DNA from: Flavipsychrobacter stenotrophus
Lineage (GTDB): Bacteria > Bacteroidota > Bacteroidia > Chitinophagales > Chitinophagaceae
DNA: 64,000 bases
Assembly: GCF_002954265.1 (NCBI RefSeq)
Contig: NZ_PPSL01000002.1
Span: forward strand, 620,001-684,000
Direction of reading: 5' to 3'
Shown: piece after piece, positions 1 to 64,000 of the stretch
Numbering within the stretch: position 1 is the stretch's first letter
Layout: each line of letters opens with the position of its first letter
Translations under genes and position numbers: made by a program
Notes under the pieces: model-generated
Databases searched by the model: none
Told to the model about the DNA's origin: nothing
The model's input: only the letters and a program-made list of their open reading frames with translations

Positions 1-2
1 TT

Positions 3-1868
3 CATGGCTTGCACAGCAATAGGGTATTGCTCATCAATGATGGTGTGCGGCAGAACGGACAGCAATGGGGCTCAGACCATGCGCCCGAGATCGATCCTTT
101 TGTAACCAATAAGATAACCGTAGTAAAGGGTGCTGCAAGCGTGCGCTATGGTGCCGATGCCGTTGGCGGTGTGGTACTGCTCGAACCCGATGATCTCCCT
201 ACAGAAAAAAGCATCAATGGCAACCTGTATGCCATAGCCGCAAGCAATGGCCATTCCAGTGCGGTATCGGGCACACTGCAGGGAGCTTTTGGCAAAAAGC
301 TGGAAGGGTTATCATGGAGAGTGCAGGGCACTTTGAAGCAAGCAGGCAATTCGTACACACGCAATTACTACCTGGCCAATACAGGCATGAAAGAAGGTGA
401 CTTTTCGGCCAATACTGCCTATAAGTGGAAGAAGTTCACTTTCAATCTATTCTATAGCCAGTACAATGCCCGCATGGGCATATTTGCCGGTGCGCAGAGC
501 AGCAGCCCGTTAGATCTTTTGGCTAAGATCATCAGCCCTACGCCATTGTCGCCTTCTTACTTCTCTTATAAGATCAACCGCAGCTATCAGAACGTAACGC
601 ATGATCTCCTCAAAGCCAATGTCAATTACAAGCTGGCCAACAATGCCAAACTGGATCTTACATTCGGCAGGCAGGAAGATCTCAGGGAAGAGTTTGACGC
701 ATCGCTGCCATACTCTACCAACCCCGATGTTCTGGAAAAGCCACAGGTAAGCTTTAAGTTGATCACTCATTCATTAGATCTGATATACACTTCAGGTGTA
801 AAGAACGGCTTCTCTGGTAGTGCAGGTCTTACCGGCAATACATCAGGCAATGTGTTTGCAGGCATCAGGTATCTTATTCCCAACTTCCGCGACTATAACG
901 GTGGCGCATTTGCCATAGAAAGATACAACTATAAGAAGTTCACTTTCGAGGCAGGCGCACGATATGACTACAGGTGGCTGCGGGTGTACCAGCGCAATAC
1001 AAATACCCTGGAGTTATTCAACACCACTTACAACTATCAGAACCTTACAGGTACCGCCGGTGCTTCTTACCGCTACAATGCTCACCTTACCTTTACCGGC
1101 AATATAGGCACTGCATGGAGAGCACCTAGCATCAATGAGATGTATATCAACGGAGAGCATTTCAGCAGCGCGACCTTTGAAGTGGGTGATTCAGGAATGA
1201 AGTCAGAACGATCAGTAAATACTACCTTGTCTGCCAACTATACCGGCGACAAATGGAGAATTACTGCCGATCTTTATTACAATAAAATCGGCAACTACAT
1301 TTACTCTATGCCTACCGGCAGAGATACGGTATTGATCAGCGGCACATTCCCTAAATTCCAGTATGTGCAGCACGATGTAAACATCAAGGGTATTGATCTG
1401 TCATTCCAGTATGATTTTGTGAAGCACTTTACTTTCCAGTCTAAGACTACCATAGTGTTGGGCTACAATGAATCTACAAATGATTACCTTATTTACATGC
1501 CTGCAAACAGGTTCCAGAATGGCATCACCTACCAGGTGCATAAGATCTGGAAACTCAATGAGCCATACATTACTGTAGAGAATGTAAGTGTCAGCAAGCA
1601 GATCAGGGTACCAACAGCTACTACCGGCGCACTTTATACTACGGCACAGGGTAACCGGGGATCAGACTTTGCACCACCTCCGGCAGGCTATACTTTGTTC
1701 AATGTAAATGCAGGTTTTACAACTCCGTTTTTACGACATTTATTGACGGTAAATGTGGGTGTTACCAACGTAGGCAATGTAGCCTACCGCGACTACCTGA
1801 ACCATTTCAGGTATTATGCAGATGATCTCGGTTCTAATTACGTACTGAGGCTCAAATATTCATTTTAA
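3..1868 (+). CDS. TonB-dependent outer-membrane receptor, 5' end outside window
   Basis: Outer-membrane receptor that imports a ligand using energy passed on by TonB. The reading frame is open from the first bases (codon at 3-5), so the signal peptide and TonB box lie upstream of the window. The visible part begins inside the plug domain (GVRQNGQQWGSDHAPEID, then VKGAASVRYGADAVGGVV), followed by about 550 residues of alternating aromatic beta strands and a terminal aromatic residue (LRLKYSF) typical of a barrel closing strand. A lipoprotein and a small barrel protein follow on the same strand with gaps of 17 and 32 bp, which suggests one operon. The ligand cannot be told from the sequence. 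Confidence 0.93.
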   Translation, partial: HGLHSNRVLLINDGVRQNGQQWGSDHAPEIDPFVTNKITVVKGAASVRYGADAVGGVVLLEPDDLPTEKSINGNLYAIAASNGHSSAVSGTLQGAFGKKLEGLSWRVQGTLKQAGNSYTRNYYLANTGMKEGDFSANTAYKWKKFTFNLFYSQYNARMGIFAGAQSSSPLDLLAKIISPTPLSPSYFSYKINRSYQNVTHDLLKANVNYKLANNAKLDLTFGRQEDLREEFDASLPYSTNPDVLEKPQVSFKLITHSLDLIYTSGVKNGFSGSAGLTGNTSGNVFAGIRYLIPNFRDYNGGAFAIERYNYKKFTFEAGARYDYRWLRVYQRNTNTLELFNTTYNYQNLTGTAGASYRYNAHLTFTGNIGTAWRAPSINEMYINGEHFSSATFEVGDSGMKSERSVNTTLSANYTGDKWRITADLYYNKIGNYIYSMPTGRDTVLISGTFPKFQYVQHDVNIKGIDLSFQYDFVKHFTFQSKTTIVLGYNESTNDYLIYMPANRFQNGITYQVHKIWKLNEPYITVENVSVSKQIRVPTATTGALYTTAQGNRGSDFAPPPAGYTLFNVNAGFTTPFLRHLLTVNVGVTNVGNVAYRDYLNHFRYYADDLGSNYVLRLKYSF

Positions 1869-1885
1869 CAACAAAAGAACTAACA

Positions 1886-2443
1886 ATGAAAAATCGATCA
1901 ATAATATTATTTGCAGCCGGTATAATGACGCTCTTCATTTGGAGCTCATGCACCAAGGCCGAGAAAAACGTCACAGAGCAGCCCACTAACGAACTGCTCA
2001 CAACAGTTCAACTAAAAGCGGTAAACACACAAGATCCTACCGATACGCCATCTGCAAAATGGGTAAGTATTCCTGGTGGATCTTTAGATACTTCAAATGC
2101 GGTGCTTTACCTGAAGAACAGCGCAGTTTACGATCTTTCGGTAATATTCCTTGACGAGTCTAAAACACCGGCAAGCGATATAACTGCAGATATAAGAGCG
2201 CGGGGCAACTATCATCTTGTATGTTTCGGCATATCAGGTGCTCTTTCACTGGGCATAGTGCCAACAGATCATGACACGAATAGCCCATCACTACCTATAG
2301 GCCTTAGAAACAGGGTTACTACAAATCTCATAGGTACCGGCAACTTAGAGGTAACACTACACCATCAGCCTAATGTAAAAAATGGCGACTGTGCACCCGG
2401 CTCTATCGATGCAGATGTAAACTTCCGTGTACACGTAGATTAA
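1886..2443 (+). CDS. lipoprotein encoded next to a TonB-dependent receptor
   Basis: A 185-residue protein with a lipoprotein signal: charged start, hydrophobic stretch, then a lipobox ending in Cys (IWSSC). The mature part looks all-beta, with the segments LTTVQLKAVNT, VIFLDESKTPASDI, LPIGLRNRVTT and LEVTLHHQPNVKNGD. This pattern resembles a Bacteroidota lipoprotein family I recall as encoded beside TonB receptors; the recollection is not checked by search. It starts 17 bp after the receptor and probably sits in the outer membrane as a receptor partner. The biochemical role is unknown. Confidence 0.75.
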   Translation: MKNRSIILFAAGIMTLFIWSSCTKAEKNVTEQPTNELLTTVQLKAVNTQDPTDTPSAKWVSIPGGSLDTSNAVLYLKNSAVYDLSVIFLDESKTPASDITADIRARGNYHLVCFGISGALSLGIVPTDHDTNSPSLPIGLRNRVTTNLIGTGNLEVTLHHQPNVKNGDCAPGSIDADVNFRVHVD

Positions 2444-2475
2444 CATTAATACCTCACCACCTAAAACAAATAAAA

Positions 2476-3246
2476 ATGAAACGCTTCTTCAACAAGTTAG
2501 CGCCCATAGCAGCTATAATGCTACTGGGCTCAGGCCATGCTATGGCACAAAAAGACACTATTCTGGTTCACGATCTCTTATTAAGAGTAAAGCCTTCTGT
2601 CTACATAGGCATTACAGGTGGAGCCAGTATGCCACTTGGCAATTTTGCCAAAACAGAATACTCCGATAGTAAGTCAGGCTTTGCTGCTACAGGCTTTAAT
2701 TTGGGCATCACCGGCACTTACATGGTCAATAAGCATTGGGGCATTACAGGCCTCGCTTCATATACGCGATATAGTTCGGCAGGACTTGAAAATATAGCAG
2801 GTGGCTTTGTAGAGTCTTTTGCCGTTGGCGACGCAACTGTCAAAGTAAAAGACGACAACCATACTTTCAGTTACCTCGCTGGTGCTGATTATTCAGTTTC
2901 GTTTTGCCATCATATATCTCTAGATCTACGTGCAATGACCGGACTGGTCCATGCACGGTTGGCAGGCTATGAAGTGCGCTTGGAAGACAATACGGATGGC
3001 ACTTTTCAGCAAAAAACAGCCAATGCCAATACTATCGGCTTCCAGGCAGGCGCCGCAGTACAATACGATTTCTGCAAGCATTTTGGTGTAGCCCTAAATC
3101 TCGACTACTACTACTCAAAACCCGACTTCACAATTGAAAACGTAAACAGAACCAACAATGCAGGACGTTTGCTCACCAGCTATAGCGAGCCGATTGCAGG
3201 CATAAACGCAAACCTTTCACTGGTGTATAAATTCGATCGATACTAA
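2476..3246 (+). CDS. outer-membrane beta-barrel protein
   Basis: A 256-residue protein with a cleavable signal peptide (MKRFFNKLAPIAAIMLLGSGHAMAQ). The rest is amphipathic beta strand with Gly/Ala-rich hairpins (SVYIGITGGASMPLGNF, FNLGITGTYMVNKHWGITG, AAVQYDFCKHFGVALNLDYYYS) and an aromatic last strand (LVYKFDRY). This matches the small OprF/OmpW-like porin-family barrels common in Bacteroidota. It follows the lipoprotein by 32 bp, is the last gene of the probable receptor operon and is followed by a strong terminator. Specific function unknown. Confidence 0.8.
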   Translation: MKRFFNKLAPIAAIMLLGSGHAMAQKDTILVHDLLLRVKPSVYIGITGGASMPLGNFAKTEYSDSKSGFAATGFNLGITGTYMVNKHWGITGLASYTRYSSAGLENIAGGFVESFAVGDATVKVKDDNHTFSYLAGADYSVSFCHHISLDLRAMTGLVHARLAGYEVRLEDNTDGTFQQKTANANTIGFQAGAAVQYDFCKHFGVALNLDYYYSKPDFTIENVNRTNNAGRLLTSYSEPIAGINANLSLVYKFDRY

Positions 3247-3270
3247 GTATCCCCCGTCCTTTAAAAAACA

Positions 3271-3303
3271 AAAGAGGTTGTCCGTTATCCGAACAACCTC
3301 TTT
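3271..3303. terminator. bidirectional terminator hairpin
   Basis: An 11-bp inverted repeat (AAAGAGGTTGT, 11-nt loop, ACAACCTCTTT) with A-rich sequence on the left and TTTTT on the right. It lies between two convergent genes (ends at 3246 and 3364), so it can stop transcripts from both sides. Confidence 0.85.
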
Positions 3304-3363
3304 TTATATTTAGAAGAATAAAGACTTCCAACTTTCTACTAAATAATTAAGCAGAGCTATCTG

Positions 3364-5670
3364 CTACTCCACAACAAAAGACTTCACAGCCTGCTCGTTG
3401 CCGGCTTCAGTCATCAGGCGGGCATGATAAACGCCCTTAGCCCATAAGCTTACATTCACATCTGCTTGTCCGTTTACCTGGCCCTGCCATACTGTTTGAC
3501 CAACAGCGTTGATAATGATCGCCTGTACATTGTTGCGGCTGCCTGCGTTTATATGCAGCATATCTGTTGCCGGAACCGGATACAACTTCACATCGCTTGC
3601 GAAATTGGCTACAGTGTTCACCGATGCAGATATCGGTAAGCCCGAATTGTAGGTAACAGTAAAGTTGCTGGCATTTACGTTAAAGAACACATTACCTGTT
3701 CCTTTCACCTTGAAGCGCACGGTGCTGCTGGTAGTTGCCGGGTTAGGCACGGTAGTACTGGCAGTACCCGTATTAGGGAATGAACCAAGATTGTATACCC
3801 AGCTATTTCCGCCGTCTACAGACATGTATATATTCACATTGGCTGCACTTATCGGCGCTGCAGTAGTACCCACTACATTCCACGTAACTGTTTGGCTGCT
3901 ACCACCTGCATAAGTAATACCTGTCGTGTTCTGGCTAGTAACTTTAAATCCTGCACCGGTATTTACTGCATTTACAGTAGTCATGTCATCAGGAAACACA
4001 AAGCAACCATGATTGTGAATAATGTCGCGGAATGTGCATTTGAACTTCATGGTACGTGCTACTGTAGGCACTTTTTCACCCTGCGCATTGTTAGTACCTG
4101 CGTTACTCAATATTCCTGATAACACCATGCTGTTCTTTGGGAATATCCTCAGCCCGTTTTGTACAGGATTGTACGACCTGAAGATAGGTCCTGTAGTAGT
4201 AGCAGCAGAAAACGTAGTCCCCGAGGTGCTCAGATCATACTCTTCCCAGCAATACAACACTACCGAGTCAGCTACCGAATCAACTGCTGTTGGTGCCAGT
4301 AACTCAAACGGTGTTAGGTAAGGAATAGAATAGGTATTGGTGAATGCCGCGTAAGAGACCAGCTTATTACCGGTAGGTGTTTTTACAGGGCAAACATCGC
4401 CTGCTGTAGAAATATACCCCTGTATAGCCAGTAAACTCTTTGCATGGAAATACGCGTCGCTATGCAGTTGTATGTTGTCAGGGTCACAGATGCCGGCATA
4501 CGCCATAATAGTAGAACCGCTGCCCGGCTCATAAGCATCCGATCCGGATCTGTTACTGAAACATGAACCATCATTGTCGTTGTTGAACGTATGCTCAGAG
4601 CCAAACTGATGCCCCATCTCGTGTGCAACAAAATCAATATCGTATCCATCGCCGGTAGGTGTGTTGCTACCTGTAACACCCTGTGCTTTAAAGCCCGCTT
4701 CACAAACTACACCCAGCAAGGCGAGTCCACCACCACCTGTGCTGAACACATGTCCTATATCATAGTTGGCATTGCCAATTGCTGCGTCACACTTGGTCTG
4801 GTTATCTGTAAGCAAATTGCCCGGGTTAGAATCATCCGGCCCATAAGGGTCGCCTGCTGTTGTGGTGAATATCAATGAATTTTCACCGCTTACAAATACC
4901 ATTGTTACAGAAAACTCACGCTCATATACTCCGTTCACACGGTTCATGGTTGTGGTCATCTTTGCCAGCGTTTGTGCTACTGTAGGAGAACCCAAGCCTG
5001 TAGCAGCCTGCGCATACTGGTGAGAGCAGCCAAGTGCCAGTTTGTATGTACGCAACTGGTAGCCATTCACAGTACGCTGCGCTAGTTTTGGCAAGCCCTT
5101 ACCTGCGAAGTCAACACTTTCACCTGCAAGGCTTTCATCATTCTTGCTTTTGAAAGTGCACTTCATTCTTTGGTCCATGGTACGTGTCTCATCATTTTTC
5201 AGATGCACCATGTAGTAACCATCATGAAAGTTATCATAAGGATCTACCATAAATGTATTGTCGCCATCAAATACCATTGCATGGAAACCATACATGGTAA
5301 AGTCTATCTTGGCAGTTATATTACGGTTGTTTACCGCTTCAGCTGTAAACGTGTTGATGTCGGGATATTGTGCAGCCAATGCTTCAGGTAGCATAGGTGT
5401 TTGCCATACCTTAAAATCGCGCATGGTGCCATCCGGCATAGGCAGTTGTATGATCTGCGCCTCATTCGGGTCGGTAGACAAAGAGAGCATCTGCAACTTC
5501 AGAGATGTCTCATTCATTGTATAGACATTATAGTTCTTTGGTTGAAAAGCCATTACGCTCTTGGCAGGTGCGTACCGTGCGTCTATTTTCTCCCACAAAT
5601 TACCTGCTTGCGAGGTGGAACAATTTAAGATGCCCGCCATTAAGGCCAGGCCCGATAAGATTCTTTTCAT
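3364..5670 (-). CDS. secreted reprolysin-like zinc metalloprotease with type IX sorting domain
   Basis: A 768-residue extracellular protease. It has a signal peptide (residues 1-22) and a pro-region to about residue 205. The metzincin zinc site HEMGHQFGSEH is at residues 350-360, giving His350, His354 and His360 as ligands and Glu351 as the general base. STIMAYAGIC around residue 390 supplies the Met-turn. A beta-rich region follows, and the last 75 residues are a type A type IX secretion domain (LYPVPATDMLHI ... GVYHARLMT ... KSFVVE). The protein should cross the outer membrane through T9SS and act on external protein. It stands alone, convergent with the receptor operon. Confidence 0.92.
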   Translation of the reverse strand: MKRILSGLALMAGILNCSTSQAGNLWEKIDARYAPAKSVMAFQPKNYNVYTMNETSLKLQMLSLSTDPNEAQIIQLPMPDGTMRDFKVWQTPMLPEALAAQYPDINTFTAEAVNNRNITAKIDFTMYGFHAMVFDGDNTFMVDPYDNFHDGYYMVHLKNDETRTMDQRMKCTFKSKNDESLAGESVDFAGKGLPKLAQRTVNGYQLRTYKLALGCSHQYAQAATGLGSPTVAQTLAKMTTTMNRVNGVYEREFSVTMVFVSGENSLIFTTTAGDPYGPDDSNPGNLLTDNQTKCDAAIGNANYDIGHVFSTGGGGLALLGVVCEAGFKAQGVTGSNTPTGDGYDIDFVAHEMGHQFGSEHTFNNDNDGSCFSNRSGSDAYEPGSGSTIMAYAGICDPDNIQLHSDAYFHAKSLLAIQGYISTAGDVCPVKTPTGNKLVSYAAFTNTYSIPYLTPFELLAPTAVDSVADSVVLYCWEEYDLSTSGTTFSAATTTGPIFRSYNPVQNGLRIFPKNSMVLSGILSNAGTNNAQGEKVPTVARTMKFKCTFRDIIHNHGCFVFPDDMTTVNAVNTGAGFKVTSQNTTGITYAGGSSQTVTWNVVGTTAAPISAANVNIYMSVDGGNSWVYNLGSFPNTGTASTTVPNPATTSSTVRFKVKGTGNVFFNVNASNFTVTYNSGLPISASVNTVANFASDVKLYPVPATDMLHINAGSRNNVQAIIINAVGQTVWQGQVNGQADVNVSLWAKGVYHARLMTEAGNEQAVKSFVVE

Positions 5671-5779
5671 CCTTTTTGTTTTGCTTGTTCTGTTTTTCTA
5701 CCCCGTAAATTACCCACTTTTCTTTATCTAATAAAAAAACATACGGCAATTGATTCAAAAATGGGGAGTTTATGACAAA

Positions 5780-5809
5780 CAAATAGCCCGGAAAAATCCG
5801 GGCTATTTG
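5780..5809 (-). terminator. terminator of the ABC transporter operon
   Basis: A perfect 12-bp inverted repeat (CAAATAGCCCGG / CCGGGCTATTTG) with a 6-nt loop lies 24 bp past the stop of the permease gene. Read on the minus strand it is followed by a short T-rich stretch. It separates this operon from the protease gene downstream. Confidence 0.8.
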
Positions 5810-5832
5810 CAATTCATATTGAAAAATGCGCG

Positions 5833-7155
5833 CTACTCTTTATACATAAACCATTTGGCCAGCTCCTTGTAGCTCGCTTTTTTGCCGTACATCAATATTC
5901 CTACCCTGTAAATCCTGGCAGCTACCCACGTAGTAAATAAGAACCCAAGCACCATCAGCACCATTGATGCTGCGATCTGCAATGGGGGCACACCAAATGG
6001 TATGCGGATCATCATGGCTATTGGAGATGTGAATGGGATCATAGACAACCAAACCGACAATGCGCTATCAGGGTTGTTAACTATCACCGACTGCGACAAA
6101 ATAATAGTAAAGATGAGTGGCATGGTAACCGGCAACATAAACTGCTGCGTCTCCGTCTCATTGTCTACGGCAGAACCTACTGCGGCAAACAACGCACTGT
6201 ACAACAGGTAGCCAAATGTGAAGTAGAAAAGGAAGCATAATACTATCTGGGCTATAGGCAGGCTTTCAAATGAATGGATCACCGCCGCTACTTTGTTAGG
6301 CTCCATCTTGTCAGCATTAGCCGTCATTGCCGTTTTAACGCCTGGCACTTGTTGTGCTGTTTGCACCTGCTGCATGGCGGCCATTTTAGACCCCACCGCA
6401 CTACCTGCAGCAGTCGACAATACGGCTGTTAAAACTATCCACAAAACAAACTGCGTGAGTCCCACCATGCCTACACCTATTATCTTTCCAAGCATCAGCT
6501 GGAAGGGTTTTACAGATGATATCATCACCTCTATTATCCTGCTTACCTTCTCTTCTATTACGCCACGCATTACCTGCGCTCCATAAAGGAACAACGATAT
6601 GTAGATCAGGAATGCACAAAAAAGCCCTATACCATATTTGGCCATCACATTTGCGTCCGTTTCGCCATTCTCACCAATTTGTTTGGGCTCCACGGTAAGC
6701 GCCGTCTGGGCATTGGCCAATACTGCAGAATCTATGTGTGCTTCACTAAGCCTGCGAGATCTTGCCACTCTCGTCAGCTCATCTTCTATCTTACCTGAGT
6801 TGATGACGCTCGGTGTGCTCTCGCCAAACAACTGTATTTTGTTCATTGTCGCAGGTACGTACAAAAGGTAGTCGTAGCCATTCTTAACAAAGGTTTTTTT
6901 GGTTGCTGCGTAGTCGGTAGCAAATGAATACTGAATGGTTTTGCTGCTCTGCAGCTTGTTGGCAAACCAGCCACTTTCGTCTACCACCTGCACCTTCTTT
7001 ACATCGCCCAGCCCTCCCTGGTTCACAGCCAGGTACACCACCAGCGACATCATACCTATAAAGAGCACAGGCACAAGAAAGGTCACCATCAGGAATGATT
7101 TCTTCATCACCCTGGTCAGGTATTCGCGCTTTATTATGAGTAATATCTTATTCAT
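5833..7155 (-). CDS. ABC transporter permease, ABC-2 / NatB-like
   Basis: A 440-residue inner-membrane subunit of an ABC-2 type exporter. One N-terminal helix (FLMVTFLVPVLFIGMMSLVVYLAV) is followed by a soluble extracytoplasmic domain of about 130 residues. A block of five to six helices follows after the marker segment YGAQVMRGVIEEKVSRIIEVM, which is typical of NatB/YhaP-like permeases. Its ATPase is encoded 38 bp upstream on the same strand. Substrate unknown; relatives export sodium, drugs or peptides. Confidence 0.9.
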   Translation of the reverse strand: MNKILLIIKREYLTRVMKKSFLMVTFLVPVLFIGMMSLVVYLAVNQGGLGDVKKVQVVDESGWFANKLQSSKTIQYSFATDYAATKKTFVKNGYDYLLYVPATMNKIQLFGESTPSVINSGKIEDELTRVARSRRLSEAHIDSAVLANAQTALTVEPKQIGENGETDANVMAKYGIGLFCAFLIYISLFLYGAQVMRGVIEEKVSRIIEVMISSVKPFQLMLGKIIGVGMVGLTQFVLWIVLTAVLSTAAGSAVGSKMAAMQQVQTAQQVPGVKTAMTANADKMEPNKVAAVIHSFESLPIAQIVLCFLFYFTFGYLLYSALFAAVGSAVDNETETQQFMLPVTMPLIFTIILSQSVIVNNPDSALSVWLSMIPFTSPIAMMIRIPFGVPPLQIAASMVLMVLGFLFTTWVAARIYRVGILMYGKKASYKELAKWFMYKE

Positions 7156-7193
7156 GGAATTTCTATTGAAGTAATATTTTGGAATGAGTTGTC

Positions 7194-8099
7194 TTATTTC
7201 TGCTTGCTTACAGCCTGTATGAATATCTCATTCATAGTGGGTATCACCTCTTCAAACTTACTGATGTTCGACAATGGCAGCATATAGTGGAGCAGGTCAT
7301 TTACTTTCCTGCCTTCCTTTATCCTAAGCGTCAGTTGGGTATGATCATCTGCAATTGTTTCCGATAGTGCGGTAAAAGGCGCATCGCTACCCACTTGAAC
7401 ACCCTGTCCTTCATACTCTATGATGTAGGTCCCGGTGCGGAACTGGTTTCTTATTTCTTTCACCTTACCATCCAGTATCTTATGCGACAGGTTAAGCAGC
7501 GCTATAGAATCACATAGCTCTTCCACACTTTCCATACGGTGGGTAGAGAAGATGATGGTTGCGCCATTGCGGTTCAATTCCAGTATCTCATTCTTGATTA
7601 TTTCGGCATTTACAGGATCAAAACCGGTAAACGGCTCATCAAGTATGATCAGTTCCGGCTCATGTATCACAGTAGCTACAAACTGCGCCTTTTGCTGCAT
7701 CCCTTTCGACAGCTCTTCTATCTTCTTTTTCCACCAGCTTTCTATCTCCAGTTTTTTGAACCACTTGCGCGCTCTCAGTTTAGCTTCTGCCTGGCTAAGT
7801 CCTTTCAGCTGCGCCAGGTACACTATCTGCTCGCCGATCTCCATCTTTTTGTAGAGTCCGCGTTCCTCGGGCAGGTATCCTATCTGGGCTATATGGTGCT
7901 GATTCAGCTTTTCTCCATTAAACAATACCTCCCCCAAATCGGGAGCGGTGATCTGGTTTATGATGCGGATAAGTGATGTTTTACCGGCGCCATTGGGGCC
8001 TAGTAAGCCAAATACCTTTCCTTTTTCTATTTCCATGCTTACACCCGATAAAGCGCGGTGCCCCGCATATTCTTTAACGATGTTCCGGATACTGATCAT
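7194..8099 (-). CDS. ABC transporter ATP-binding protein, NatA-like
   Basis: The 301-residue ATPase of the exporter. It shows Walker A (GPNGAGKTS, about residue 34), a Q-loop region near YLPEERGLYKKM, the ABC signature (LSKGMQQK), Walker B (ELIILDEPFTGFDP) and the switch His (STHRMES). The last 80 residues form the accessory domain often seen in NatA/DrrA-type exporter ATPases. It is the first gene of the two-gene operon with the permease. Confidence 0.93.
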   Translation of the reverse strand: MISIRNIVKEYAGHRALSGVSMEIEKGKVFGLLGPNGAGKTSLIRIINQITAPDLGEVLFNGEKLNQHHIAQIGYLPEERGLYKKMEIGEQIVYLAQLKGLSQAEAKLRARKWFKKLEIESWWKKKIEELSKGMQQKAQFVATVIHEPELIILDEPFTGFDPVNAEIIKNEILELNRNGATIIFSTHRMESVEELCDSIALLNLSHKILDGKVKEIRNQFRTGTYIIEYEGQGVQVGSDAPFTALSETIADDHTQLTLRIKEGRKVNDLLHYMLPLSNISKFEEVIPTMNEIFIQAVSKQK

Positions 8100-8181
8100 G
8101 AGGGGAATTTTTAGGTGTTTAAATGTGTGTTATCTATTAGTAGTGCGAGTGTTGTATTTATTACACGGGCACGGATTTTTT

Positions 8182-8616
8182 TTAAAAATACTTCAACCCA
8201 ATATCCAACGTCTTGTCTTTCCCCGAAACCGTGAATGATGATCCATTGAATTTGGGCGCACTGGTCATAGGTAAATTGTTATTAGATGCACCATAACCCT
8301 CCTTGGGGATGCCAAAGAAATTGGTATTCAATTTACCATCGCCGTTTTCGTCATGTATCACCGCTACTGCGTAAGTGCCGGGAGGTATTTTCTCAAATTG
8401 TATATTCCTCAATCCTTTCTGCGCCTTCACCACCTTACTTGCCACCGCCTTTCTTGCATCACCCGGAAATGCAGAAGCATTTGAGAACAACAAGACACAA
8501 CACACCCCGTTCGAATTTCTTACGTTATTTATATTAACGGTAATGGTCGATTGTGCCTTCGAGGAACCCCCGATCAAAATAGCTGAAATAAATAATGTCA
8601 ATATTCTGATGATCAT
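8182..8616 (-). CDS. DUF2141 secreted protein
   Basis: A 144-residue exported protein. The start at MIIRILTLF is preferred over an upstream ATG (8646) because it puts the signal peptide (to GGSSKAQ) at the N terminus. The mature part shows the DUF2141 pattern: TITVNINNVRNSNG, a short Cys pair, FEKIPPGTYAVAVIHDENGDGKLNTN and GIPKEGYGASNN. DUF2141 proteins are small periplasmic or surface beta-sandwich proteins of unknown function. Transcribed alone. Confidence 0.85.
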   Translation of the reverse strand: MIIRILTLFISAILIGGSSKAQSTITVNINNVRNSNGVCCVLLFSNASAFPGDARKAVASKVVKAQKGLRNIQFEKIPPGTYAVAVIHDENGDGKLNTNFFGIPKEGYGASNNNLPMTSAPKFNGSSFTVSGKDKTLDIGLKYF

Positions 8617-8810
8617 GATCTGCCGTTGAGGGAAGGTGAGATACACGGTAAAAATGCGAATATCCGGCTAATAAAACGAACAATGCATCTTAATTCTTTC
8701 CTAAAGATACTACGCGGTCAACTATCACTATCTTTTCACCACGCTCAAATTCAAATAGCTTTGTACCTTTAGTCCCCGCAATATAACGGAACACCTAAAT
8801 AAGAAATACT

Positions 8811-9260
8811 ATGTCTCTCGAAACAAGAGTAATGGATGACTTGAAGATAGCCATGAAGGCAAAAGACGAAGCCGCTCTGCGCACACTGCGCGCTATCAAA
8901 TCTGCAATCATCATCGAAAAGACTGCCGAAGGCGCAAGTGATGTGATCACCGAAGCGCAGGAAGTGAAGATGCTGCAAAAGCTTGCCAAGCAGCGCCGCG
9001 ATTCCCTCGAGATATTCACCAAGCAAAACCGTGAAGATCTTGCCGTAAAGGAGCGCGAGGAACTGGCCATCATAGAAAAATTCCTGCCGGAGCAAATGTC
9101 TCCTGAGCAATTACATAAAGAAATAAAGGCCATCATAGAGCAGGTAGGCGCTAAATCTCCTGCCGATATGGGCAAAGTTATGGGCGTTGCCAGCAAACAG
9201 TTGGCCGGCAAAATAGATGGAAAGGCTATCTCTGACGCGGTAAAACAATTACTGGCATAA
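8811..9260 (+). CDS. GatB/YqeY domain protein
   Basis: A 149-residue cytoplasmic helical protein of the YqeY family: MSLETRVMDDLKIAMKAKD at the start, LRTLRAIKSAI, the KQRRDSLE segment, EFLPEQMSPEQL-like and the terminal MGKVMGVASKQLAGK. It resembles the tRNA-binding tail domain of GatB. The length is the family norm. The role is unproven; a link to tRNA-dependent amidation has been suggested from the GatB similarity. The cvpA-like gene begins on the base after its stop codon. Confidence 0.93.
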   Translation: MSLETRVMDDLKIAMKAKDEAALRTLRAIKSAIIIEKTAEGASDVITEAQEVKMLQKLAKQRRDSLEIFTKQNREDLAVKEREELAIIEKFLPEQMSPEQLHKEIKAIIEQVGAKSPADMGKVMGVASKQLAGKIDGKAISDAVKQLLA

Positions 9261-9791
9261 GTGGCACTTGATGTAACCGGTCTCATCATCATCTTGTTAT
9301 TCTTTATCCGTGGGTATACCCGCGGACTCATTGTTGCGGCATTTTCAGTGATCGCTATACTCCTTGGGGTATTGTGCGCACTGAAACTGTCGCAATCTTT
9401 TGCTGCATGGCTTTTGCTCAAAGGCTACATGACATCGGCATGGGCACCTATGCTCAGTTACATCATCTTATTTGTGGGCGTGGTACTGGTAGTCAGGCTC
9501 ATTGCCAAAATGCTGCAAAAGGCGGTAGAAGGTATGATGCTGGGCACGGTAAACAAACTTGCCGGCGGGCTCCTTTACGCCTTCCTCGGCGCTGTGCTGT
9601 GGAGCTCCATCTTATGGATAGGCGGCCGCATGAACATGTTCTCTCCCGAACTTATCGCCTCATCTAAAACATACACCTGGCTCTCCGGCCTTGCACCATG
9701 GTTCTTCGGCTTTGCCGGCAATCTACTCCCCTTCGCCAAAGACGTATTCGCCAACCTCCAGCATTTCTTCGATCAGATCAATAAGAAGTAA
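9261..9791 (+). CDS. CvpA family membrane protein
   Basis: A 176-residue inner-membrane protein with four predicted helices: VTGLIIILLFFIRGYTRG, the next about residues 25-45, SYIILFVGVVLVVRLIAK, and one near LLYAFLGAVLWSSILWI. The order and the RGYTRGLI motif fit CvpA (colicin V production protein), which in other bacteria affects envelope integrity. The start is GTG directly after the YqeY stop, so translation is probably coupled. Confidence 0.88.
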   Translation: MALDVTGLIIILLFFIRGYTRGLIVAAFSVIAILLGVLCALKLSQSFAAWLLLKGYMTSAWAPMLSYIILFVGVVLVVRLIAKMLQKAVEGMMLGTVNKLAGGLLYAFLGAVLWSSILWIGGRMNMFSPELIASSKTYTWLSGLAPWFFGFAGNLLPFAKDVFANLQHFFDQINKK

Positions 9792-9810
9792 CGGAAAGTC
9801 CGAACGCACC

Positions 9811-10224
9811 CTACCCCACTATCCTCACTATACACTGCACATCTTTTTCATTAAGGTACACCTCTACACAATATCCGTTGGGGTCAATGCCCGGCTGCAT
9901 TAATAAGTGCTGGAAGGCACTGCCTATTGACCCTATGTCTTGCATAAAATTTTGTATAGTCACGCTCACATAATTCCCTCTTTGTATAATAAGAGTTTGC
10001 AGTCCTTGCAACTGCGCCTCCGCTTCATCACGCACTTCCACTGCAGCCTTGTAACTTATTGCCCCGTCATTCTCCGGCCTCGATAGTCCGTAGAATTTTC
10101 TGTTTTTGTCTGTACCGGGGAAATGCAGATGCAACTGCTCGTGCACAGCCATCACTCGTTCAGGAAAAGAACTGGCCTGTATGTATGCTACAAGTATGTC
10201 GTTATCAATTGCTATCGTCTCCAT
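9811..10224 (-). CDS. conserved hypothetical protein, possible GyrI-like fold
   Basis: A 137-residue soluble protein without signal or membrane segments. It contains YKAAVEVRDEAEA, LQTLIIQRGNYVSVTI, FQHLLMQPGIDPNGYCVEVYLN and a final strand DVQCIVRI. This order resembles the small-molecule-binding GyrI/effector-binding fold, but the match is by eye and weak. It is convergent with cvpA (19-bp gap) and transcribed alone. Confidence 0.6.
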   Translation of the reverse strand: METIAIDNDILVAYIQASSFPERVMAVHEQLHLHFPGTDKNRKFYGLSRPENDGAISYKAAVEVRDEAEAQLQGLQTLIIQRGNYVSVTIQNFMQDIGSIGSAFQHLLMQPGIDPNGYCVEVYLNEKDVQCIVRIVG

Positions 10225-10591
10225 AGATCATAATTTAAAATAGATTAAAGGTAGTAGCAACAAAGCGCAGCGAAGCAGTAGTTATGCGCCAATTAAAGGG
10301 GTCAATGCGATGTCGCAATTTACCTTAAAATGACATTCTGAGTAATCCCGCCCCAATTTGCACCCCGTTAGCTATAATTGCGGCAATGTTTGCGTTATTG
10401 ATATCTGTTAACGCGATCGTAAATTAAAAATCAGGGTATTCCCCCAGCTAAAGTTACAATCACTTGTATTTTATATACCTATTCATCCTCTATTTGCTTT
10501 GAGTATTGCCTGGTGCAGCTATACAAGTACGCATATGGCACAGTTTTTCAAGTCTGTAGAAAAAATAATCAATAATTAAAAAGACACAGTC
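10225..10591. other. intergenic region, divergent promoters expected
   Basis: 367 bp between the divergent gene at 10224 (minus) and the DUF4394 gene (plus). The right half is AT-rich and ends in AATAATTAAAAAGACACAGTC before the start codon, as expected for a promoter and leader. No ORF with coding character, hairpin or repeat was seen. Confidence 0.4.
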
Positions 10592-12673
10592 ATGAAAAAA
10601 CAATTACTCAGCGCCTCCCTCGCGCTTATGGCATTCAGCCCCGTTTTACGCGCCCAGCATGCTATGGTCGGTTTAACAAGTTCTAATTCCATTTTTACAA
10701 TGGCTAATGCTTCCAGCCCCTCCTCTATCAGCGGGCCGTACTCGGTTGCAGGTGTAGCCTCGGGACAGATATTAGTGGCTATGGATTATCAACCATCTAC
10801 AGGCAAGCTATATGCCCTGGGATATGATTCTGCAGCTACTATGGCCCAGTTATACACTATTACCAATAGCGGCACCGCTTATACGGCCAACGCCGTTGCA
10901 CCTGCCACTCCGTCCATTCATCTGGGCTCTACTACCAATGCGTCATTCGACTTTATATCGACGCTGGATAATCAGATCCGCATAATGGGGCGCAATGGCA
11001 ACACCTACCTTATGAATACCAATAACGGGTCTATTGTAAGTACCGGCACCGGCGCTACTTCATTCGCATCTACTGATGTTCATGGACTGGCTGGCAATCT
11101 GATAACAGGAACAGCGTATACTAATAGTTTTTATGGTGCAGATGCTACTACCCAGGTAGGTTATGATGCCGTAAACAATGTATTGGTGTCGTTCGATGCG
11201 GCTTCATTTGCAAATGGCTTTGATAATGAGCATTATACACTTCATTCTATAGGCCTGTCTACCGGTGCTATTATTAGTAGCAGCGCCAGTGTGGGTATGG
11301 ATGCAATTTATGATACAACTACCAATGCAAATATGATCTACATGTCTGCATCAAGTGCATTGGGCACGCACCTATACAGCTATAACATGGCTACAGGCAG
11401 CGCCGGCACAATGACTGACTTAGGTGCCATCGGTTCCGGTTCTTTATCTGCAAAGGATATTGCCTTCCCTGTTTATCGCGACTCTACTTCAGCAATCACA
11501 GGCCACCTTATTACCGCGTTGTCACTTAACCATCGCAACATGTTGTTCCTCGATTCTGATCACCCGAGCAACATCCGCCGTATGATCAGATTGGCAGGCA
11601 TATCAGCGGGTCAGACCATGGTGGCCATAGATTACTCAGCTTCCGGCACCTTGTATGGTCTGGGTTATAATTCAGTAGGTCACTCTTATCAGTTATACAC
11701 TATAGATTCAGCTTCGGGTAGCGCAACAGCGGTTAACACCAGTGCTATAAGCCTTGACCTCGGCTCAGACGATGGTTCAGGTGTGTATGTAAACGTTGGT
11801 TTCAGATTCATTCCTACAGACAACAATCAAATAAGGGTGATCGGCAACAACGGCACAGTAAATGTTCGCATTAATGCGGCCACAGGTACTATTGTAGCTA
11901 CAGATGCAGCTACACAATATGTAACCGGCGATGCTAATGTAGGTGCTTCGGCCAATATTATATCAGTAGCCTATACAGGTTATAATGGCGATGCAACTAC
12001 TCAGATGTTTGGCTTTGATGCCAACACAGGTGCTATGATCAAATTCAACACAGGTAATGGCACAATGGGTTACGGTAATGGTTCAAGCGGATACATCAAC
12101 ACAGATATCAGCCTGAATACTATTCTTTCTTTGCTGGTGCACAATACTACCTACAATAATGCCCATATGAATATCGCTTTCGATGAAGCAGCTGACGCTA
12201 ACTTTGGTTTCATGGCGGCTAACTATTATGGCGACAGTGCCGTGCAGGGAAACTATTCTGTACTGTATGATATGAATGCTGCTGTTAGTGGTTATCACAA
12301 GGGTACTTCCGCTACAGATCCTACACCGGCCGGCCAGATTGGCTATGGCACTCCGGTAAAAGACATCAGCATGAGAAGGGCTTATACAGGTGTCGGTCCG
12401 TCTTCAGTAACTAACATTAGTTCAAACAACGACCTTACTGTATATCCTAACCCTGTATCTGCAAGCACGCGTATAGTATTGCCCAACACAGGTATAGGCA
12501 CATTGTATATCGATGTTGTAGACATGGCAGGTCACATTTACCACACTTCACAAGATGCAAATGGCATGAGCGCAGTTGACTTCGACATGAGCACATATGC
12601 ACCGGGCGACTATACTCTTAATGTATATGGCCTTGATGGTATCATGCATCATGTACGTGTTATAAAACTGTAA
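10592..12673 (+). CDS. secreted DUF4394 protein with type IX sorting domain
   Basis: A 693-residue extracellular protein with a signal peptide to VLRAQ. Two homologous DUF4394 blocks follow, about residues 25-330 and 330-600. The paired landmarks are SGQILVAMDYQPSTGKLYAL / AGQTMVAIDYSASGTLYGL and DNQIRIMGRNGNTYLMN / NNQIRVIGNNGTVNVRI. The last 75 residues form a type A T9SS domain (LTVYPNPVSASTRIVLP ... YAPGDYTLNVYG ... RVIKL). Probably a propeller-like surface or secreted protein; function unknown. Followed by a clear terminator. Confidence 0.9.
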   Translation: MKKQLLSASLALMAFSPVLRAQHAMVGLTSSNSIFTMANASSPSSISGPYSVAGVASGQILVAMDYQPSTGKLYALGYDSAATMAQLYTITNSGTAYTANAVAPATPSIHLGSTTNASFDFISTLDNQIRIMGRNGNTYLMNTNNGSIVSTGTGATSFASTDVHGLAGNLITGTAYTNSFYGADATTQVGYDAVNNVLVSFDAASFANGFDNEHYTLHSIGLSTGAIISSSASVGMDAIYDTTTNANMIYMSASSALGTHLYSYNMATGSAGTMTDLGAIGSGSLSAKDIAFPVYRDSTSAITGHLITALSLNHRNMLFLDSDHPSNIRRMIRLAGISAGQTMVAIDYSASGTLYGLGYNSVGHSYQLYTIDSASGSATAVNTSAISLDLGSDDGSGVYVNVGFRFIPTDNNQIRVIGNNGTVNVRINAATGTIVATDAATQYVTGDANVGASANIISVAYTGYNGDATTQMFGFDANTGAMIKFNTGNGTMGYGNGSSGYINTDISLNTILSLLVHNTTYNNAHMNIAFDEAADANFGFMAANYYGDSAVQGNYSVLYDMNAAVSGYHKGTSATDPTPAGQIGYGTPVKDISMRRAYTGVGPSSVTNISSNNDLTVYPNPVSASTRIVLPNTGIGTLYIDVVDMAGHIYHTSQDANGMSAVDFDMSTYAPGDYTLNVYGLDGIMHHVRVIKL

Positions 12674-12708
12674 TTCAAACAACAAGTCAAAAATTCCAAT
12701 ATATCAGA

Positions 12709-12738
12709 GCCGTACCGAATTTTCGGTGCGGCTTTTTT
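12709..12738 (+). terminator. rho-independent terminator after the DUF4394 gene
   Basis: A 10-bp stem (GCCGTACCGA / TCGGTGCGGC, with one G-T pair), a 4-nt loop and a TTTTTT tract, 36 bp past the stop codon. Confidence 0.88.
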
Positions 12739-13050
12739 GTAACAGGGATGATGTTTAACCCCCACCTTACTATACTTGGAATATCTGTGTCTAAAAACAT
12801 ATCCACAGAAAATCACCCTACCCAAAGCCTTGCCCACAGCACATTACATGCTACGCAGACGTAGCCTTTTGTGAATATCTTTATTTTAGAAATCCATTTC
12901 CCTATATTAATTTGCACCTGATTCAGGTGAAAATCTTTTCGCTCTTTGACATATAGACCCTTATTACATCATTATGCAATTCCCCCAAATGTCATGGTAA
13001 ACCGCGCCTAACCACAACAATTGCAAGAATTGCCGGTTCTAGGCACTGGT

Positions 13051-13095
13051 CCTCGTTTGTAACGAGGATCGATCGGCAGGGCGTTTGTAACGCCC
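13051..13095. repeat. pair of hairpins sharing the core CGTTTGTAACG
   Basis: CCTCGTTTGTAACGAGG (13051-13067) and GGGCGTTTGTAACGCCC (13079-13095) are perfect 17-nt hairpins that share the 11-nt core but have different outer stem bases, an example of compensatory change. No T tract follows, so they are not simple terminators. Confidence 0.75.
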
Positions 13096-13477
13096 GTGAT
13101 AAATCAATGTGTAACCTAATTAGGGACGAGGTAAGCAAAAAAAGTGGCAACATGTGGCAGAAAGTAGCAGAAAGTGGCAGAAAGTAGCAGTTTGTTAAAA
13201 TACCCCGAAACGGCTATCCACAGTGCATTACCGCCGAATACCCCTATACAAAACTGCCACTTTCTTGAAAAACTGCCACTTTTCATTTTCGCTAAAAGTA
13301 ACACCGTGTTCGCCGCTGTTGCGTCTTCTGACCAACAGCCATCAGGCCGGCTCTTTTTACTGTCGCAAGAGTTAGCGTAGCGCTCTTGTGACGACAAAAT
13401 TTAACGGATCTCTGACCCGAACATCAGGCTGGATCTTATGAACACCGCTATCGCTATTTCACCCTCGCTCTTCGTTT

Positions 13478-13580
13478 ATCGGGCACGATCGGGCATATCC
13501 AAAATTCACAACAGCATGAAAAACAAACAATTAACACCGATCCATGCCCGATTAGAATTTTCTGTTTCATCAGGCATGAT
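13478..13580 (+). repeat. 100-bp GGGCAT repeat unit, copy 1
   Basis: Begins ATCGGGCACGATCGGGCAT, has an AT-rich middle of about 47 bp containing ATGAAAAACAAACAATTAAC, then ATGCCCGAT, and ends with the variant CATCAGGCAT. The left GATCGGGCAT and inner ATGCCCGAT are inverted and could pair. Related to copies at 13645, 39311, 39562, 43085 and 43310. Confidence 0.85.
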
Positions 13581-13644
13581 ATAAAAATGCCTACACAATC
13601 CTCCTGTTCCTGAAATCCTGACCATCTTGATTCAGATAATCAGC

Positions 13645-13744
13645 ATCGGGCACGATCGGGCATAGACATTTTACATAACACATTAACTATAAATAATTTA
13701 TGACATCTGCATGCCCGATTATATTTTTCACACTCATCGGGCAT
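13645..13744 (+). repeat. 100-bp GGGCAT repeat unit, copy 2
   Basis: Exactly 100 bp, from ATCGGGCACGATCGGGCAT to CATCGGGCAT with the inner ATGCCCGATTA. Its AT-rich middle differs from the other copies, so the GGGCAT blocks and overall length are conserved better than the middle. Confidence 0.85.
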
Positions 13745-13857
13745 AAAACAAAAAACTACGTCGAGGTAGAGCCGCCTGACTATTATATCCAACAAGTTAC
13801 TTTCAATCTGTCTTTTTTTTATACTTTCATTGTGCCATTAAATCTGGGGCAAATTTT

Positions 13858-15064
13858 ATGGTCATTATGGATCAGGTGGTTGAGTTTTTTAGTGGGATAT
13901 TAGATACATCATCCTGGCCGCCGCGCTGGCATTGCGGCCGCTGGACCGATTTTCACGGATGGTTGTACATCATCAGCGACCTGCTGGTATTCTCAGCCTA
14001 CTTCACTATGCCGGTACTTATAGTGCGGTATATAGCCAAACAAACCAGTGCACGTTTCCATAAGATCTATTTCCTCTTTGCGGCATTCATCCTGGCCTGC
14101 GGTTTTACCCATCTGTTAGATGCAATTACCTTCTGGCATCCCGTTTACAGGCTCAGTGCCATTGCGCGGTTTATAACAGGTATCATCAGCTGGGTTACCG
14201 TGTATTACCTGATCCGCCTTTTGCCCACGGCTTTCTCCCTTAAAACTGCCGCTGAACTGGCAGGAGCTACGAATAAAGACAGCCGAGCTGGAAATGAAAA
14301 ATGCCGAGCTGGAAAAATTTGCCTACGTGGCCTCTCACGACCTGCAGGAACCACTAAGAAAGATCAGGACATTCATATCCAGGTTGCAAGGGGAGAATAC
14401 GGAACTTGCAGGCAACGGGGCATTATATCTAAGCAAGGTAGATCATGCCGCGGCAAGGATGAAGAGGCTTATAGATGACATACTGGCTTTTTCGCAAATA
14501 GCTACTGCTGAAACCAAACTCATTTACAGCAAAACCGACCTGAATGATGTGCTGAAAACAGTGGGCAGTAACCTGGAGGTGATCATTGAAAGTAGTAGTG
14601 TGGTAATTATACCGGGGAAAATGCCTGTTGTAGATGCGAATGGCACACAAATGTGCCAGCTGTTTCAGAATCTCATTGCCAATGCTATAAAATTTGCCGA
14701 CCCTGCCCGCCCGCCGGTTATCAGTATTAACGCATCAATGATAAGAGGTGCCGATATAATTAACGATGATCTTATAAGGGCGCACTTTAAATTCTCGGGC
14801 AGTGAAAAAAGATTCTGGGATGCAGAGCAGTTTTACAAGATCACCTTTTCGGACAATGGTATTGGCTTTGAAGCTAAATTTGCAGACAGGATCTTTGAAA
14901 CATTTCAACGACTGGAGAAAACCCATCAGGGAACGGGTATAGGACTGGCCATTTGTAAAAAGATAGCGGAGAACCATCATGGACAAATATATGCGGAAAG
15001 CGAACCGGGCAAGGGTGCTGTGTTCACTGTAATACTGCCCGTTTCGCAAACAAATTTTGAATAA
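13858..15064 (+). pseudogene. ethylene-receptor-like sensor histidine kinase, frameshifted
   Basis: A membrane sensor kinase of about 401 residues in two frames (13858-14478 and 14294-15064 are the open parts). Residues 1-130 hold three helices resembling the ethylene-binding domain of ETR1: ISD, AYFTMP, then CGFTHL. Asp41, Tyr48, Cys81 and His85 have the same spacing as ETR1 Asp25, Tyr32, Cys65 and His69, with a constant offset of 16; Cys and His bind copper in ETR1. A coiled coil (AELQELRIKTAELEMKNAELE) leads to the H-box (VASHDLQEPLRKIRTF), N-box (NLIANAIKFA) and G-boxes (FSDNGIGF, QGTGIGLAICKKI). One extra G at 14259-14260 breaks the frame; dropping it restores the coil. Could be a sequencing error or a recent mutation. 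Starts at 13858 and 13867 are both possible. Confidence 0.85.
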
Positions 15065-15077
15065 AAAACACTGCACA

Positions 15078-15836
15078 ATGCACATGTCGAGGATAAAATA
15101 TTACTTACTGGTGCAGGTATTGCTGGCAATACTAGCCAATCATACCCATGCTCAACTTGCAGACGATAGCCTGAAGAAGTTGATAGGCCTGAGGTACGAG
15201 CAGTCGCTGAATCATTCGGCAACTGCAGAAGAGATAATAGGCGGCAGATACTATGGCAATGCATACGAAGTGTTTAAAGGCTATTTCCCGCATATAAAAG
15301 TCTTCTCCTTTCTGCCGGGGCGCTCTGCTATAAATGGGAACAAGGTGACTTGCGAGCTATGCCCCAAGCGGCACTTTGCCGTTTATGTGAAGTCGGGCGA
15401 GCAGGTTGATGTAGAAAATCCGCCGGCCTTCAACAGGCTGATGACCCGGTCGGACATTGCATTTACCAATACCGACAAAGCCTATTGCTACCTTATATTG
15501 AATGATATGGCCAATGGGTTTCTGATATCGCCTGAGCAATATCGAAAAGCACTCTTCAAAGGATCTGTACTGCTGGAATCAAAAGACTTTTACGACTGGG
15601 ATTTCTGGAGCTACAACAAGTTTGCACGGGTGCAGTACGGGTTTAAGTATGATGAACGCCGCCAGCACTATTTAGACGCATCTAACAGGTCGGTCTTCTA
15701 CATAGGCGTGGCTAACGATGTGAACGGCGAAAAACAAATGATCATTCACCAGTTCAAGTTTGATGACCGCAACCGCCTCAGTAGCCATGTGATGTTTCCC
15801 GATGATGAGAATTCGTGGACGGAGAATGGGATTTAG
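15078..15836 (+). CDS. secreted hypothetical protein
   Basis: About 252 residues. The ATG at 15078 (or 15084) fits better than an upstream TTG because it places the signal peptide (MSRIKYYLLVQVLLAILANHTHAQ) at the N terminus. The mature protein has no family I recognise; it contains VTCELCPKRHFAVYVKSGEQVDV and a conserved-looking C-terminal half rich in aromatic residues (YDWDFWSYNKFARVQYGF). It begins 13 bp after the kinase stop, so it may be co-transcribed with the kinase. Confidence 0.75.
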   Translation: MHMSRIKYYLLVQVLLAILANHTHAQLADDSLKKLIGLRYEQSLNHSATAEEIIGGRYYGNAYEVFKGYFPHIKVFSFLPGRSAINGNKVTCELCPKRHFAVYVKSGEQVDVENPPAFNRLMTRSDIAFTNTDKAYCYLILNDMANGFLISPEQYRKALFKGSVLLESKDFYDWDFWSYNKFARVQYGFKYDERRQHYLDASNRSVFYIGVANDVNGEKQMIIHQFKFDDRNRLSSHVMFPDDENSWTENGI

Positions 15837-15866
15837 TGTTTGAGGGAAAAGATCTGGAGGTAAAAA

Positions 15867-16604
15867 ATGCAACAGCAAAGAACATTTGTAGTAGGCGATA
15901 TACATGGGGCGCTAGCGGCTTTGCAGCAGGTAATAGCTGCGCTGAAACTAAAGGACAATGATCAACTTATATTTCTTGGAGATTATGTAGATGGATGGCC
16001 GGAATCGGCACAGGTAATTGACTACCTCATAGAACTGGACACTCAATATGACTGCATCTTCATAAAAGGTAACCATGACCTGTGGTGTGCGGAATGGCTG
16101 AATGGTGGTGCACCTGATACTACCTGGCTGTTCCATGGCGGCATAGCCACTGTAGATAGCTATAAAGGGATAAGTGCGGAACGAAAGCTCAAGCACATTG
16201 CGTTTTTCAATAAGCTCATCAACTATTACGAAGACGACCATAGCAGGCTGTTTATTCATGCCGGTTTTGCCTCTATGCACGGCCCCTCCAAAGAGCCTTT
16301 TGAGAGCAACTACTCATGGGACAGAACATTATGGGAAGTGGCCCGGACTATGGATACCCGCATAGCGAAAGACTCAAAACTTTACCCTAAGCGGCTACTG
16401 CTTTACGATGAAATATTTATAGGCCATACCCCTACACTGTACTACGATGTTGAAGAGCCCATGCAGGGCTGCAACGTATGGAACATAGATACCGGCGCCG
16501 CCTTTTACGGCAAGCTCAGCGCCATGAACGTTGACACTAAACAATACTGGCAAAGCCTCATTGTTCAGGAACTTTATCCCGGTCATAAGGGGAGGAATAA
16601 ATAG
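15867..16604 (+). CDS. metallophosphoesterase, Ser/Thr phosphatase type
   Basis: A 245-residue cytoplasmic phosphatase-fold enzyme with the standard metal-binding blocks: GDIHG (residues 9-13), GDYVDGW (near 38), KGNHDLW (near 67), a lone His in FIHAGF (near 130) and GHTP (near 190). This pattern matches bacterial PPP/ApaH-like phosphatases such as PrpA/B; the substrate may be phosphoprotein or a dinucleotide. It follows the secreted protein by 30 bp on the same strand. Confidence 0.92.
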   Translation: MQQQRTFVVGDIHGALAALQQVIAALKLKDNDQLIFLGDYVDGWPESAQVIDYLIELDTQYDCIFIKGNHDLWCAEWLNGGAPDTTWLFHGGIATVDSYKGISAERKLKHIAFFNKLINYYEDDHSRLFIHAGFASMHGPSKEPFESNYSWDRTLWEVARTMDTRIAKDSKLYPKRLLLYDEIFIGHTPTLYYDVEEPMQGCNVWNIDTGAAFYGKLSAMNVDTKQYWQSLIVQELYPGHKGRNK

Positions 16605-16621
16605 TGTTGGTGCATTAAAAA

Positions 16622-16646
16622 AGCCCCCGATCACAGACCGGGGGCT
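16622..16646 (-). terminator. terminator between phosphatase and cphA
   Basis: A perfect 8-bp GC-rich stem (AGCCCCCG / CGGGGGCT) with a 9-nt loop. The A run on its left becomes a T tract on the minus strand, so it mainly ends the cphA transcript; it may also stop the convergent phosphatase mRNA. Confidence 0.82.
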
Positions 16647-16666
16647 CAACAAAATAATGCTATTGT

Positions 16667-19294
16667 CTAGTCAGCAAGCACTGCACCGTCTTCTTTGGCT
16701 TTGTACTCTTTCACCTGCTCCAGTGCATCTGGTATTACATCACTAATGATCACTATGAAACTATCCTTTATCGCATTCTTCATTGCGAAATCAATAGCCT
16801 CGGCTTCCTTCTTGATCACTGTTATCTTCTTCAGCGGATCAACAGAATGTATACCCTTGGTCATCAAACCAATGATCTCTTCTTCCGTTCTGCCACGCAG
16901 GTGTTTATCCTGCCTGATGATGATCTCGTCGAATATCTGTGCAGCAGCCTCACCCAGTGATATGATGTCTTCATCTCTTCTGTCACCAACACCCGCTATC
17001 AGACCTACTTTCACAGATGCGTTCACAGAATTCAGGAATTTACCTATAGCCCTAAGTCCATGAGTATTGTGTGCATAGTCGAGCATCACGGAGTAATTGC
17101 GGAAGTGGAACATATTCATACGGCCCGGTGTTTGCGCCGGTGATGGTACAAATGTCTGCAGCGCTTCACGAATGTCTTCCGTCTTAAAGTCCTGCACGTA
17201 AACGGCCAGTGTTGCCGCCAGTACATTGGCAATATTGAATTCAGCCATACCCGAGAAGGTAAGCGGAATATTGGTCACCTTTTCCACTCTAATCTTCCAG
17301 CTACCCTTCAATATAGTTATATAGCCATGCTCATAGATAGCCGCCAGGCCGCCCTTCGCACAATGCTTGATGATCCTTTCATTATTTTCACTGAGCGAGA
17401 AGTAGGCCACCTTGCAAGACAGATCTTTGTGCATTTCATATACCAGGTCGTCATCGGCATTCAATATCGCATAGCCGTTAGGGAACACTGTATTGGCAGC
17501 AACTGCCTTTACCCTTGCCAGCTTTTCTATGGTATCGATACCACCCAATCCCAGGTGATCTTCGGCCACATTGGTAACCACAGCTACATCGCAATTGTGG
17601 AAGCCAAGACCTGCACGCAGTATACCGCCACGGGCACACTCCAGTACAGCATAGTCTACCGTAGGATCTTTCAATACAAACTCAGCAGAAACAGGCCCTG
17701 TACAGTCGCCACGCATCATTATCTGATTCTGAATGTACACACCGTCGGTGGTAGTGTAACCTACCTTAAAGCCCATTTGCTTTACAATGTGTGCAATAAG
17801 GCGGGTAGTAGTTGTCTTACCATTTGTGCCGGAAACAGCTACAATAGGTATACGTGCGCTGGTGCCAGGAGGGTACAACATATCAATAACCGGCTCGGCC
17901 ACATTCCTTGGCAATCCTTCTGTAGGATCAAGGTGCATACGGAAACCAGGAGCCGCATTTACTTCCAGTACAGCACCACCGCTTTCTACCAATGGAGTAG
18001 ACAAGTCATCGGCCATAATATCTATACCGCAGATGTTAAGCCCAATGATACGTGCAATACGCTCTGCCATAAATACATTGGTAGGATGCACATAGTCGGT
18101 AACATCGGTAGCGGTACCGCCGGTGCTAAGGTTAGCTGTTGGCTTCAGCCACAGTTCTTCCTTGTCGGCAATAACGGTTTCCAGGGTATAACCCTTCTTA
18201 GCCAGCATATCCATGGTAAAGTCATCGATCTTAATAGCGGTCAGTACCTTTTCATGTCCATAACCACGACGCGGATCCTGGTTCACTATATCTATCAGCT
18301 GCTGCACGGTATGTTTGCCATCACCTATGACGGCGGCTGGTGTACGCAATGCTGCAGCTACAAACTTGTAGTTCACAACAAGCACACGGAAGTCGCGGCC
18401 TGTAATGAACTTTTCGCAGATAACGGCACGGCCATAAACCTTAGCAGCCTTAAGGCCGGTTACAGCGTCTTCCCAGTTGCGGATGTTGGTAGTAGCACCC
18501 TTACCATGATTGCCGTTTACCGGCTTGGTAACAATAGGATAGCCGATCTTATCAATAGCGGCCTGCAGGTCTTCCTCATCATAAATGATACGTCCGCGAG
18601 GAACCGGTATCTCTGCTGCTTCCAGCAGGTTTTTGGTTTCTTCCTTATCGCATGCAATCTCTACAGCTATACTGCTTGTAGTACTGGCAATGGTAGCCTG
18701 CACCCTGCGCTGATTTACACCATAACCCAGCTGCACCAGCGAGTGGCGGTTGAGCCTGATATATGGTATCTTTCTTTTTATCGCCTCATCTACTATAGAG
18801 CCGGTACTAGGTCCAAGACGTTCGTCCTCACGTATCTCACGCAGGTTCTGAATGTCGTCAGCCAGATCATAAGGGATATTGTCTACCAATGCCTGTGCTA
18901 TCTTCACAGCTGCCTTAGCGGTATAGATACCCGCTTTAGCTTCCTGGTAAGAAAATACAACATGGTATATGCCCGGGTCTGAAGTTTCGCGGGTACGGCC
19001 AAAGCCTGTGTCCATGCCGGCAAGGGTCTGCAGCTCAAGTGCAATATGCTCTATGACATGGCCCATCCATGTGCCTTCTTTAATGCGGGTATAAAAGCCA
19101 CCTGGCACACCTTCTGAACAGCGGTGGCTATAAAGTGAGGGCATGAGTGCAGATATACGATCTATAAATCCGGGAATAGTATCTGTAGGGCGCTGTTCCA
19201 TCTCTTCGAGATCAAGCACCATGACTATAAGTTTATGTCTTGTTGAGGACCAGTAGTTAGGCCCGTTCATCGCTTTAATTTCTACTATTTTCAT
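16667..19294 (-). CDS. cphA: cyanophycin synthetase
   Basis: An 875-residue enzyme that builds cyanophycin (multi-L-arginyl-poly-L-aspartate) by alternately adding Asp and Arg using ATP. The order is an N-terminal CphA domain (KAMNGPNYWS, GTWMGHVIEHIALELQ), an ATP-grasp domain about residues 215-480 (VTKPVNGNHGKGATTN, VLEVNAAPGFRMHL) and a Mur ligase-like domain from about 485 (GTNGKTTTTRLIA, then DYAHNTHG, and GDRRDEDI). The length matches the family norm. The start at MKIVEIKAMNG is preferred to an ATG three codons upstream. No cyanophycinase gene lies beside it. Confidence 0.95.
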   Translation of the reverse strand: MKIVEIKAMNGPNYWSSTRHKLIVMVLDLEEMEQRPTDTIPGFIDRISALMPSLYSHRCSEGVPGGFYTRIKEGTWMGHVIEHIALELQTLAGMDTGFGRTRETSDPGIYHVVFSYQEAKAGIYTAKAAVKIAQALVDNIPYDLADDIQNLREIREDERLGPSTGSIVDEAIKRKIPYIRLNRHSLVQLGYGVNQRRVQATIASTTSSIAVEIACDKEETKNLLEAAEIPVPRGRIIYDEEDLQAAIDKIGYPIVTKPVNGNHGKGATTNIRNWEDAVTGLKAAKVYGRAVICEKFITGRDFRVLVVNYKFVAAALRTPAAVIGDGKHTVQQLIDIVNQDPRRGYGHEKVLTAIKIDDFTMDMLAKKGYTLETVIADKEELWLKPTANLSTGGTATDVTDYVHPTNVFMAERIARIIGLNICGIDIMADDLSTPLVESGGAVLEVNAAPGFRMHLDPTEGLPRNVAEPVIDMLYPPGTSARIPIVAVSGTNGKTTTTRLIAHIVKQMGFKVGYTTTDGVYIQNQIMMRGDCTGPVSAEFVLKDPTVDYAVLECARGGILRAGLGFHNCDVAVVTNVAEDHLGLGGIDTIEKLARVKAVAANTVFPNGYAILNADDDLVYEMHKDLSCKVAYFSLSENNERIIKHCAKGGLAAIYEHGYITILKGSWKIRVEKVTNIPLTFSGMAEFNIANVLAATLAVYVQDFKTEDIREALQTFVPSPAQTPGRMNMFHFRNYSVMLDYAHNTHGLRAIGKFLNSVNASVKVGLIAGVGDRRDEDIISLGEAAAQIFDEIIIRQDKHLRGRTEEEIIGLMTKGIHSVDPLKKITVIKKEAEAIDFAMKNAIKDSFIVIISDVIPDALEQVKEYKAKEDGAVLAD

Positions 19295-19423
19295 ACATCG
19301 CAAATGTTTAGTGTATTAAGGTAACTATTTTATTGAGGAATACAAATAAACGGTTCCAATATATTTTATTTTAATTGCAGGTTATGGCGATATTATTTTG
19401 TGATAAAAAAAGATACGTAAACC

Positions 19424-19431
19424 TAATTTTG
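19424..19431 (+). promoter_or_regulatory. possible -7 promoter box
   Basis: TAATTTTG fits the Bacteroidota -7 consensus TAnnTTTG and lies 28 bp before the ATG at 19460. A TTTG at 19397-19400 could be the -33 element, though the 23-bp gap is slightly long. Confidence 0.35.
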
Positions 19432-19459
19432 TATTATTGTTCATCACCCTATCATTGGT

Positions 19460-19654
19460 ATGCACATATTGAGTTTCGTTTTTATTGCTTTTGCCATAGG
19501 GGTAATAACAATCTTTTGTGGTTTTATACTTACCGTTGTAGCATGGGTAAATGACTTTGCCAAACTGGAAAAGGTGGGTATTTATATTACCCTGGCAGGT
19601 GCTTTTATGCTGCTGATGGGTATAGGCTCGTGTACGCGTTACCTCAGCAGTTGA
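19460..19654 (+). CDS. small two-helix membrane protein
   Basis: 64 residues with two strong transmembrane stretches (FVFIAFAIGVITIFCGFILTVVAW and GIYITLAGAFMLLMGIGSC) joined by a short charged loop (NDFAKLEK). A probable promoter box precedes it, which supports a real gene. No family recognised; function unknown. It lies divergent from cphA. Confidence 0.6.
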   Translation: MHILSFVFIAFAIGVITIFCGFILTVVAWVNDFAKLEKVGIYITLAGAFMLLMGIGSCTRYLSS

Positions 19655-19690
19655 AATTCATTTAGTTTTACACCCCAACAATATAATTTT

Positions 19691-20116
19691 ATGAAGCGGT
19701 TTCTTTTTGTCATTATGGCGCTCGCCATCAGCATGGCCTCTTATGGCATCAACAAAAGTGAGCAAGCCATCCGAGCCATGCTCACAGCCCAGGTAACAGA
19801 ATGGAACAAGGGAAACATAGAAGGGTACATGCATGGCTACTGGGAAAATGACAGCCTGCTGTTCATAGGCTCTAAGGGGTCGAGATATGGATATGACGTT
19901 ACCTTAAAGAAATATAAAGAGGCCTACCCCGACCTTGCACATATGGGGCAGCTTACATCGGTGATCACCCGTATGGAAAAGTTGTCGGGCAAATGCTACT
20001 TTGTGGTGGGTACGTGGGCGCTGAAACGTAGTGCCGGTGATGTAGGTGGCAGCTATACACTGCTGATCAAAAAGATAAAAGGACAGTGGGTGGTGGTTGC
20101 TGATCATAGTAGTTAG
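19691..20116 (+). CDS. secreted DUF4440 / NTF2-like protein
   Basis: 141 residues: a signal peptide (to MASYGINKS) then a cystatin/NTF2-like fold of the DUF4440 type. Landmarks are AIRAMLTAQVTEWNKGNIEGYM, WENDSLLFIGSKG, YGYDVTLKKYKEAYPD and the final strands YTLLIKKIKGQWVVVADHSS. The family binds small ligands or has lost activity; no specific role can be given. It follows the small membrane protein by 36 bp. Confidence 0.85.
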   Translation: MKRFLFVIMALAISMASYGINKSEQAIRAMLTAQVTEWNKGNIEGYMHGYWENDSLLFIGSKGSRYGYDVTLKKYKEAYPDLAHMGQLTSVITRMEKLSGKCYFVVGTWALKRSAGDVGGSYTLLIKKIKGQWVVVADHSS

Positions 20117-20186
20117 TAGATAGTCATAAGTCGTAAGCGGTTCAAGTTGTTTCCATTGGTCAGAAAATCTATAGCATTAGGTACCC

Positions 20187-21569
20187 ATGCTTTTTAATTC
20201 GTTGCAGTTTTTAGTCTTTTTCATGGTGGTAACGCTGCTCTACTACCGCATGCCGCAGCAAAAGCAGCGGGTGTGGTTGCTGCTGATAGCCAGTTGCTAT
20301 TTCTACATGAGTTTTGTACCCAAGTATCTGCTGATATTGGCGGGCACAATAGTGATAGACTATGTGGCGGGTATTGTTATTGGTAGCAGCGAAGGCAGGA
20401 AGCGTAAAGCGTGGCTCACGGTTAGCATCATAGTGAACGTGGGGATACTCGTGTTCTTCAAATACACCAATTTCTTTCTCGATACTGTTGCACCGGCCAT
20501 AAAGCCATTGTTCCCCCATGCGCACATACCCTACCTGGATATTGTGCTGCCCATAGGTTTGTCATTCCATACCTTCCAGGCTATGAGCTATACCATAGAG
20601 GTGTACAGAGGGAAGCAACCACCTGAGCGGAACTTTATTGTGTATGCGCTCTATGTTATGTTCTATCCGCAGTTGGTAGCCGGGCCAATAGAAAGGCCGC
20701 AGAATATACTGCCACAGCTACATGAGCGGAAGGAATATAAATGGGACAATGTAAAGGAAGGTCTTGCACGTATGTTGTGGGGATTTTTTAAGAAGGTGGT
20801 CATTGCCGACCGGCTATCGCTGGTAGTAGATTATGCCTACGGACACACAGGACTATCGCCATGGGCTATGTGGGTGGGGGCTATGTTCTATTCCTTTCAG
20901 ATCTATTGCGATTTTTCGGGCTATTCAGATATAGCGTTGGGTGCAGCGCGGGTGATGGGTGTAAAGCTGATGGAGAATTTTAAGCAGCCTTATATTTCGC
21001 GCAGCATTACTGAGTTCTGGACACGCTGGCATATCTCCCTTTCCTCCTGGTTTCGCGACTATGTGTATATACCACTGGGCGGCAGCAGAAAGAGCGAAAT
21101 AAGAAGAAAGATCAATGTGTTTATAGTATTCCTGCTGAGTGGTATATGGCATGGCGCCAACTTTACGTTTATCATATGGGGTATGCTGCATGGACTGCTT
21201 GTTACGCTGCTACCTAATAGAGGTAGTAAGAAAGCAAGGCTATGGAGTGCTGTATTGTTTGGCATCATCAATTTTCTGGTCGTAACGCTATGCTGGGTAT
21301 TCTTCAGGGCACAGAGTGTGGGGGTGGCTATCAGTTATTTGAAGGGTATGTTCGCAATTGGTAAAGGGGTTACTTTCTATGGACTGAACACTATGGAAAT
21401 GTGGTTGTGCGTGCTGCTGGTAGGTATACTTATGGTGCGGGAATATAAGTTCAGAAGGCACCTTATACGCAGTGATGCGGGCTTTGCGGCATATTGTGCG
21501 GTAATGGTTGCAGCATGCTATTTCCTGGGTGTATTTGGCGAAAACCAGTTTATATACTTTCAATTCTGA
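20187..21569 (+). CDS. MBOAT family O-acyltransferase, AlgI-like
   Basis: A 460-residue polytopic membrane enzyme, probably moving acetyl groups across the inner membrane onto an exported polymer. It shows the AlgI/DltB landmarks: LPIGLSFHTFQAMSYTIEVYRG, YPQLVAGPIERP, FWTRWHISLSSWFRDYVYIPLGG (given in parts) and the catalytic-type His in SGIWHGANFTFIIWG. About 10-12 helices are visible. The next gene, 4 bp downstream, encodes an SGNH/AlgX-like protein, the usual partner. The acceptor polymer is unknown; no alginate genes are nearby. Confidence 0.93.
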   Translation: MLFNSLQFLVFFMVVTLLYYRMPQQKQRVWLLLIASCYFYMSFVPKYLLILAGTIVIDYVAGIVIGSSEGRKRKAWLTVSIIVNVGILVFFKYTNFFLDTVAPAIKPLFPHAHIPYLDIVLPIGLSFHTFQAMSYTIEVYRGKQPPERNFIVYALYVMFYPQLVAGPIERPQNILPQLHERKEYKWDNVKEGLARMLWGFFKKVVIADRLSLVVDYAYGHTGLSPWAMWVGAMFYSFQIYCDFSGYSDIALGAARVMGVKLMENFKQPYISRSITEFWTRWHISLSSWFRDYVYIPLGGSRKSEIRRKINVFIVFLLSGIWHGANFTFIIWGMLHGLLVTLLPNRGSKKARLWSAVLFGIINFLVVTLCWVFFRAQSVGVAISYLKGMFAIGKGVTFYGLNTMEMWLCVLLVGILMVREYKFRRHLIRSDAGFAAYCAVMVAACYFLGVFGENQFIYFQF

Positions 21570-21573
21570 CGCT

Positions 21574-22653
21574 ATGAAAAAGATACTCTCATGGATATGT
21601 ATAGTGTTTGGTTTGGCAGTGCTGGTCTTCGGTACTTCATCCGAGCTATTTAATTTTGTGCACGGCAAGAAGTATTACCAGAACAATAAAAGCTGGTGGG
21701 GAGAACATCATAGTGATAACGGCGACCTGGTGAATATGGCTTATCTCGATGATATCAATACATTCCGATCACCTAAAGACTATGTGTTTACAACACCTGC
21801 TGATACCGGGGCAAAGAACATAGATCTGTATGTATGGGGCGACAGCTACCTGGAAGATGTACCGGAAAAAGCATTTGCCCATGTAGCCAATTATCACTTT
21901 GGGCGAACATACTATGAAGAACTGCATTATAAGCTGGACAAGAGCAAACGTAATGTGCTGATCATTGAGACCAGTGAAAGGTTTGCAAGGCCATATTTTA
22001 GCTACAGAAGCATTTACAATTCAGTATCCCGCGAGAAAGACACCGGAACAGCAATTGGTGCTACTTTTAAGGTTACTAATAGTTATGCCGCCTTAGGTAT
22101 AAATGTGGGTATTGAAGATTTTTTTGAAGGGCATATTAACCAGAATCTTGAGTTCCTTCTCTTCAATTATAACTTCCTCAATAAGCCCCGATTTCTGAAA
22201 GCTGATATGAACTATCTGCTCTTCAACCGTGGCTCGGGGAATGTTGTAATATCAGATAACGGCAGGAATTTGTTTATCAAAGAAACAATTTTACCTAAGC
22301 ACGGCTATAGCAGTTATCAGGTACTCCCCAACAGCGATATAGACTGGTTCGTAAAGGAGTTTGATAGTGTTTATGATCATTATAAGGCTGAGGGTTTTGA
22401 TGAGGTGTATCTGTCGGTTATCCCTACCCCGGTAACCATACTACAACCGGCACGCTACAATCATTTTCTGCCCAGGGTAAGTGCTCACCCCAACATGAAC
22501 ATGCCACTCATAGACCTATACCCCATCTTTAAAAGCGACGCTAACCCCAGCCGCCTCTACAGATCCGGTGATACACACTGGAATAACAATGGCATGCAGA
22601 TATGGTTGGGCATGGTGAATGAGGTATTGAGGAAGGAGAGCGGGATGCACTAA
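21574..22653 (+). CDS. AlgX/AlgJ-like SGNH-type acetylation partner
   Basis: About 359 residues. The ATG at 21574 places an N-terminal membrane anchor ([17 protein letters not shown]) at the start; an in-frame open stretch upstream overlaps the MBOAT gene. The body has an SGNH-like nucleophile block ([16 protein letters not shown]) and a C-terminal catalytic Asp-His motif ([14 protein letters not shown]), as in AlgX, AlgJ and DltD-like proteins that pass acetyl groups from an MBOAT protein to a polymer in the periplasm. It follows the MBOAT gene by 4 bp. Confidence 0.82.
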
Positions 22654-22678
22654 TATTCTTTTTTCTTACCTTTATCCT

Positions 22679-23275
22679 ATGTACGTACGAGAACCCGCAC
22701 TAGCTTATAGAAACCAGAAATTCACCATCGAGGAATACCTTGAGATGGAAAATGCTACGGATGAAAAGCATGAGTACTATCAGGGAGAGATATTTGCTAT
22801 GTCTGGAGCAAAGCATGAACACGACATAGTTACTATTAACCTGACGGCGGCTCTCAGGATAAAATTGAAAAAGAAGCCATGCCGGCCCAACAGTAGTGAC
22901 ATGCGTATCTACATACCTAAGAATACCTTGTTCACTTATCCTGATGTTTCAATTGTGTGCGGGGAACCGGAATTTCTTAACGATGATCAATTCAATCTTT
23001 TAAACCCGGTTATCATCATTGAAGTTCTCTCTGCATCAAGCAGGAGCTACGACCGCGGCGATAAGTTTAAATTATACCGAGATATCCCTTCTCTAAAGGA
23101 ATATATTCTCATTGATCCAGAAAGGATAAGTATAGAGGCCTTTTACATCAATGCAGAATCTGAATGGGCTTTGAAGGAGTTTAATAACATTAGTGATACA
23201 CTGTCTCTTAACTCAATAAAAGTATCACTGCCGCTCGCAGACATTTATGATGGCACTCAGATAGCCAAAGCCTGA
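22679..23275 (+). CDS. Uma2 family (DUF820) putative endonuclease
   Basis: 198 residues with the PD-(D/E)XK-like pattern of Uma2 proteins: [27 protein letters not shown] (in parts), the [10 protein letters not shown] segment, YPDVSIVCG, the [22 protein letters not shown] region with catalytic Glu and Lys, and [11 protein letters not shown]. The family is abundant in cyanobacteria and Bacteroidota; its role is poorly known. It starts 25 bp after the acylation pair on the same strand but seems unrelated in function. Confidence 0.9.
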
Positions 23276-23290
23276 TCTGCTGCTGCTGTC

Positions 23291-23806
23291 TTACTTTGAA
23301 TAATTTCCTTGTATACTGTATATAATGCCATCGTGGCTATTATTGTAAGTATAGTTATTAGATACCGTTGTGGTGGTGAGTAGTACTATTCTGCCCGATA
23401 CCGTATCTGGGGTGGTACTTGTGGGTATCAGCTGTTTGGAATAAGTAACTATGGCGCCATCTGCACTCAGTGTACCATTAATGACGTGTCCTGCTGCAAA
23501 ACCCTGAGAAAACCCGATGAGTATCTGTGTGGTATCTGTAGTGGACCGGGCTATAGCTATCTGTTGCTGATAGGTTGATGAATTGGTAATGTTGTTATCA
23601 TTCCCTAGCCAATTATCTAGTATGGTGGTCTTCTCGCAGTTTACACCTGTATGGCTTACCGGGCAAATGCATTGTTTATCATTGCAGGTACCACCATTGA
23701 TACAGACTACACTGCATTTTTCAGGTCCGCAAGATGTGCCGACTATTGTAGTCAGTGTTCCAATTGACAATAAGGTGCTTAAAAGGACAATGCGGGGATG
23801 TGCCAT
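23291..23806 (-). CDS. secreted or lipoprotein-like protein with an EGF-like module
   Basis: 171 residues. The hydrophobic N terminus runs into GTSCGPEKC, so it is either a lipoprotein (Cys in TSC) or a secreted protein. Next comes a compact six-Cys EGF-like module (CSVVCINGGTCNDKQCICP, then GVNCEK), a Ser/Thr-rich linker, and a beta-rich C-terminal half (IAIARSTTDTTQILIGF, HDGIIYSIQGNYSK). EGF modules of this type occur in Bacteroidota surface proteins. Function unknown; convergent with the Uma2 gene. Confidence 0.72.
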   Translation of the reverse strand: MAHPRIVLLSTLLSIGTLTTIVGTSCGPEKCSVVCINGGTCNDKQCICPVSHTGVNCEKTTILDNWLGNDNNITNSSTYQQQIAIARSTTDTTQILIGFSQGFAAGHVINGTLSADGAIVTYSKQLIPTSTTPDTVSGRIVLLTTTTVSNNYTYNNSHDGIIYSIQGNYSK

Positions 23807-23909
23807 AGCAGACTGATTTTAGGTGTACAAAATAATGATTTACAATCCACAATATTCGCGCCAAATTCTGATTCCCGGCATCTTCAAAATAAAAATAAAA
23901 TTATTTTCC

Positions 23910-23932
23910 ACTGCGCAGATTGATTGCGCAGT
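23910..23932. promoter_or_regulatory. palindrome upstream of rtcB, possible operator
   Basis: A perfect 8-bp inverted repeat (ACTGCGCA / TGCGCAGT) with a 7-nt spacer, 121 bp before the rtcB start in the gap between divergent genes. No T tract follows. A regulator-binding role is inference only. Confidence 0.35.
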
Positions 23933-24052
23933 AGTGTTTCACCTTTGTATTGTCAATGAGAAAACAGCAGTTTATATCGAATAGTAACCAAATCGTTGAG
24001 TTATGCTGTTTCCATTTGCCTATTCACTAACAATTTTTAGAACTACAAAAAG

Positions 24053-25477
24053 ATGAAGACATTACAGATAACAGGACAAGATCTATTAGCCATTGGGTAC
24101 ACGGAAGGCAGAGCTTTAGGTAAGGCTATGAATATAGCCAACAAGAATATTGCGGAAGAAGATAAGGGTAAACTAATGGCGTTGCTCACAAAGGTTCTGC
24201 AAGAGCCTGAATCATATGTTCTCCATGAGGTATTATCCCCAATAGCAAGAGCACTTGGTGCCGGTAAGCCTGACCCTAATGATATTATACCTATAAAAGA
24301 AATTGGCGACGACTATGTTATCTACGGTGCTGACCATATAGAAGAAGGTGCCAGAAAGCAGATGGCTACTGCTATGCGGCTGCCGGTAACTGTGGCGGGT
24401 GCGTTGATGCCCGATGCCCATCAGGGTTATGGCTTGCCCATAGGTGGTGTACTGGCTACAAAGAACGCGATCATACCCTATGGAGTGGGAGTGGATATTG
24501 GTTGCCGTATGGCTTTGTCGGTCTTTGATATTACCGAAGACTTTTTCCTGCAGAACCAGGCTAAGTTTAAAAGAGAGCTGATTGCCCAGACTAACTTTGG
24601 TGCAGGTGGTGGATTTAAGGGAAAAGACAAAGCAGAGCATGCTCTATTGGATAGTGCCGATTTCAACATCACTTCTTTTATAAAGGATATGCATAGCAAG
24701 GCTGCTAAGCAGCTGGGATCATCGGGCGGTGGTAACCACTTTGTGGAATGGGGTATCATTGAGTTTGCTGAGGCAGATGAAGCATTGAACATGCCCGCAG
24801 GTAAGTATGTGGCGCTGTTAACGCATTCCGGTTCGCGCGGATTTGGGGCCACTATTGCAGGGCACTATACCAGAATAGCTAAGAACCTTTGTAAGCTGCC
24901 ACAAGGCGCACAGGACCTTGCCTATCTGGACATGAACAGTGAAGCGGGTCAGGAATACTGGCTGGCCATGAACCTTGCGGGAGATTATGCATCGGCTTGT
25001 CATGATGTGATACACCGTAAACTGACTGCCGCCATTGGCGGACAGGTACTGGCCAGGGTGGAGAACCACCACAATTTTGCATGGAAGGAAATGTGGAACG
25101 GAGAAGAGGTGATCGTTCACCGTAAAGGTGCTACTCCCGCAGGAAAGGGAGTGATGGGAATAATACCGGGAAGTATGACCGCGCCGGGATTCCTGGTGCG
25201 TGGAAAGGGTGCAGAACAGTCGCTAAACTCAGCATCGCACGGTGCGGGAAGGCAGATGAGCCGGACCGCTGCCACAAAGAACATTACTAAGGCGGAAATG
25301 AGCGCTATACTTAAAGCTAATGATGTAACCCTGATAGGTGCAGGCCTTGATGAAGCACCAATGGCCTACAAGGACATAAACAAGGTAATGGCGGGCCAGA
25401 CAGACCTTGTAGATGTAGTTGCTAAGTTCAAGCCTAAAATGGTAAGAATGGCCGATGACGGTAGCCGCGAAGATTAG
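24053..25477 (+). CDS. rtcB: RtcB family RNA ligase
   Basis: A 474-residue enzyme that joins RNA 2',3'-cyclic phosphate or 3'-phosphate ends to 5'-hydroxyl ends using GTP and Mn. Diagnostic blocks: LMPDAHQGYGLPIGGVLA, VGVDIGCRMAL (Cys metal ligand), SSGGGNHFVE, LTHSGSRGFGA, ENHHNFAW, HRKGATPAGKGVMGIIPGSM and NSASHGAGRQMSR, which holds the His that carries GMP. All key residues are present. It stands alone without an archease or RtcA gene nearby. It may serve RNA repair rather than tRNA splicing. Confidence 0.95.
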   Translation: MKTLQITGQDLLAIGYTEGRALGKAMNIANKNIAEEDKGKLMALLTKVLQEPESYVLHEVLSPIARALGAGKPDPNDIIPIKEIGDDYVIYGADHIEEGARKQMATAMRLPVTVAGALMPDAHQGYGLPIGGVLATKNAIIPYGVGVDIGCRMALSVFDITEDFFLQNQAKFKRELIAQTNFGAGGGFKGKDKAEHALLDSADFNITSFIKDMHSKAAKQLGSSGGGNHFVEWGIIEFAEADEALNMPAGKYVALLTHSGSRGFGATIAGHYTRIAKNLCKLPQGAQDLAYLDMNSEAGQEYWLAMNLAGDYASACHDVIHRKLTAAIGGQVLARVENHHNFAWKEMWNGEEVIVHRKGATPAGKGVMGIIPGSMTAPGFLVRGKGAEQSLNSASHGAGRQMSRTAATKNITKAEMSAILKANDVTLIGAGLDEAPMAYKDINKVMAGQTDLVDVVAKFKPKMVRMADDGSRED

Positions 25478-25530
25478 TATCAAGGTAAAAAGTAAAACCA
25501 GTTCGACTTTAAATATACACCCAATGAAAT

Positions 25531-25605
25531 AACCACCTCCCCCTAAGTTTCGGCAGAAAAAGCCGAAACTTAGCGTACTCCTCCTTCAAAAGGAGGAGAG
25601 TGGTT
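25531..25605. repeat. three-way-junction palindromic element
   Basis: Outer arms AACCAC / GTGGTT (25531-25536, 25600-25605) enclose a 12-bp hairpin (CTAAGTTTCGGC / GCCGAAACTTAG) and a 9-bp hairpin (CTCCTCCTT / AAGGAGGAG). I recall similar AACCACC...GGAGG...GTGGTT elements as frequent between Bacteroidota genes. It may also act as a terminator for rtcB. Confidence 0.75.
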
Positions 25606-25673
25606 GACGTATTCAAAAGTGTAAAATAGAGGTCTATTTGGTATAAAATAAATGAGATGAGGGATAATTCCCA

Positions 25674-25709
25674 ACCACCGTTGCCGGGGCTTGATGCCGG
25701 CACGGTGGT
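25674..25709. repeat. GC-rich palindrome
   Basis: ACCACCGTTGCCGG and GCCGGCACGGTGGT form a near-perfect 14-bp stem around an 8-nt loop, 64 bp before the next gene. REP-like; no T tract. Confidence 0.7.
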
Positions 25710-25772
25710 ATTGCCGTTTGTTGAGGTCTGTTCAGATGTATGGCTTAACTTTAATCAATAAAATCTGCAACC

Positions 25773-26141
25773 ATGATCACAGACAATCCATCTCAACGGG
25801 AAAATAGCTTAGCCGCCGACACTGTGCTGTCGTGCGTAGAGGCTGTTAACAATGGAGATTATAAAGAAGCCCGTACTTACGTTTCCGACCAGATGGTATT
25901 CCTGGGCGTAATGGGATCCAGCGATGGCGGAGATGCCTATGTTGACTACCTGGAACTAAAGAAGATAAGATATCAGGTACATAAGGTGTTTGCCGAAGGC
26001 GATGATGTGTGCCTGCTATACGACCTGCTGATGGGTGGAAAAGCCATTTATGGCTGCGGCTGGTACCACGTTAAAGAAGGCAAGATAAATATGCTGAGAG
26101 TGGTGTTTGACCCAAGGCCGTTGCTGGAACAAAAGGGTTAG
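25773..26141 (+). CDS. SnoaL/NTF2-like protein
   Basis: A 122-residue soluble protein with the NTF2-like order: helix (AADTVLSCVEAVNNGDYKEAR), strand-turn (MVFLGVMGSSDGGDAYVDYL), then antiparallel strands (YQVHKVFAEGDDVCLLYDL, GKINMLRVVFDPRPLL). The family includes isomerases, cyclases and ligand-binding proteins; active-site residues do not point to one. It overlaps the stop region of the convergent acetyltransferase gene by 4 bp. Confidence 0.8.
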   Translation: MITDNPSQRENSLAADTVLSCVEAVNNGDYKEARTYVSDQMVFLGVMGSSDGGDAYVDYLELKKIRYQVHKVFAEGDDVCLLYDLLMGGKAIYGCGWYHVKEGKINMLRVVFDPRPLLEQKG

Positions 26142-26689
26142 TGAATCACTTCCACTTTTACTGAATAATAGATCTTTTGCCAATCCTTTCGCAAAATGGA
26201 AAATAGATATTGATCCTCCAAATCTCCTTTATCATTCAGACCCGACTCGCGCATAATACCCTCAAATTGAAATCCGGCTGTTTTCTCTATCGATCGTTTA
26301 GATGATATATTGGAAACCAGACAGCCGGTCTCTATGCGGTTGAGCCCCAGTAGCTCGAACCCAAGATAGAAAAGGTGTGGTTTTGACATAGGAGCTATTC
26401 CCTTGCCCCGCATGTGCAATAAAGTATCGGCCCCGGTAGAGCCTCTGCGTTCATTAAAGCTATCTACACTCAGCAGACTAAGTCCTGCCAGTTTATCACC
26501 TACGGTTGTGTAAAAGCCATATTGTGTCCTTTGTTCGTCTTCATATTCGGGCAGGTAGTTTTCTTTTATCTCTTTCAGTAGTTCATCAGCATCGGGGAAA
26601 ACGGCAAACATATCCAGCACCTCATCTGCATTAGCTTCTGTGATAAGGTGGAGCGTGATATTGCCTGAACGGAGTGCTTGGAAGGGCAT
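26138..26689 (-). CDS. GNAT family N-acetyltransferase, RimJ-like
   Basis: A 183-residue acetyl-CoA-dependent transferase of the RimJ/RimL type. It shows LRSGNITLHLITEANADEVLDMF at the start, YGFYTTVGDKLAGLSLLSVD, a variant motif A (LLHMRGKGIAPMSKPHL) and the typical tail NRIETGCLVSNISSKRSIEKTAGFQFEGIMRES (in parts). RimJ-type relatives acetylate protein N termini, amino acids or small amines; the substrate is not clear. Confidence 0.88.
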   Translation of the reverse strand: MPFQALRSGNITLHLITEANADEVLDMFAVFPDADELLKEIKENYLPEYEDEQRTQYGFYTTVGDKLAGLSLLSVDSFNERRGSTGADTLLHMRGKGIAPMSKPHLFYLGFELLGLNRIETGCLVSNISSKRSIEKTAGFQFEGIMRESGLNDKGDLEDQYLFSILRKDWQKIYYSVKVEVIH

Positions 26690-26702
26690 GAGACGGAATA
26701 GG

Positions 26703-27239
26703 CTAAAAACTTACTGCAAGATGATTTTTGACAAATTGTCTTTCTACTTTTCTTATTTCCTTATCAGTGCTGATATAGTTCTCTTTTTTCTTCTCAACAA
26801 GTTTGAGCCAATCTAATGCAGGAATCGTGCCGTTTGAATGTATTTCCAATCTGATCATTAGACTCTCATTTGGTTCACGCTTATTATTGATCAATTGACT
26901 CAATAATGTTTCGTGTATGTCGATCTCATCAGCAAACTCTGTTCTCTTTTTGCCGATGGTGTCAATATAAATCGAAAGAAAGTAACCGAAGCTATAATCG
27001 ATTTTAAATTCAGTGCTCTTTATATATTTTTCTAAAAGCAACTTAAAACGCATTAGTTTTAAAGAAAGAACTTCTTCCTGTGTTATTTCCTTGCGCAATT
27101 TTGCCCTTGCTTCACTTAGCTGCGCAACAGCTTCCTCCTTTTGCTTTTTTGTAAGCTTTACAGGGAATACATAAGCTTCAGCAAGTTCTGCCGGTGTGTT
27201 CTGCTCAAATAGCTCATTAACTTTAATAACGCTCATCAT
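26703..27239 (-). CDS. HTH antitoxin-like protein of a probable toxin-antitoxin pair
   Basis: 178 residues. The C-terminal half carries a helix-turn-helix of the XRE/HigA type (EFADEIDIHETLLSQLINNKR, then LMIRLEIHSNGTIPALDWLKL), and the first half is helical and charged. It overlaps the upstream gene by 4 bp (ATGA), so translation is coupled. With that GNAT-like partner it looks like a two-gene toxin-antitoxin unit in which the toxin gene comes first; the HTH protein would neutralise the toxin and repress the operon. Confidence 0.7.
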   Translation of the reverse strand: MMSVIKVNELFEQNTPAELAEAYVFPVKLTKKQKEEAVAQLSEARAKLRKEITQEEVLSLKLMRFKLLLEKYIKSTEFKIDYSFGYFLSIYIDTIGKKRTEFADEIDIHETLLSQLINNKREPNESLMIRLEIHSNGTIPALDWLKLVEKKKENYISTDKEIRKVERQFVKNHLAVSF

Positions 27240-27703
27240 AAGTATGCTTTAAGTAGTTGTAATAATTGTCTGCCTTCCAGGTAAAGCTGCCAGCCGGCAT
27301 CAATCATTCCGTATTGCCGGATGTAGTGTTGTTTTAGTTCTGTTTTAGGGATAAGCGAAACGCAACCCAATTCGCCATATAACGTAAGGGCTTCTGATGC
27401 TGCGAAAGCAATAAGGCAGCCGGCTACTCTATCATATTTTTTGCTCTTTCCCTTATTGTCTGTTGAAACAGCCAATAATTTTATTTCAATTCTGTATTCC
27501 GAGTCATAGCGAATGAGCGATATTACACCTAATAGTTGCTCATTTAATATAACTAATTTATAGGTGATCGCAGGAGCTCTTTCTTTCTTCCATTGGAAAA
27601 AGAACTGTTTCGCAGTAATGATTTTATAGTCATTACTATCAACTATCAATACGTCCGCTTTGTGTTTCTGATTCGTTTGTGGCTCTATAACATACACACT
27701 CAA
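27236..27703 (-). CDS. GNAT-like putative toxin, partner of the HTH protein
   Basis: 155 residues with a GNAT-like order: YKLVILNEQLLGVISLIRYDS, a core strand YRIEIKLLAVS, then a motif A variant (NKGKSKKYDRVAGCLIAFAA) that would bind acetyl-CoA, and LKQHYIRQYGMIDAG. I recall this fold beside XRE proteins in other Bacteroidota; the toxin role is inference. The TTG start at 27703 overlaps the -7 box, so the real start may be the GTG at 27697, giving a nearly leaderless mRNA. Confidence 0.65.
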   Translation of the reverse strand: MSVYVIEPQTNQKHKADVLIVDSNDYKIITAKQFFFQWKKERAPAITYKLVILNEQLLGVISLIRYDSEYRIEIKLLAVSTDNKGKSKKYDRVAGCLIAFAASEALTLYGELGCVSLIPKTELKQHYIRQYGMIDAGWQLYLEGRQLLQLLKAYL

Positions 27704-27708
27704 AGATA
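27701..27708 (-). promoter_or_regulatory. -7 promoter box of the toxin-antitoxin operon
   Basis: TATCTTTG on the minus strand is an exact TAnnTTTG match. Transcription would start only about 4 nt downstream, close to the GTG at 27697. Confidence 0.55.
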
Positions 27709-27711
27709 AGC

Positions 27712-27742
27712 AAATCTTTACACATTGTGTAAAGATTTACAC
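27712..27742. promoter_or_regulatory. palindromic operator of the toxin-antitoxin operon
   Basis: A perfect 13-bp inverted repeat (AAATCTTTACACA / TGTGTAAAGATTT, one central base, 27712-27738) overlaps a second palindrome GTGTAAAGATTTACAC (27727-27742). This gives three TTTACAC half-sites in alternating orientation just upstream of the -7 box. That is a typical place for autorepression by an HTH antitoxin. Confidence 0.65.
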
Positions 27743-27852
27743 CTGATTGCATTTCGGGGATCGAATAAAAATTGAAGAAACATGATAACATTTATGTTTT
27801 CCATAAGAATGTAAAAAGATAATAAGCATTACATTTGAGAAGATAATACTGA

Positions 27853-29706
27853 ATGAAAAATATGCAGGTGAGTAAGTGGCCGAAGATGTTAATGGTGAGT
27901 GCGGGGTTGATCTGTGCATCTTATACTGCCAATGCGCAGTTGACATGGACACCGCCGGCTCCTCCCCCTGTAAACTATCTGGAGAAAGCCCAGGGTTATG
28001 TAGCTACAAAAAACTATGATAGCGCCATAATCATTTACAAGAAGCTCTATGAGGAGAGTGGCGAAGCCATGTACACCCCTTATTTCAATACACTGCTTGA
28101 AGCAAAGAAGTATAAGGACGCAGAGAAACTGGCTTCGTCTTATCAGGATAAGTATACCGATAAGTTTGTACCCGAAGTAGACCTGGGACGTGTATATAAA
28201 CTGGAAGGCAAGGATAAAAAGGCCGTTGAGCTTTTTGAAAAAGCGGTAGCAAAGATCAATGGCGACGACATGCTCACACAGCGGATAGTAAAAGCGTTTA
28301 CCGATGCCGACCTTCCTGAGTATGCTATTAAGGCCTATGAGCAGGCAATACAGAGATTAGGCAATCCATATTTATATGCAGTGCAGCTGGCCAACCTCTA
28401 CGCCAAAAACAACCAGATAGATAAAGCCATGGATGTGGTGATGACCGGTAGCCCCGGTCAGTTCATAACTGTAGACAATGTGAAAGCCTTGTTTCTGCAA
28501 TGGATGGGTACAGACCCAAAGAAATTGCAGACCGCCCAGAAATACCTGATGGGCAGAATTAATGAAGAGCCTAATAACACTTACTACGTGAGCCTGCTTA
28601 CGTGGATATATACCCAGAAGAATGACTGGGACGGCGCATTGATACAAATGGAAGCTGTTGATGAGCGCAACAACGAGACCGGCAAGACCCTGATAGACTT
28701 TGCCCACGTAGCTGCCGCAGCTAAGAAATATGATATAGCCTTTAAGGCCTATGACGATGTGATAGCCAAGGGTGCTGACAAGCCACTCTACGGAGCAGCG
28801 AAGAGCGAAAAGATAACTGCACAACTGGCTCAGCTGAAGACCACACCCAACATACAGCCCGAAAGCATCACTGCCCTGCTGAAGGAATACGACGCAGTTT
28901 TTGTAGCCTATCCGCAAAACTACTCTACCCCTGCCGCAAGCGATTATGCAATGATAGCCGCGCAGTATGCGGATAGTATAGATAAGGCAATTGCCATCCT
29001 GAAATATGCCATTACTTATCCCGGTACAAGAGTGCAGCAGGTAGGTGCACTGAGTTTGCAGTTAGGCGATTATTATGTGATCAAGGGTAAGGTGTGGGAT
29101 GCATCGCTTATATATAGCCAGGTAGACAAACAGTTCAAACAAGATATGCTGGGTGAAGATGCCCGCTTCCGTAATGCTAAACTTCATTACTATCGCGGCG
29201 ACTTTGAGTGGGCGCAGAGCATGCTGAGCGTATTGAAACGCTCTACTACAGAGCTTATAGCCAATGATGCACTGTTTCTGTCGGTACAGATAACCGAAAA
29301 TGTGCAGGACAGCAATTTTTACCCCCTGGCACGTTTCGCATATGCCGACCTGTTGCTGTTCCAAAACAAGGATAAGCAGGCAGAAGCTTTATTGGATAGC
29401 ATTTCCACCGCATTCCCTAAACATCCGCTGAATGACGACATACTGATGCAGCATGCTAAAATAGCCATGAAGCATACCAACTACGACAAAGCGATCACCT
29501 TCCTTACAGAAATAGTTCAGAAATTTCCTGAAGATGTATTGGCCGATGATGCGGTGTTTACCATGGCAGAGATCTATAACTACAACCTGAACAAGAAAGA
29601 CAGCGCCAAAGAGTATTACGAGAAGCTGATCATAGATTTTCCGGGAAGTACATTTGTGCAGGTAGCACGACAGAAGCTTGGAGAGATCAATAATCCGGTG
29701 CCCTGA
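27853..29706 (+). CDS. secreted TPR-repeat protein
   Basis: 617 residues with a signal peptide (to SYTANAQ), a Pro-rich stretch (LTWTPPAPPPVNY), then helical TPR-type pairs through the whole length (for example AQGYVATKNYDSAIIIYKKL, YKLEGKDKKAVELFEKA, HTNYDKAITFLTEIVQKFPED, LNKKDSAKEYYEKLIIDFPGS). A BamD/YbgF-like TPR block lies at the end. Most likely a periplasmic scaffold for protein contacts; partners unknown. It is divergent from the toxin-antitoxin operon. Confidence 0.9.
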   Translation: MKNMQVSKWPKMLMVSAGLICASYTANAQLTWTPPAPPPVNYLEKAQGYVATKNYDSAIIIYKKLYEESGEAMYTPYFNTLLEAKKYKDAEKLASSYQDKYTDKFVPEVDLGRVYKLEGKDKKAVELFEKAVAKINGDDMLTQRIVKAFTDADLPEYAIKAYEQAIQRLGNPYLYAVQLANLYAKNNQIDKAMDVVMTGSPGQFITVDNVKALFLQWMGTDPKKLQTAQKYLMGRINEEPNNTYYVSLLTWIYTQKNDWDGALIQMEAVDERNNETGKTLIDFAHVAAAAKKYDIAFKAYDDVIAKGADKPLYGAAKSEKITAQLAQLKTTPNIQPESITALLKEYDAVFVAYPQNYSTPAASDYAMIAAQYADSIDKAIAILKYAITYPGTRVQQVGALSLQLGDYYVIKGKVWDASLIYSQVDKQFKQDMLGEDARFRNAKLHYYRGDFEWAQSMLSVLKRSTTELIANDALFLSVQITENVQDSNFYPLARFAYADLLLFQNKDKQAEALLDSISTAFPKHPLNDDILMQHAKIAMKHTNYDKAITFLTEIVQKFPEDVLADDAVFTMAEIYNYNLNKKDSAKEYYEKLIIDFPGSTFVQVARQKLGEINNPVP

Positions 29707-29909
29707 GAATGGCTGAATTGCGCAATGGCTTAATGGCTCAATGCTAGATGAAAATGCGGCAATGTGATGGACTGTGGAGGAAATGTGATGGAATGCGATA
29801 ATGCAGTGAAATAGTTAGAAAATAATGATTTCTTAATGCCTGAAAGGGCGATTTTAAACGGGAAGGGCAAAAATAAATTGGCAGATTAGCTAATTGGCGT
29901 AAAAAATTC

Positions 29910-29917
29910 TATTTTTG
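29910..29917 (+). promoter_or_regulatory. -7 promoter box of the DUF5606 gene
   Basis: TATTTTTG matches TAnnTTTG and lies 20 bp before the ATG at 29938. Confidence 0.45.
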
Positions 29918-29937
29918 CCACCCTTTACATTAAAAAT

Positions 29938-30528
29938 ATGCAGTATAAAGAAATAGTTTCTGTAACCGGCCTTAGTGGCCTTTACCAATTATTGACCACC
30001 AAGAGTGATGGTGCTATTGTGCGCAACATTGGCGATAAAACAACCAAGTTTATATCTGCCCGCCAACATAATGTAACGCCGCTTGAAAGTATAGAAGTAT
30101 ACACTATAGCTGAGAACGTGCGCTTACATAATGTATTCCAGAAAATGGTGGAGCATGAAACATCTATACCTCCTGTAGATCCTAAGACGGCTACTAAAGA
30201 AGGCGTATCTGGATATTTCAAGAGCGTATTCCCTGAATTTGACGAGGAAAGGGTATACGTAAGCGATATGAAGAAGATGCTGAAGTGGTTTGAACTGCTG
30301 AAGGCAAATGATCTGCTTAATTTTGATGCACAGATAGCTGAAGATAATGCTGCTAACGAAGAAGCTGCACCTGCAGTAGAAGCGCCGGCTGCTGTTGCTG
30401 AACCGGTAGCTGAAGAAAAGCCTGCCAAGAAAGCTGCAAAAAAGAAAGCTGTAGCTGAAGATGGTGCTGAAGGTGAAGAAAAACCTGCTAAGAAAGCTGC
30501 TGCCAAGAAGAAGAAGACTGAAGAATAG
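29938..30528 (+). CDS. DUF5606 protein with Lys/Ala-rich tail
   Basis: 196 residues. Residues 1-140 match the DUF5606 pattern found almost only in Bacteroidota: MQYKEIVSVTGLSGLYQLL, IVRNIGDKTTKFISAR, then a helical part (MKKMLKWFELLKANDLLNF). The last 50 residues are a low-complexity tail of Glu, Ala, Pro and many Lys (KPAKKAAKKKAVAE repeated), similar to histone-like tails that bind nucleic acid. A promoter box lies before it and a terminator after it, so it is transcribed alone. Function unknown. Confidence 0.9.
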   Translation: MQYKEIVSVTGLSGLYQLLTTKSDGAIVRNIGDKTTKFISARQHNVTPLESIEVYTIAENVRLHNVFQKMVEHETSIPPVDPKTATKEGVSGYFKSVFPEFDEERVYVSDMKKMLKWFELLKANDLLNFDAQIAEDNAANEEAAPAVEAPAAVAEPVAEEKPAKKAAKKKAVAEDGAEGEEKPAKKAAAKKKKTEE

Positions 30529-30624
30529 CTTGACCAAGTTAAAAGTAAAAAGTGTGTGATGCACTTTATTAGGTATTGAGCTTTAACTGCAAGTAATAAT
30601 ATATTGAAATTTAACTTTTATTTT

Positions 30625-30646
30625 AAAGCCCGCACCTGCGGGCTTT
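30625..30646 (+). terminator. terminator after the DUF5606 gene
   Basis: Perfect 10-bp stem AAAGCCCGCA / TGCGGGCTTT with a 2-nt loop, followed by an A/T-rich stretch; 96 bp past the stop codon. It is only 37 bp before the next gene. Confidence 0.75.
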
Positions 30647-30683
30647 AAATATTTATGCGTGTAATGGTGTAAATTTAGGGTAA

Positions 30684-31619
30684 GTGAAAAGTACCCCGCA
30701 TATCACCATCGCCAATCCTTGTCATGAAGATTGGAACGCTATGAGACCTGCTCAGCAGGGGCGGCATTGTGCTGCCTGCCAAAAGTCGGTGACTGACTTC
30801 ACAACAATGAGTGATGAGCAGATGCCGGCCTTTTTTGCCCACAGCACCGACAGTGTAATGTGCGGCAGATTTTTACCTGCTCAACTGAACCGAGACCTGG
30901 TGGCTCCAATCAGCAGAAGTACCATTCCCGGAATATTAATTAAAAGAATAGCTGCGATGGTGTTGCTGGTTCAGTCAATGGTGAGTGCGGCAACAGCCCA
31001 GCAAAAGGACAGTGTAAGAGTAGAGCAAACTGACAAAAAAGATACTGCAATTTTACCTCAGTTGCCACTACAAATAAAGGGACGGGTGACAGGTATCCTC
31101 AAAGAATATAGAGCAGGTATTGCGCTAAAAATAAGGGGAACAGATATCACGACTAAAACAGACCGAAATGGCCGTTTTGTATTGCAGCTGCCTGACGGAT
31201 TTGATAGTGCTAAAATTATTATTGAGGAGGACAGATCAACACCACCATATACATTCTCCTATTACGAGGTCATGCACAAACAGGTACGCTATTCAGATAT
31301 TGCAGCTGGTAAGGAGATAGTATTGAGCTCTAAGCCTCTAATAGTGTCTGTTGCGGGAACCTTCCCTAATCCATCAGTGCCTGCAAAACCCATTGATGTG
31401 CCGGCGGTAACAGGGTTTACTACAATGACTACTCCCCGGCAACAAACTGTTGACCTTCCAACATTATGGACGAAAGATCCACGCACTACCCTGATGAACT
31501 TTCCTAAAACATCAACAGTATGGAAGCGGTTGACCGCATACTGGAAGGGCGAAAGAAGTGAAATTGAAAACCTTCATTTACAAGCGATCAAAGATAAACA
31601 GACTAATAAACGCCTTTAA
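30684..31619 (+). CDS. Cys-head membrane protein with carboxypeptidase-regulatory-like domain, paralog 1
   Basis: 311 residues, GTG start. The Cys-rich head (residues 1-75) has NPCHEDWNAM, the GRHCAACQKSVTDF pair and MCGRFLPAQLNRDL, giving a likely metal-binding knuckle. One helix follows (LIKRIAAMVLLVQSMVSAAT, about residues 85-105), then a periplasmic beta-sandwich like CarboxypepD_reg (IKGRVTGILKEYRAGIALKI, TKTDRNGRFVLQLPDG). The C-terminal tail is variable and basic. It is the first of four tandem paralogs ending in a TonB_C gene. Function unknown. Confidence 0.82.
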   Translation: MKSTPHITIANPCHEDWNAMRPAQQGRHCAACQKSVTDFTTMSDEQMPAFFAHSTDSVMCGRFLPAQLNRDLVAPISRSTIPGILIKRIAAMVLLVQSMVSAATAQQKDSVRVEQTDKKDTAILPQLPLQIKGRVTGILKEYRAGIALKIRGTDITTKTDRNGRFVLQLPDGFDSAKIIIEEDRSTPPYTFSYYEVMHKQVRYSDIAAGKEIVLSSKPLIVSVAGTFPNPSVPAKPIDVPAVTGFTTMTTPRQQTVDLPTLWTKDPRTTLMNFPKTSTVWKRLTAYWKGERSEIENLHLQAIKDKQTNKRL

Positions 31620-31651
31620 TATAGGACAGACCGTCAATAATATAAGAAACG

Positions 31652-32389
31652 ATGAAGCACCAGCAAAACATACTGACTCTGCATAACCCTTGTAACGAGG
31701 ATTGGGAGCGTATGCCTGTTGCCGACAGGGGCAGGTATTGCGCTGCCTGCCAGAAGATAGTGATGGACTTTACATTGATTACGTCAACTCGGTTGGCTGC
31801 AATAATTGTGTTTTTACTGGTTGTCATAACTCCGGCTTGGTCGCAGCAGGCTGGTCCAGATATGGGCGCCATGCATCAAACGGTGAAGAATACTCTCGAC
31901 CCCAAACAATTAAGAGAGATACACGGAAGAGTAAGAGATGTGCATAATGCTACTATGGCGGGTATTACGGTACATATAAAGGGGATGCCTGTAGATGCTG
32001 TGACAGATGATACCGGTGAGTTTACGCTCTTGCTGCCAGATACGTTACAGGCTAAACAGCTATTGCTGGTAGCAGAAGTGAATAGCAGTACAATTGGCGG
32101 AGTAACCGTGGATATTAAGGACGGTGCATATGTGTCTTTATACTTGCAGCCAAGCATGAAGATAATAAACTCGCCTTCCGGAAAGTCAGATTTGATCCGC
32201 ATGATCGGTGGGGCAGAGCCAAATGATCTTGTTGCAACGACTCCGGGCATTTATCAACAAAAGAGAGGTGGAGCCGCACCAAATGCGAAAAGTAGCACAC
32301 CTGCTATTGTGCCTAAGGATAAGCCCACGTTTTGGGAGCGCATTGCCAAGCCGTTCAGAAAAAAGAACAAGACCAATGAAGCGAAGTAA
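31652..32389 (+). CDS. Cys-head membrane protein, paralog 2, with internal deletion
   Basis: 245 residues. The head starts as in the paralogs (NPCNEDWERM, GRYCAACQKIVMDFTL), but about 40 residues including the third Cys block (CGR..P.QL.R) are missing. The sequence passes straight from MDFTLITS to the membrane helix (LAAIIVFLLVVITPAWSQ). The frame is intact. The beta-sandwich (IHGRVRDVHNATMAGITVHI, AVTDDTGEFTLLLPD) and basic tail remain. It ends inside the next gene with a 14-bp overlap. Confidence 0.8.
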   Translation: MKHQQNILTLHNPCNEDWERMPVADRGRYCAACQKIVMDFTLITSTRLAAIIVFLLVVITPAWSQQAGPDMGAMHQTVKNTLDPKQLREIHGRVRDVHNATMAGITVHIKGMPVDAVTDDTGEFTLLLPDTLQAKQLLLVAEVNSSTIGGVTVDIKDGAYVSLYLQPSMKIINSPSGKSDLIRMIGGAEPNDLVATTPGIYQQKRGGAAPNAKSSTPAIVPKDKPTFWERIAKPFRKKNKTNEAK

Positions 32390-33299
32390 CCCCATCATAT
32401 CCATCCCCGATCCATGCCACGAAAACTGGGATGCAATGACACCTGTGCAACAGGGCAGGTACTGTGGTGCTTGTCAGAAGACTGTGATAGATTTTACGTT
32501 GATGAGTGATGGCCAGATACTGGATGTGTTTAAGAAAGCGGGTGGCCGCCATCCTTGTGGACGGTACCTCCCTTCGCAGTTAGACCGACCATTATTGGAT
32601 ACCCGGCCAAAAACAACTTTCATTGGTACGCTGGTTAAGCGTATTGCCGCAATGGTATTGCTGGTGCAGTCGGCCTCAACAGCTATGGCTCAGCAGGCAA
32701 AAAGCCATATGGTCACTGTGGAGCAATATCACGAATACGACACAGACTCGCTGGGTCGCATACAGGTATCGGGTAAGCTTATAGATACACTAAGCAAGCA
32801 ACCGCTATCCCATATGAGTATTTATATCAAACAGATCGACACTACGGTGTTTACTGATTTGAACGGTCAATTTTCATTTGCCATGCCTGCCGAACTTGAT
32901 TCTGTATCGGTGCTGGTGAACCGAAAAATCTACATCGATAATACGGGGGTAGTAGCAGCGTTACAATCTCCAACTGTACCCATTCCCGAACAAACCGTTG
33001 CAGTAACTAAAACAAAAAATGGTGGCGCGCTGGAAGTGCATGTAAGGTATGAATCGACCGCATTTACAATTTATAACCCGGGTGTTATTACCGTTGCAGG
33101 CGCTTCGCCGGGCCCCATTCCAATGATTACTACCGTTGACTGGCTGAAGAATTATGTATGTACTGTATATACCCTGGTAAAGGGAGACAGTACATTTCGT
33201 AAGCCCGTCATCAAGCTGCCGAAAGATTTAATTGCAGCGCGGTCGGAGAAAACGGTGTGGGGAAGGTTGACCAATTACTGGATGGGTAAGAAGAAATAA
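32376..33299 (+). CDS. Cys-head membrane protein with carboxypeptidase-regulatory-like domain, paralog 3
   Basis: 307 residues. The ATG at 32376 is chosen because MKRSNPIISIPDPCHENW aligns with the starts of the paralogs; upstream in-frame codons overlap paralog 2. The head is complete (GRYCGACQKTVIDFTLMSD, HPCGRYLPSQLDRPL), then the helix (LVKRIAAMVLLVQSASTAMAQ) and the beta-sandwich (VSGKLIDTLSKQPLSHMSIYI, FTDLNGQFSFAMP). The 14-bp overlap with paralog 2 supports one operon. Confidence 0.83.
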   Translation: MKRSNPIISIPDPCHENWDAMTPVQQGRYCGACQKTVIDFTLMSDGQILDVFKKAGGRHPCGRYLPSQLDRPLLDTRPKTTFIGTLVKRIAAMVLLVQSASTAMAQQAKSHMVTVEQYHEYDTDSLGRIQVSGKLIDTLSKQPLSHMSIYIKQIDTTVFTDLNGQFSFAMPAELDSVSVLVNRKIYIDNTGVVAALQSPTVPIPEQTVAVTKTKNGGALEVHVRYESTAFTIYNPGVITVAGASPGPIPMITTVDWLKNYVCTVYTLVKGDSTFRKPVIKLPKDLIAARSEKTVWGRLTNYWMGKKK

Positions 33300-33384
33300 T
33301 GTGTACAGATTAGATAAACCGCACTTTTCTTATTTTATCAGGAAGCAAAGATTACCGGTGTAGATATCGTCTTTAGATATAGGA

Positions 33385-34221
33385 ATGCATAGCTTGATGA
33401 AGGAAAACAACTACGTGATGAGCGACGCAAAAAATATAATAACACTACCACAACCCTGCGATGCCGATTGGCAGCAGATGACGCCTACAGATAGGGGGCG
33501 CCATTGCGCGCAGTGTTGTAAGACGGTGGTAGATTTTACATTGCTGAGTGATGGTGAGATACTGGATGTTTTCAAAAAGGCAAAAGATAATCCGCCGTGC
33601 GGGTACTTCCTGGAAACGCAACTGAACAGGGAGTTGGTAGATACTAGGTACAGACCATATTTTTTCAGTATGATCATGAAGCGGGCTGCGGCAATGCTTA
33701 TTTTGTTTCAGTCTGTAACAATAGCAGCACTGGCGCAGCAGGCAAAGAAGGCTACGGTTAACCAGCAGGCCGACAAGCAAAAAACAGCTGTAAAGACCAG
33801 CAAACTACAGATATGCGGCCGTGTGCTCAACTATGGCAGCAAGGAGCCAATAGCCGGAGCGCGTGTATGGATAAACGATACACAGATAGATAGCGTTACT
33901 GATAAGTACGGTATGTTTGTCCTCACGCTACCCGACAACTTTAATATGGCGCATCTATTATTGCTGGGCTCCCTGCCCAACTACACAGGCAGTGACATGA
34001 TAATAGAAGATACAATGACTTTCGCCGACGTGGTCAACAATAAGGAACTTGTACTTTATGCGTATCAAGTGCAAACATTGCAACAGCATGATCTTATCAT
34101 GCCTGATATAAACGTCAGAACTTATGGTGGAATTCCTGTGCATTATGTTGAGCCGCTTAGAAAGAAAGCCAATATCTGGCAGAGAATGACCCGACCCTTA
34201 CGAGGTAAAAAACAAAGCTGA
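33385..34221 (+). CDS. Cys-head membrane protein with carboxypeptidase-regulatory-like domain, paralog 4
   Basis: 278 residues if started at 33385; ATGs at 33397 and 33418 are also possible, the last giving the best match to the paralogs. The head is complete (QPCDADWQQM, GRHCAQCCKTVVDFTLLSD, PPCGYFLETQLNREL) with one extra Cys (QCCK). The helix (MIMKRAAAMLILFQSVTIAALAQ) and beta-sandwich (ICGRVLNYGSKEPIAGARVWI, VTDKYGMFVLTLPDN) follow. Its stop codon shares one base with the ATG of the TonB_C gene, so the two are translationally coupled. Confidence 0.83.
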   Translation: MHSLMKENNYVMSDAKNIITLPQPCDADWQQMTPTDRGRHCAQCCKTVVDFTLLSDGEILDVFKKAKDNPPCGYFLETQLNRELVDTRYRPYFFSMIMKRAAAMLILFQSVTIAALAQQAKKATVNQQADKQKTAVKTSKLQICGRVLNYGSKEPIAGARVWINDTQIDSVTDKYGMFVLTLPDNFNMAHLLLLGSLPNYTGSDMIIEDTMTFADVVNNKELVLYAYQVQTLQQHDLIMPDINVRTYGGIPVHYVEPLRKKANIWQRMTRPLRGKKQS

Positions 34222-34673
34222 TGAGGTATACATTATTGTTGCTTACAGCTCTGCTGGTTGTCAATATGGTTGCAGCACAACAGCCAAAGAAGAAGGCGCA
34301 ACGCGGCATGCGTGTATTGCAGCCGAGAGACTGTATAGTAGCTGTACAGATGCCACCTGAGGTATTTACCTCCGTAGAACAGCAACCCGAGTTCAAAGGT
34401 GGCGCCGCCGAATTAGACAAGTATCTCGACAAGACATTGCGCTACCCCGATGGGGCCAGGGAAAACTATATACAAGGCAAAGTAATTGTGCGGTTTATGG
34501 TAGATGAACATGGCACTATTACCAACGTAAAGGTCATAAAAGGTATAGGTTATAGCTGCGATGAAGAAGCAGTAAGAGTGGTAAAGGCCATGCCACCGTG
34601 GCATCCCGGAAAAATAAATGGCAAAGCTGTTAGAACGGTGTATGTATTACCGGTCGCTTTTAAGATAATGTAG
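34221..34673 (+). CDS. secreted TonB C-terminal domain protein
   Basis: 150 residues with a signal peptide (to NMVAAQQ). The last 100 residues form a TonB_C domain: QPEFKGGAAELDKYLDKTLRYP (in parts), IQGKVIVRFMVDEHGTITNVKV, DEEAVRVVKAMPPWHPG and the final strand VYVLPVAFKI. It lacks the usual N-terminal anchor and Pro-rich arm of TonB, so it may act in the periplasm with membrane partners, perhaps the preceding paralogs. ATGA coupling to paralog 4 suggests a joint role; this is inference. Confidence 0.88.
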   Translation: MRYTLLLLTALLVVNMVAAQQPKKKAQRGMRVLQPRDCIVAVQMPPEVFTSVEQQPEFKGGAAELDKYLDKTLRYPDGARENYIQGKVIVRFMVDEHGTITNVKVIKGIGYSCDEEAVRVVKAMPPWHPGKINGKAVRTVYVLPVAFKIM

Positions 34674-35018
34674 GGGGTTGTTGGGTATTTAGATTTGACA
34701 ACTTTCCTAAAATTTGTCAAATCTGATAAGTGCGGGAAGTTTATACTTTGTAGCCTTGTTTATCTGTTTTTGTCCGGCGCCCCGTAGGGCAATGTCATTA
34801 AGTTAAGGACAAATAACATGTTATGATGCCGAAGGTATCAGATGTTTATAGCAAAGTCAGTCGTAAATTGGAAACGATGCCGAAGGTATCGGATGTCTGA
34901 CTAAGCGAATTGCTCTTAACCTGATGTCATTGACAGCAAGGCCGCACCTGCCCCTCCCCACCCACAAAAAAGCGTCCCGGAAACCGGGGCGCTTTACTAT
35001 GAAATAGTGCTGTGTGTT
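34674..35018. other. intergenic region with palindromes and a direct repeat
   Basis: 345 bp between convergent genes. It holds an 11-bp inverted repeat (AGATTTGACAA / TTGTCAAATCT, 34691-34724), two copies of GATGCCGAAGGTATC (34825 and 34876) with matching flanks, and the terminator at 34969-34995. No coding frame was seen. Confidence 0.6.
34969..34995 (-). terminator. terminator of the giant SBBP gene
   Basis: A 12-bp stem (AAAGCGTCCCGG / CCGGGGCGCTTT, one G-T pair) with a 3-nt loop. On the minus strand it is followed by a T tract; it lies 24 bp past the stop codon. Confidence 0.85.
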
Positions 35019-38000
35019 TTACTCTTTTACAAACTTGAATACCTTACTTGCTCCATCCTTGTTCAGGCGCAGCAGGTAGATACCCGCAGGCACGTTCGAC
35101 ATATCTACAGACTTGTCCAGCTGCCCGTTGGCTATCGTAGCTTCTGAGAGATAGACAACCTGACCGATAGCGTTGGTTACCTGCACACTCGCCTGTCCGT
35201 CTGCTATATTATCCAGCTGACCCTTGATGGCGAAACTACCATTGTTAGGGTTAGGGAACATTTCTATCGCGCTGAATTCAGGAACTGTGTTGACTACTAC
35301 AGTACCTACATGTACAATGATGGTATTGCTCACTCCAAGGCTTGCGCAAAGACCTGTGCTCAACACTTCCATTCTTACTGTGTCGCTGTGTGTAAGGCCG
35401 CTCAATACAAGCGTAGTAGTCGTAGCACCTGGCACTACCACACCATTTACATACCAAACATAACCAACAATACTAGGACCTGATGCATAACCGGTAAGGG
35501 TTACTGTAGAACCTACCAATACCGACGTAGCGGTAGATGTAATGCTCACCACAGGTGTGTTATTTAATACTGTCACCACTATTATGTTACTGGTATCATG
35601 CGGCTTATCAGGGCAGGCAATACTGCTGGTCAGTACGCAGCTTATGTTTGCGCCACTGGCCAATGATGCTGATGCATAGTTATCGAATATAGCGCCTACT
35701 ATTGGGTAAGTAGGACCATACAACCACTGGTACTGTGGTGAGAAACCACCATTGGTTACCGCCACATGGAAATGGAAAGTTGTACCTACGCAAACAGTAT
35801 CGTCAGGAGTTACCGTGATCACAATGTTCGGTGTGTCTGTAGGGTTGATAACGATGTGGATAGAATCCCTCAATGAAGGACATGCATCCAATGTATCTGT
35901 AAGGTAATAGAAACCGGTATCTGCGTAAGCTATAGACGGGATAACAGGGTTCTGCAGATTAGAACTGAAGCCACCTGGTCCTGACCAATGATACGTGAAT
36001 ATACCCGAGAAGTTAGGGTTAGCGAACAACTGCAAAGTACTACCCGCACACAATGGTGAGTTAGAACTATCGAGTGGTGTAGGCGGTATAAATGAATTCA
36101 CCAGCACCGGCACTGTATTAATATAAGCCGGGCAGTTATTAGCATGGGTTACAGTTACAGAATAAGTACCGCCATTAGCAGTGGTAACCGATGGTATAGA
36201 AGGGTTCTGCAAGGTAGAAGTAAACCCTGCAGGGCCGGACCATGAGTAACCATTTACTGAATAAGGTGCGGTAACCGTGAAATTGATAGTTTGACCCACA
36301 CACACCGGTGAATTGGCAGTAACCGTAGTAGCTGGTAATGTAGTAACAATATTGATGTTGATATTATCATCAACCGATGTTGTCACCGGGTTGGTAGACA
36401 CTATACGGATGCGATAACCTGTACCTGCCGCTGTACCTGCCGGTATGATAGCGGGTATAGCACCAAACGTAGATGAAGTAACAGAGCCTATCACAACAGG
36501 GGCAGCAAAGCTACCTGTAGCATCAGACAGTTGCACCCTGAAGATATTACCCGCACCAAAGTTGTAGTTAACAGTATCATGAACAGTAATAGAAGAACCC
36601 GCGCAAAGCAACGTATCCATAAATATCTGGCGGAAACCTACGATAGTATCTCTTGCGAATTTACTTGCGAACGCTTCAGTATTACCATTGTTAGTAGTAC
36701 TGGCAGCTCCGGTTGTAGCGAATCCTGATCCGGTTGGGCTTGTTGTTCGGCCTGCTATAACAATACTGTTAGTTGCGCCGGCTGTAGCAGTTCCATCAAC
36801 AGTAATACCATTTGCGAAGTCGTTCCCGCTTCTGCCAAAATAGGTTGTATATAGCTTTTGTCCCAAAGTATTATACTTTGCTACAAAAGCGTCACAAACG
36901 CCGCTTAGCCCGGTCTGAAGTGCGCCTGCTGAAGCAATACCCGCACTCTTTGTACCACCGGTTATGGCAATGAATCCCATACCGTCAACAACAATAGCTT
37001 GTGCATAATCTGAATCTATTCCACCAAGATAAGTTCCCCATTGCTTATTGCCGGCTACGTTAAATTTCATAAGGAATCCATCCTGCAATCCACCATAAGT
37101 GCTGGTATATGAAATACCTGATGCTATAGCGTCGTTGGCTGATGTATTACCGGTAACAAAAACGTTGTTTGCAGCATCAGATCCAACTGAATTCCCTATA
37201 TCATCGCTGCTGCCTCCAATATATGTACTCCACAAAATGGAAGGAGTAGCTGTATTAACTGAATAACGTGCAAGAAAGCCATCTGTAGTACCGCCTATTG
37301 CTGATTGATAAGCAGGTATTGTAGCAATGCCAACAATACTGTTGGTTAAACCGGTAACGGCTACAAATGCTGTGGCAGTGGTTGTGTTTAATGTTACACC
37401 GCGTATTTCATCTTCGCCCGTTCCGCCATAATAAGTAACAAACTGGTTAACCCCTGCACTGCTGAATTTAGCCATTATACCGTCTCTTGTACCATTCAGG
37501 TTAGTCGCATCAGTTGCAAGACCTGCGCTTTCAGTACTTCCTGCTACATACACGTTGTTAGACTGATCCAGTGTGATCGAATACCCGAACTCATCATCTA
37601 TTCCTCCCAGATAAGTAGCCCATGTTATTCCACCACCACCGGCAATTTTAGCTACGATAATATCGCTGCCACCACCATTCGTTGACTGAAATGGTGCCGG
37701 TGCTCCCGAAGCAATAGAGGTAAGAGACGTCGATGAAGAGCCTACCATGTAAATGCCTGAAGCATCAATAGCCATACCCATTGCTTTATCTTCTCCACTG
37801 CCTCCAAAGTAAGTAGCCCATGTAACCAGATTACCTGCTGTAGGATAACGAACAACAAATGCATCATAGTTTCCACCGCCAAACGTTGTAATAGGAGCTG
37901 TACCAGTACCTAACCCGGTACTCGCAGTATAACCACATACATACACACTGCCGCTAGCAGAGATCTTTACCGCGGTGGCTACATCTTCATTTGTTCCACC

Positions 38001-38762
38001 AAAATAGGTAGACCATTGGAGATACGGATCAATAGTCAACACACCCGAATAGCTCCCTGTTTCAAAACTTACGATATTGTCTTTTAGGGAAAAACGCGAA
38101 GACACTTTTTTGTGAGTAGCACTTTCATAAGCAAATGGCTTTTTCTCTGTTACATCACCCATTGGGGTACGTGCAAGTATGCCGCCATCGGCAGTAACGC
38201 TCAATTCGGTTGCACCGCCATATTGTAATCGTATATTTTTTACATCACCACCTTCGCGCACCACAAAATCATACTCTACGTTATTATCTTTCACGTACAA
38301 CACCCAGTCAATATTAGGGTATACATTTGAATAGGTAATTTTACGGTATGCCAATGCGTGAAACCCACCAGGTCCCGACTGGGGTATGTAATAATTTTCC
38401 TGGTAATCTACAATGTCAGACTCTTTGACAGCTGCATAAGGGTTTGCGCCTAGCAACTTCACGTCCATTGCATACGTTGTGATATCAGGCCTTTTATCTC
38501 CTGCTACTACTTTTTTAAACTGGTAATGCAACTGACCATTACCAACAAATAAACTCACTCCTTTGCCCGAGAGTTTAAATTGGATATCACTACGGGAATG
38601 ATTGTTCTCATCCAGCACCTGTCCTTTATTTTCTACAAAGCAAAGTGGCTTTTGCAAACCACCCGCATTTAGTGATTTCACGTCTTTAGCAAGGGCAGAT
38701 ACCGATAATAAACAACTGAATAAGAGCAGTTGGCATTTTGTACCATTAAAATACATATGCAA
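35019..38762 (-). CDS. giant SBBP-repeat and Ig-like type IX secreted protein
   Basis: 1247 residues. A signal peptide (to SALA) is followed by a DUF7948-like N-terminal domain (FVENKGQVLDENNHSRSDI). About six to seven SBBP beta-propeller repeats cover residues 245-700, each with the mark W.TY.GG..ED (WSTYFGGTNEDVA, WATYFGGSGEDKA, WATYLGGIDDEFG, WSTYIGGSSDDIG). Several Ig/PKD-like domains (SVNGYSWSGPAGFTSTLQNP, FTYHWSGPGGFSSNLQNP) precede a type A T9SS domain (MFPNPNNGSFAI ... GIYLLRLNKDG ... FKFVKE). Probably a surface or released adhesin-like protein. The start may be the second Met (MYFNGTK). Confidence 0.9.
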   Translation of the reverse strand: MHMYFNGTKCQLLLFSCLLSVSALAKDVKSLNAGGLQKPLCFVENKGQVLDENNHSRSDIQFKLSGKGVSLFVGNGQLHYQFKKVVAGDKRPDITTYAMDVKLLGANPYAAVKESDIVDYQENYYIPQSGPGGFHALAYRKITYSNVYPNIDWVLYVKDNNVEYDFVVREGGDVKNIRLQYGGATELSVTADGGILARTPMGDVTEKKPFAYESATHKKVSSRFSLKDNIVSFETGSYSGVLTIDPYLQWSTYFGGTNEDVATAVKISASGSVYVCGYTASTGLGTGTAPITTFGGGNYDAFVVRYPTAGNLVTWATYFGGSGEDKAMGMAIDASGIYMVGSSSTSLTSIASGAPAPFQSTNGGGSDIIVAKIAGGGGITWATYLGGIDDEFGYSITLDQSNNVYVAGSTESAGLATDATNLNGTRDGIMAKFSSAGVNQFVTYYGGTGEDEIRGVTLNTTTATAFVAVTGLTNSIVGIATIPAYQSAIGGTTDGFLARYSVNTATPSILWSTYIGGSSDDIGNSVGSDAANNVFVTGNTSANDAIASGISYTSTYGGLQDGFLMKFNVAGNKQWGTYLGGIDSDYAQAIVVDGMGFIAITGGTKSAGIASAGALQTGLSGVCDAFVAKYNTLGQKLYTTYFGRSGNDFANGITVDGTATAGATNSIVIAGRTTSPTGSGFATTGAASTTNNGNTEAFASKFARDTIVGFRQIFMDTLLCAGSSITVHDTVNYNFGAGNIFRVQLSDATGSFAAPVVIGSVTSSTFGAIPAIIPAGTAAGTGYRIRIVSTNPVTTSVDDNININIVTTLPATTVTANSPVCVGQTINFTVTAPYSVNGYSWSGPAGFTSTLQNPSIPSVTTANGGTYSVTVTHANNCPAYINTVPVLVNSFIPPTPLDSSNSPLCAGSTLQLFANPNFSGIFTYHWSGPGGFSSNLQNPVIPSIAYADTGFYYLTDTLDACPSLRDSIHIVINPTDTPNIVITVTPDDTVCVGTTFHFHVAVTNGGFSPQYQWLYGPTYPIVGAIFDNYASASLASGANISCVLTSSIACPDKPHDTSNIIVVTVLNNTPVVSITSTATSVLVGSTVTLTGYASGPSIVGYVWYVNGVVVPGATTTTLVLSGLTHSDTVRMEVLSTGLCASLGVSNTIIVHVGTVVVNTVPEFSAIEMFPNPNNGSFAIKGQLDNIADGQASVQVTNAIGQVVYLSEATIANGQLDKSVDMSNVPAGIYLLRLNKDGASKVFKFVKE

Positions 38763-39310
38763 AATAGTTTATTGATTATAATAACAATGATGCAATGTAA
38801 CAATTATATCACAAATAAAGAAGTATACAGCCCTTCTTACTAAGTAGGAAATGAAAAAATAAGATATAACCCACCCACATTTCATAACAACAAAAAATAT
38901 ACAACACTTCAAGTAACCATCGCTAACTAATTAATCCTCCCTCCACAATCAAAAGATATCCACATTTTTGTGAATATCTTTATTTTTCAAACTCATTTCC
39001 ACACATTAATTTGCACCTCGGATTATTGTTTTCACCCTTAGTTTACCCAAGGACAGAAAAAATATTACGAAGCGATCTTTGACCTTATGAACCTCAACAA
39101 AACCTTCAACAACCAACTTTTTGGTAAAGACGCATAATTGCGTCTCCCATGCAACTGGACAGAAACACTTCTTGCCCCGACCATCGGGTACGACCGGGCA
39201 CCCCCCCCCAAAGCGCCTGCTGTCGGTATCCAATCGATCCCAATCACAGGTCGGGAGACCGGTTCTCTTTTAGACACCGCTCTCCGCTCTTCCGCTCTCG
39301 CTCTCATTTT

Positions 39311-39410
39311 ATCGGGCACGATCGGGCATAACCAAAAATCACAACCAAATGAAAAACAATCAATTAACCTCCAATCCATGCCCGATTAAATTTTATTTTT
39401 CACCGGGCAT
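39311..39410 (+). repeat. 100-bp GGGCAT repeat unit, copy 3
   Basis: From ATCGGGCACGATCGGGCAT through an AT-rich middle and ATGCCCGAT to CACCGGGCAT, exactly 100 bp. It is preceded by a pyrimidine-rich run (CGCTCTTCCGCTCTCGCTCT), as are copies 4-6. Confidence 0.88.
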
Positions 39411-39561
39411 ACTTCAGAAAACGCCTGTTGTCGGTCTCTGACCGACGACCATCGGGCCGGCTCTCTTTAGTTTCGCTAAGACGTCACTGCGAGGAACGAA
39501 GCAGTCTCGCATCCGGCCGGTTTTTTTTGAGACACCGCTCTTCCGCTCTCGCTCTCATTTT

Positions 39562-39628
39562 ATCGGGCACGATCGGGCATACCCAAAAATCACAAACACA
39601 TGAAAAACAATCAATTAACCCCAACTCC
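39562..39628 (+). repeat. 100-bp GGGCAT repeat unit, copy 4, left part (interrupted)
   Basis: The first 67 bp of a unit, ending in the 8-bp CCAACTCC that is duplicated on the other side of the IS element. The unit resumes at 42919-42951 (33 bp). Together the parts make 100 bp, the length of the intact copies. Confidence 0.9.
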
Positions 39629-39651
39629 GGTAACTATACCCAATTACACGC
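39629..39651 (+). repeat. left terminal inverted repeat of the IS1595 element
   Basis: 23 bp, the perfect reverse complement of 42888-42910. It begins three bases after the stop codon of the lipoprotein passenger gene, which reads towards it. Confidence 0.95.
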
Positions 39652-39654
39652 ACA

Positions 39655-39921
39655 CTAAAGTTGAACGGGGGAACGAGAGCGTCCAATAAAAATTTTGGTA
39701 ACTCTCCCGTTATCGTATTTTACGTAACAAGTATCTCTTCTGAAAAATAGACCAACTCTTACTTTGTAATAGCAAAAATCGTTGCTAGTATTACACCAAA
39801 TTGGAATCCCAAGAGCGTTTTCTACCTTATTTCTGCTTGTTTGGTAGTCTATTTTCTTCGCTTTATATGCTGTGGTGCAACTACCTAAGACTATTACGAG
39901 CACAAATAGCTGTTTTGCCAT
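39655..39921 (-). CDS. small lipoprotein-like passenger of the IS element
   Basis: 88 residues with a short hydrophobic start and a lipobox-like Cys (VIVLGSCTT). The mature part is KIDYQTSRNKVENALGIPIW, CNTSNDFCYYKVRVGLFFRRDTC (in parts) and YDNGRVTKIFIGRSR, which resembles a small SmpA/BamE-like fold of a strand pair after two helices. That comparison is weak. It ends 3 bp from the left inverted repeat and starts 2 bp after a 49-residue gene, so the two form an operon. Role in the element unknown. Confidence 0.65.
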   Translation of the reverse strand: MAKQLFVLVIVLGSCTTAYKAKKIDYQTSRNKVENALGIPIWCNTSNDFCYYKVRVGLFFRRDTCYVKYDNGRVTKIFIGRSRSPVQL

Positions 39922-39923
39922 TT

Positions 39924-40073
39924 TTAAGACTTCTTTTTTGACTTGCTGTTATTGTCAGCATGTTTAACTGCAGCCTTCATAATATCCATGAATGACCCGT
40001 TAACCGTTAGCGGCTCTTCATATGTGCCACGCTCCTTCTTTACGGGAGCTTTCTTTTTTACTGCCTTAGCCAT
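39924..40073 (-). CDS. 49-residue basic protein in the IS element
   Basis: A very short gene reading MAKAVKKKAPVKKERG, then YEEPLTVNGSFMDIMKAAV and a Lys/Ser-rich end. The composition (14 Lys), basic ends and a central NGSFMDIMKAA helix look like a real small protein rather than chance. It is followed after 2 bp by the lipoprotein gene. Similar short proteins may accompany IS1595 transposases in related genomes; I recall the pattern but have not checked it. A DNA- or RNA-binding role is a guess. Confidence 0.6.
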   Translation of the reverse strand: MAKAVKKKAPVKKERGTYEEPLTVNGSFMDIMKAAVKHADNNSKSKKKS

Positions 40074-40101
40074 GTAGTGCAAATTTATACAATAATATTC
40101 T

Positions 40102-40109
40102 TACCTTTG
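40102..40109 (+). promoter_or_regulatory. -7 promoter box of the IS-borne small RNA
   Basis: TACCTTTG matches TAnnTTTG. It lies 29 bp past the start of the divergent 49-residue gene and points at the hairpin-rich stretch ending in a terminator at 40338. Confidence 0.5.
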
Positions 40110-40113
40110 TAAA

Positions 40114-40345
40114 AACAAAACAACCCCCATGTACTTCTCGCTCCTAATGAGGGACTGCTAATGAGGCAGTGAGTATAATGAGGTTCGGCTAACATCTGTT
40201 TGTTTCGCCTATTGGTTTGTTTGCTGCGTCAACAGCTAAAAAAAGCAGTTAGAAGTTTTCACCTTCCATCTCGGAACGGCTAATGAGACCGCCTCTGACC
40301 TGCGTATTAAGTATCTTATTGGGCAATTAAGTTTGCCCTTTATTA
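40114..40345 (+). ncRNA. candidate small RNA with repeated UAAUGAG loops
   Basis: About 230 nt between a -7 box (40102-40109) and a terminator (40321-40338) with no long ORF. TAATGAG occurs four times (40145, 40159, 40176, 40281). Three copies lie in the loops of short hairpins: CTC-CTAAT-GAG, ACTGC-TAATGAG-GCAGT and CGG-CTAATGAGA-CCG. Repeated identical loops suggest a protein-binding or antisense RNA, but this is inference. Several tiny frames with TAATG stop-start overlaps also occur. It lies inside the IS1595 element between passenger genes. Confidence 0.5.
40321..40338 (+). terminator. terminator of the IS-borne small RNA
   Basis: GGGCAA / TTGCCC stem with a 6-nt loop, followed by TTTATTATTTATTT. 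It reads in the plus direction although the neighbouring protein genes read minus, so it implies a separate plus-strand transcript. Confidence 0.65.
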
Positions 40346-40422
40346 TTTATTTAAGTACCTTTACAGAAGTTATGATTTTCGCAAAAAAACTAACTATTGG
40401 GTGGACTCGTTCCGCCCTTTTT

Positions 40423-41244
40423 TTATAGAGTTAGTGCTAAAGCCTCTAGTTGTAACTTCAATATAGTTATGTCTTTTTCTTTTAAGTCCTTCGGGTATGA
40501 TAGGTAAGCCCTTTTGCCCTCTGTTAACTTTATCGGAAGCCTCTCTTCTCCTGCAATCTCTGTAAGTAGCAGTGCGGGTTTTGCTTCATCCTGTACCGCA
40601 GATGTAACGTTTTTTTCGGTTTGTGTAGCTGGTGTTGGGCTACTAGTCACAGGGACTACTTGCACAGGAGGTTCATTGTCTGCAAATTCTGGGATAGGCC
40701 TGCCAGATGGAATGAATCGAAGCACTTCATTATAGCACAGCTTATTACTATCACTCAGTACTCCGACATATTGTGCATTTGATATAAAAACGTCAGCAGC
40801 CGCTTGCGATGCGCCCTCTGATATACGGTGAAACCTAAAAAGGTGGATGTGTAAGTTTTGGGGCAGAATGTCGCCATCAAATTTCTCTACAATATCCGCA
40901 TTGAGGGTTGGCGTTATAAACGCCTTTAGTAATGCTTCAGCCTTTTCTTCTGGGGTAAGGTGGTTGACTATTTTTTTATAAAGTTCGGATACTTTATAGG
41001 TATCCTTCTCTCTCTCTAAAAAACCATAGTGCCCACAGGCCGCTATTTTACTAGGATGCGCTCCTTTAATTAAGGATAGTATATCGTCCCTTTTTGCGAA
41101 GCTATTTCTAAAGTGCTTGTAAACTTCTCCCGTGAATGATAGGCAATACTCTATGCTGTATGCGGGATAAGCAGCACTTCGCTCTATTGACTTCCGAGCC
41201 TTCCCCTCTGTTATTTCTGGATTGGAATTTTGTTCTGTATTCAT
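40423..41244 (-). CDS. IS passenger protein, winged-helix-like
   Basis: 273 residues. The start at MNTEQNSNPEITEGKARK is preferred; the open frame extends further upstream into AT-rich non-coding-like sequence. The N-terminal half has a helical core (AYSIEYCLSFTGEVYKHF, DDILSLIKGAHPSKIAACG, HYGFLEREKDTYKVSELY) that suggests a winged helix similar to DUF5343, then LTPEEKAEALLKAF. A Pro/Thr-rich linker leads to a C-terminal piece (RAYLSYPKDLKEKDITILK) that I recall from other Bacteroidota element-borne proteins. It could bind DNA and help the transposase. Divergent from the transposase gene. Confidence 0.65.
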   Translation of the reverse strand: MNTEQNSNPEITEGKARKSIERSAAYPAYSIEYCLSFTGEVYKHFRNSFAKRDDILSLIKGAHPSKIAACGHYGFLEREKDTYKVSELYKKIVNHLTPEEKAEALLKAFITPTLNADIVEKFDGDILPQNLHIHLFRFHRISEGASQAAADVFISNAQYVGVLSDSNKLCYNEVLRFIPSGRPIPEFADNEPPVQVVPVTSSPTPATQTEKNVTSAVQDEAKPALLLTEIAGEERLPIKLTEGKRAYLSYPKDLKEKDITILKLQLEALALTL

Positions 41245-41468
41245 CTTGTATGATTTTCGCAATTCAAAATTACGAAAAGGAATTTTATAAAAACAACAAT
41301 ATGTAACATATAGTTGACAGGTATTTATTATATATTGATATTCAATGCTATAGCTAATAAACATTTCAAATTAAAACCGACAAGGGAAAAATCTTTTAAA
41401 AATATTTTCAAATAAATTTGTTTTTGCGTGTAGGATGTTCTAATTTTACATTATCAAACACACCGATT

Positions 41469-42464
41469 ATGGACTTTACTTTCAAAAACATATCAGAATT
41501 CAACGATTTTTTTAAAGACGAAAAGACATGCTATGAGTTTCTTGAGACTCAGCGTTGGAACGGTGTTCCAGTATGCCCACATTGCGCTACAGCAAAGAAA
41601 CCATACACAGTAAAAGCACGTGGCAAGTTCATTGATATACCTTCTTATCGCTGTTCTGAAAGGGCTTGCAGTTTGCCTTTCACAGTTCGTACAGGTAGCA
41701 TATTTGAAGGCTCTAAAGTAGAATTGCGCAAGTGGTTTCAGGCTTCTTACGAAATATCAATTTCTAAGAAAGGTATTAGCAGCGTAGAACTTGCAACCCG
41801 TATCGGTGTATCTCAGAAAACAGCGTGGTTTATTAATCACCGTTTACGTGCTATGCTGACAGAAACAGCCCCAGAGTTATTGACAGGTACAATTGAAGTA
41901 GATGAAACTTTTGTCGGTGGTTTGGAAAAGAATAAGCATATCAGTGAGAAGGTTAAGCGTTCTAAGATTAGCCGCAAACTGGATGAAAAGATTGTAACTC
42001 CAAAGACTATGGTATTAGGCATCCTGCAAAGGGATGGTAAGGTAAGAACGTTTGTTGTACCTAACAGACAGGCAGACGTTTTAAATCCCATTATGCGGGC
42101 TAATGTGGAGACAGACTCACGTATAATATCTGACGCATTAGCTTCTTACGTTGAATTGCGTAAGGACTACAACCACATATCTATTAAGCACACTGTTGGC
42201 GATTACAGGACTAAGGGAGACGAACACACCAACAACATAGAAGGTTACTGGAGCATACTTAAAAGGGGCATAATAGGCACGTTTCACTTTGTTAGCCCTC
42301 AGCACTTGCAAAGGTATTGCGATGAATTTGCACACCACTACAATACACGCACTACTACTACTCAGGAAAAGTTCTTAGCAGCAATAAAAAACGCACACGG
42401 GAACAGATTAAAATATAGAGACCTTACACCGAATCAACCAAAGAAAAAGGCTACCTTAAAGTAG
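41469..42464 (+). CDS. IS1595-family (ISXO2-like) transposase
   Basis: 331 residues. The ATG at 41469 (MDFTFKNISEFNDFF) is chosen; an upstream open stretch lacks an ATG. A zinc ribbon (VCPHC ... YRCSERAC, about residues 35-75) comes first, then a helical part (SKKGISSVELATRIGVSQKT), then the ISXO2-like DDE catalytic domain: Asp/Glu in GTIEVDETFVGG, an Asp in ISDALASYVEL, and the terminal EGYWSILKRGIIG with its Glu. It catalyses transposition of the 3.3-kb element and appears complete. Confidence 0.93.
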   Translation: MDFTFKNISEFNDFFKDEKTCYEFLETQRWNGVPVCPHCATAKKPYTVKARGKFIDIPSYRCSERACSLPFTVRTGSIFEGSKVELRKWFQASYEISISKKGISSVELATRIGVSQKTAWFINHRLRAMLTETAPELLTGTIEVDETFVGGLEKNKHISEKVKRSKISRKLDEKIVTPKTMVLGILQRDGKVRTFVVPNRQADVLNPIMRANVETDSRIISDALASYVELRKDYNHISIKHTVGDYRTKGDEHTNNIEGYWSILKRGIIGTFHFVSPQHLQRYCDEFAHHYNTRTTTTQEKFLAAIKNAHGNRLKYRDLTPNQPKKKATLK

Positions 42465-42471
42465 CCTTTTT
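42444..42471 (+). terminator. terminator overlapping the transposase stop
   Basis: Perfect 11-bp stem AAAAAGGCTAC / GTAGCCTTTTT with a 6-nt loop and T tract; the stop codon TAG lies within the right arm. Confidence 0.85.
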
Positions 42472-42565
42472 TTATGGATATACAGGAAGAAATGGAATCG
42501 CAGGTAGTGTCTCAATTTGAATTTTAATAAGACGTTATAGTATTTTAGGGTTCCTCGGTTTTAAA

Positions 42566-42814
42566 TTAGCCTCTTAGTAGTACGTTTATCCCATAACCAG
42601 ACTTCATACGAAAGTATGTGTTAGTCTTTGTATCGTAATGCCACTTGCGGAGTTTTTTTTGTGGTTTATCTACATGCTTCATTTTCCACCCCCACCACAA
42701 CGAATGTTTTATTATAATGTAGGACGGAGATGCAGAAGCGGGGGCGGTTTGCTGCGCTATACTATTTTTAGAGCATAGCATAATAAGTCCAAAGATTAGG
42801 AGAGCGTATTTCAT
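42566..42814 (-). CDS. small secreted passenger protein of the IS element
   Basis: 82 residues with a signal peptide (MKYALLIFGLIMLCSKNSIAQ). The mature part contains PSYIIIKHSLWWGWKMKHVDKP, YDTKTNTYFRMKSGYGI and a short basic end. The start at 42814 is preferred to an ATG ten codons upstream because it places the signal at the N terminus. No family recognised. It converges on the transposase gene and lies 74 bp inside the right inverted repeat. Confidence 0.6.
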   Translation of the reverse strand: MKYALLIFGLIMLCSKNSIAQQTAPASASPSYIIIKHSLWWGWKMKHVDKPQKKLRKWHYDTKTNTYFRMKSGYGINVLLRG

Positions 42815-42887
42815 ATACAGTAAAGATAACAAAATAGGCCGCAATGGCAGCCCTGTTTTCGATAGTTACCCTACTTATTTAGCACCT

Positions 42888-42910
42888 GCGTGTAATTGGG
42901 TATAGTTACC
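42888..42910 (-). repeat. right terminal inverted repeat of the IS1595 element
   Basis: 23 bp, the perfect reverse complement of the left end; followed directly by the second copy of the target duplication CCAACTCC (42911-42918). Confidence 0.95.
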
Positions 42911-43084
42911 CCAACTCCATGCCCGATTAGTACTTATTTCTCATCGGGCATATAATAAGCAACGCTCATAAAACACCGTCAAAGATTGTCACGGTGAGGC
43001 CCTCGAACCGCGACAATCTTTGACGCATCGGGCCGGTTCTCTTTGAGACACCGCTCTCCGCCCTTCCGCTCTCGCACTCATTTT

Positions 43085-43184
43085 ATCGGGCACGATCGGG
43101 CATACCCAAAAATCACAAACACATGAAAATCAATAAATTAACCACAACCCGATGCCCGATTATTTTTTAGTTTTCATCGGGCAT
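43085..43184 (+). repeat. 100-bp GGGCAT repeat unit, copy 5
   Basis: ATCGGGCACGATCGGGCAT to CATCGGGCAT, exactly 100 bp. The middle differs from copy 4 at only a few bases. Confidence 0.88.
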
Positions 43185-43309
43185 ATAATAAGCAACGTTC
43201 ATAAAACACCGTCAAAGATTGTCACGGTGAGGCCCTCGAACCGCGACAATCTTTGACGCATCGGGCCGGTTCTCTTTGAGACAACGCTCTCCCCTCTCGC
43301 TCTCATTTT

Positions 43310-43409
43310 ATCGGGCACGATCGGGCATAACCCAAAATCACAACCAAATGAAAAACAATCAATTAACCTCCAATCCATGCCCGATTAGAATTACATTTCC
43401 GTCGGGCAT
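43310..43409 (+). repeat. 100-bp GGGCAT repeat unit, copy 6
   Basis: ATCGGGCACGATCGGGCAT to CGTCGGGCAT, exactly 100 bp; 100 bp before the GH125 start codon. Confidence 0.88.
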
Positions 43410-43508
43410 CTGCAAAACGGAGACAAAAACGGCATCTGATTTCAGCCTAACCATAGTTCAGCAATCACACAACTTTTACTTAACACCAATATTCTCTACA
43501 TTTAAACC

Positions 43509-44936
43509 ATGAACAGGCGTTTTTTCGTAAAGACCTCCGCATTGGCAACCGCCGGAATACTGGCATCCCGTTATGCAATAGCAGGAGGCAACAATATAAC
43601 TGCATTCCCGGCAGTACGCACACCTGCCGATAAGCGGAAGTTTACCAGCAAAGCAGTGGAAAACCTTATAGGAGAGGTTAAAAAGAACATTGGCAATAAG
43701 GAAATAGCCTGGATGTTCGAAAATTGCTTCCCCAACACATTAGATACCACAGTAGACCATACCAACGTAAACGGCAAACCAGACACCTATGTAATAACCG
43801 GAGATATTGATGCCATGTGGCTGAGAGATTCATCGGCACAGGTGTGGCCCTATCTGCCGCTCTGTAAAGATGATAAGGCATTGCAGCAAATGATCAAGGG
43901 AGTGATCAGCCGCCAGGTAAGGTGTATACTTAAAGACCCCTATGCCAATGCCTTCTATAAAGACGAAAGCAAGGTAAGCGAGTGGCATAATGACCAGACC
44001 AAAATGCAACCCGGCACCCACGAGCGTAAATGGGAGATAGACAGCCTGTGCTACCCCATCAGATTATCATTCGGCTACTGGCAGGAAACGGGCGATATGA
44101 GCCACATGGACACATCGTGGAAGGAAGCTATGAAGCTGATAGTGGAAACATTTACTGTACAGCAGCGCATGAAAGACAAAGGCCCTTACAGCTTTATGCG
44201 CAGCAGCCCATATGCTACAGATAGCATCCCTATGGGCGGCTATGGCTATCCGGCTAAGCCCAACGGACTTATCTGCTCTATGTTCCGCCCCAGCGACGAT
44301 GCCACTATCTATCCTTACCTGATCCCATCAAATATATTCGCAGTATCATCGCTGCACCAGATGGCCACTATGATGGAGTTGGTAGAACCAAACGAAACGG
44401 CATCCATATACATGCTGGCCAGTCAGGTAGAAGAAGGTCTGCTGAAAGTAGCCACGGTAAAGAATAGTAAGAATGTAGCTATGTATAGCTATGAAACAAA
44501 TGGTTTCGGTAGTTATAACCTTATGGATGATGCCAATGTACCATCCTTACTATCGCTGTCATACCTGCTGGGCAACGAAAGCAAACTGCTCGACCGACCC
44601 ACATATAACAACACCCGCAGGTTCGTACTATCAGACGAAAATCCATTTTATTTCAAAGGAACAGCGGGAGAGGGCGTGGGTGGTCCTCACGTAGGTGCAG
44701 ATATGATATGGCCCATCAGCATCATTATGCGCGGCCTCACCAGCACCGACGAGGCCGAAATAAAGAACTGCCTTGCCACGCTGCAGCGCACCCATGCCAA
44801 TACCGGATTTATGCATGAATCATTCCATAAAGACGACGCCACCAAATTCACCCGTCCATGGTTCGCCTGGGCCAATACCCTGTTCGGCGAGTTTGTCTGG
44901 AAGGTATACAGAGAACGCCCGCATTTGCTGAATTAG
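43509..44936 (+). CDS. glycoside hydrolase family 125 exo-alpha-1,6-mannosidase
   Basis: A 475-residue GH125 (DUF1237) enzyme; family members remove non-reducing alpha-1,6-mannose with inversion and without metal. It shows a Tat-like signal (NRRFFVKTSALATAGILASR), then GDIDAMWLRDSSAQVWPYL, DPYANAFYKD, KWEIDSLCYPIRLSF, SMFRPSDDATIYPYLIPSN and HESFHKDDATKFTRPWFAWAN (in parts), with the acidic residues of the active site. It probably acts in the periplasm on mannan or N-glycan pieces. A ROK kinase and sugar transporter on the opposite strand 0.8 kb away fit a mannose pathway. Confidence 0.93.
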   Translation: MNRRFFVKTSALATAGILASRYAIAGGNNITAFPAVRTPADKRKFTSKAVENLIGEVKKNIGNKEIAWMFENCFPNTLDTTVDHTNVNGKPDTYVITGDIDAMWLRDSSAQVWPYLPLCKDDKALQQMIKGVISRQVRCILKDPYANAFYKDESKVSEWHNDQTKMQPGTHERKWEIDSLCYPIRLSFGYWQETGDMSHMDTSWKEAMKLIVETFTVQQRMKDKGPYSFMRSSPYATDSIPMGGYGYPAKPNGLICSMFRPSDDATIYPYLIPSNIFAVSSLHQMATMMELVEPNETASIYMLASQVEEGLLKVATVKNSKNVAMYSYETNGFGSYNLMDDANVPSLLSLSYLLGNESKLLDRPTYNNTRRFVLSDENPFYFKGTAGEGVGGPHVGADMIWPISIIMRGLTSTDEAEIKNCLATLQRTHANTGFMHESFHKDDATKFTRPWFAWANTLFGEFVWKVYRERPHLLN

Positions 44937-45015
44937 CTAACTGTCGGCTGGCAGGTTCGGCAATTTGACAATTTGAAAATGGATAAAATAACTCAGATAC
45001 CGAACGGCATCCCGA

Positions 45016-45073
45016 CTACCTGTCATGGTGAGGTTCTCGAACCATGATAGGTAGGCGCATCGGGACGTATTCG
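45016..45073. repeat. REP element, direct copy A
   Basis: Hairpin CTACCTGTCATGGT / ACCATGATAGGTAG followed by GCGCATCGGGACGTATTCG. The 38 bp at 45036-45073 are identical to 45553-45590. The type CATGGTGAGG...CGAACCATG is, as I recall, a widespread REP in Bacteroidota. Confidence 0.85.
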
Positions 45074-45119
45074 CTTTGTGTTCATGTTGCTGCAATCGAA
45101 GTGCTTAAAAGGATTAAAA

Positions 45120-45518
45120 ATGAATCCCAAAACGAGTAGAATTTTATTCTCTTTATTTTTAACCGTTATCGTATTAGGGATAATTTATTTCCTATATCAA
45201 AGATGCCAGTTACTAAAAAATCATAAAATTACCATTGGCAAGGTTATCGAATGTCGATTCCTCTCCAAATCAGGAGGTTCAATAAGTTTAGTATATGAAT
45301 ACCAGGTAGATGCCTTTAATAATATTCGTTCGAAAACAGAAAATTTAATACCCCTTAACGATTGCAATGAACATTTTATTGGAAAGACTTTTCCGGTGAT
45401 CTATAATCCAGAAAATAAATCCTTTGCATCGATGTTAATAACTCCCAGGGATTTCAAGTCGTCCAATATTATATTCCCTGACACATTGAACTGGGTTAAT
45501 AAATATCTCCGGGAGTAG
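45120..45518 (+). CDS. single-helix membrane protein, hypothetical
   Basis: 132 residues; the ATG at 45120 is preferred over 45078, which lies near the REP. One N-terminal membrane helix (ILFSLFLTVIVLGIIYFLY) is followed by a small beta domain (ITIGKVIECRFLSKSGGSIS, LVYEYQVDAFNNI, FPVIYNPENKSFASML) reminiscent of DUF3592-type folds. AT content is higher than in the neighbours, and identical 38-bp REP pieces flank the gene. Function unknown. Confidence 0.65.
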   Translation: MNPKTSRILFSLFLTVIVLGIIYFLYQRCQLLKNHKITIGKVIECRFLSKSGGSISLVYEYQVDAFNNIRSKTENLIPLNDCNEHFIGKTFPVIYNPENKSFASMLITPRDFKSSNIIFPDTLNWVNKYLRE

Positions 45519-45538
45519 CATTAAACACCGCGTGCCTT

Positions 45539-45680
45539 TCACGGTTGAGGCTCTCGAACCATGATAGGTAGGCGCATCGGGACGTATTCGTTTTGAGACC
45601 CAAGAGATATTGTTACTTCTCAAAGAGAACCGGCCCGATGGTTCAATTGTCATGGTTCGTCCTTCGAGAGCGCCAGGATG
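45539..45680. repeat. REP pair, direct copy B and an inverted copy
   Basis: Copy B (identical 38 bp at 45553-45590) is followed by an inverted set (CTCAAAGAGAACCGGCCCGATG at about 45619-45640 in parts, then TGTCATGGTTCGTCC and TCGAGAGCG). The inverted part matches the CATCGGGCCGGTTCTCTTTG block near 43020 and 43260 on the other strand. Confidence 0.8.
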
Positions 45681-45734
45681 ATACTCCCATGACATTCGGA
45701 GGTAATGCGAGAAGATTACATGCTAATATATTTG

Positions 45735-46676
45735 TTACCAAGCTAACGCACTCGCCCCCAAAATAGCCGCATCAGCATCCGGCAGTGCCGACTGAATGAG
45801 CGCCACTTTGTTCTTATAAATATTAAGCAGGTTGGCTTCCATGTGTGCACGAACAGGATCCAGCAGCATCTCCCCGGCATTGGCCAGTCCGCCGAAGAAG
45901 ATAATAGCTTCAGGAGAGGTTATAGCCACTGCATCAGCAAGCGTCTGGCCCAGTATCCTGCCGGTATATTCCATCAGCTCCAATGCAAAATGATCACCGG
46001 CTTTTGCAGCTATATAAATGCTGCGTGCCGAAATTTCATCGCCCTGACCGCGGAGTATAGTAGCGTCATCTCTGTCGGCCAGCAGTAGGTGTGCCGTGCG
46101 CACAATACCGGTTGCAGATGCATAGGTCTCCAGGCAGCCCATGCGACCGCAGCCGCACTTACGCCCGTTACGCACCGCTATTACATGACCCAATTCACCT
46201 GCAAATCCATCGTGACCATAGATCAGTTCGCCATTAGCCACAAAGCCGCTACCCAGGCCCGTACCCAGCGTTACCAGTATAAAATCTTTAAGGCCCTTTG
46301 CCGCGCCATAGGTCATTTCACCCACAGCTGCTGCATTGGCATCATTGGTCAGTACCGCTTTCATATGCAGCGCGTCCGATACCATTTTGGCCATAGGTAT
46401 TACCCCTTCCCATGGCAGGTTGGGTGCAAATACGATGTCGCCGCTATAAAAGTTGCCATTGGGCGCTCCTATGCCTGCGCCTACAAAATTATCTCTGCCG
46501 GCCTGTTCTATAATAGGTTGCAGTGCCTGCTGCAAGGCGGCTATATAATGGTGCGGCGTTTCATGTCCGCGGGTAGGCATGCTGCCCTTGGTTACGATCT
46601 CTCCCCGCCTGTTTACTACTCCAAATGCTGTGTTTGTTCCGCCGATATCAATGCCCAGCGCCAGTGCTTGCGTCAT
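45735..46676 (-). CDS. ROK family sugar kinase
   Basis: A 313-residue cytoplasmic ROK kinase. The ATP-binding motif [14 protein letters not shown] is at the N terminus. [17 protein letters not shown] and the zinc motif (GHVIAVRN ... [15 protein letters not shown]) are intact. It phosphorylates a hexose or amino sugar; the GH125 gene nearby points to mannose or a mannose derivative. Its start lies 29 bp inside the end of the transporter gene, so the two are co-translated as an operon. Confidence 0.92.
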
Positions 46677-48312
46677 AATCTATTCCTTGTTTTTGTAACA
46701 TACGGCGTACGCCGAAACCATACCACGCCAGATACGCAAATCCGATCACCGGTATCCAGTAAGATTGGTGGATACCAATGGAAGGCATATCTGCCAGTTT
46801 ACCTTGTATAGGCGGTATTATAGCGCCACCCAATATCATCATTACTAAGAATGCAGAGCCTTGTGCGGTAAGCTTGCCCAGCCCTGCAATAGCCAAAGCG
46901 AAGATACATGGCCACATTATAGAGCAGAAAAGCCCGCCGCTCATAAAAGCATAGATCGCAGTGGTTCCCGTAGTGGCAATGCCAAACAGCATACTGCCTA
47001 CTCCGAGTAGCGAAAATATCATTAAAGTACGAGCCGGCTTATCCTTGCTGATGTAGAATGCAATACCCTGTATCATTATACAAACCACGTAACCATACAA
47101 CGCACTTACATCATTTTGAGCAATGGAGTTAACGAGTAATACCACGCCAAATGCAACAAGTGGTACCAGGAATAATAACAGCGTATTCATGGGTTTAGAT
47201 GGTTCGAATATTTTTATTGATCCTGTCCAACGGCCAACCATCAGGCTACCCCAGTACATGGAAATAAATGGTGCTATCTGAGCCGATGTATAACCGCCAA
47301 ATGCAGGCTGTTCCAATAGTGCACCCATGTTGCTTTGAATGGTCACCTCAACACCTACGTAAGTAAATATAGCCAGCATGCCGAGTACCAGCTGCGGGTA
47401 CTTCATCGCTCCCCAGCCCGTAACATTCTTCTTAGCGCTAAGTAGTGATATGAACAAGGTAGCAAGTATAACGCCAAGCCCTGCCAGTGCCAGTTTAACA
47501 CGTGTATCTTCTACCTCAGCCAGTAACAACGCATCAGTAGTCACAACAGCATAACTCTTAAATACCATTACAAAGATGACTATCAATAATGCAGTCATCA
47601 CCAGCAGTGCCATCAGCGCCTTAGGCGAACGCTCAGTAATATCATCATACTTGCGCTCTGGCAGTTTCTTAGAAAAGAAGAATAACCCGGCGGCTATTAC
47701 AAACAATGCAGCTACACAGGCATATAGTACAGACACCTTGTCCAGACCTAGAGACTGTATCTGTGCATCATTTGCTTTTGTAGCACCAAACAATGCCAGT
47801 GCTACTACTATAGGGCCTATAGCCGTACCGAATGAGTTAATACCACCACCCAATGTTATACGCTGTGCACCGGTTTCCGGTGAGCCAAGTAATGCTGCAA
47901 ATGGATTGGCGGCTGTTTGCTGTAATGAAAAGCCAAGTGCTACTACAAACAGCCCGCCCAGCATGCCGGGGAAGGTGTTGGCGTTAACGGCTACTATCAT
48001 CATCACTGCGCCTATAGCCGAGAACAAAAGGCCGTATACAATGCTATTCTTGTATCCCCATCGCCCTACTATCTCTCTTTGCAGGATATACGATATGATG
48101 TATAGCACAAGTGCGCCGAGATAATAAGCAAAGTAAAATGCAAAATCTATCAGCTGAGATTGGAACTGATCGAGATGGAAGTAGTGCTTGCAAAAAGGAA
48201 TGAACACCCCGTTGCCGGCGGCAATAAAGCCCCAGAAAAAGAATACAGTAACTAAGGTTGATAGCGCCCCCGAGTTGGAAGACGTTGATTTTATGTCCTG
48301 AGCATCAGCCAT
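46648..48312 (-). CDS. FucP-type (GGP) sugar MFS transporter
   Basis: A 554-residue major facilitator protein of the FucP/glucose-galactose type. It shows [40 protein letters not shown], then [16 protein letters not shown] and [16 protein letters not shown], typical of the family, and about 12-14 helices including an insertion in the centre. It imports a sugar by proton symport. First gene of the operon with the ROK kinase. Confidence 0.92.
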
Positions 48313-48584
48313 TGATGGAAATTTTAGTCAAGATAGGGAGTTTTTAGTACATAGTCATTAGTACATAGTAGATAGACGGCTTAATTATTTTAGTAGAAAG
48401 TGTAAAGCAGAAGGTAGAAAGCTATATTTAATTAAGCAGAGGTCTTTACTGGCCCCGGCCTCATCAACTACGCAGGACTTTTGAATTAAGACTATCAACT
48501 TACAACTCTTTATTTTTCTTTAACTTTTACAAAATGAAATGTGGCACGGATTGTGAAATACACCTAACAAATCAAACAACGTTT

Positions 48585-48860
48585 ATGAAAAAGATCATCG
48601 TAGCAGCCACAATGGTAGGCGCATTATTGACAACCACCATGGCTAATGCTCAGAGTGTTATTAAAACTAAGAAGGTGTCTAAAACCGAAATGCAGCAAAC
48701 AAATACTGCTGCGGCCAAGAAGCAGACAAAGGTGGAAAGCGACACTAAAACGCTGGAATTGAAAACTACTGAAAACGGCACTAAGACGCGGACTACAACG
48801 CACAAGAGTAAGGTGGTAAAAACTACTAAGGAGACAAAAGCTGTAATGACGAAGAAGTAG
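48585..48860 (+). CDS. small exported Lys/Thr-rich protein
   Basis: 91 residues; the ATG at 48585 puts the signal peptide (MKKIIVAATMVGALLTTTMANAQ) first, while an upstream in-frame ATG at 48534 would bury it. The mature part is low-complexity, rich in Lys and Thr (KTKKVSKTEMQQTNTAAAKKQTK, in parts; RTTTHKSKVVKTTKET). Probably periplasmic and disordered. No family recognised. Confidence 0.65.
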   Translation: MKKIIVAATMVGALLTTTMANAQSVIKTKKVSKTEMQQTNTAAAKKQTKVESDTKTLELKTTENGTKTRTTTHKSKVVKTTKETKAVMTKK

Positions 48861-48974
48861 AATAGGTGTGTTTTATAATAAGTCACTTGCCCCCATGTGG
48901 GGCAGGTGGCTTTATTTTGTTTTGGTCGTGTATCTTTGTGCTGTTTATAAATATGTATTATGTTTGATACACAA

Positions 48975-49397
48975 ATGAAAACTATGAAGTACGCCATTGC
49001 CGCCCTGATAATATGTACCTTGTCCGTTAGCTGCAACTCTGCCAATAATCAGCGTCCAAGTACTAAGTATGAAGAGAAAAAAGCTTCAATGGCCGACATG
49101 GAGAAAGAGAGTCCGCTGAAGTTTTTGAAAATATCAGGTTCGCACCGGCGCAACCTGGTGAGTCAGGAAGTGGTAGAGGGTGAAGTGTCTAATCATGCCA
49201 CGCTTACCAGTTATAAGAATATAGAGATACAGCTCACTTTCCTTTCTAATGATGGATCTACTGTAGATAAGCAGAAACACACACTTGATGATGTGGCTAA
49301 GCCCGGATCATCTGTTGACTTCAAAATAAAAGTAAGTCATGTGAAAGACGCATCATCTGTTACAATGGATATTGTGGACGCAGTTGCTGATAAATAG
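48975..49397 (+). CDS. small lipoprotein
   Basis: About 140 residues with a lipoprotein signal (MKYAIAALIICTLSVSC, Cys followed by Asn-Ser). The mature part has LKFLKISGSHRRNLVSQEVVEG, TLTSYKNIEIQLTFLSNDGSTV and VDFKIKVSHVKDASSVTMDI, an immunoglobulin-like all-beta pattern (FxLYD-like). The start may be at 48975 or 48984. Function unknown. Confidence 0.72.
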   Translation: MKTMKYAIAALIICTLSVSCNSANNQRPSTKYEEKKASMADMEKESPLKFLKISGSHRRNLVSQEVVEGEVSNHATLTSYKNIEIQLTFLSNDGSTVDKQKHTLDDVAKPGSSVDFKIKVSHVKDASSVTMDIVDAVADK

Positions 49398-49505
49398 CAG
49401 ATAGTCGTTAGTAGATAACAGAAAGTAGGGATGAAGTGGTTCATTATGCTTAATCACTATATGGCCCACCTTTTCCTAAAATCCAGACCATCCTGATTCA
49501 GAGTT

Positions 49506-50717
49506 CTAGAACTGGCCGGTAAACAACAGATCCAGATCGGTGTACTTAAACCCGAATTTCTTGGCTATAGGAGCATTGGTTACGCAGCCCTTGTAGAGAT
49601 AAACACCATTACGGATACCGTTGCGTGTCTGAATTACCTCTTCTACACCTCCTGTATCGGCACACTGTTGCAAGATAGGCATCAATACATTGCTGATGGC
49701 ACGTGATGCGGTGCGGGAAACGCCTGATGCTATGTTGGGTACGCAATAATGGATCACATCGTATTTCTTATATACGGGCCTTTCATGGCTGGTAACGCGC
49801 GAAGTTTCAAAGCAACCACCGCGGTCTATACTTACGTCTATGATCACAGAGCCGGCCTTCATGTTACTCACCATCTGCTCAGATACCACCATTGGTGTTA
49901 CACCGTTAATAGGTTTCAGTGCGCCAATAGCTACGTCTGCATTTCTCAGTTCTTCCGCCAGTGTCACAGGGTCTATTACCGAGGTAAAGCAACGCCTGCC
50001 TATGTTGTTTTGCAACTTCATAAGGCGGTAAATAGAGTTGTCGAATATCTTAACCGATGCACCCAGACCAAATGCGGCACGAGCAGCAAACTCAGCCACT
50101 ATACCTGCACCTATTATCAATACCCTTGCCGGTGGTACACCGGAGATACCACCCAGTAATACACCCTTGCCATTGTCGGTATTGCCGAGATAGCGGGCAG
50201 CAGTGAGTATGGCATAGTTACCAGCTATCTCGCTCATAGAGCGTACAATAGGAAAGCTGCCATTTTCATCCATTATAGACTCAAATGCTATGGCTATTAT
50301 TTTCTTAGATATCAGTTGCTCCAGCAGCCCGGTCTTAAGCATGGGCATGTGAATAGGCGATATAACTACCTGGTTCACCTGCAGCAGACCCGCTTCCTCT
50401 TCCGAAATTGGTGCTGATTTGAGTATTGTGGTAGCCTTATATAGTTCGGCCTTGTCATACACTATTCGTGCACCTACCTCGCTATAGTCATTGTCGAAGT
50501 AAAAAGATCCTTCTCCCGCCCCATGTTCTACCGCTATATCATGTCCCTGGTTAATGAGTACAGATACACCCTCGGGTGTCAGAGGCACCCTGTTTTCCTG
50601 GAAAGAGGTCTCTTTAGGAATACCTATAAATAGCTGTTTTTTTTTAGGAATGATCTGTAAAGTTTCCTCCAGTGGTGTGTAAGAGAAAGACGGAGATATG
50701 TATGGTTTTTTACTCAT
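49506..50717 (-). CDS. ald: alanine dehydrogenase
   Basis: A 403-residue NAD-dependent enzyme that interconverts L-alanine and pyruvate plus ammonia. Landmarks are GIPKETSFQENRVPLTPEGV with the substrate-binding Arg, EHGAGEGSFYFDNDYSEVG, VISPIHMPML with the His of the family, and the NAD-binding GISGVPPARVLIIGAGIVAEFAA region (GAGIVA as the Gly-rich turn). An N-terminal extension of about 30 residues before GIPKE is usual for the Bacteroidota version. Transcribed alone, divergent from rpoN. Confidence 0.9.
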   Translation of the reverse strand: MSKKPYISPSFSYTPLEETLQIIPKKKQLFIGIPKETSFQENRVPLTPEGVSVLINQGHDIAVEHGAGEGSFYFDNDYSEVGARIVYDKAELYKATTILKSAPISEEEAGLLQVNQVVISPIHMPMLKTGLLEQLISKKIIAIAFESIMDENGSFPIVRSMSEIAGNYAILTAARYLGNTDNGKGVLLGGISGVPPARVLIIGAGIVAEFAARAAFGLGASVKIFDNSIYRLMKLQNNIGRRCFTSVIDPVTLAEELRNADVAIGALKPINGVTPMVVSEQMVSNMKAGSVIIDVSIDRGGCFETSRVTSHERPVYKKYDVIHYCVPNIASGVSRTASRAISNVLMPILQQCADTGGVEEVIQTRNGIRNGVYLYKGCVTNAPIAKKFGFKYTDLDLLFTGQF

Positions 50718-50859
50718 TGAGCAGAATTCATGACTCTTTAGACCTCACAAGATACAGTATTGCTACATATAAAAAAAGTAATTTAACAATTGCCTGATCC
50801 TGACGATTTATGAATTTGATAAGTGTTGATTTTGATGCGTATTGTGTAGCTTTAAATTC

Positions 50860-50867
50860 TATTTTTG
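50860..50867 (+). promoter_or_regulatory. -7 promoter box of rpoN
   Basis: TATTTTTG matches TAnnTTTG and lies 21 bp before the ATG at 50889. It overlaps an upstream alternative start at 50865, which argues for the later ATG. Confidence 0.5.
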
Positions 50868-50888
50868 CAACGAAGTGCAAGACATATT

Positions 50889-52379
50889 ATGCTAAGACAA
50901 TCGAACCAACAAAGGCTTTTACAAAAACTTTCACCACAGCAGATTCAGTTAATGAAGTTGCTGCAGATACCTACGGCCAGCCTTGAGGATCGCATACAGG
51001 AAGAACTGGAGGAAAACCCCGCATTAGAAAATGAAGTGGGACAGGATGACGACGAATACGACCTGGGTGGTAATGATGATGGTGACGATAACGACTATGA
51101 TGAAGGTGGCGATGATGTAGAGCTAAGTAATGACACCGCCGATAAAGTAGACCTGGATGATTTTCTGAAACATGAAGATGACGGAGACAGGAACTATGAC
51201 TATGGAGATGACTACTATGGTGCTGATAATGAGCGACAGGTAACACCGGCCAGGGTAGAAACCAATTTTCATGACCATGTGCTGGATCAGCTGGGTATGC
51301 TGGAGCTTGATGAGCGCAGGCATAAGATAGCCGAGCAGATAATAGGCAGCCTGGATGAAGATGGCTACCTGAGAAGGGAAGTAACCTCACTGGCGGATGA
51401 CCTGGCTTTCGGGCAGAATATAGAGACTACCGAAGACGAGATCAATGAACTGATCAAGCAAATACAGCAATTTGACCCGGCGGGGATATGCGTGTGGAAC
51501 CTGCAGGAGTGCCTGTTGCTGCAGTTGAAGCGCATGCCTGATTCCAAGCCACTGAGGGATGCGATAATTGTACTGGACAAATACTTTAATGAGTTCATTA
51601 AGAAGCACTACGATAAGATACAACGCCAGCTGAACCTGAATGATGAAGACTTTAAGGCTGTCATCAACATCATCATCAAGCTGAATCCTAAGCCGGGGTC
51701 TTCATTTGCGGTATTGAACAAGGCAGAAAGCTATATCATACCCGACTTCTTTGTCTATAACAATAATGGCATACTCGAATTGTCACTTAACTCTAAAAAT
51801 GCCCCTGAACTACGCGTGTCAGAGGGGTATAAGGAGATGATGAGGGCATATGAGAGAGGCCAAAAGAAGGATAAGCGACAGAAAGAAGCGGTAATGTTTA
51901 TCAAACAAAAACTGGACTCTGCCAAGTGGTTTATTGATGCCATAAAGCAGCGCCAACATACACTGTTGCACACTATGCAGGCGATCATGGATTTTCAAAA
52001 AGAATTCTTCCTGACGGGCGATGAGGCGGCGCTGAGGCCAATGATATTGAAAGATATAGCCCAGCTTACCTTGCTGGATGTATCGACAGTGAGCCGTGTG
52101 GCCAATAGTAAGTTTGTACAAACAGAATACGGCACGCACAAACTCAAGTACTTCTTCTCCGAAGCCCTGCAACTGGATAGTGGTGAAGAGGTAAGTACCC
52201 GCGAGGTAAAGATGATACTGAATGAGATAATAGGTGCCGAAAATAAACGGAAGCCATTCTCGGATGAACACCTTACCGATATGCTGGTAGAAAAGGGGTA
52301 TCATATAGCCCGCCGTACTGTAGCCAAGTACAGGGAGCAGTTGAATATTCCGGTAGCAAGATTGAGAAAAGAATTGTAA
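50889..52379 (+). CDS. rpoN: RNA polymerase sigma-54 factor
   Basis: 496 residues. Region I, which interacts with activators, is at the N terminus (LSPQQIQLMKLLQIPTASLE, then LEENPALENE). A long acidic insert (about residues 45-115, rich in Asp, Glu, Gly and Asn) follows. The core-binding and DNA-binding domains follow, with LDVSTVSRVANSKFVQTEYG as the HTH and the RpoN box ARRTVAKYREQ near the end. It directs transcription from -24/-12 promoters. A terminator follows. Confidence 0.93.
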   Translation: MLRQSNQQRLLQKLSPQQIQLMKLLQIPTASLEDRIQEELEENPALENEVGQDDDEYDLGGNDDGDDNDYDEGGDDVELSNDTADKVDLDDFLKHEDDGDRNYDYGDDYYGADNERQVTPARVETNFHDHVLDQLGMLELDERRHKIAEQIIGSLDEDGYLRREVTSLADDLAFGQNIETTEDEINELIKQIQQFDPAGICVWNLQECLLLQLKRMPDSKPLRDAIIVLDKYFNEFIKKHYDKIQRQLNLNDEDFKAVINIIIKLNPKPGSSFAVLNKAESYIIPDFFVYNNNGILELSLNSKNAPELRVSEGYKEMMRAYERGQKKDKRQKEAVMFIKQKLDSAKWFIDAIKQRQHTLLHTMQAIMDFQKEFFLTGDEAALRPMILKDIAQLTLLDVSTVSRVANSKFVQTEYGTHKLKYFFSEALQLDSGEEVSTREVKMILNEIIGAENKRKPFSDEHLTDMLVEKGYHIARRTVAKYREQLNIPVARLRKEL

Positions 52380-52474
52380 AGTCTGAACCTTGATTGGCAT
52401 GATGCAAGGATCAAAAGGATATCAACAAAATAATTGTTAAGAAATGATAGTTTCTCAGACGGTCATTTATTTAG

Positions 52475-52503
52475 ACCGCCCTCATATAGTGGGCGGTTTT
52501 TAA
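52475..52503 (+). terminator. terminator after rpoN
   Basis: Stem ACCGCCC / GGGCGGT with a 9-nt loop and a T-rich tail, about 95 bp past the stop. Confidence 0.8.
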
Positions 52504-52579
52504 TTTTATTGTATATTAGAAGTAGAATTGAGGATGGCACTATTATTGTTATATTCCCGTTATAAGAGAAAGATATACC

Positions 52580-53134
52580 ATGTTGCGCTTTACATTACTA
52601 CCCGCTCTGCTCTGTTTGTTCACTATGATCTCGCACGGACAAACAACGTTTCCGACTCCTGCTGACAGCAAGGAAAGGCTATTTTATCTGCAGAGAGATC
52701 CTAACACCAACACCATAGTATACGACATCAATTACATGGCCGATGGCAGTATTAATACTGTTGACCCGGTACACGTGTATTGGATAAAATACATGAAGGG
52801 CGGACAAAAGGAAGAGTTGCTGGAAATAGAGAAGAAGTTTGCATACGGTGCCAAGACTGAAATTGTAGATGCTGCCGAAAAGACATTTAAGCTAAACCTT
52901 GTCGCGTATAAAAGCATAGATATTATGCTGAAACCCGCGCCGGCAAAATCACCGAAAAAATACAATGCTTTTGTTTCCGTAAACGGCAAGACAATAGCGC
53001 TGAATAAAGTATACCTGAAGATAAATGGCGGTTCGCCTATGAACCCCAATATTGAGTATATAGAGTTTACCGGTAAAGACCATAAAACGGGCAAACCAGT
53101 TGTGGAAAAGATAAAGCCCGAAAAACCATCTTAG
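52580..53134 (+). CDS. secreted DUF4833 protein
   Basis: 184 residues with a signal peptide (to MISHGQ). It shows the DUF4833 pattern: ERLFYLQRDPNTNTIVYDIN, DPVHVYWIKYMKGGQKEEL, and the last strands NPNIEYIEFTGKDHKTGKPV. The family is periplasmic in Bacteroidota; role unknown. Convergent with the HscA-like gene. Confidence 0.86.
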   Translation: MLRFTLLPALLCLFTMISHGQTTFPTPADSKERLFYLQRDPNTNTIVYDINYMADGSINTVDPVHVYWIKYMKGGQKEELLEIEKKFAYGAKTEIVDAAEKTFKLNLVAYKSIDIMLKPAPAKSPKKYNAFVSVNGKTIALNKVYLKINGGSPMNPNIEYIEFTGKDHKTGKPVVEKIKPEKPS

Positions 53135-53140
53135 TATAAT

Positions 53141-53174
53141 GAAATAAGGGAGGCAATATTGCTTCCCTTATTTC
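53141..53174. terminator. bidirectional terminator
   Basis: A 16-bp stem with one mismatch (GAAATAAGGGAGGCAA / TTGCTTCCCTTATTTC) and a 2-nt loop between convergent genes ending at 53134 and 53195. Confidence 0.78.
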
Positions 53175-53194
53175 ATTTATGGTCTGATCGTAAA

Positions 53195-55066
53195 TTACAA
53201 TATTTTCTTACCTCTCATTGCATCTTTCAATGCCGCATCCATTACACGTTCTGCATATGGGCGGGAGACTTCATTGAGTGCTTCGGTCTCGTGTTGTACC
53301 TTGTCTTTATCTTTTGCATCAATGGCATAACGCAGGTTTTGCATACCGGCGAGGGTTTTATTCACCTCTTCCTCAGTCAGGATGTCACGATGCTTGGATA
53401 TAAACTTTTCAGTGGTGTCCAGCATCTGTATCGCTTCGGTTGTGGCCTCAGTGAGGGCGCGGAGTTTTATGTCGTCTTTGGCATTTGTAAGCGAGTCTAT
53501 AAGCATCTGCTCTACGGCTTCATCTGTAAGGCCATATTTGGGCTGCACATCTATGCTGGTAGCTACGCCGCTACGTAGTTCAGTTGCACTCACTTTCAGA
53601 ATGCCGTCGGCATCCAGAAGGAATGTCACTTCTACTTTAGGCAGACCTGCAGGCATGGCGGGGATACCTGACAAATTGAATTCAGCCAGTTTGCGGTTGT
53701 CCTGTACCATATCGCGTTCTCCCTGGAATACAGAGATGCGCATACCACTTTGTCCGTCTTTTTGAGTGGTATATTGACGGCCTGCCTTTGTTGGTATCTT
53801 AGAGTTGCGGGGAACAAGCACATCCATCAGGCCGCCCATGGTTTCGATACCCAGTGATAGCGGAGTAACATCGAGCAGCAACATTTCTGTGTTGTTACCT
53901 GCAAGAATATCTGCCTGCACTGCTGCGCCAAGGGCTACTACTTCATCAGGATTGAGTTTGTCATGTACGTCTCGGCCAAAGAAGTTCTTTACGCTTTCCT
54001 TTACCAATGGTACACGGGTGCTGCCACCTACCATCACTACTGCATCTATCTGATCTACAGTCAATCCTGCATCGCGGAGTGCATTGGCGCAAGATGTAAT
54101 GGTGCGATCGATAAGCGGTTGTATGAGTTCGTTGAACTCTTCACGGGTTATACGAACAGCTTTGCCATCTATTGTTCCTTCAAAAACTTCATTGTTAGTG
54201 AGGTGCTTTTTAGCTTCTTCGGCGGTTACCCTCATTTGCTGCGCCAGGCTCTTGTCTATATGACTGCCGAAACCAAGTGAAGTACCGTCTACACCGGCAT
54301 CTTCCTGCCAGTAGCGCACCAGCAGGTTATCCATATCATCGCCACCGAGGTAAGTATCCCCATTAGTTGCCAGCACTTCAAAAATGCCAGCGCTGATGGT
54401 GAGGATGGATATATCGAAAGTGCCACCGCCAAGATCGTAAACAGCTATTGTTTTGTCTTCGCCGGCTTTAGCACCAAGGCCGTATGCCAGGCTGGCCGCG
54501 GTAGGTTCGTTGATAATGCGCAATACATCTAGTCCCGCCAGACGGCCCGCATCGCGAGTAGCCTGCCTTTGGGCATCATTAAAATATGCAGGAACAGTGA
54601 TCACTGCTTTGGATACAGTTGTCTTAAGAATGTGTTCAGCACGTTTCTTTAATTCCTTCAGTATATAAGAAGACAGTTCGATAGGAGAATAGAACTTATC
54701 ACCTACCTGCACTTTTACCAGTGCATCGGTACCATCGTCTATTACATTGTAAGCAAAGAAACCGGCATCGTGGCTTACATCTTTGTAAGATTTGCCCATG
54801 AGCCTTTTAGCACTATATATGGTACGTTCAGGTTCTTTTACCAACAGATCTTTAGCCGGATTGCCGACGGTTACATTACCATATTCATCGAAATGCACAA
54901 TTGACGGCACCAAAGTGAGTCCGTCGATCTCGCGGAGTGCGATAGGCTCGTGGGTGTCACTTTTTACTATGGCTATGAGGCTGTTGGTGGTACCCAGGTC
55001 TATTCCTACTATTATTTCTTCCTGCAACAGGGAGCCTGTTGCTATATTGATGGCTACTTTGCCCAT
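53195..55066 (-). CDS. hscA: HscA-like Hsp70 chaperone for Fe-S assembly
   Basis: A 623-residue Hsp70. The ATPase domain shows [34 protein letters not shown] (in parts), [29 protein letters not shown] and [13 protein letters not shown]. The substrate domain follows ([16 protein letters not shown]). The length, the N-terminal run before GIDLGTT ([17 protein letters not shown]) and the short end without a GGMP/EEVD tail fit HscA better than DnaK. HscA passes Fe-S clusters from IscU with HscB, but no isc genes are adjacent. A DnaK paralog of other role is the alternative. Confidence 0.82.
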
Positions 55067-55190
55067 GTTTTCAATTTAGAGGTGCAAAGGTAGATAATTT
55101 TAAGAGGGCAATTTTTGAATGGTTCAATGGTACGATAGGGGGAATCTATGAAGGAGTAGAAAGTCTAAAGTACAAGGTAGAATGCTGATA

Positions 55191-55997
55191 TTACCGCTTC
55201 TTTGCAGGATTATCATCTGGTAGCTTCATCAACATATTATAGAAGAGGGTATTTTTCACTGATTTTGCGTACTCGGTTCCTCCGCCAAAATCGCCCCAAT
55301 ACATTCTATTTCCTAAAAAGACAATATAATTGTTTCTGAATAAGGTTGAAACGGGATGCGGGTCATGGTAATTGACCTTCATTGCCGCAGTGAATTGTTT
55401 TTTCAAATCAGATGCACTATTATCCTTTGATAAATACTGTAAAAGCTCTTCAACACGTTTGGGGCCTATTTCTAACAAAGAGATTCTCAACAGTACTTTT
55501 TCGGCATTTAAAGTGTCATTCATAAGCAAGTACAGGTTTTTAATTTTCACCAGCCTTCTGGCCGCTTCATCTTCCGCGTCATTGCCACAATCTGTGTTGT
55601 ATCTGCAACCCGTATCTGCAAGGGTTATATAGTATAGCGCACTGTCATACTGTTTCAAACCCTTATAGCACTCATACACATCCATCACAGCTCCATACCT
55701 CATATGCCTCACAGCACTCAATGTGTCCGCGAACTGAACCTTTAAGATCGAAAGTGCTTCGTTGTATTGTTTATTCAGCAAATAGCCTGTGGCGGCGGCA
55801 TAATAAACACCTTTATATTTATCGTATTGGGGGTAATGTGCAGATAAATATTTGTAATCTGCCTGAACCTTTGCATAATCTCCGGTTAACACGGCTGCCT
55901 TCCCTTCCTCATAATAATCATCGGGCATTTTCTGGCCCATGCTCATGAAGGGCAGAACCAGTAGCAGCAACAAATATAATACGCTCTTTATACTCAT
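55191..55997 (-). CDS. secreted TPR-like protein
   Basis: 268 residues with a signal peptide (LLLLLVLPFMSMGQ). Helical pairs follow (YYEEGKAAVLTGDYAKVQAD, AATGYLLNKQYNEALSILKVQ, YECYKGLKQYDSALYYITLAD), as in TPR proteins, and the end is a conserved-looking segment (NNYIVFLGNRMYWGDFGGG). It overlaps the upstream gene by 4 bp (ATGA), forming an operon. Function unknown. Confidence 0.78.
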   Translation of the reverse strand: MSIKSVLYLLLLLVLPFMSMGQKMPDDYYEEGKAAVLTGDYAKVQADYKYLSAHYPQYDKYKGVYYAAATGYLLNKQYNEALSILKVQFADTLSAVRHMRYGAVMDVYECYKGLKQYDSALYYITLADTGCRYNTDCGNDAEDEAARRLVKIKNLYLLMNDTLNAEKVLLRISLLEIGPKRVEELLQYLSKDNSASDLKKQFTAAMKVNYHDPHPVSTLFRNNYIVFLGNRMYWGDFGGGTEYAKSVKNTLFYNMLMKLPDDNPAKKR

Positions 55998-57319
55998 AAT
56001 TTAGCATTGTAGTGGCATACCTTGCCATTTTTTATACCATAAAATATTAATTGCTGCTTGTCTATGTAGTACTCATTAGAAACGGCACTGCTAATATCTC
56101 CAAGTTCATCTTTTGTAAGTGTGGCGATTATTTTGTTGTTGTACAAAATCACATACTTGTTGTCGGTCATTTTTTGGATAAAGAAAAAATTTCTACCGTC
56201 TCCACCAGACTTGATGATCTGCGGATCTATTTCTTTTTCGTTCGTATAGGCTTTTTCTCCAGTTACAGGGTCCTCGATTGTACCATACACTAAATTACCT
56301 ACCGCAATGGTACTGCCGATCGGTTTTGAAAACTCCCCATTATAGATAACATACATGTTGGTATCAGTAGCTAACCCATACAGATTTTTGGGTGTCTCAT
56401 CTGATCTTTTAACCAAGTTGTAGCCTGCTACATAAAATATTCCCGGTTTTCCCCTGGCGCATTTATATAGTAATTCTTCATCATGATACAGATATTCCGA
56501 ATCATCGGTAGTGAATGAATGAACAGTGCTTCCTTCTGCGGTCATAGAAAATATATGCGGCCTTACTCCATATTTTGTGATAGGTTCCGGAAGTTCCTTT
56601 CCATTTATATTGCGGTAAATACAATAATTTCTCTGTCCACAAAAGTAAATTTGCCCTTTGTCGTTTACACCCAGTGCATATATCTTGTTGTATTTTGTGT
56701 ATTTAGTTTGGCCATCTATGTTTATAAGGAATGGCGCATCAATTTCAACTGTATTGTGGTAGTTACGCATTGTCAGGTCACGATCACTATAGCGGTTTCG
56801 GAATCCGTAAACTTCATTTGATTTTGATTTAAAGGTGTTCTTTTTATAAGCGGAGTCGTCTTTGTAACTGCATACAATATGGCCGCGAGTACTTAATTTG
56901 CTATCGCCGTCATGTGTGCGATGTACCCCGCCATTTATAATCATATAAGCTCCGGCGCTGTCTTCTATGGTATATGCATAATTGCCTGAATTTTGTATAT
57001 TTCCGTAAGGACCCTCCGCGCTCTTATTTTTATAAAAAGGCCCGATAGTAGTATCCGAGGTTACTAAATACTGTCTGTCCATTTCCTCCTTAACATAAGC
57101 GTACTTTCCGCCATTATTTACCGACATTGCCCTAAAGGGCTTTTCCGAAATATTGATTGGTTTGTTGTTAAGATATAATGTATATTTTGTTCTGGCGGGA
57201 ATATAATAAAGGAGATTACCATTGGCACTAAATGTGCACCAATCGGCATACGGAAAAGGCCTGGTGTCAGCAGAGTCGATAACGGCCATTTGCATGTTAT
57301 TGATATACAGTTTCATCAC
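55994..57319 (-). CDS. beta-propeller-like protein, 3' part of an interrupted gene
   Basis: 441 residues from the first ATG; it lacks a signal peptide. WD/DPP-like repeats run through it (FSANGNLLYYIPARTKYTLYL (in parts), FYKNKSAEGPYGNIQNSGNYAY, IYFCGQRNYCIYRNINGKEL, GNLVYGTIEDPVTGEK), so a propeller is likely. Coding-like sequence continues upstream in the same frame (YIFGPYEPIFKIRYSASST) to a TAA at 57416-57418. Beyond that TAA the same frame holds the 110-residue signal-bearing gene, so the pair looks like one 584-residue gene split by a stop codon. Confidence 0.72.
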   Translation of the reverse strand: MMKLYINNMQMAVIDSADTRPFPYADWCTFSANGNLLYYIPARTKYTLYLNNKPINISEKPFRAMSVNNGGKYAYVKEEMDRQYLVTSDTTIGPFYKNKSAEGPYGNIQNSGNYAYTIEDSAGAYMIINGGVHRTHDGDSKLSTRGHIVCSYKDDSAYKKNTFKSKSNEVYGFRNRYSDRDLTMRNYHNTVEIDAPFLINIDGQTKYTKYNKIYALGVNDKGQIYFCGQRNYCIYRNINGKELPEPITKYGVRPHIFSMTAEGSTVHSFTTDDSEYLYHDEELLYKCARGKPGIFYVAGYNLVKRSDETPKNLYGLATDTNMYVIYNGEFSKPIGSTIAVGNLVYGTIEDPVTGEKAYTNEKEIDPQIIKSGGDGRNFFFIQKMTDNKYVILYNNKIIATLTKDELGDISSAVSNEYYIDKQQLIFYGIKNGKVCHYNAKL

Positions 57320-57415
57320 ATTGTTATCCTCTGTAGTAACAGCAATGTGAGTAGACGAAGCGGAGTAGCGAATTTTGAATATCGGTTCGTAAGGGCCGAA
57401 TATATAGTTGCTTTT

Positions 57416-57748
57416 TTAAAATTTGCAATGGTATTTTTTGTTGCGGGTGTCTCCAAATATCTGTAATTGATCTTGCTCCTCGTAGTAGTTAAAGGTATCA
57501 GATAAGACATATTGCCCTTTTTCGGAAGCATACACCCGTTTTAATTCATACACCATCCCCCTGTCTTCTATCATATATTTATAGAACATAGAATAGTTGC
57601 CCGCTGAATCTGAATTGAAGCTGATCAGGTTTTTCAGGAATAGACTATCATTGTTACCGGGGAATAGCGGAGTGGTCTCTAACTGACCAGATGCAGAAAG
57701 AAAGTAAGTGAGTAACCATATAGTAAGCAGCATCCTCTTCATAGACAT
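57416..57748 (-). CDS. secreted protein, 5' part of an interrupted gene
   Basis: 110 residues with a signal peptide (MKRMLLTIWLLTYFLSASGQ) and YSMFYKYMIEDRGMVYELKRV, YVLSDTFNYYEEQDQLQIFG. It ends at TAA in an AT-rich stretch, yet the same frame stays open for 474 codons after it. The likely original product is a 584-residue secreted propeller protein. If the two parts are separate genes, this one would be a small secreted protein of unknown function. Confidence 0.65.
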   Translation of the reverse strand: MSMKRMLLTIWLLTYFLSASGQLETTPLFPGNNDSLFLKNLISFNSDSAGNYSMFYKYMIEDRGMVYELKRVYASEKGQYVLSDTFNYYEEQDQLQIFGDTRNKKYHCKF

Positions 57749-57824
57749 ATAGGTAATACCCGTATGAAGGTAATGATAATATACAGAATTAGTTGAACCC
57801 GTATTGCCTGTATTAGTTAGCTTA

Positions 57825-58241
57825 TCACTTAAATATCAGCAACAAAGTGCCGCCAATGATGAGCACTACACCGCCAACTTCCTGCCAGGATAGTTTTTCA
57901 TGAAGGAAAATAACTGATATAATAATTGCCAGTGCTACGCTCAGCTTGTCGATAGGTGCTACCCTTGATACATCACCTAGCTGCAATGCACGAAAATAAA
58001 ACAGCCACGATAGACCTGTTGCCGCACCGGATAGTATAAGGAACAGCCAGTTGGTGCGGGTGAGGGTGCTGAGTTGGGTAACAGAGCCTTTGGCCAGCAC
58101 AATGCCCCAAGCCAACATTAAAATGATAACGGTGCGAATGGCTGTTGCCAGATCAGAATCTACGCCCTTAATGCCCACCTTAGCAAAAACAGCTACAAGT
58201 GCAGCAAAGACGGCCGATAGTAATGCATATATCCACCACAT
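57825..58241 (-). CDS. EamA/DMT-type membrane protein, half-size
   Basis: 138 residues with about five helices: MWWIYALLSAVFAALVAVFAKVG, ATAIRTVIILMLAWGIVLAK, WLFLILSGAATGLSWLFYF, KLSVALAIIISVIFL and VGGVVLIIGGTLLLIF. The motif LHEKLSWQEVGGVVLI is typical of EamA. One EamA unit is present instead of the usual two, so it would work as a dimer, as proposed for short DMT transporters. Substrate unknown. Confidence 0.88.
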   Translation of the reverse strand: MWWIYALLSAVFAALVAVFAKVGIKGVDSDLATAIRTVIILMLAWGIVLAKGSVTQLSTLTRTNWLFLILSGAATGLSWLFYFRALQLGDVSRVAPIDKLSVALAIIISVIFLHEKLSWQEVGGVVLIIGGTLLLIFK

Positions 58242-58379
58242 ATAAAATATTTTTAAAGTAAATATCCTGAAAAGTGCAATAATCCTCGCTTTCTACTTAG
58301 GTATAGATAAGATAATCACCGAAATTACGGTTTTCAGAAATTGATGAATACATTTGTAGATTAACAGCGTGTAATATAT

Positions 58380-59540
58380 ATGTTTACATATTTAGGTAAT
58401 AAGTTCAGGCGGATAACCAGCAACGGGGTCTACATGGCCGAAATTGATGGGATGAGGTTTCTTTCTCTAACGCTTGTCACTCTTTTTCATATCCATGGTT
58501 ATTTCATGGAGAAAACTAAAATAGTTTTTGCCGACAATCCGGACAACTACTACTGGTTCAATAGATTTATGGCTGGTGCCGACAGAAGCGTGCCGTTATT
58601 TTTTGCTATCAGCGGGTTTATATTGTGCCTCCCGTTTGCTAACCATTATATAAAGGGTGGAAGGAAAATAGAGTTGAAGAATTATTTTGTGCGAAGGGTC
58701 ACCAGATTGGAGCCGCCATATTTCATAGTAATGACCATTATATTCCTGGCTCAGATAGCTATGCATGTGTACACATTCAAAGCGCTATTTCCAAGCCTTC
58801 TTGCATCGCTTATCTATTCACATAACCTTATCTTTCATGCCACACCACTGGTTACAGTTGTTGCATGGACACTGGAAGTAGAAATACAGTATTACATTAT
58901 TGCACCGTTCATGTTTCGCATATTAAAGCTATCGGCTGTGACCAGACGCCTGCTGATAAGCGGTGCTATTATTGGTTTTATATTGTTACAGAATATCTAT
59001 CCTCCTACATTTCTAAGTATATATGGAAACATTCAGCACTTTCTTATCGGGATGCTGATAGCTGATTTTTATGTATGTGGCATTGCCAAAGATTTTTTTG
59101 CGCAGAAATGGATGGCATTAACAGGCATTGCTGTATTTCTGTTTATGTTCCTGATGCCAATGGGTCATATGGCTGGTTTCGAGAATATTCAGTATAAAAT
59201 TCTGTTGCCGTTTCTTATTGGTCTGTTTTATTACATCATCCTCAATAACGCTATAGTAAAGTCGGTGTTCAGTTTTAAGTTTGTACCTATTATAGGTGGC
59301 ATGTGCTACACTATTTATTTGCTGCACTATACAATTATCTCCATGCTGGGTAGGTTTACAGCTAAGATAAAATTTACGGACTATTTTTTCCCTAATCTCC
59401 TATTTCAGTTTACAGTGCTGATGTTTGCGATACTTGCAATATCATCAGTATTCTACCTGTATATTGAAAGACCATTTATGGATAAGAAGTGGGTGACGAA
59501 GCTAATGGGAAAGAAAGCCACAGAAGGAAAGGCAGAATAA
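58380..59540 (+). CDS. acyltransferase 3 family membrane protein
   Basis: 386 residues with 10 or so helices. The catalytic-type His is in VTLFHIHGYF and the family motif is DRSVPLFFAISGFILCLPF, followed by FVRRVTRLEPPYFIVM and EVEIQYYIIAPFMFRI. OafA/YrhL-like enzymes transfer acetyl or other acyl groups to sugars of LPS or exopolysaccharide. A second start at residue 19 (MAEIDGMRF) is possible. It is followed by sugar-modifying genes on the same strand. Confidence 0.92.
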   Translation: MFTYLGNKFRRITSNGVYMAEIDGMRFLSLTLVTLFHIHGYFMEKTKIVFADNPDNYYWFNRFMAGADRSVPLFFAISGFILCLPFANHYIKGGRKIELKNYFVRRVTRLEPPYFIVMTIIFLAQIAMHVYTFKALFPSLLASLIYSHNLIFHATPLVTVVAWTLEVEIQYYIIAPFMFRILKLSAVTRRLLISGAIIGFILLQNIYPPTFLSIYGNIQHFLIGMLIADFYVCGIAKDFFAQKWMALTGIAVFLFMFLMPMGHMAGFENIQYKILLPFLIGLFYYIILNNAIVKSVFSFKFVPIIGGMCYTIYLLHYTIISMLGRFTAKIKFTDYFFPNLLFQFTVLMFAILAISSVFYLYIERPFMDKKWVTKLMGKKATEGKAE

Positions 59541-59606
59541 AACATGCGGAACGATCCGGGATCATTCAGTATGCAGGAAACGGTTTCAGGTAAAGCCAAA
59601 TAAGAT

Positions 59607-60212
59607 ATGATCATGTACGGGGCCAGTGGCCATGGCAAAGTAATACTGGAGATACTGGAAAGCAACAACGATACCGACATAAGGGTATGGGATGACGCAG
59701 CTAAACCCGATATGTGGGAATACCCTGTAGAAAAGCCATTGCCGCCGGGATCGGTAATGCCGGGGAAGATGGTAATTAGCATTGGCGTGAATGCCACCAG
59801 AAAGCGAGTAGCTGAGCGATTTGCGAACACAGTAGAATTTGGGACGGCAATACATGCCGATGCATATATATCTAAAAGAGCTACGGTTGATGAAGGAACA
59901 GTAGTGATGGCGGGTGTGAGAATAAACCCCGACACGAGAGTGGGTAAACACTGTATAGTGAACACCTGCGCATCTATAGATCACGACTGTGTGCTGGCAG
60001 ATTTTGTGCATATTTCGCCCAATGCAACACTTAGTGGTGATGTGCATGTGGGTGAAGGCACACATATAGGCAGCGGCGCGTCGGTAATACAGGGTATAAG
60101 AATAGGTAAGTGGTGCACAATAGGTGCCGGGGCAGCGGTAGTGAGGGATATTCCCGACTATTCAACCGCAGTAGGTGTGCCGGCAAAAGTGATAAAAACG
60201 AAACACGTATAA
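59607..60212 (+). CDS. PglD/NeuD-like sugar N/O-acetyltransferase
   Basis: 201 residues. The N-terminal Rossmann-like part starts IMYGASGHGKVILEIL; a left-handed beta-helix follows with hexapeptide repeats (ISKRATVDEGTVVMAGVRIN, SPNATLSGDVHVGEGTHIGS, IGAGAAVVRDIPDYS) and GVPAKVIK at the end. PglD/NeuD enzymes acetylate amino sugars such as UDP-4-amino sugars. The next gene, 15 bp on, encodes a DegT-type aminotransferase, a common partner that makes the acceptor. Confidence 0.9.
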   Translation: MIMYGASGHGKVILEILESNNDTDIRVWDDAAKPDMWEYPVEKPLPPGSVMPGKMVISIGVNATRKRVAERFANTVEFGTAIHADAYISKRATVDEGTVVMAGVRINPDTRVGKHCIVNTCASIDHDCVLADFVHISPNATLSGDVHVGEGTHIGSGASVIQGIRIGKWCTIGAGAAVVRDIPDYSTAVGVPAKVIKTKHV

Positions 60213-60227
60213 AAAATTATAAAAGAA

Positions 60228-61361
60228 ATGAATCCTAAAATATGGTTGTCATCGCCGCACATGGGCGGAAACGAACAAGCCTTTGTAAAGGAAGCTTTTG
60301 ATACTAACTGGGTAGCCCCATTGGGCCCTAATGTGAATGGCTTCGAGCAGGACCTTACTTTATTTCATGGTGGTAAAACGCATGTAGCTGCATTGAGCTC
60401 GGGCACTGCAGGTTTGCACCTGGGCCTGGTATTACTGGGTGTAGTGGCAGGTGATGAAGTGATCTGCCAGAGTATGACTTTCTCAGCATCTGCTAATCCT
60501 ATTGCTTATGTTGGTGCAATACCTGTATTTGTAGATAGTGAAGAAGATACATGGAACATGTCGCCAACACTGCTGGAGGAGGCAATCAAAGACCGCATAG
60601 CGAACGGTAAAAAGCCAAAAGCAATTATACCTGTGCACCTGTATGGTATGCCTGCCAAGATGCATGAGATCATGGCTGTTGCTAACCGTTATGACATTCC
60701 GGTATTGGAAGATGCAGCTGAAGCGCTGGGATCTTCTATTAACGGAAAAATGTGCGGCACTTTTGGAAGGATCGGCATCCTTTCGTTCAACGGCAATAAG
60801 ATCATCACTACATCTGGTGGTGGTGCGCTTATATCTGACGATGAGTCGATAGTGAAAGAAGCACGATTCCTGGCTACTCAGGCACGCGATGAGGCACCAC
60901 ATTACCAGCATTCTAAGATCGGCTACAACTACCGCATCAGCAACCTGTGTGCAGGTGTAGGCCGCGGACAGATGGAAGTGCTGGCTAAGCGTATAGAGCA
61001 GAGAAGAGCAGTTTATCAGCAATATGTAGATAGATACAGTGGTGCAAAGGGAATAAGCTTTGTAGCTGAGCCAGCGGGCTATTTCAGCAACAGGTGGTTA
61101 TCAGCATTAATGATAGATCCTGCAATAGCCGGGTTTACCCGTGAAGATCTGCGACTGGGGTTGGAAAAAGACAATATTGAAAGTCGCCCGTTGTGGAAGC
61201 CAATGCATATGCAGCCAATCTTCAGCAAGTACCCTTATTACGGTACGGGTGTTTCTGAAAGATTGTTTGAAAATGGCCTTTGCCTGCCATCAGGTTCTAA
61301 TCTTACACAGGCAGATATGAACAGGGTGTTTGCAATAATGGACATGTTTATAAAGAAGTAA
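60228..61361 (+). CDS. DegT/DnrJ/EryC1/StrS family aminotransferase
   Basis: A 377-residue PLP enzyme for 4-amino sugar synthesis (PglE/PseC-like). Landmarks are IWLSSPHMGGNEQAFVKEAF, VAALSSGTAGLHLGLVLLGV, PVHLYGMPAKM, VLEDAAEALGS and SFNGNKIITTSGGGALI, whose Lys forms the PLP aldimine. HSKIGYNYRISNLCAGVGRGQ is the typical substrate loop. It pairs with the acetyltransferase upstream. Together they suggest a bacillosamine- or related amino-sugar branch; the dehydratase and glycosyltransferase are not in view. Confidence 0.92.
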   Translation: MNPKIWLSSPHMGGNEQAFVKEAFDTNWVAPLGPNVNGFEQDLTLFHGGKTHVAALSSGTAGLHLGLVLLGVVAGDEVICQSMTFSASANPIAYVGAIPVFVDSEEDTWNMSPTLLEEAIKDRIANGKKPKAIIPVHLYGMPAKMHEIMAVANRYDIPVLEDAAEALGSSINGKMCGTFGRIGILSFNGNKIITTSGGGALISDDESIVKEARFLATQARDEAPHYQHSKIGYNYRISNLCAGVGRGQMEVLAKRIEQRRAVYQQYVDRYSGAKGISFVAEPAGYFSNRWLSALMIDPAIAGFTREDLRLGLEKDNIESRPLWKPMHMQPIFSKYPYYGTGVSERLFENGLCLPSGSNLTQADMNRVFAIMDMFIKK

Positions 61362-61386
61362 TTTTTTCATTGACATAATAATTCTA

Positions 61387-61427
61387 CCGAAGGCGCAAAC
61401 AGATAGTATTTATCTTTGCGCCTTCGG
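61387..61427 (+). terminator. terminator hairpin that contains the dapD -7 box
   Basis: A perfect 13-bp inverted repeat (CCGAAGGCGCAAA / TTTGCGCCTTCGG) with a T-rich tail, 25 bp after the aminotransferase stop. The right part overlaps the promoter box at 61411-61418. Confidence 0.72.
61411..61418 (+). promoter_or_regulatory. -7 promoter box of dapD
   Basis: TATCTTTG matches TAnnTTTG and lies 39 bp before the dapD ATG. It lies inside the terminator hairpin of the gene before. Confidence 0.5.
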
Positions 61428-61457
61428 ACTTTTATAAAATCACACAACGTATATACT

Positions 61458-62276
61458 ATGCACCAGGAATGGCAAAAAAATATAGAAGCGGTATTTGCAA
61501 ACAGAGAACTGCTGAAGGAAGAAGCTTATAAGGATACAATACGTGCCGTAATAGAAGAAGTAGACAAAGGGCGCCTGCGTGTGGCCATGCCAACCAATAA
61601 TGGGTGGGAAGTGCAGGAATGGGTGAAGAAGGCCATCCTGCTTTACTTTGGCATACAGCCCATGCAGACATGGGAGGTAGGGCCGATGGAGTTTTATGAC
61701 AAGATGTTGCTGAAGAAAGACTATGCAGGGTTAGGCGTACGTGCAGTACCTACGGCTGTTGCCCGCTACGGTGCGTTTATCGCCCGTAATGTGGTGCTTA
61801 TGCCCTCTTACGTGAACATAGGTGCCTATGTAGATGAAGGTACTATGGTGGATACGTGGGCAACGGTAGGTTCTTGTGCGCAGATAGGCAAAGGCGTGCA
61901 CCTGAGTGGTGGTGTGGGTATTGGTGGTGTATTGGAGCCTTTGCAGGCTTCGCCGGTGATCATAGAAGATGGTTGTTTTATTGGGTCGCGCTGTATAGTG
62001 GTAGAAGGTGTTATTGTTGAGAAAGAAGCTGTGCTGGGTGCCAATGTAGTATTGACACAATCGACCAAGATAATAGATGTGAGCGGACCTGAGCCGATAG
62101 AATATAAGGGCCGTGTACCTGCACGCAGCGTAGTAATACCGGGCAGCTATACCAAGAAATTCCCCGCAGGAGATTACCAGGTAAGTTGTGCGCTGATCAT
62201 TGGTACGCGTAAGGCATCTACCGACCTGAAGACAAGTCTGAATGATGCGCTGAGAGAGTTTAATGTTGCCGTATAA
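61458..62276 (+). CDS. dapD: tetrahydrodipicolinate N-succinyltransferase
   Basis: 272 residues. The enzyme succinylates tetrahydrodipicolinate in the lysine/meso-diaminopimelate pathway. The ATG at 61458 (MHQEWQKNIEAVFANREL) is chosen because it matches the family start. The helical start is followed by a beta-helix with hexapeptide repeats (PSYVNIGAYVDEGTMVDTWA, VGSCAQIGKGVHLSGGVGIG, IEDGCFIGSRCIVVEGVIVE) and AVLGANVVLTQSTKI. A promoter box and hairpin precede it. Confidence 0.94.
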   Translation: MHQEWQKNIEAVFANRELLKEEAYKDTIRAVIEEVDKGRLRVAMPTNNGWEVQEWVKKAILLYFGIQPMQTWEVGPMEFYDKMLLKKDYAGLGVRAVPTAVARYGAFIARNVVLMPSYVNIGAYVDEGTMVDTWATVGSCAQIGKGVHLSGGVGIGGVLEPLQASPVIIEDGCFIGSRCIVVEGVIVEKEAVLGANVVLTQSTKIIDVSGPEPIEYKGRVPARSVVIPGSYTKKFPAGDYQVSCALIIGTRKASTDLKTSLNDALREFNVAV

Positions 62277-62280
62277 TTGA

Positions 62281-62285
62281 GGAGG
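62281..62285 (+). promoter_or_regulatory. Shine-Dalgarno site that decides the mscS start
   Basis: GGAGG lies 6 nt before the ATG at 62292. It is one of the few strong sites in the window and excludes the upstream TTG at 62277 as start. Confidence 0.7.
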
Positions 62286-62291
62286 AACGAT

Positions 62292-63419
62292 ATGAGTGTG
62301 TTATTACTGGATATAGATTGGGGCGTGTTTAACAGAACCTACAGCAATGTAAAGCTGTCGGACTATATCCTGTTTGCTGTAATTATACTGCTTACCATAG
62401 TGCTAAAGAAGCCGTTGGCAGGGTTACTCACGAAGTTGAGTACAAGGATAGCCTCTAAGTATAGCTACATGAAGCACCGGGATACCATAAGAGAAATCCT
62501 CTTTAAACCGGTGGAGCGACTGCTACAGATCATACTCTATTTTGTAGCCACTGAACAGATAGCACCTCTGTTGGATAGTGTAGACATACATAGGGCGGGT
62601 GGAAGCAAAAAGGGTATGAACATAAACCTGGGCTCCCTTACCGATCACTTATTCCTGCTGATATTTATCCTGTTCCTTACGCAGGTAGTAACAAGAATAA
62701 TAGATTTCCTGTACTACATAAGAATGGGAAAGGCCAACGAAGAGCATAACCTGTCTAACCAACAGATGCTGCCACTCATCAAGGAGATATCTAAGCTCAT
62801 TACCTGGACCTTGAGTGCGTTCTGGATACTAGGGTCGGTGTTTCATGTGAATGTGCCGGCGTTGATAACCGGTTTGGGTATTGGTGGTGTGGCCATAGCA
62901 TTGGCGGGTAAGGAAACAGTAGAGAACTTCTTCGCTGCATTTACTATTCTATCTGATAAGCCCTTTCAGACAGGTGATGTCATAAAGCTGGGTGAAATAG
63001 AGGCAACGGTTGAGCGTATTGGTTTCCGTAGTACAAGGTTGCGTAACACAGATGGCTCGGCATATATTATTCCTAACCAGAACCTGGTGAGCCAGAACCT
63101 GATCAATCTCTCTAATCGCAGTACACGCGGGCTAAAACTTACAGCCAACATTAAATATGGGATCAGTAATGATGGGCTGAATCAACTAATAGCAGAAGTA
63201 AAGAAGACGCTACATGAAATGGAGGTAGTGAAAGATCCGATAACAGTATCGCTTGACAATTTTGAGAAAGAAACTTTTCAGCTGGTGGTGGCCTATCACC
63301 TGCCGCACCCGTTGCCGGAAGACAGTACCCTTGCGGGACTTAAGCATGAGATCAACCTGAAGGTGTTTGAGATAGTGAATAAGTATGGGCAGATGGGTAC
63401 TGCTGTGGGAACGAGCTAA
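62292..63419 (+). CDS. MscS-family mechanosensitive ion channel
   Basis: 375 residues. Three to four membrane helices (LSDYILFAVIILLTIVL, LLQIILYFVATEQIAPLL, HLFLLIFILFLTQVVTRI, LITWTLSAFWILGSVFHV) lead to the pore helix (TGLGIGGVAIALAGKETVENFFAAF) and the beta domain (PFQTGDVIKLGEIEATVERIGFRSTRLR, in parts; SAYIIPNQNLVSQNLINLS). It opens under membrane tension to release solutes. A strong Shine-Dalgarno site and a 15-bp gap after dapD suggest co-transcription. Confidence 0.93.
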   Translation: MSVLLLDIDWGVFNRTYSNVKLSDYILFAVIILLTIVLKKPLAGLLTKLSTRIASKYSYMKHRDTIREILFKPVERLLQIILYFVATEQIAPLLDSVDIHRAGGSKKGMNINLGSLTDHLFLLIFILFLTQVVTRIIDFLYYIRMGKANEEHNLSNQQMLPLIKEISKLITWTLSAFWILGSVFHVNVPALITGLGIGGVAIALAGKETVENFFAAFTILSDKPFQTGDVIKLGEIEATVERIGFRSTRLRNTDGSAYIIPNQNLVSQNLINLSNRSTRGLKLTANIKYGISNDGLNQLIAEVKKTLHEMEVVKDPITVSLDNFEKETFQLVVAYHLPHPLPEDSTLAGLKHEINLKVFEIVNKYGQMGTAVGTS

Positions 63420-63497
63420 AAAAATAATTGAAGACGATCAGTTACACTTCGAAGCGCTTCGGCCTCTAATTGATTTAATGCACTGGCTGGTGGAAAG

Positions 63498-64000
63498 TCA
63501 GATTTTAACGAGTTCATTCTGTAAGTCTCTGATGAATGCCTGAAGCTGATCGATGCTTACATGGTCCATTACAACTATCTTGTACCATGCTGCATCTCCA
63601 TGATGGTTGTTGGGTACAAGTTTGTACTTGTCGGCCAAAGCCGGAGCAATATGTGCGGCTCTTATGGTCACAATGTTCATTCTGGGGTGGCAATAATATG
63701 CGACGCCAAGTTTATCCAACTTATCACAGATCCATTGAGTGCGGTAGAGTAGTTTATTGATCTTTTCCAACCAGCCGAAGTGACCATATGTAAACAGGAT
63801 CATCCATATGGCAATAGCGTTGACACCACCGCGACTACCGCTTAGCGTCATATCCATACCGCTTACATAGCTTGCATGCTTGGTATATGCATGTTGCATT
63901 AACCCTTTGCGGGCCAGGAATATGCCTGTACCATATGGCGCCTGCAGCATTTTGTGGGCATCGAGGGTGATTGAGGAGACAACAGGGTTGGCAAAATTGA
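63498..64000 (-). CDS. pyridoxal-dependent decarboxylase, group II, partial
   Basis: The C-terminal part (about 167 residues) of a PLP decarboxylase whose 5' end lies beyond the window. The frame stays open to the edge and shows SSITLDAHKMLQAPYGTG, where the Lys after DAH binds PLP, then SGSRGGVNAIAIWM and LVPNNHHGDAAWYKIVVM. The pattern fits the glutamate/aromatic amino acid/histidine decarboxylase family; the substrate is not clear from this part. Confidence 0.88.
   Translation of the reverse strand, partial: NFANPVVSSITLDAHKMLQAPYGTGIFLARKGLMQHAYTKHASYVSGMDMTLSGSRGGVNAIAIWMILFTYGHFGWLEKINKLLYRTQWICDKLDKLGVAYYCHPRMNIVTIRAAHIAPALADKYKLVPNNHHGDAAWYKIVVMDHVSIDQLQAFIRDLQNELVKI

Follow-up and report, generated by a model that had tools for sequence, protein, structure and literature searches.

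A cargo-carrying IS1595-type transposon of Flavipsychrobacter stenotrophus and a small basic protein that may work with its transposase

Results

An IS1595-Type Element with Exact Borders

The window (the whole stretch of 64,000 nucleotides that was analysed, positions 620,001 to 684,000 of contig NZ_PPSL01000002.1 of F. stenotrophus) carries an IS1595-type element at positions 39629-42910. The features of the locus are listed below; coordinates of the four minus-strand ORFs exclude stop codons and begin at the likeliest ATG.

39621..39628, no strand: target duplication, left copy, CCAACTCC, 8 bp (from the sequence and empty-site paralogs)
39629..39652, plus: left inverted repeat, GGTAACTATACCCAATTACACGCA, 100% complementary to the right arm
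39658..39921, minus: 88-aa lipoprotein-like ORF, orphan passenger (LGSC pattern)
39927..40073, minus: SP, 49-aa basic protein, proposed backbone peptide (homolog recurrence, AF2)
40074..40425, no strand: gap of ~350 bp to which no gene is assigned; words of the CTAATGAG type recur in it (direct repeats D5, D7)
40426..41244, minus: 273-aa cargo protein with winged-helix-like N-terminal domain, exchangeable (AF2, homolog comparison)
41469..42461, plus: IS1595-family transposase, 331 aa, zinc ribbon and DDE domain (stop codon 42462-42464)
42569..42814, minus: 82-aa ORF, N-terminus signal-peptide-like by eye, orphan passenger (ORF list)
42887..42910, minus: right inverted repeat, pairing with the left arm
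42911..42918, no strand: target duplication, right copy, 8 bp (from the sequence)

The ends, the duplication and the transposase of this ~3.3-kb element were all verified. The inverted repeats are 24 nt long, 100% complementary and separated by 3234 nt; an earlier reading of the DNA made from its letters (the sequence-only reading) had called them perfect 23-bp ends, which is right as to the pairing and wrong as to the length. The 8-bp duplication that it reported, CCAACTCC, is present on both sides, and the locus is, as it had claimed, an exactly delimited element about three times as long as a simple IS1595 member.

Ends of IS1595 subgroups start with GG, the end consensus of ISNwi1 being ggnnatTAT, and the terminal inverted repeats of the window element likewise open with GG (GGTAACTATACCC...). 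The same start is described for the terminal repeats of Merlin elements, which are related and eukaryotic, in the available passages of PMC8101967. The element went into a unit of an intergenic repeat. The units at 39361-39388 and 43360-43387 are uninterrupted, and each differs at 3 positions from the joined empty site of 28 bases (chance expectation 0.00). A compound transposon was rejected, there being one transposase, one pair of ends and a single copy of the element in its own genome. Within the ~350-bp gap, a known structured RNA was also rejected (no Rfam match there at E 0.1; one sub-threshold Rfam match lies elsewhere).

IS1595 elements combine a DDE_Tnp_IS1595 domain with an N-terminal zinc ribbon and usually contain a single transposase gene, according to the same passages (PMC8101967). 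Both domains are found in the window transposase (Pfam DDE_Tnp_IS1595, 2.2e-37; Zn_ribbon_IS1595, 2.3e-10), which also matches the NCBIfam IS1595 transposase model NF033547 (1.4e-52, 178.7 bits against a cut-off of 75) and is intact, as first described; with the 8-bp duplication, this places the element in the family. The four further ORFs that had been noticed between the ends do exist, all on the minus strand. Since the single-gene description applies to usual members, they mark a transporter variant and not an exclusion from IS1595.

Passenger Genes

The motif LGSC in the 88-aa ORF is presumably a lipobox. No homolog of this ORF was found in the relative loci searched, and 59 related genomes yielded one weak, broken match besides itself; for the 82-aa ORF the same searches gave none and two weak partial matches besides itself, respectively. 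These two small, putatively secreted ORFs may be late additions to the element.

The AF2 model of the 273-aa protein is confident for residues ~25-170. In the PDB, Foldseek found only matches weaker than E 0.001, several of them to chains that contain a winged helix, and nothing in Pfam or NCBIfam scored above cut-off. A 72% identical homolog is encoded by a close relative (locus L069) and a weak match by L073; weak matches also occur outside IS1595 elements (L208-L211). In L044/L068 a RelA/SpoT-domain protein occupies the position of this gene, which is missing or replaced in most close relatives, in keeping with the passengers unrelated to transposition that characterise transporter insertion sequences. 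The cargo now carried would be the 273-aa protein, which may be a regulator that binds DNA or the product of a defence-type gene. The proposal that all four passengers travel with the transposase as a set had to be abandoned: only the 49-aa gene recurs widely among relatives.

Delimited Relatives Are Large and Carry Cargo

Transposase matches were collected at 121 loci, a search of genome contigs contributing the best 80 of 384 relatives. Borders were taken as the best-scoring pair of 20-nt ends with at least 14 matches, first bases GG, GC, CG or CC, an exact 8-bp repeat and a total below 7 kb; these criteria may misplace a few borders, and they pass over elements that are larger or have unusual ends. 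Seventy-seven loci could be delimited and 44 could not; dropping duplicates L072 and L077 left 75 distinct elements.

All 75, in a sample that includes the best 80 of 384 contig relatives, measure 1.5-5.6 kb, none being below 1.4 kb, and all contain a non-transposase ORF of at least 100 aa (ORFs were called mechanically, and a few may be spurious). A bare insertion sequence, with the transposase alone between the ends, which the sequence-only reading had named as the sign of chance capture, was seen in 0/75 distinct delimited relatives, with 44 of the 121 transposase loci undelimited. Large size is the rule among delimited relatives and no peculiarity of the window copy, as which it had first been taken. 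Bare elements of ~1 kb do occur in other branches of IS1595, those inspected being without SP.

SP Is Distributed with the Transposase

SP belongs to a family of basic proteins of 45-60 aa with the core KY..KL.[IV].G[ST]F.[DE]..K..V, which the window SP fits; its AF2 model is a single helix at residues 28-43. No match was found in Pfam, NCBIfam (searched with the window SP alone) or PHROG. Homologs are present in 40 of the 75 distinct delimited elements, a sample that includes the best 80 of 384 contig relatives and 12 loci from the SP search that carry SP by selection; the profile was seeded with the window SP and those of nine relatives, so that SP frequencies among L039-L058 partly reflect the choice of seeds. 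At threshold, 35 of the 77 delimited elements lack SP. Among elements recovered by transposase alone (from the best 80 of 384 relatives), 18/48 have SP, 17 of them in records titled Bacteroidota or Chlorobiota, and 20 of the 30 SP-less ones lie outside these groups. The transposase tree contains a window clade of 44 rows (96/85) that includes 36 SP rows; L041, L049, L081 and L111 are rows of this clade without recognisable SP. The cargo-bearing plasmid elements L213, L216, L223 and L224 have no SP. The best plasmid-borne transposase is 39.7% identical to that of the window.

Searching 244 genomes of the family for SP gave 42 non-seed matches, with an IS1595 transposase, in one case a fragment, in 27 of the 42 fetched stretches. 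Of the other 15, six come from contigs that are short or cut, or from stretches fetched in part; the matches without transposase not explained in these ways include L199 and L207. Transposase and SP distances are correlated (37 elements; Mantel r 0.49, 0/5000 permutations as high), which would also be expected from linkage without function. SP dN/dS is 0.12-0.49 in 8/15 pairs, dS being saturated in the remaining 7. These comparisons support SP as a real protein under purifying selection and distributed with the transposase clade.

As classified by script, a cargo ORF of at least 100 aa separates SP from the transposase in 28 of 40 SP elements, SP lies directly behind the transposase in 8, and 4 are arranged otherwise; the numbers become 30, 7 and 3 after hand correction of the window copy, which the script left unclassified, and of L202, whose positions, like those of L076 and L089, were scored against a transposase fragment. 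The counts support a prevailing arrangement with cargo between SP and transposase. The SP stop codon lies 50-75 bp from an element end in 18/40.

An SP-Like Tag in Other Phyla

In some other phyla a gene overlapping the stop codon of the transposase bears an SP-like core as its N-terminal tag. Of 35 SP-less elements, five (L115, L129, L097, L109, L135) have an ORF behind the transposase whose N-terminus outscores all 2768 control ORFs; L105, L117 and L145 look alike but fall below the profile pass, and the tag of L242 (profile score 0.1) resembles the others by eye only. At nine uncut Rhodobacteraceae loci, the query's own included, with transposases 64-100% identical, a long ORF starts at the same 7-nt overlap in 9/9, and the N-termini of 8/9, plus L135, score above the highest control. 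The bodies behind this similar N-terminus are P63C, RhuM, AAA_31/ParA-type or unassigned. Homology of tag and SP is suggested by a short motif of 8-15 bits. On this evidence the core seems to be fused to the following cargo protein in some other phyla, and a tag that stays while the rest of the protein differs is supported.

The sole match among 1784 ORFs of 17 plasmid loci is an SP-type ORF of 60 aa (22.4 bits) on a Methylocystis plasmid, where it overlaps the stop codon of the transposase. PLSDB, whose gene table is incomplete, does not list this ORF.

Cargo Appears to Be Exchanged

Among 36 element pairs with transposases at least 60% identical, 27 have no common cargo ORF of at least 60 aa (six rows, two duplicates and four short transposases, were dropped). 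The transposases of L039 and L040, two elements of the window's own genome, are 96% identical; both elements have SP, and they have no cargo in common. Their SP identity (0.56) is well below that of the transposases (0.96). Members of the SP family co-occur with winged-helix, RelA/SpoT, N6_Mtase, PIN and protease cargos, which are unrelated to each other. These comparisons support a difference in cargo between elements whose transposases resemble each other, with the ends, the transposase and SP retained.

Families of restriction-modification, toxin or antirepressor proteins are frequent among the Pfam matches of the cargo (125 proteins: 123 of 168 cargo ORFs, hand-chosen and mostly longer, plus 2 of L068; for one batch, 25 of 27 families). 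In PADLOC, for one of three cargo batches, all 25 listed of 247 families were methyltransferase models. Because the flank-ORF control was small (40 of 145 drawn ORFs scanned, 50 of 91 matched families listed), no enrichment value is claimed.

Discussion

We consider it somewhat probable that the locus holds a cargo-carrying IS1595 transposon whose backbone consists of the two 24-bp ends, the zinc-ribbon/DDE transposase and SP, a docking peptide working with the transposase. The transposase would act on the terminal repeats and make 8-bp duplications as in its family, while SP or the tag, a basic extended segment plus one helix, would most likely bind the transposase or its DNA complex; an element that lost SP would be less fit as a mobile element. 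A transposase partner is our best guess at the function of SP, which looks like element backbone rather than an ordinary passenger and may not qualify as a passenger unrelated to transposition. SP is missing from the simple IS1595 elements inspected and is thus no universal cofactor.

Two of the four passengers are orphans, as expected had an IS1595 element once picked up neighbouring host genes by chance, but such capture is barely credible given that a non-transposase ORF of at least 100 aa is carried by 75/75 distinct delimited relatives, none below 1.4 kb, and that SP recurs throughout the transposase clade. It is quite unlikely, too, that SP is a merely common cargo gene, such as an antitoxin, immunity protein or regulator of the neighbouring cargo. 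Toxin-like and restriction-like proteins are indeed found in the cargo (Pfam), and SP usually sits on the cargo side; yet the same SP family stands beside unrelated cargos, SP distances track the transposase, and a similar tag is fused to methylases, P63C and RhuM proteins, which is unlike the behaviour of an antitoxin.

Rather unlikely, in our judgement, is a role of SP or the tag in expression, as a translational coupling leader or a transposase repressor outside the transposition complex. The fixed 7-nt overlap of ORF start and transposase stop at the 9/9 uncut Rhodobacteraceae loci would fit such a role, as would the small, basic nature of SP and its place directly behind the transposase in 8/40 elements (7 after hand correction). 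Against it, cargo separates SP and transposase in 28/40 (30 after hand correction), so coupling is not general, and the low dN/dS of SP and the conservative-looking substitutions of the tag argue that the peptide itself matters. The docking peptide could be taken further, into an obligatory second transposition component of a large, cross-phylum, cargo-carrying IS1595 group, which we regard as unlikely. By lying beyond the cargo or being fused to the cargo protein, the peptide would then act as a cargo lock: an internal deletion that shed the cargo would take the peptide along and kill mobility, which would explain the 0 bare insertion sequences among delimited relatives.

The usual picture of IS1595 elements is one of single-gene insertion sequences, passengers being the exception. 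The branch described here seems, as a whole, to be built as a vehicle, keeping ends, transposase and a short peptide while the cargo is interchangeable. If the peptide is a transposase partner, this would suggest how tiny transposons retain cargo and offer both a sequence handle, SP or tag, for unannotated mobile cargo and a short peptide for attaching proteins to the transposase. If the cargo lock is true, the elements would be modular carriers of small genes of the restriction, toxin and antirepressor kinds.

Comparison with Known Systems

The simple IS1595 elements ISPepr2, ISRm32 and ISH4 (L212, L217, L218) share the transposase family (ISPepr2 transposase 37.5% identical to that of the window) and 8-bp duplications, but measure 1.0-1.2 kb and have one gene and no SP. 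IS66, with TnpA/TnpB, and IS21, with IstB, are insertion sequences of two genes, one of which encodes a small accessory protein; as in the window element, a second protein is conserved with the transposase, whereas SP is much smaller, matches no Pfam, NCBIfam or PHROG family and has a core whose like can be fused to cargo.

Passenger-bearing IS1595 elements are already known. Siguier, Gagnevin and Chandler reportedly introduced the IS1595-family "transporter IS" (tIS) in 2009, with ISNha5 as an example. Transporter insertion sequences are described in the available passages of PMC3129680 and PMC11891212, the latter giving a transcription regulator as the passenger of ISNha5, of the IS1595 family. 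Going by description, these share with the window element a transposase of the IS1595 type and the carriage of passengers between the ends, while a backbone peptide or tag persisting through cargo change is not mentioned in those passages. Nor was a conserved peptide retained while cargo changes found in the literature searched, as far as its available passages go; an earlier description in Siguier 2009 or ISfinder is possible. In Tn3-family transposons, toxin-antitoxin passengers appear integral to the transposition module, according to the available part of PMC7157771. Both systems thus have non-transposition genes that are apparently integral to the module, but Tn3-family elements use another transposase family and their integral part is a toxin-antitoxin pair, whereas in the window element it would be a single peptide beside exchangeable cargo.

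The window element and its insertion site

The sequence-only reading had delimited the element exactly, as an IS1595 member with four passenger genes. The 8-bp duplication (CCAACTCC), the transposase and the perfect inverted ends that define it are all confirmed; the ends are 24 bp rather than 23 bp long. The 331-aa transposase contains zinc-ribbon and DDE domains, as found by domain profile searches. The features referred to below are (window positions):

39629-42910, IS1595-family element
39658-39921, 88-aa ORF
39927-40073, minus strand, 49-aa basic protein (SP)
40426-41244, minus strand, 273-aa winged-helix-like protein (cargo)
42569-42814, 82-aa ORF

The insertion site is a unit of an intergenic repeat, uninterrupted copies of which lie ca. 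230 bp to the left and ca. 440 bp to the right. Similar units (ATCGGGCACGATCGGGCAT... / CATGCCCGATTA) are clustered on both sides of the element (39301-39628 and 42919-43300). The genome (5.43 Mb, 21 contigs) contains a single copy of the element and five further IS1595-type transposases, 39-42% identical to that of the window.

Delimited relatives

Relatives were taken from 59 related genomes, from a genome_contigs scan (best 80 of 384 relatives) and from loci found later via SP. To delimit an element, 20-nt inverted ends flanked by an exact 8-bp repeat were required on either side of the transposase, within at most 7 kb. With the best 80 of 384 genome_contigs relatives included, delimitation succeeded at 77 of the 121 loci that matched a transposase (75 after two duplicates were dropped), from Bacteroidota, Chlorobiota, Acidobacteriota, Actinomycetota, Chloroflexota, Planctomycetota, Pseudomonadota, candidate phyla and one Streptococcus. 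The median size in this sample is 2996 bp (range 1545-5562), and no element below 1.4 kb was found among the 75 in the search up to 7 kb. Bare copies, which would point to chance capture, are absent from the 75 distinct delimited relatives. All 75 contain at least one mechanically called non-transposase ORF of at least 100 aa, scored as such in 74 elements and represented in the window copy by the 273-aa gene.

Several loci are unusual. An 11.6-kb candidate element (L186 1505-13121, G642:C1), whose 20-nt ends are perfect and flanked by an 8-bp repeat, contains a transposase and SP; it is outside all counts owing to the 7-kb limit. An 11.9-kb stretch (L055 192-12078, G398:C19), whose inverted ends match at 20/20 positions and are flanked by an 8-bp repeat, contains two diverged IS1595 transposases in tandem, and inverted similarity runs more than 100 bp inward from its ends. 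Three elements contain a separate transposase match of ca. 370-390 bp (L076 6523-6915, L089 6511-6900, L202 7235-7603), a candidate truncated transposase regulator; the one read, in L076, is a 129-aa ORF with the N-terminal zinc-ribbon part only.

SP recurs among the delimited relatives

SP homologs were noticed by eye in related elements and then sought by profile. Of the 77 delimited elements, 42 have SP by profile (40 of the 75 distinct ones, including those from the best 80 of 384 relatives): 18 of 48 reached via the transposase in genome_contigs (best 80 of 384), 9 of 14 from the related genomes, which supplied profile seeds, all 12 of those reached through SP itself, and the window copy. 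Among the 30 genome_contigs misses (best 80 of 384), 20 come from phyla other than Bacteroidota/Chlorobiota, and in five (L076, L082, L083, L088, L094) a variant is recognizable by eye (KEASNIFHNIIKASV and the like). In the transposase tree, 36 rows of a 44-row clade (96/85) have SP; the remaining eight rows are L041, L049, L081, L111 and four with the by-eye variant. In the reverse direction, an IS1595 transposase, in one case a fragment, was present in the fetched stretch for 27 of 42 non-seed SP-profile matches (244 genomes of the family).

Transposase and SP distances correlate (Mantel r 0.49, 37 elements; none of 5000 permutations as high). The dN/dS of SP is 0.12-0.49 in the eight pairs with measurable dS, the other seven of 15 being saturated. 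None of 36 SPs matched a Pfam or PHROG family, and the window SP matched none in NCBIfam. In the AlphaFold model (mean pLDDT 80), residues 28-43 form a single helix between flanks that are basic and unstructured.

A script assigned the 40 SP elements to three arrangements: cargo of at least 100 aa between the transposase and SP (28), SP directly after the transposase (8) and other (4); hand correction of the window copy and L202 gives 30, 7 and 3. In 18 of 40, the distance from the SP stop codon to an element end is 50-75 bp; in the window copy it is 295 bp, because the 88-aa ORF sits outside SP.

A 2031-bp stretch (L199 3955-5985, G506:C14), whose inverted ends match at 15/20 positions and are flanked by a perfect 8-bp repeat, contains SP, beside a gene that we take to be a Rha-like antirepressor, and no IS1595 transposase between its ends; it is possibly a non-autonomous element. 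Two Actinomycetota elements with 94% identical transposases have a short block in common (L119 1725-1853, L136 ca. 1915-2021, element coordinates). It encodes a 42-aa basic ORF, possibly an SP analogue, directly behind the transposase in L119; in L136 the block is ca. 310 bp away.

An SP-like core fused to cargo

In certain other phyla, elements have a segment resembling the SP core (tag) at the N-terminus of the ORF that overlaps the stop codon of the transposase. With the core profile, tags in five of 35 SP-less elements (L115, L129, L097, L109, L135; 7.8-12.2 bits) score above all 2768 flank ORFs (highest 6.9); similar-looking N-termini in L105, L117 and L145 are below the pass mark. The bodies in L097, L109 and L115 are D12 and N6/N4 methylases. 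L129 and L135, whose transposases are 89% identical, are similar at the DNA level up to position 1048, 32 bases beyond the transposase stop, and no further.

A survey of 384 genomes from the family to which L129 belongs, with the L129 transposase as query (E 1e-90 or better), retrieved 17 loci in 15 genomes. A long ORF at the identical 7-nt overlap is present in all nine uncut loci with 64-100% transposase identity, which include the query's own locus and L241, whose transposase has an internal stop; two more high-identity loci are cut by a contig end. Six loci at ca. 48-51% identity lack it. SP-core scores are 8.0-15.1 bits for nine of the ten tags (the nine uncut loci and L135); the L242 tag scores 0.1 bits, its likeness being by eye only.

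Bodies of tagged ORFs
P63C: L235 (Pfam); L236, L239, L240, L241, L135 (similarity to L235)
RhuM: L237
AAA_31/ParA-type: L242
Unassigned type: L234, L238

Cargo types and turnover

Recurrent Pfam matches among 125 cargo proteins include P63C (7), N6_N4_Mtase (5), and MethyltransfD12, N6_Mtase, GmrSD_N, MvaI_BcnI, PDDEXK_11, RelA_SpoT, PIN and HNH (2 each); C5 methylase, Eco57I, Vsr, Mrr_cat, Fic, NYN, RVT_1, AAA_21, HSDR_N and Bro-N occur once, alongside DnaJ, trypsin and SecB, which are unrelated to defence. The listed defence-type families were not among 50 of the 91 families matched by 40 flank proteins. These tallies, which are no measured enrichment, are suggestive of a bias toward restriction, toxin and antirepressor genes.

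Nine of 36 element pairs with transposases at least 60% identical have any cargo ORF of at least 60 aa in common. In six, from the Mucilaginibacter-type branch, a 69-aa HTH gene behind the transposase is the best common ORF; in L119/L136 this ORF is antisense to a small basic gene; L069/window and L041/L049 have ordinary cargo in common. The four elements that have the HTH gene in common are L083 (4049-4258), L088 (2684-2893), L094 (3337-3546) and L082 (3304-3513; element coordinates); it either overlaps the transposase stop or comes immediately after it. Two elements of the window's genome, L039 and L040, encode transposases that are 96% identical; SP is retained at the same end of both, and no cargo is common to the two.

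Consistent co-travel of the window passengers with the transposase, which the sequence-only reading had proposed to check, is not observed. SP recurs. L069 matches the window element at 72% identity in both the 273-aa cargo and the transposase, L073 has a weak match to this cargo, and in L044/L068 (transposase 71-73%) a RelA/SpoT-domain protein replaces it. For the 88-aa and 82-aa ORFs, the loci searched yielded no homolog, and the 59 genomes only weak, partial matches.

Plasmid-borne elements

Among 17 plasmid loci, seven elements have an exact 8-bp repeat and 1004-1190 bp (L212 ISPepr2, L217 ISRm32, L218 ISH4, L221, L225, L226, L227). Two short ones have an imperfect repeat (L222, 1191 bp; L220, 738 bp), and the 1226-bp end pair of L228 ranks second best only. 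Four are longer and carry cargo: L213 (2604 bp), L216 (1869 bp, repeat 7/8), L223 (1670 bp, second-best pair) and L224 (3816 bp). L214, L215 and L219 yielded no delimitation. At the sensitivity of the profile, neither the simple nor the four longer elements have SP, since just one of the 1784 ORFs of these loci matches (22.4 bits): in L214, from Methylocystis rosea, a 60-aa ORF that overlaps the stop of the transposase gene. Inspection by eye shows a second family of small proteins (F.EAA..L...DE..F...L..[IL]A.QK) in alphaproteobacterial plasmid elements (L213 6274-6459, L216 5160-5300); its L213 member ends 62 bp from the element end.

Role of SP and comparison with known elements

Because SP or the tag stays when cargo goes, we take it, from sequence comparison, to be an element function rather than cargo. 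Most economically, the peptide would bind the transposase or the transposase-DNA complex; the main rival is a regulatory role. If the peptide is required by the element, the position of SP beyond the cargo, or its fusion to cargo, would lock the cargo in.

Neither an accessory peptide nor a tag that is conserved in IS1595 elements is described in the available portions of the literature searched, with the founding 2009 paper outside that search. The available portions of PMC8101967 describe the features of the family, and those of PMC3129680 and PMC11891212 present its passenger-bearing members as transporter IS.
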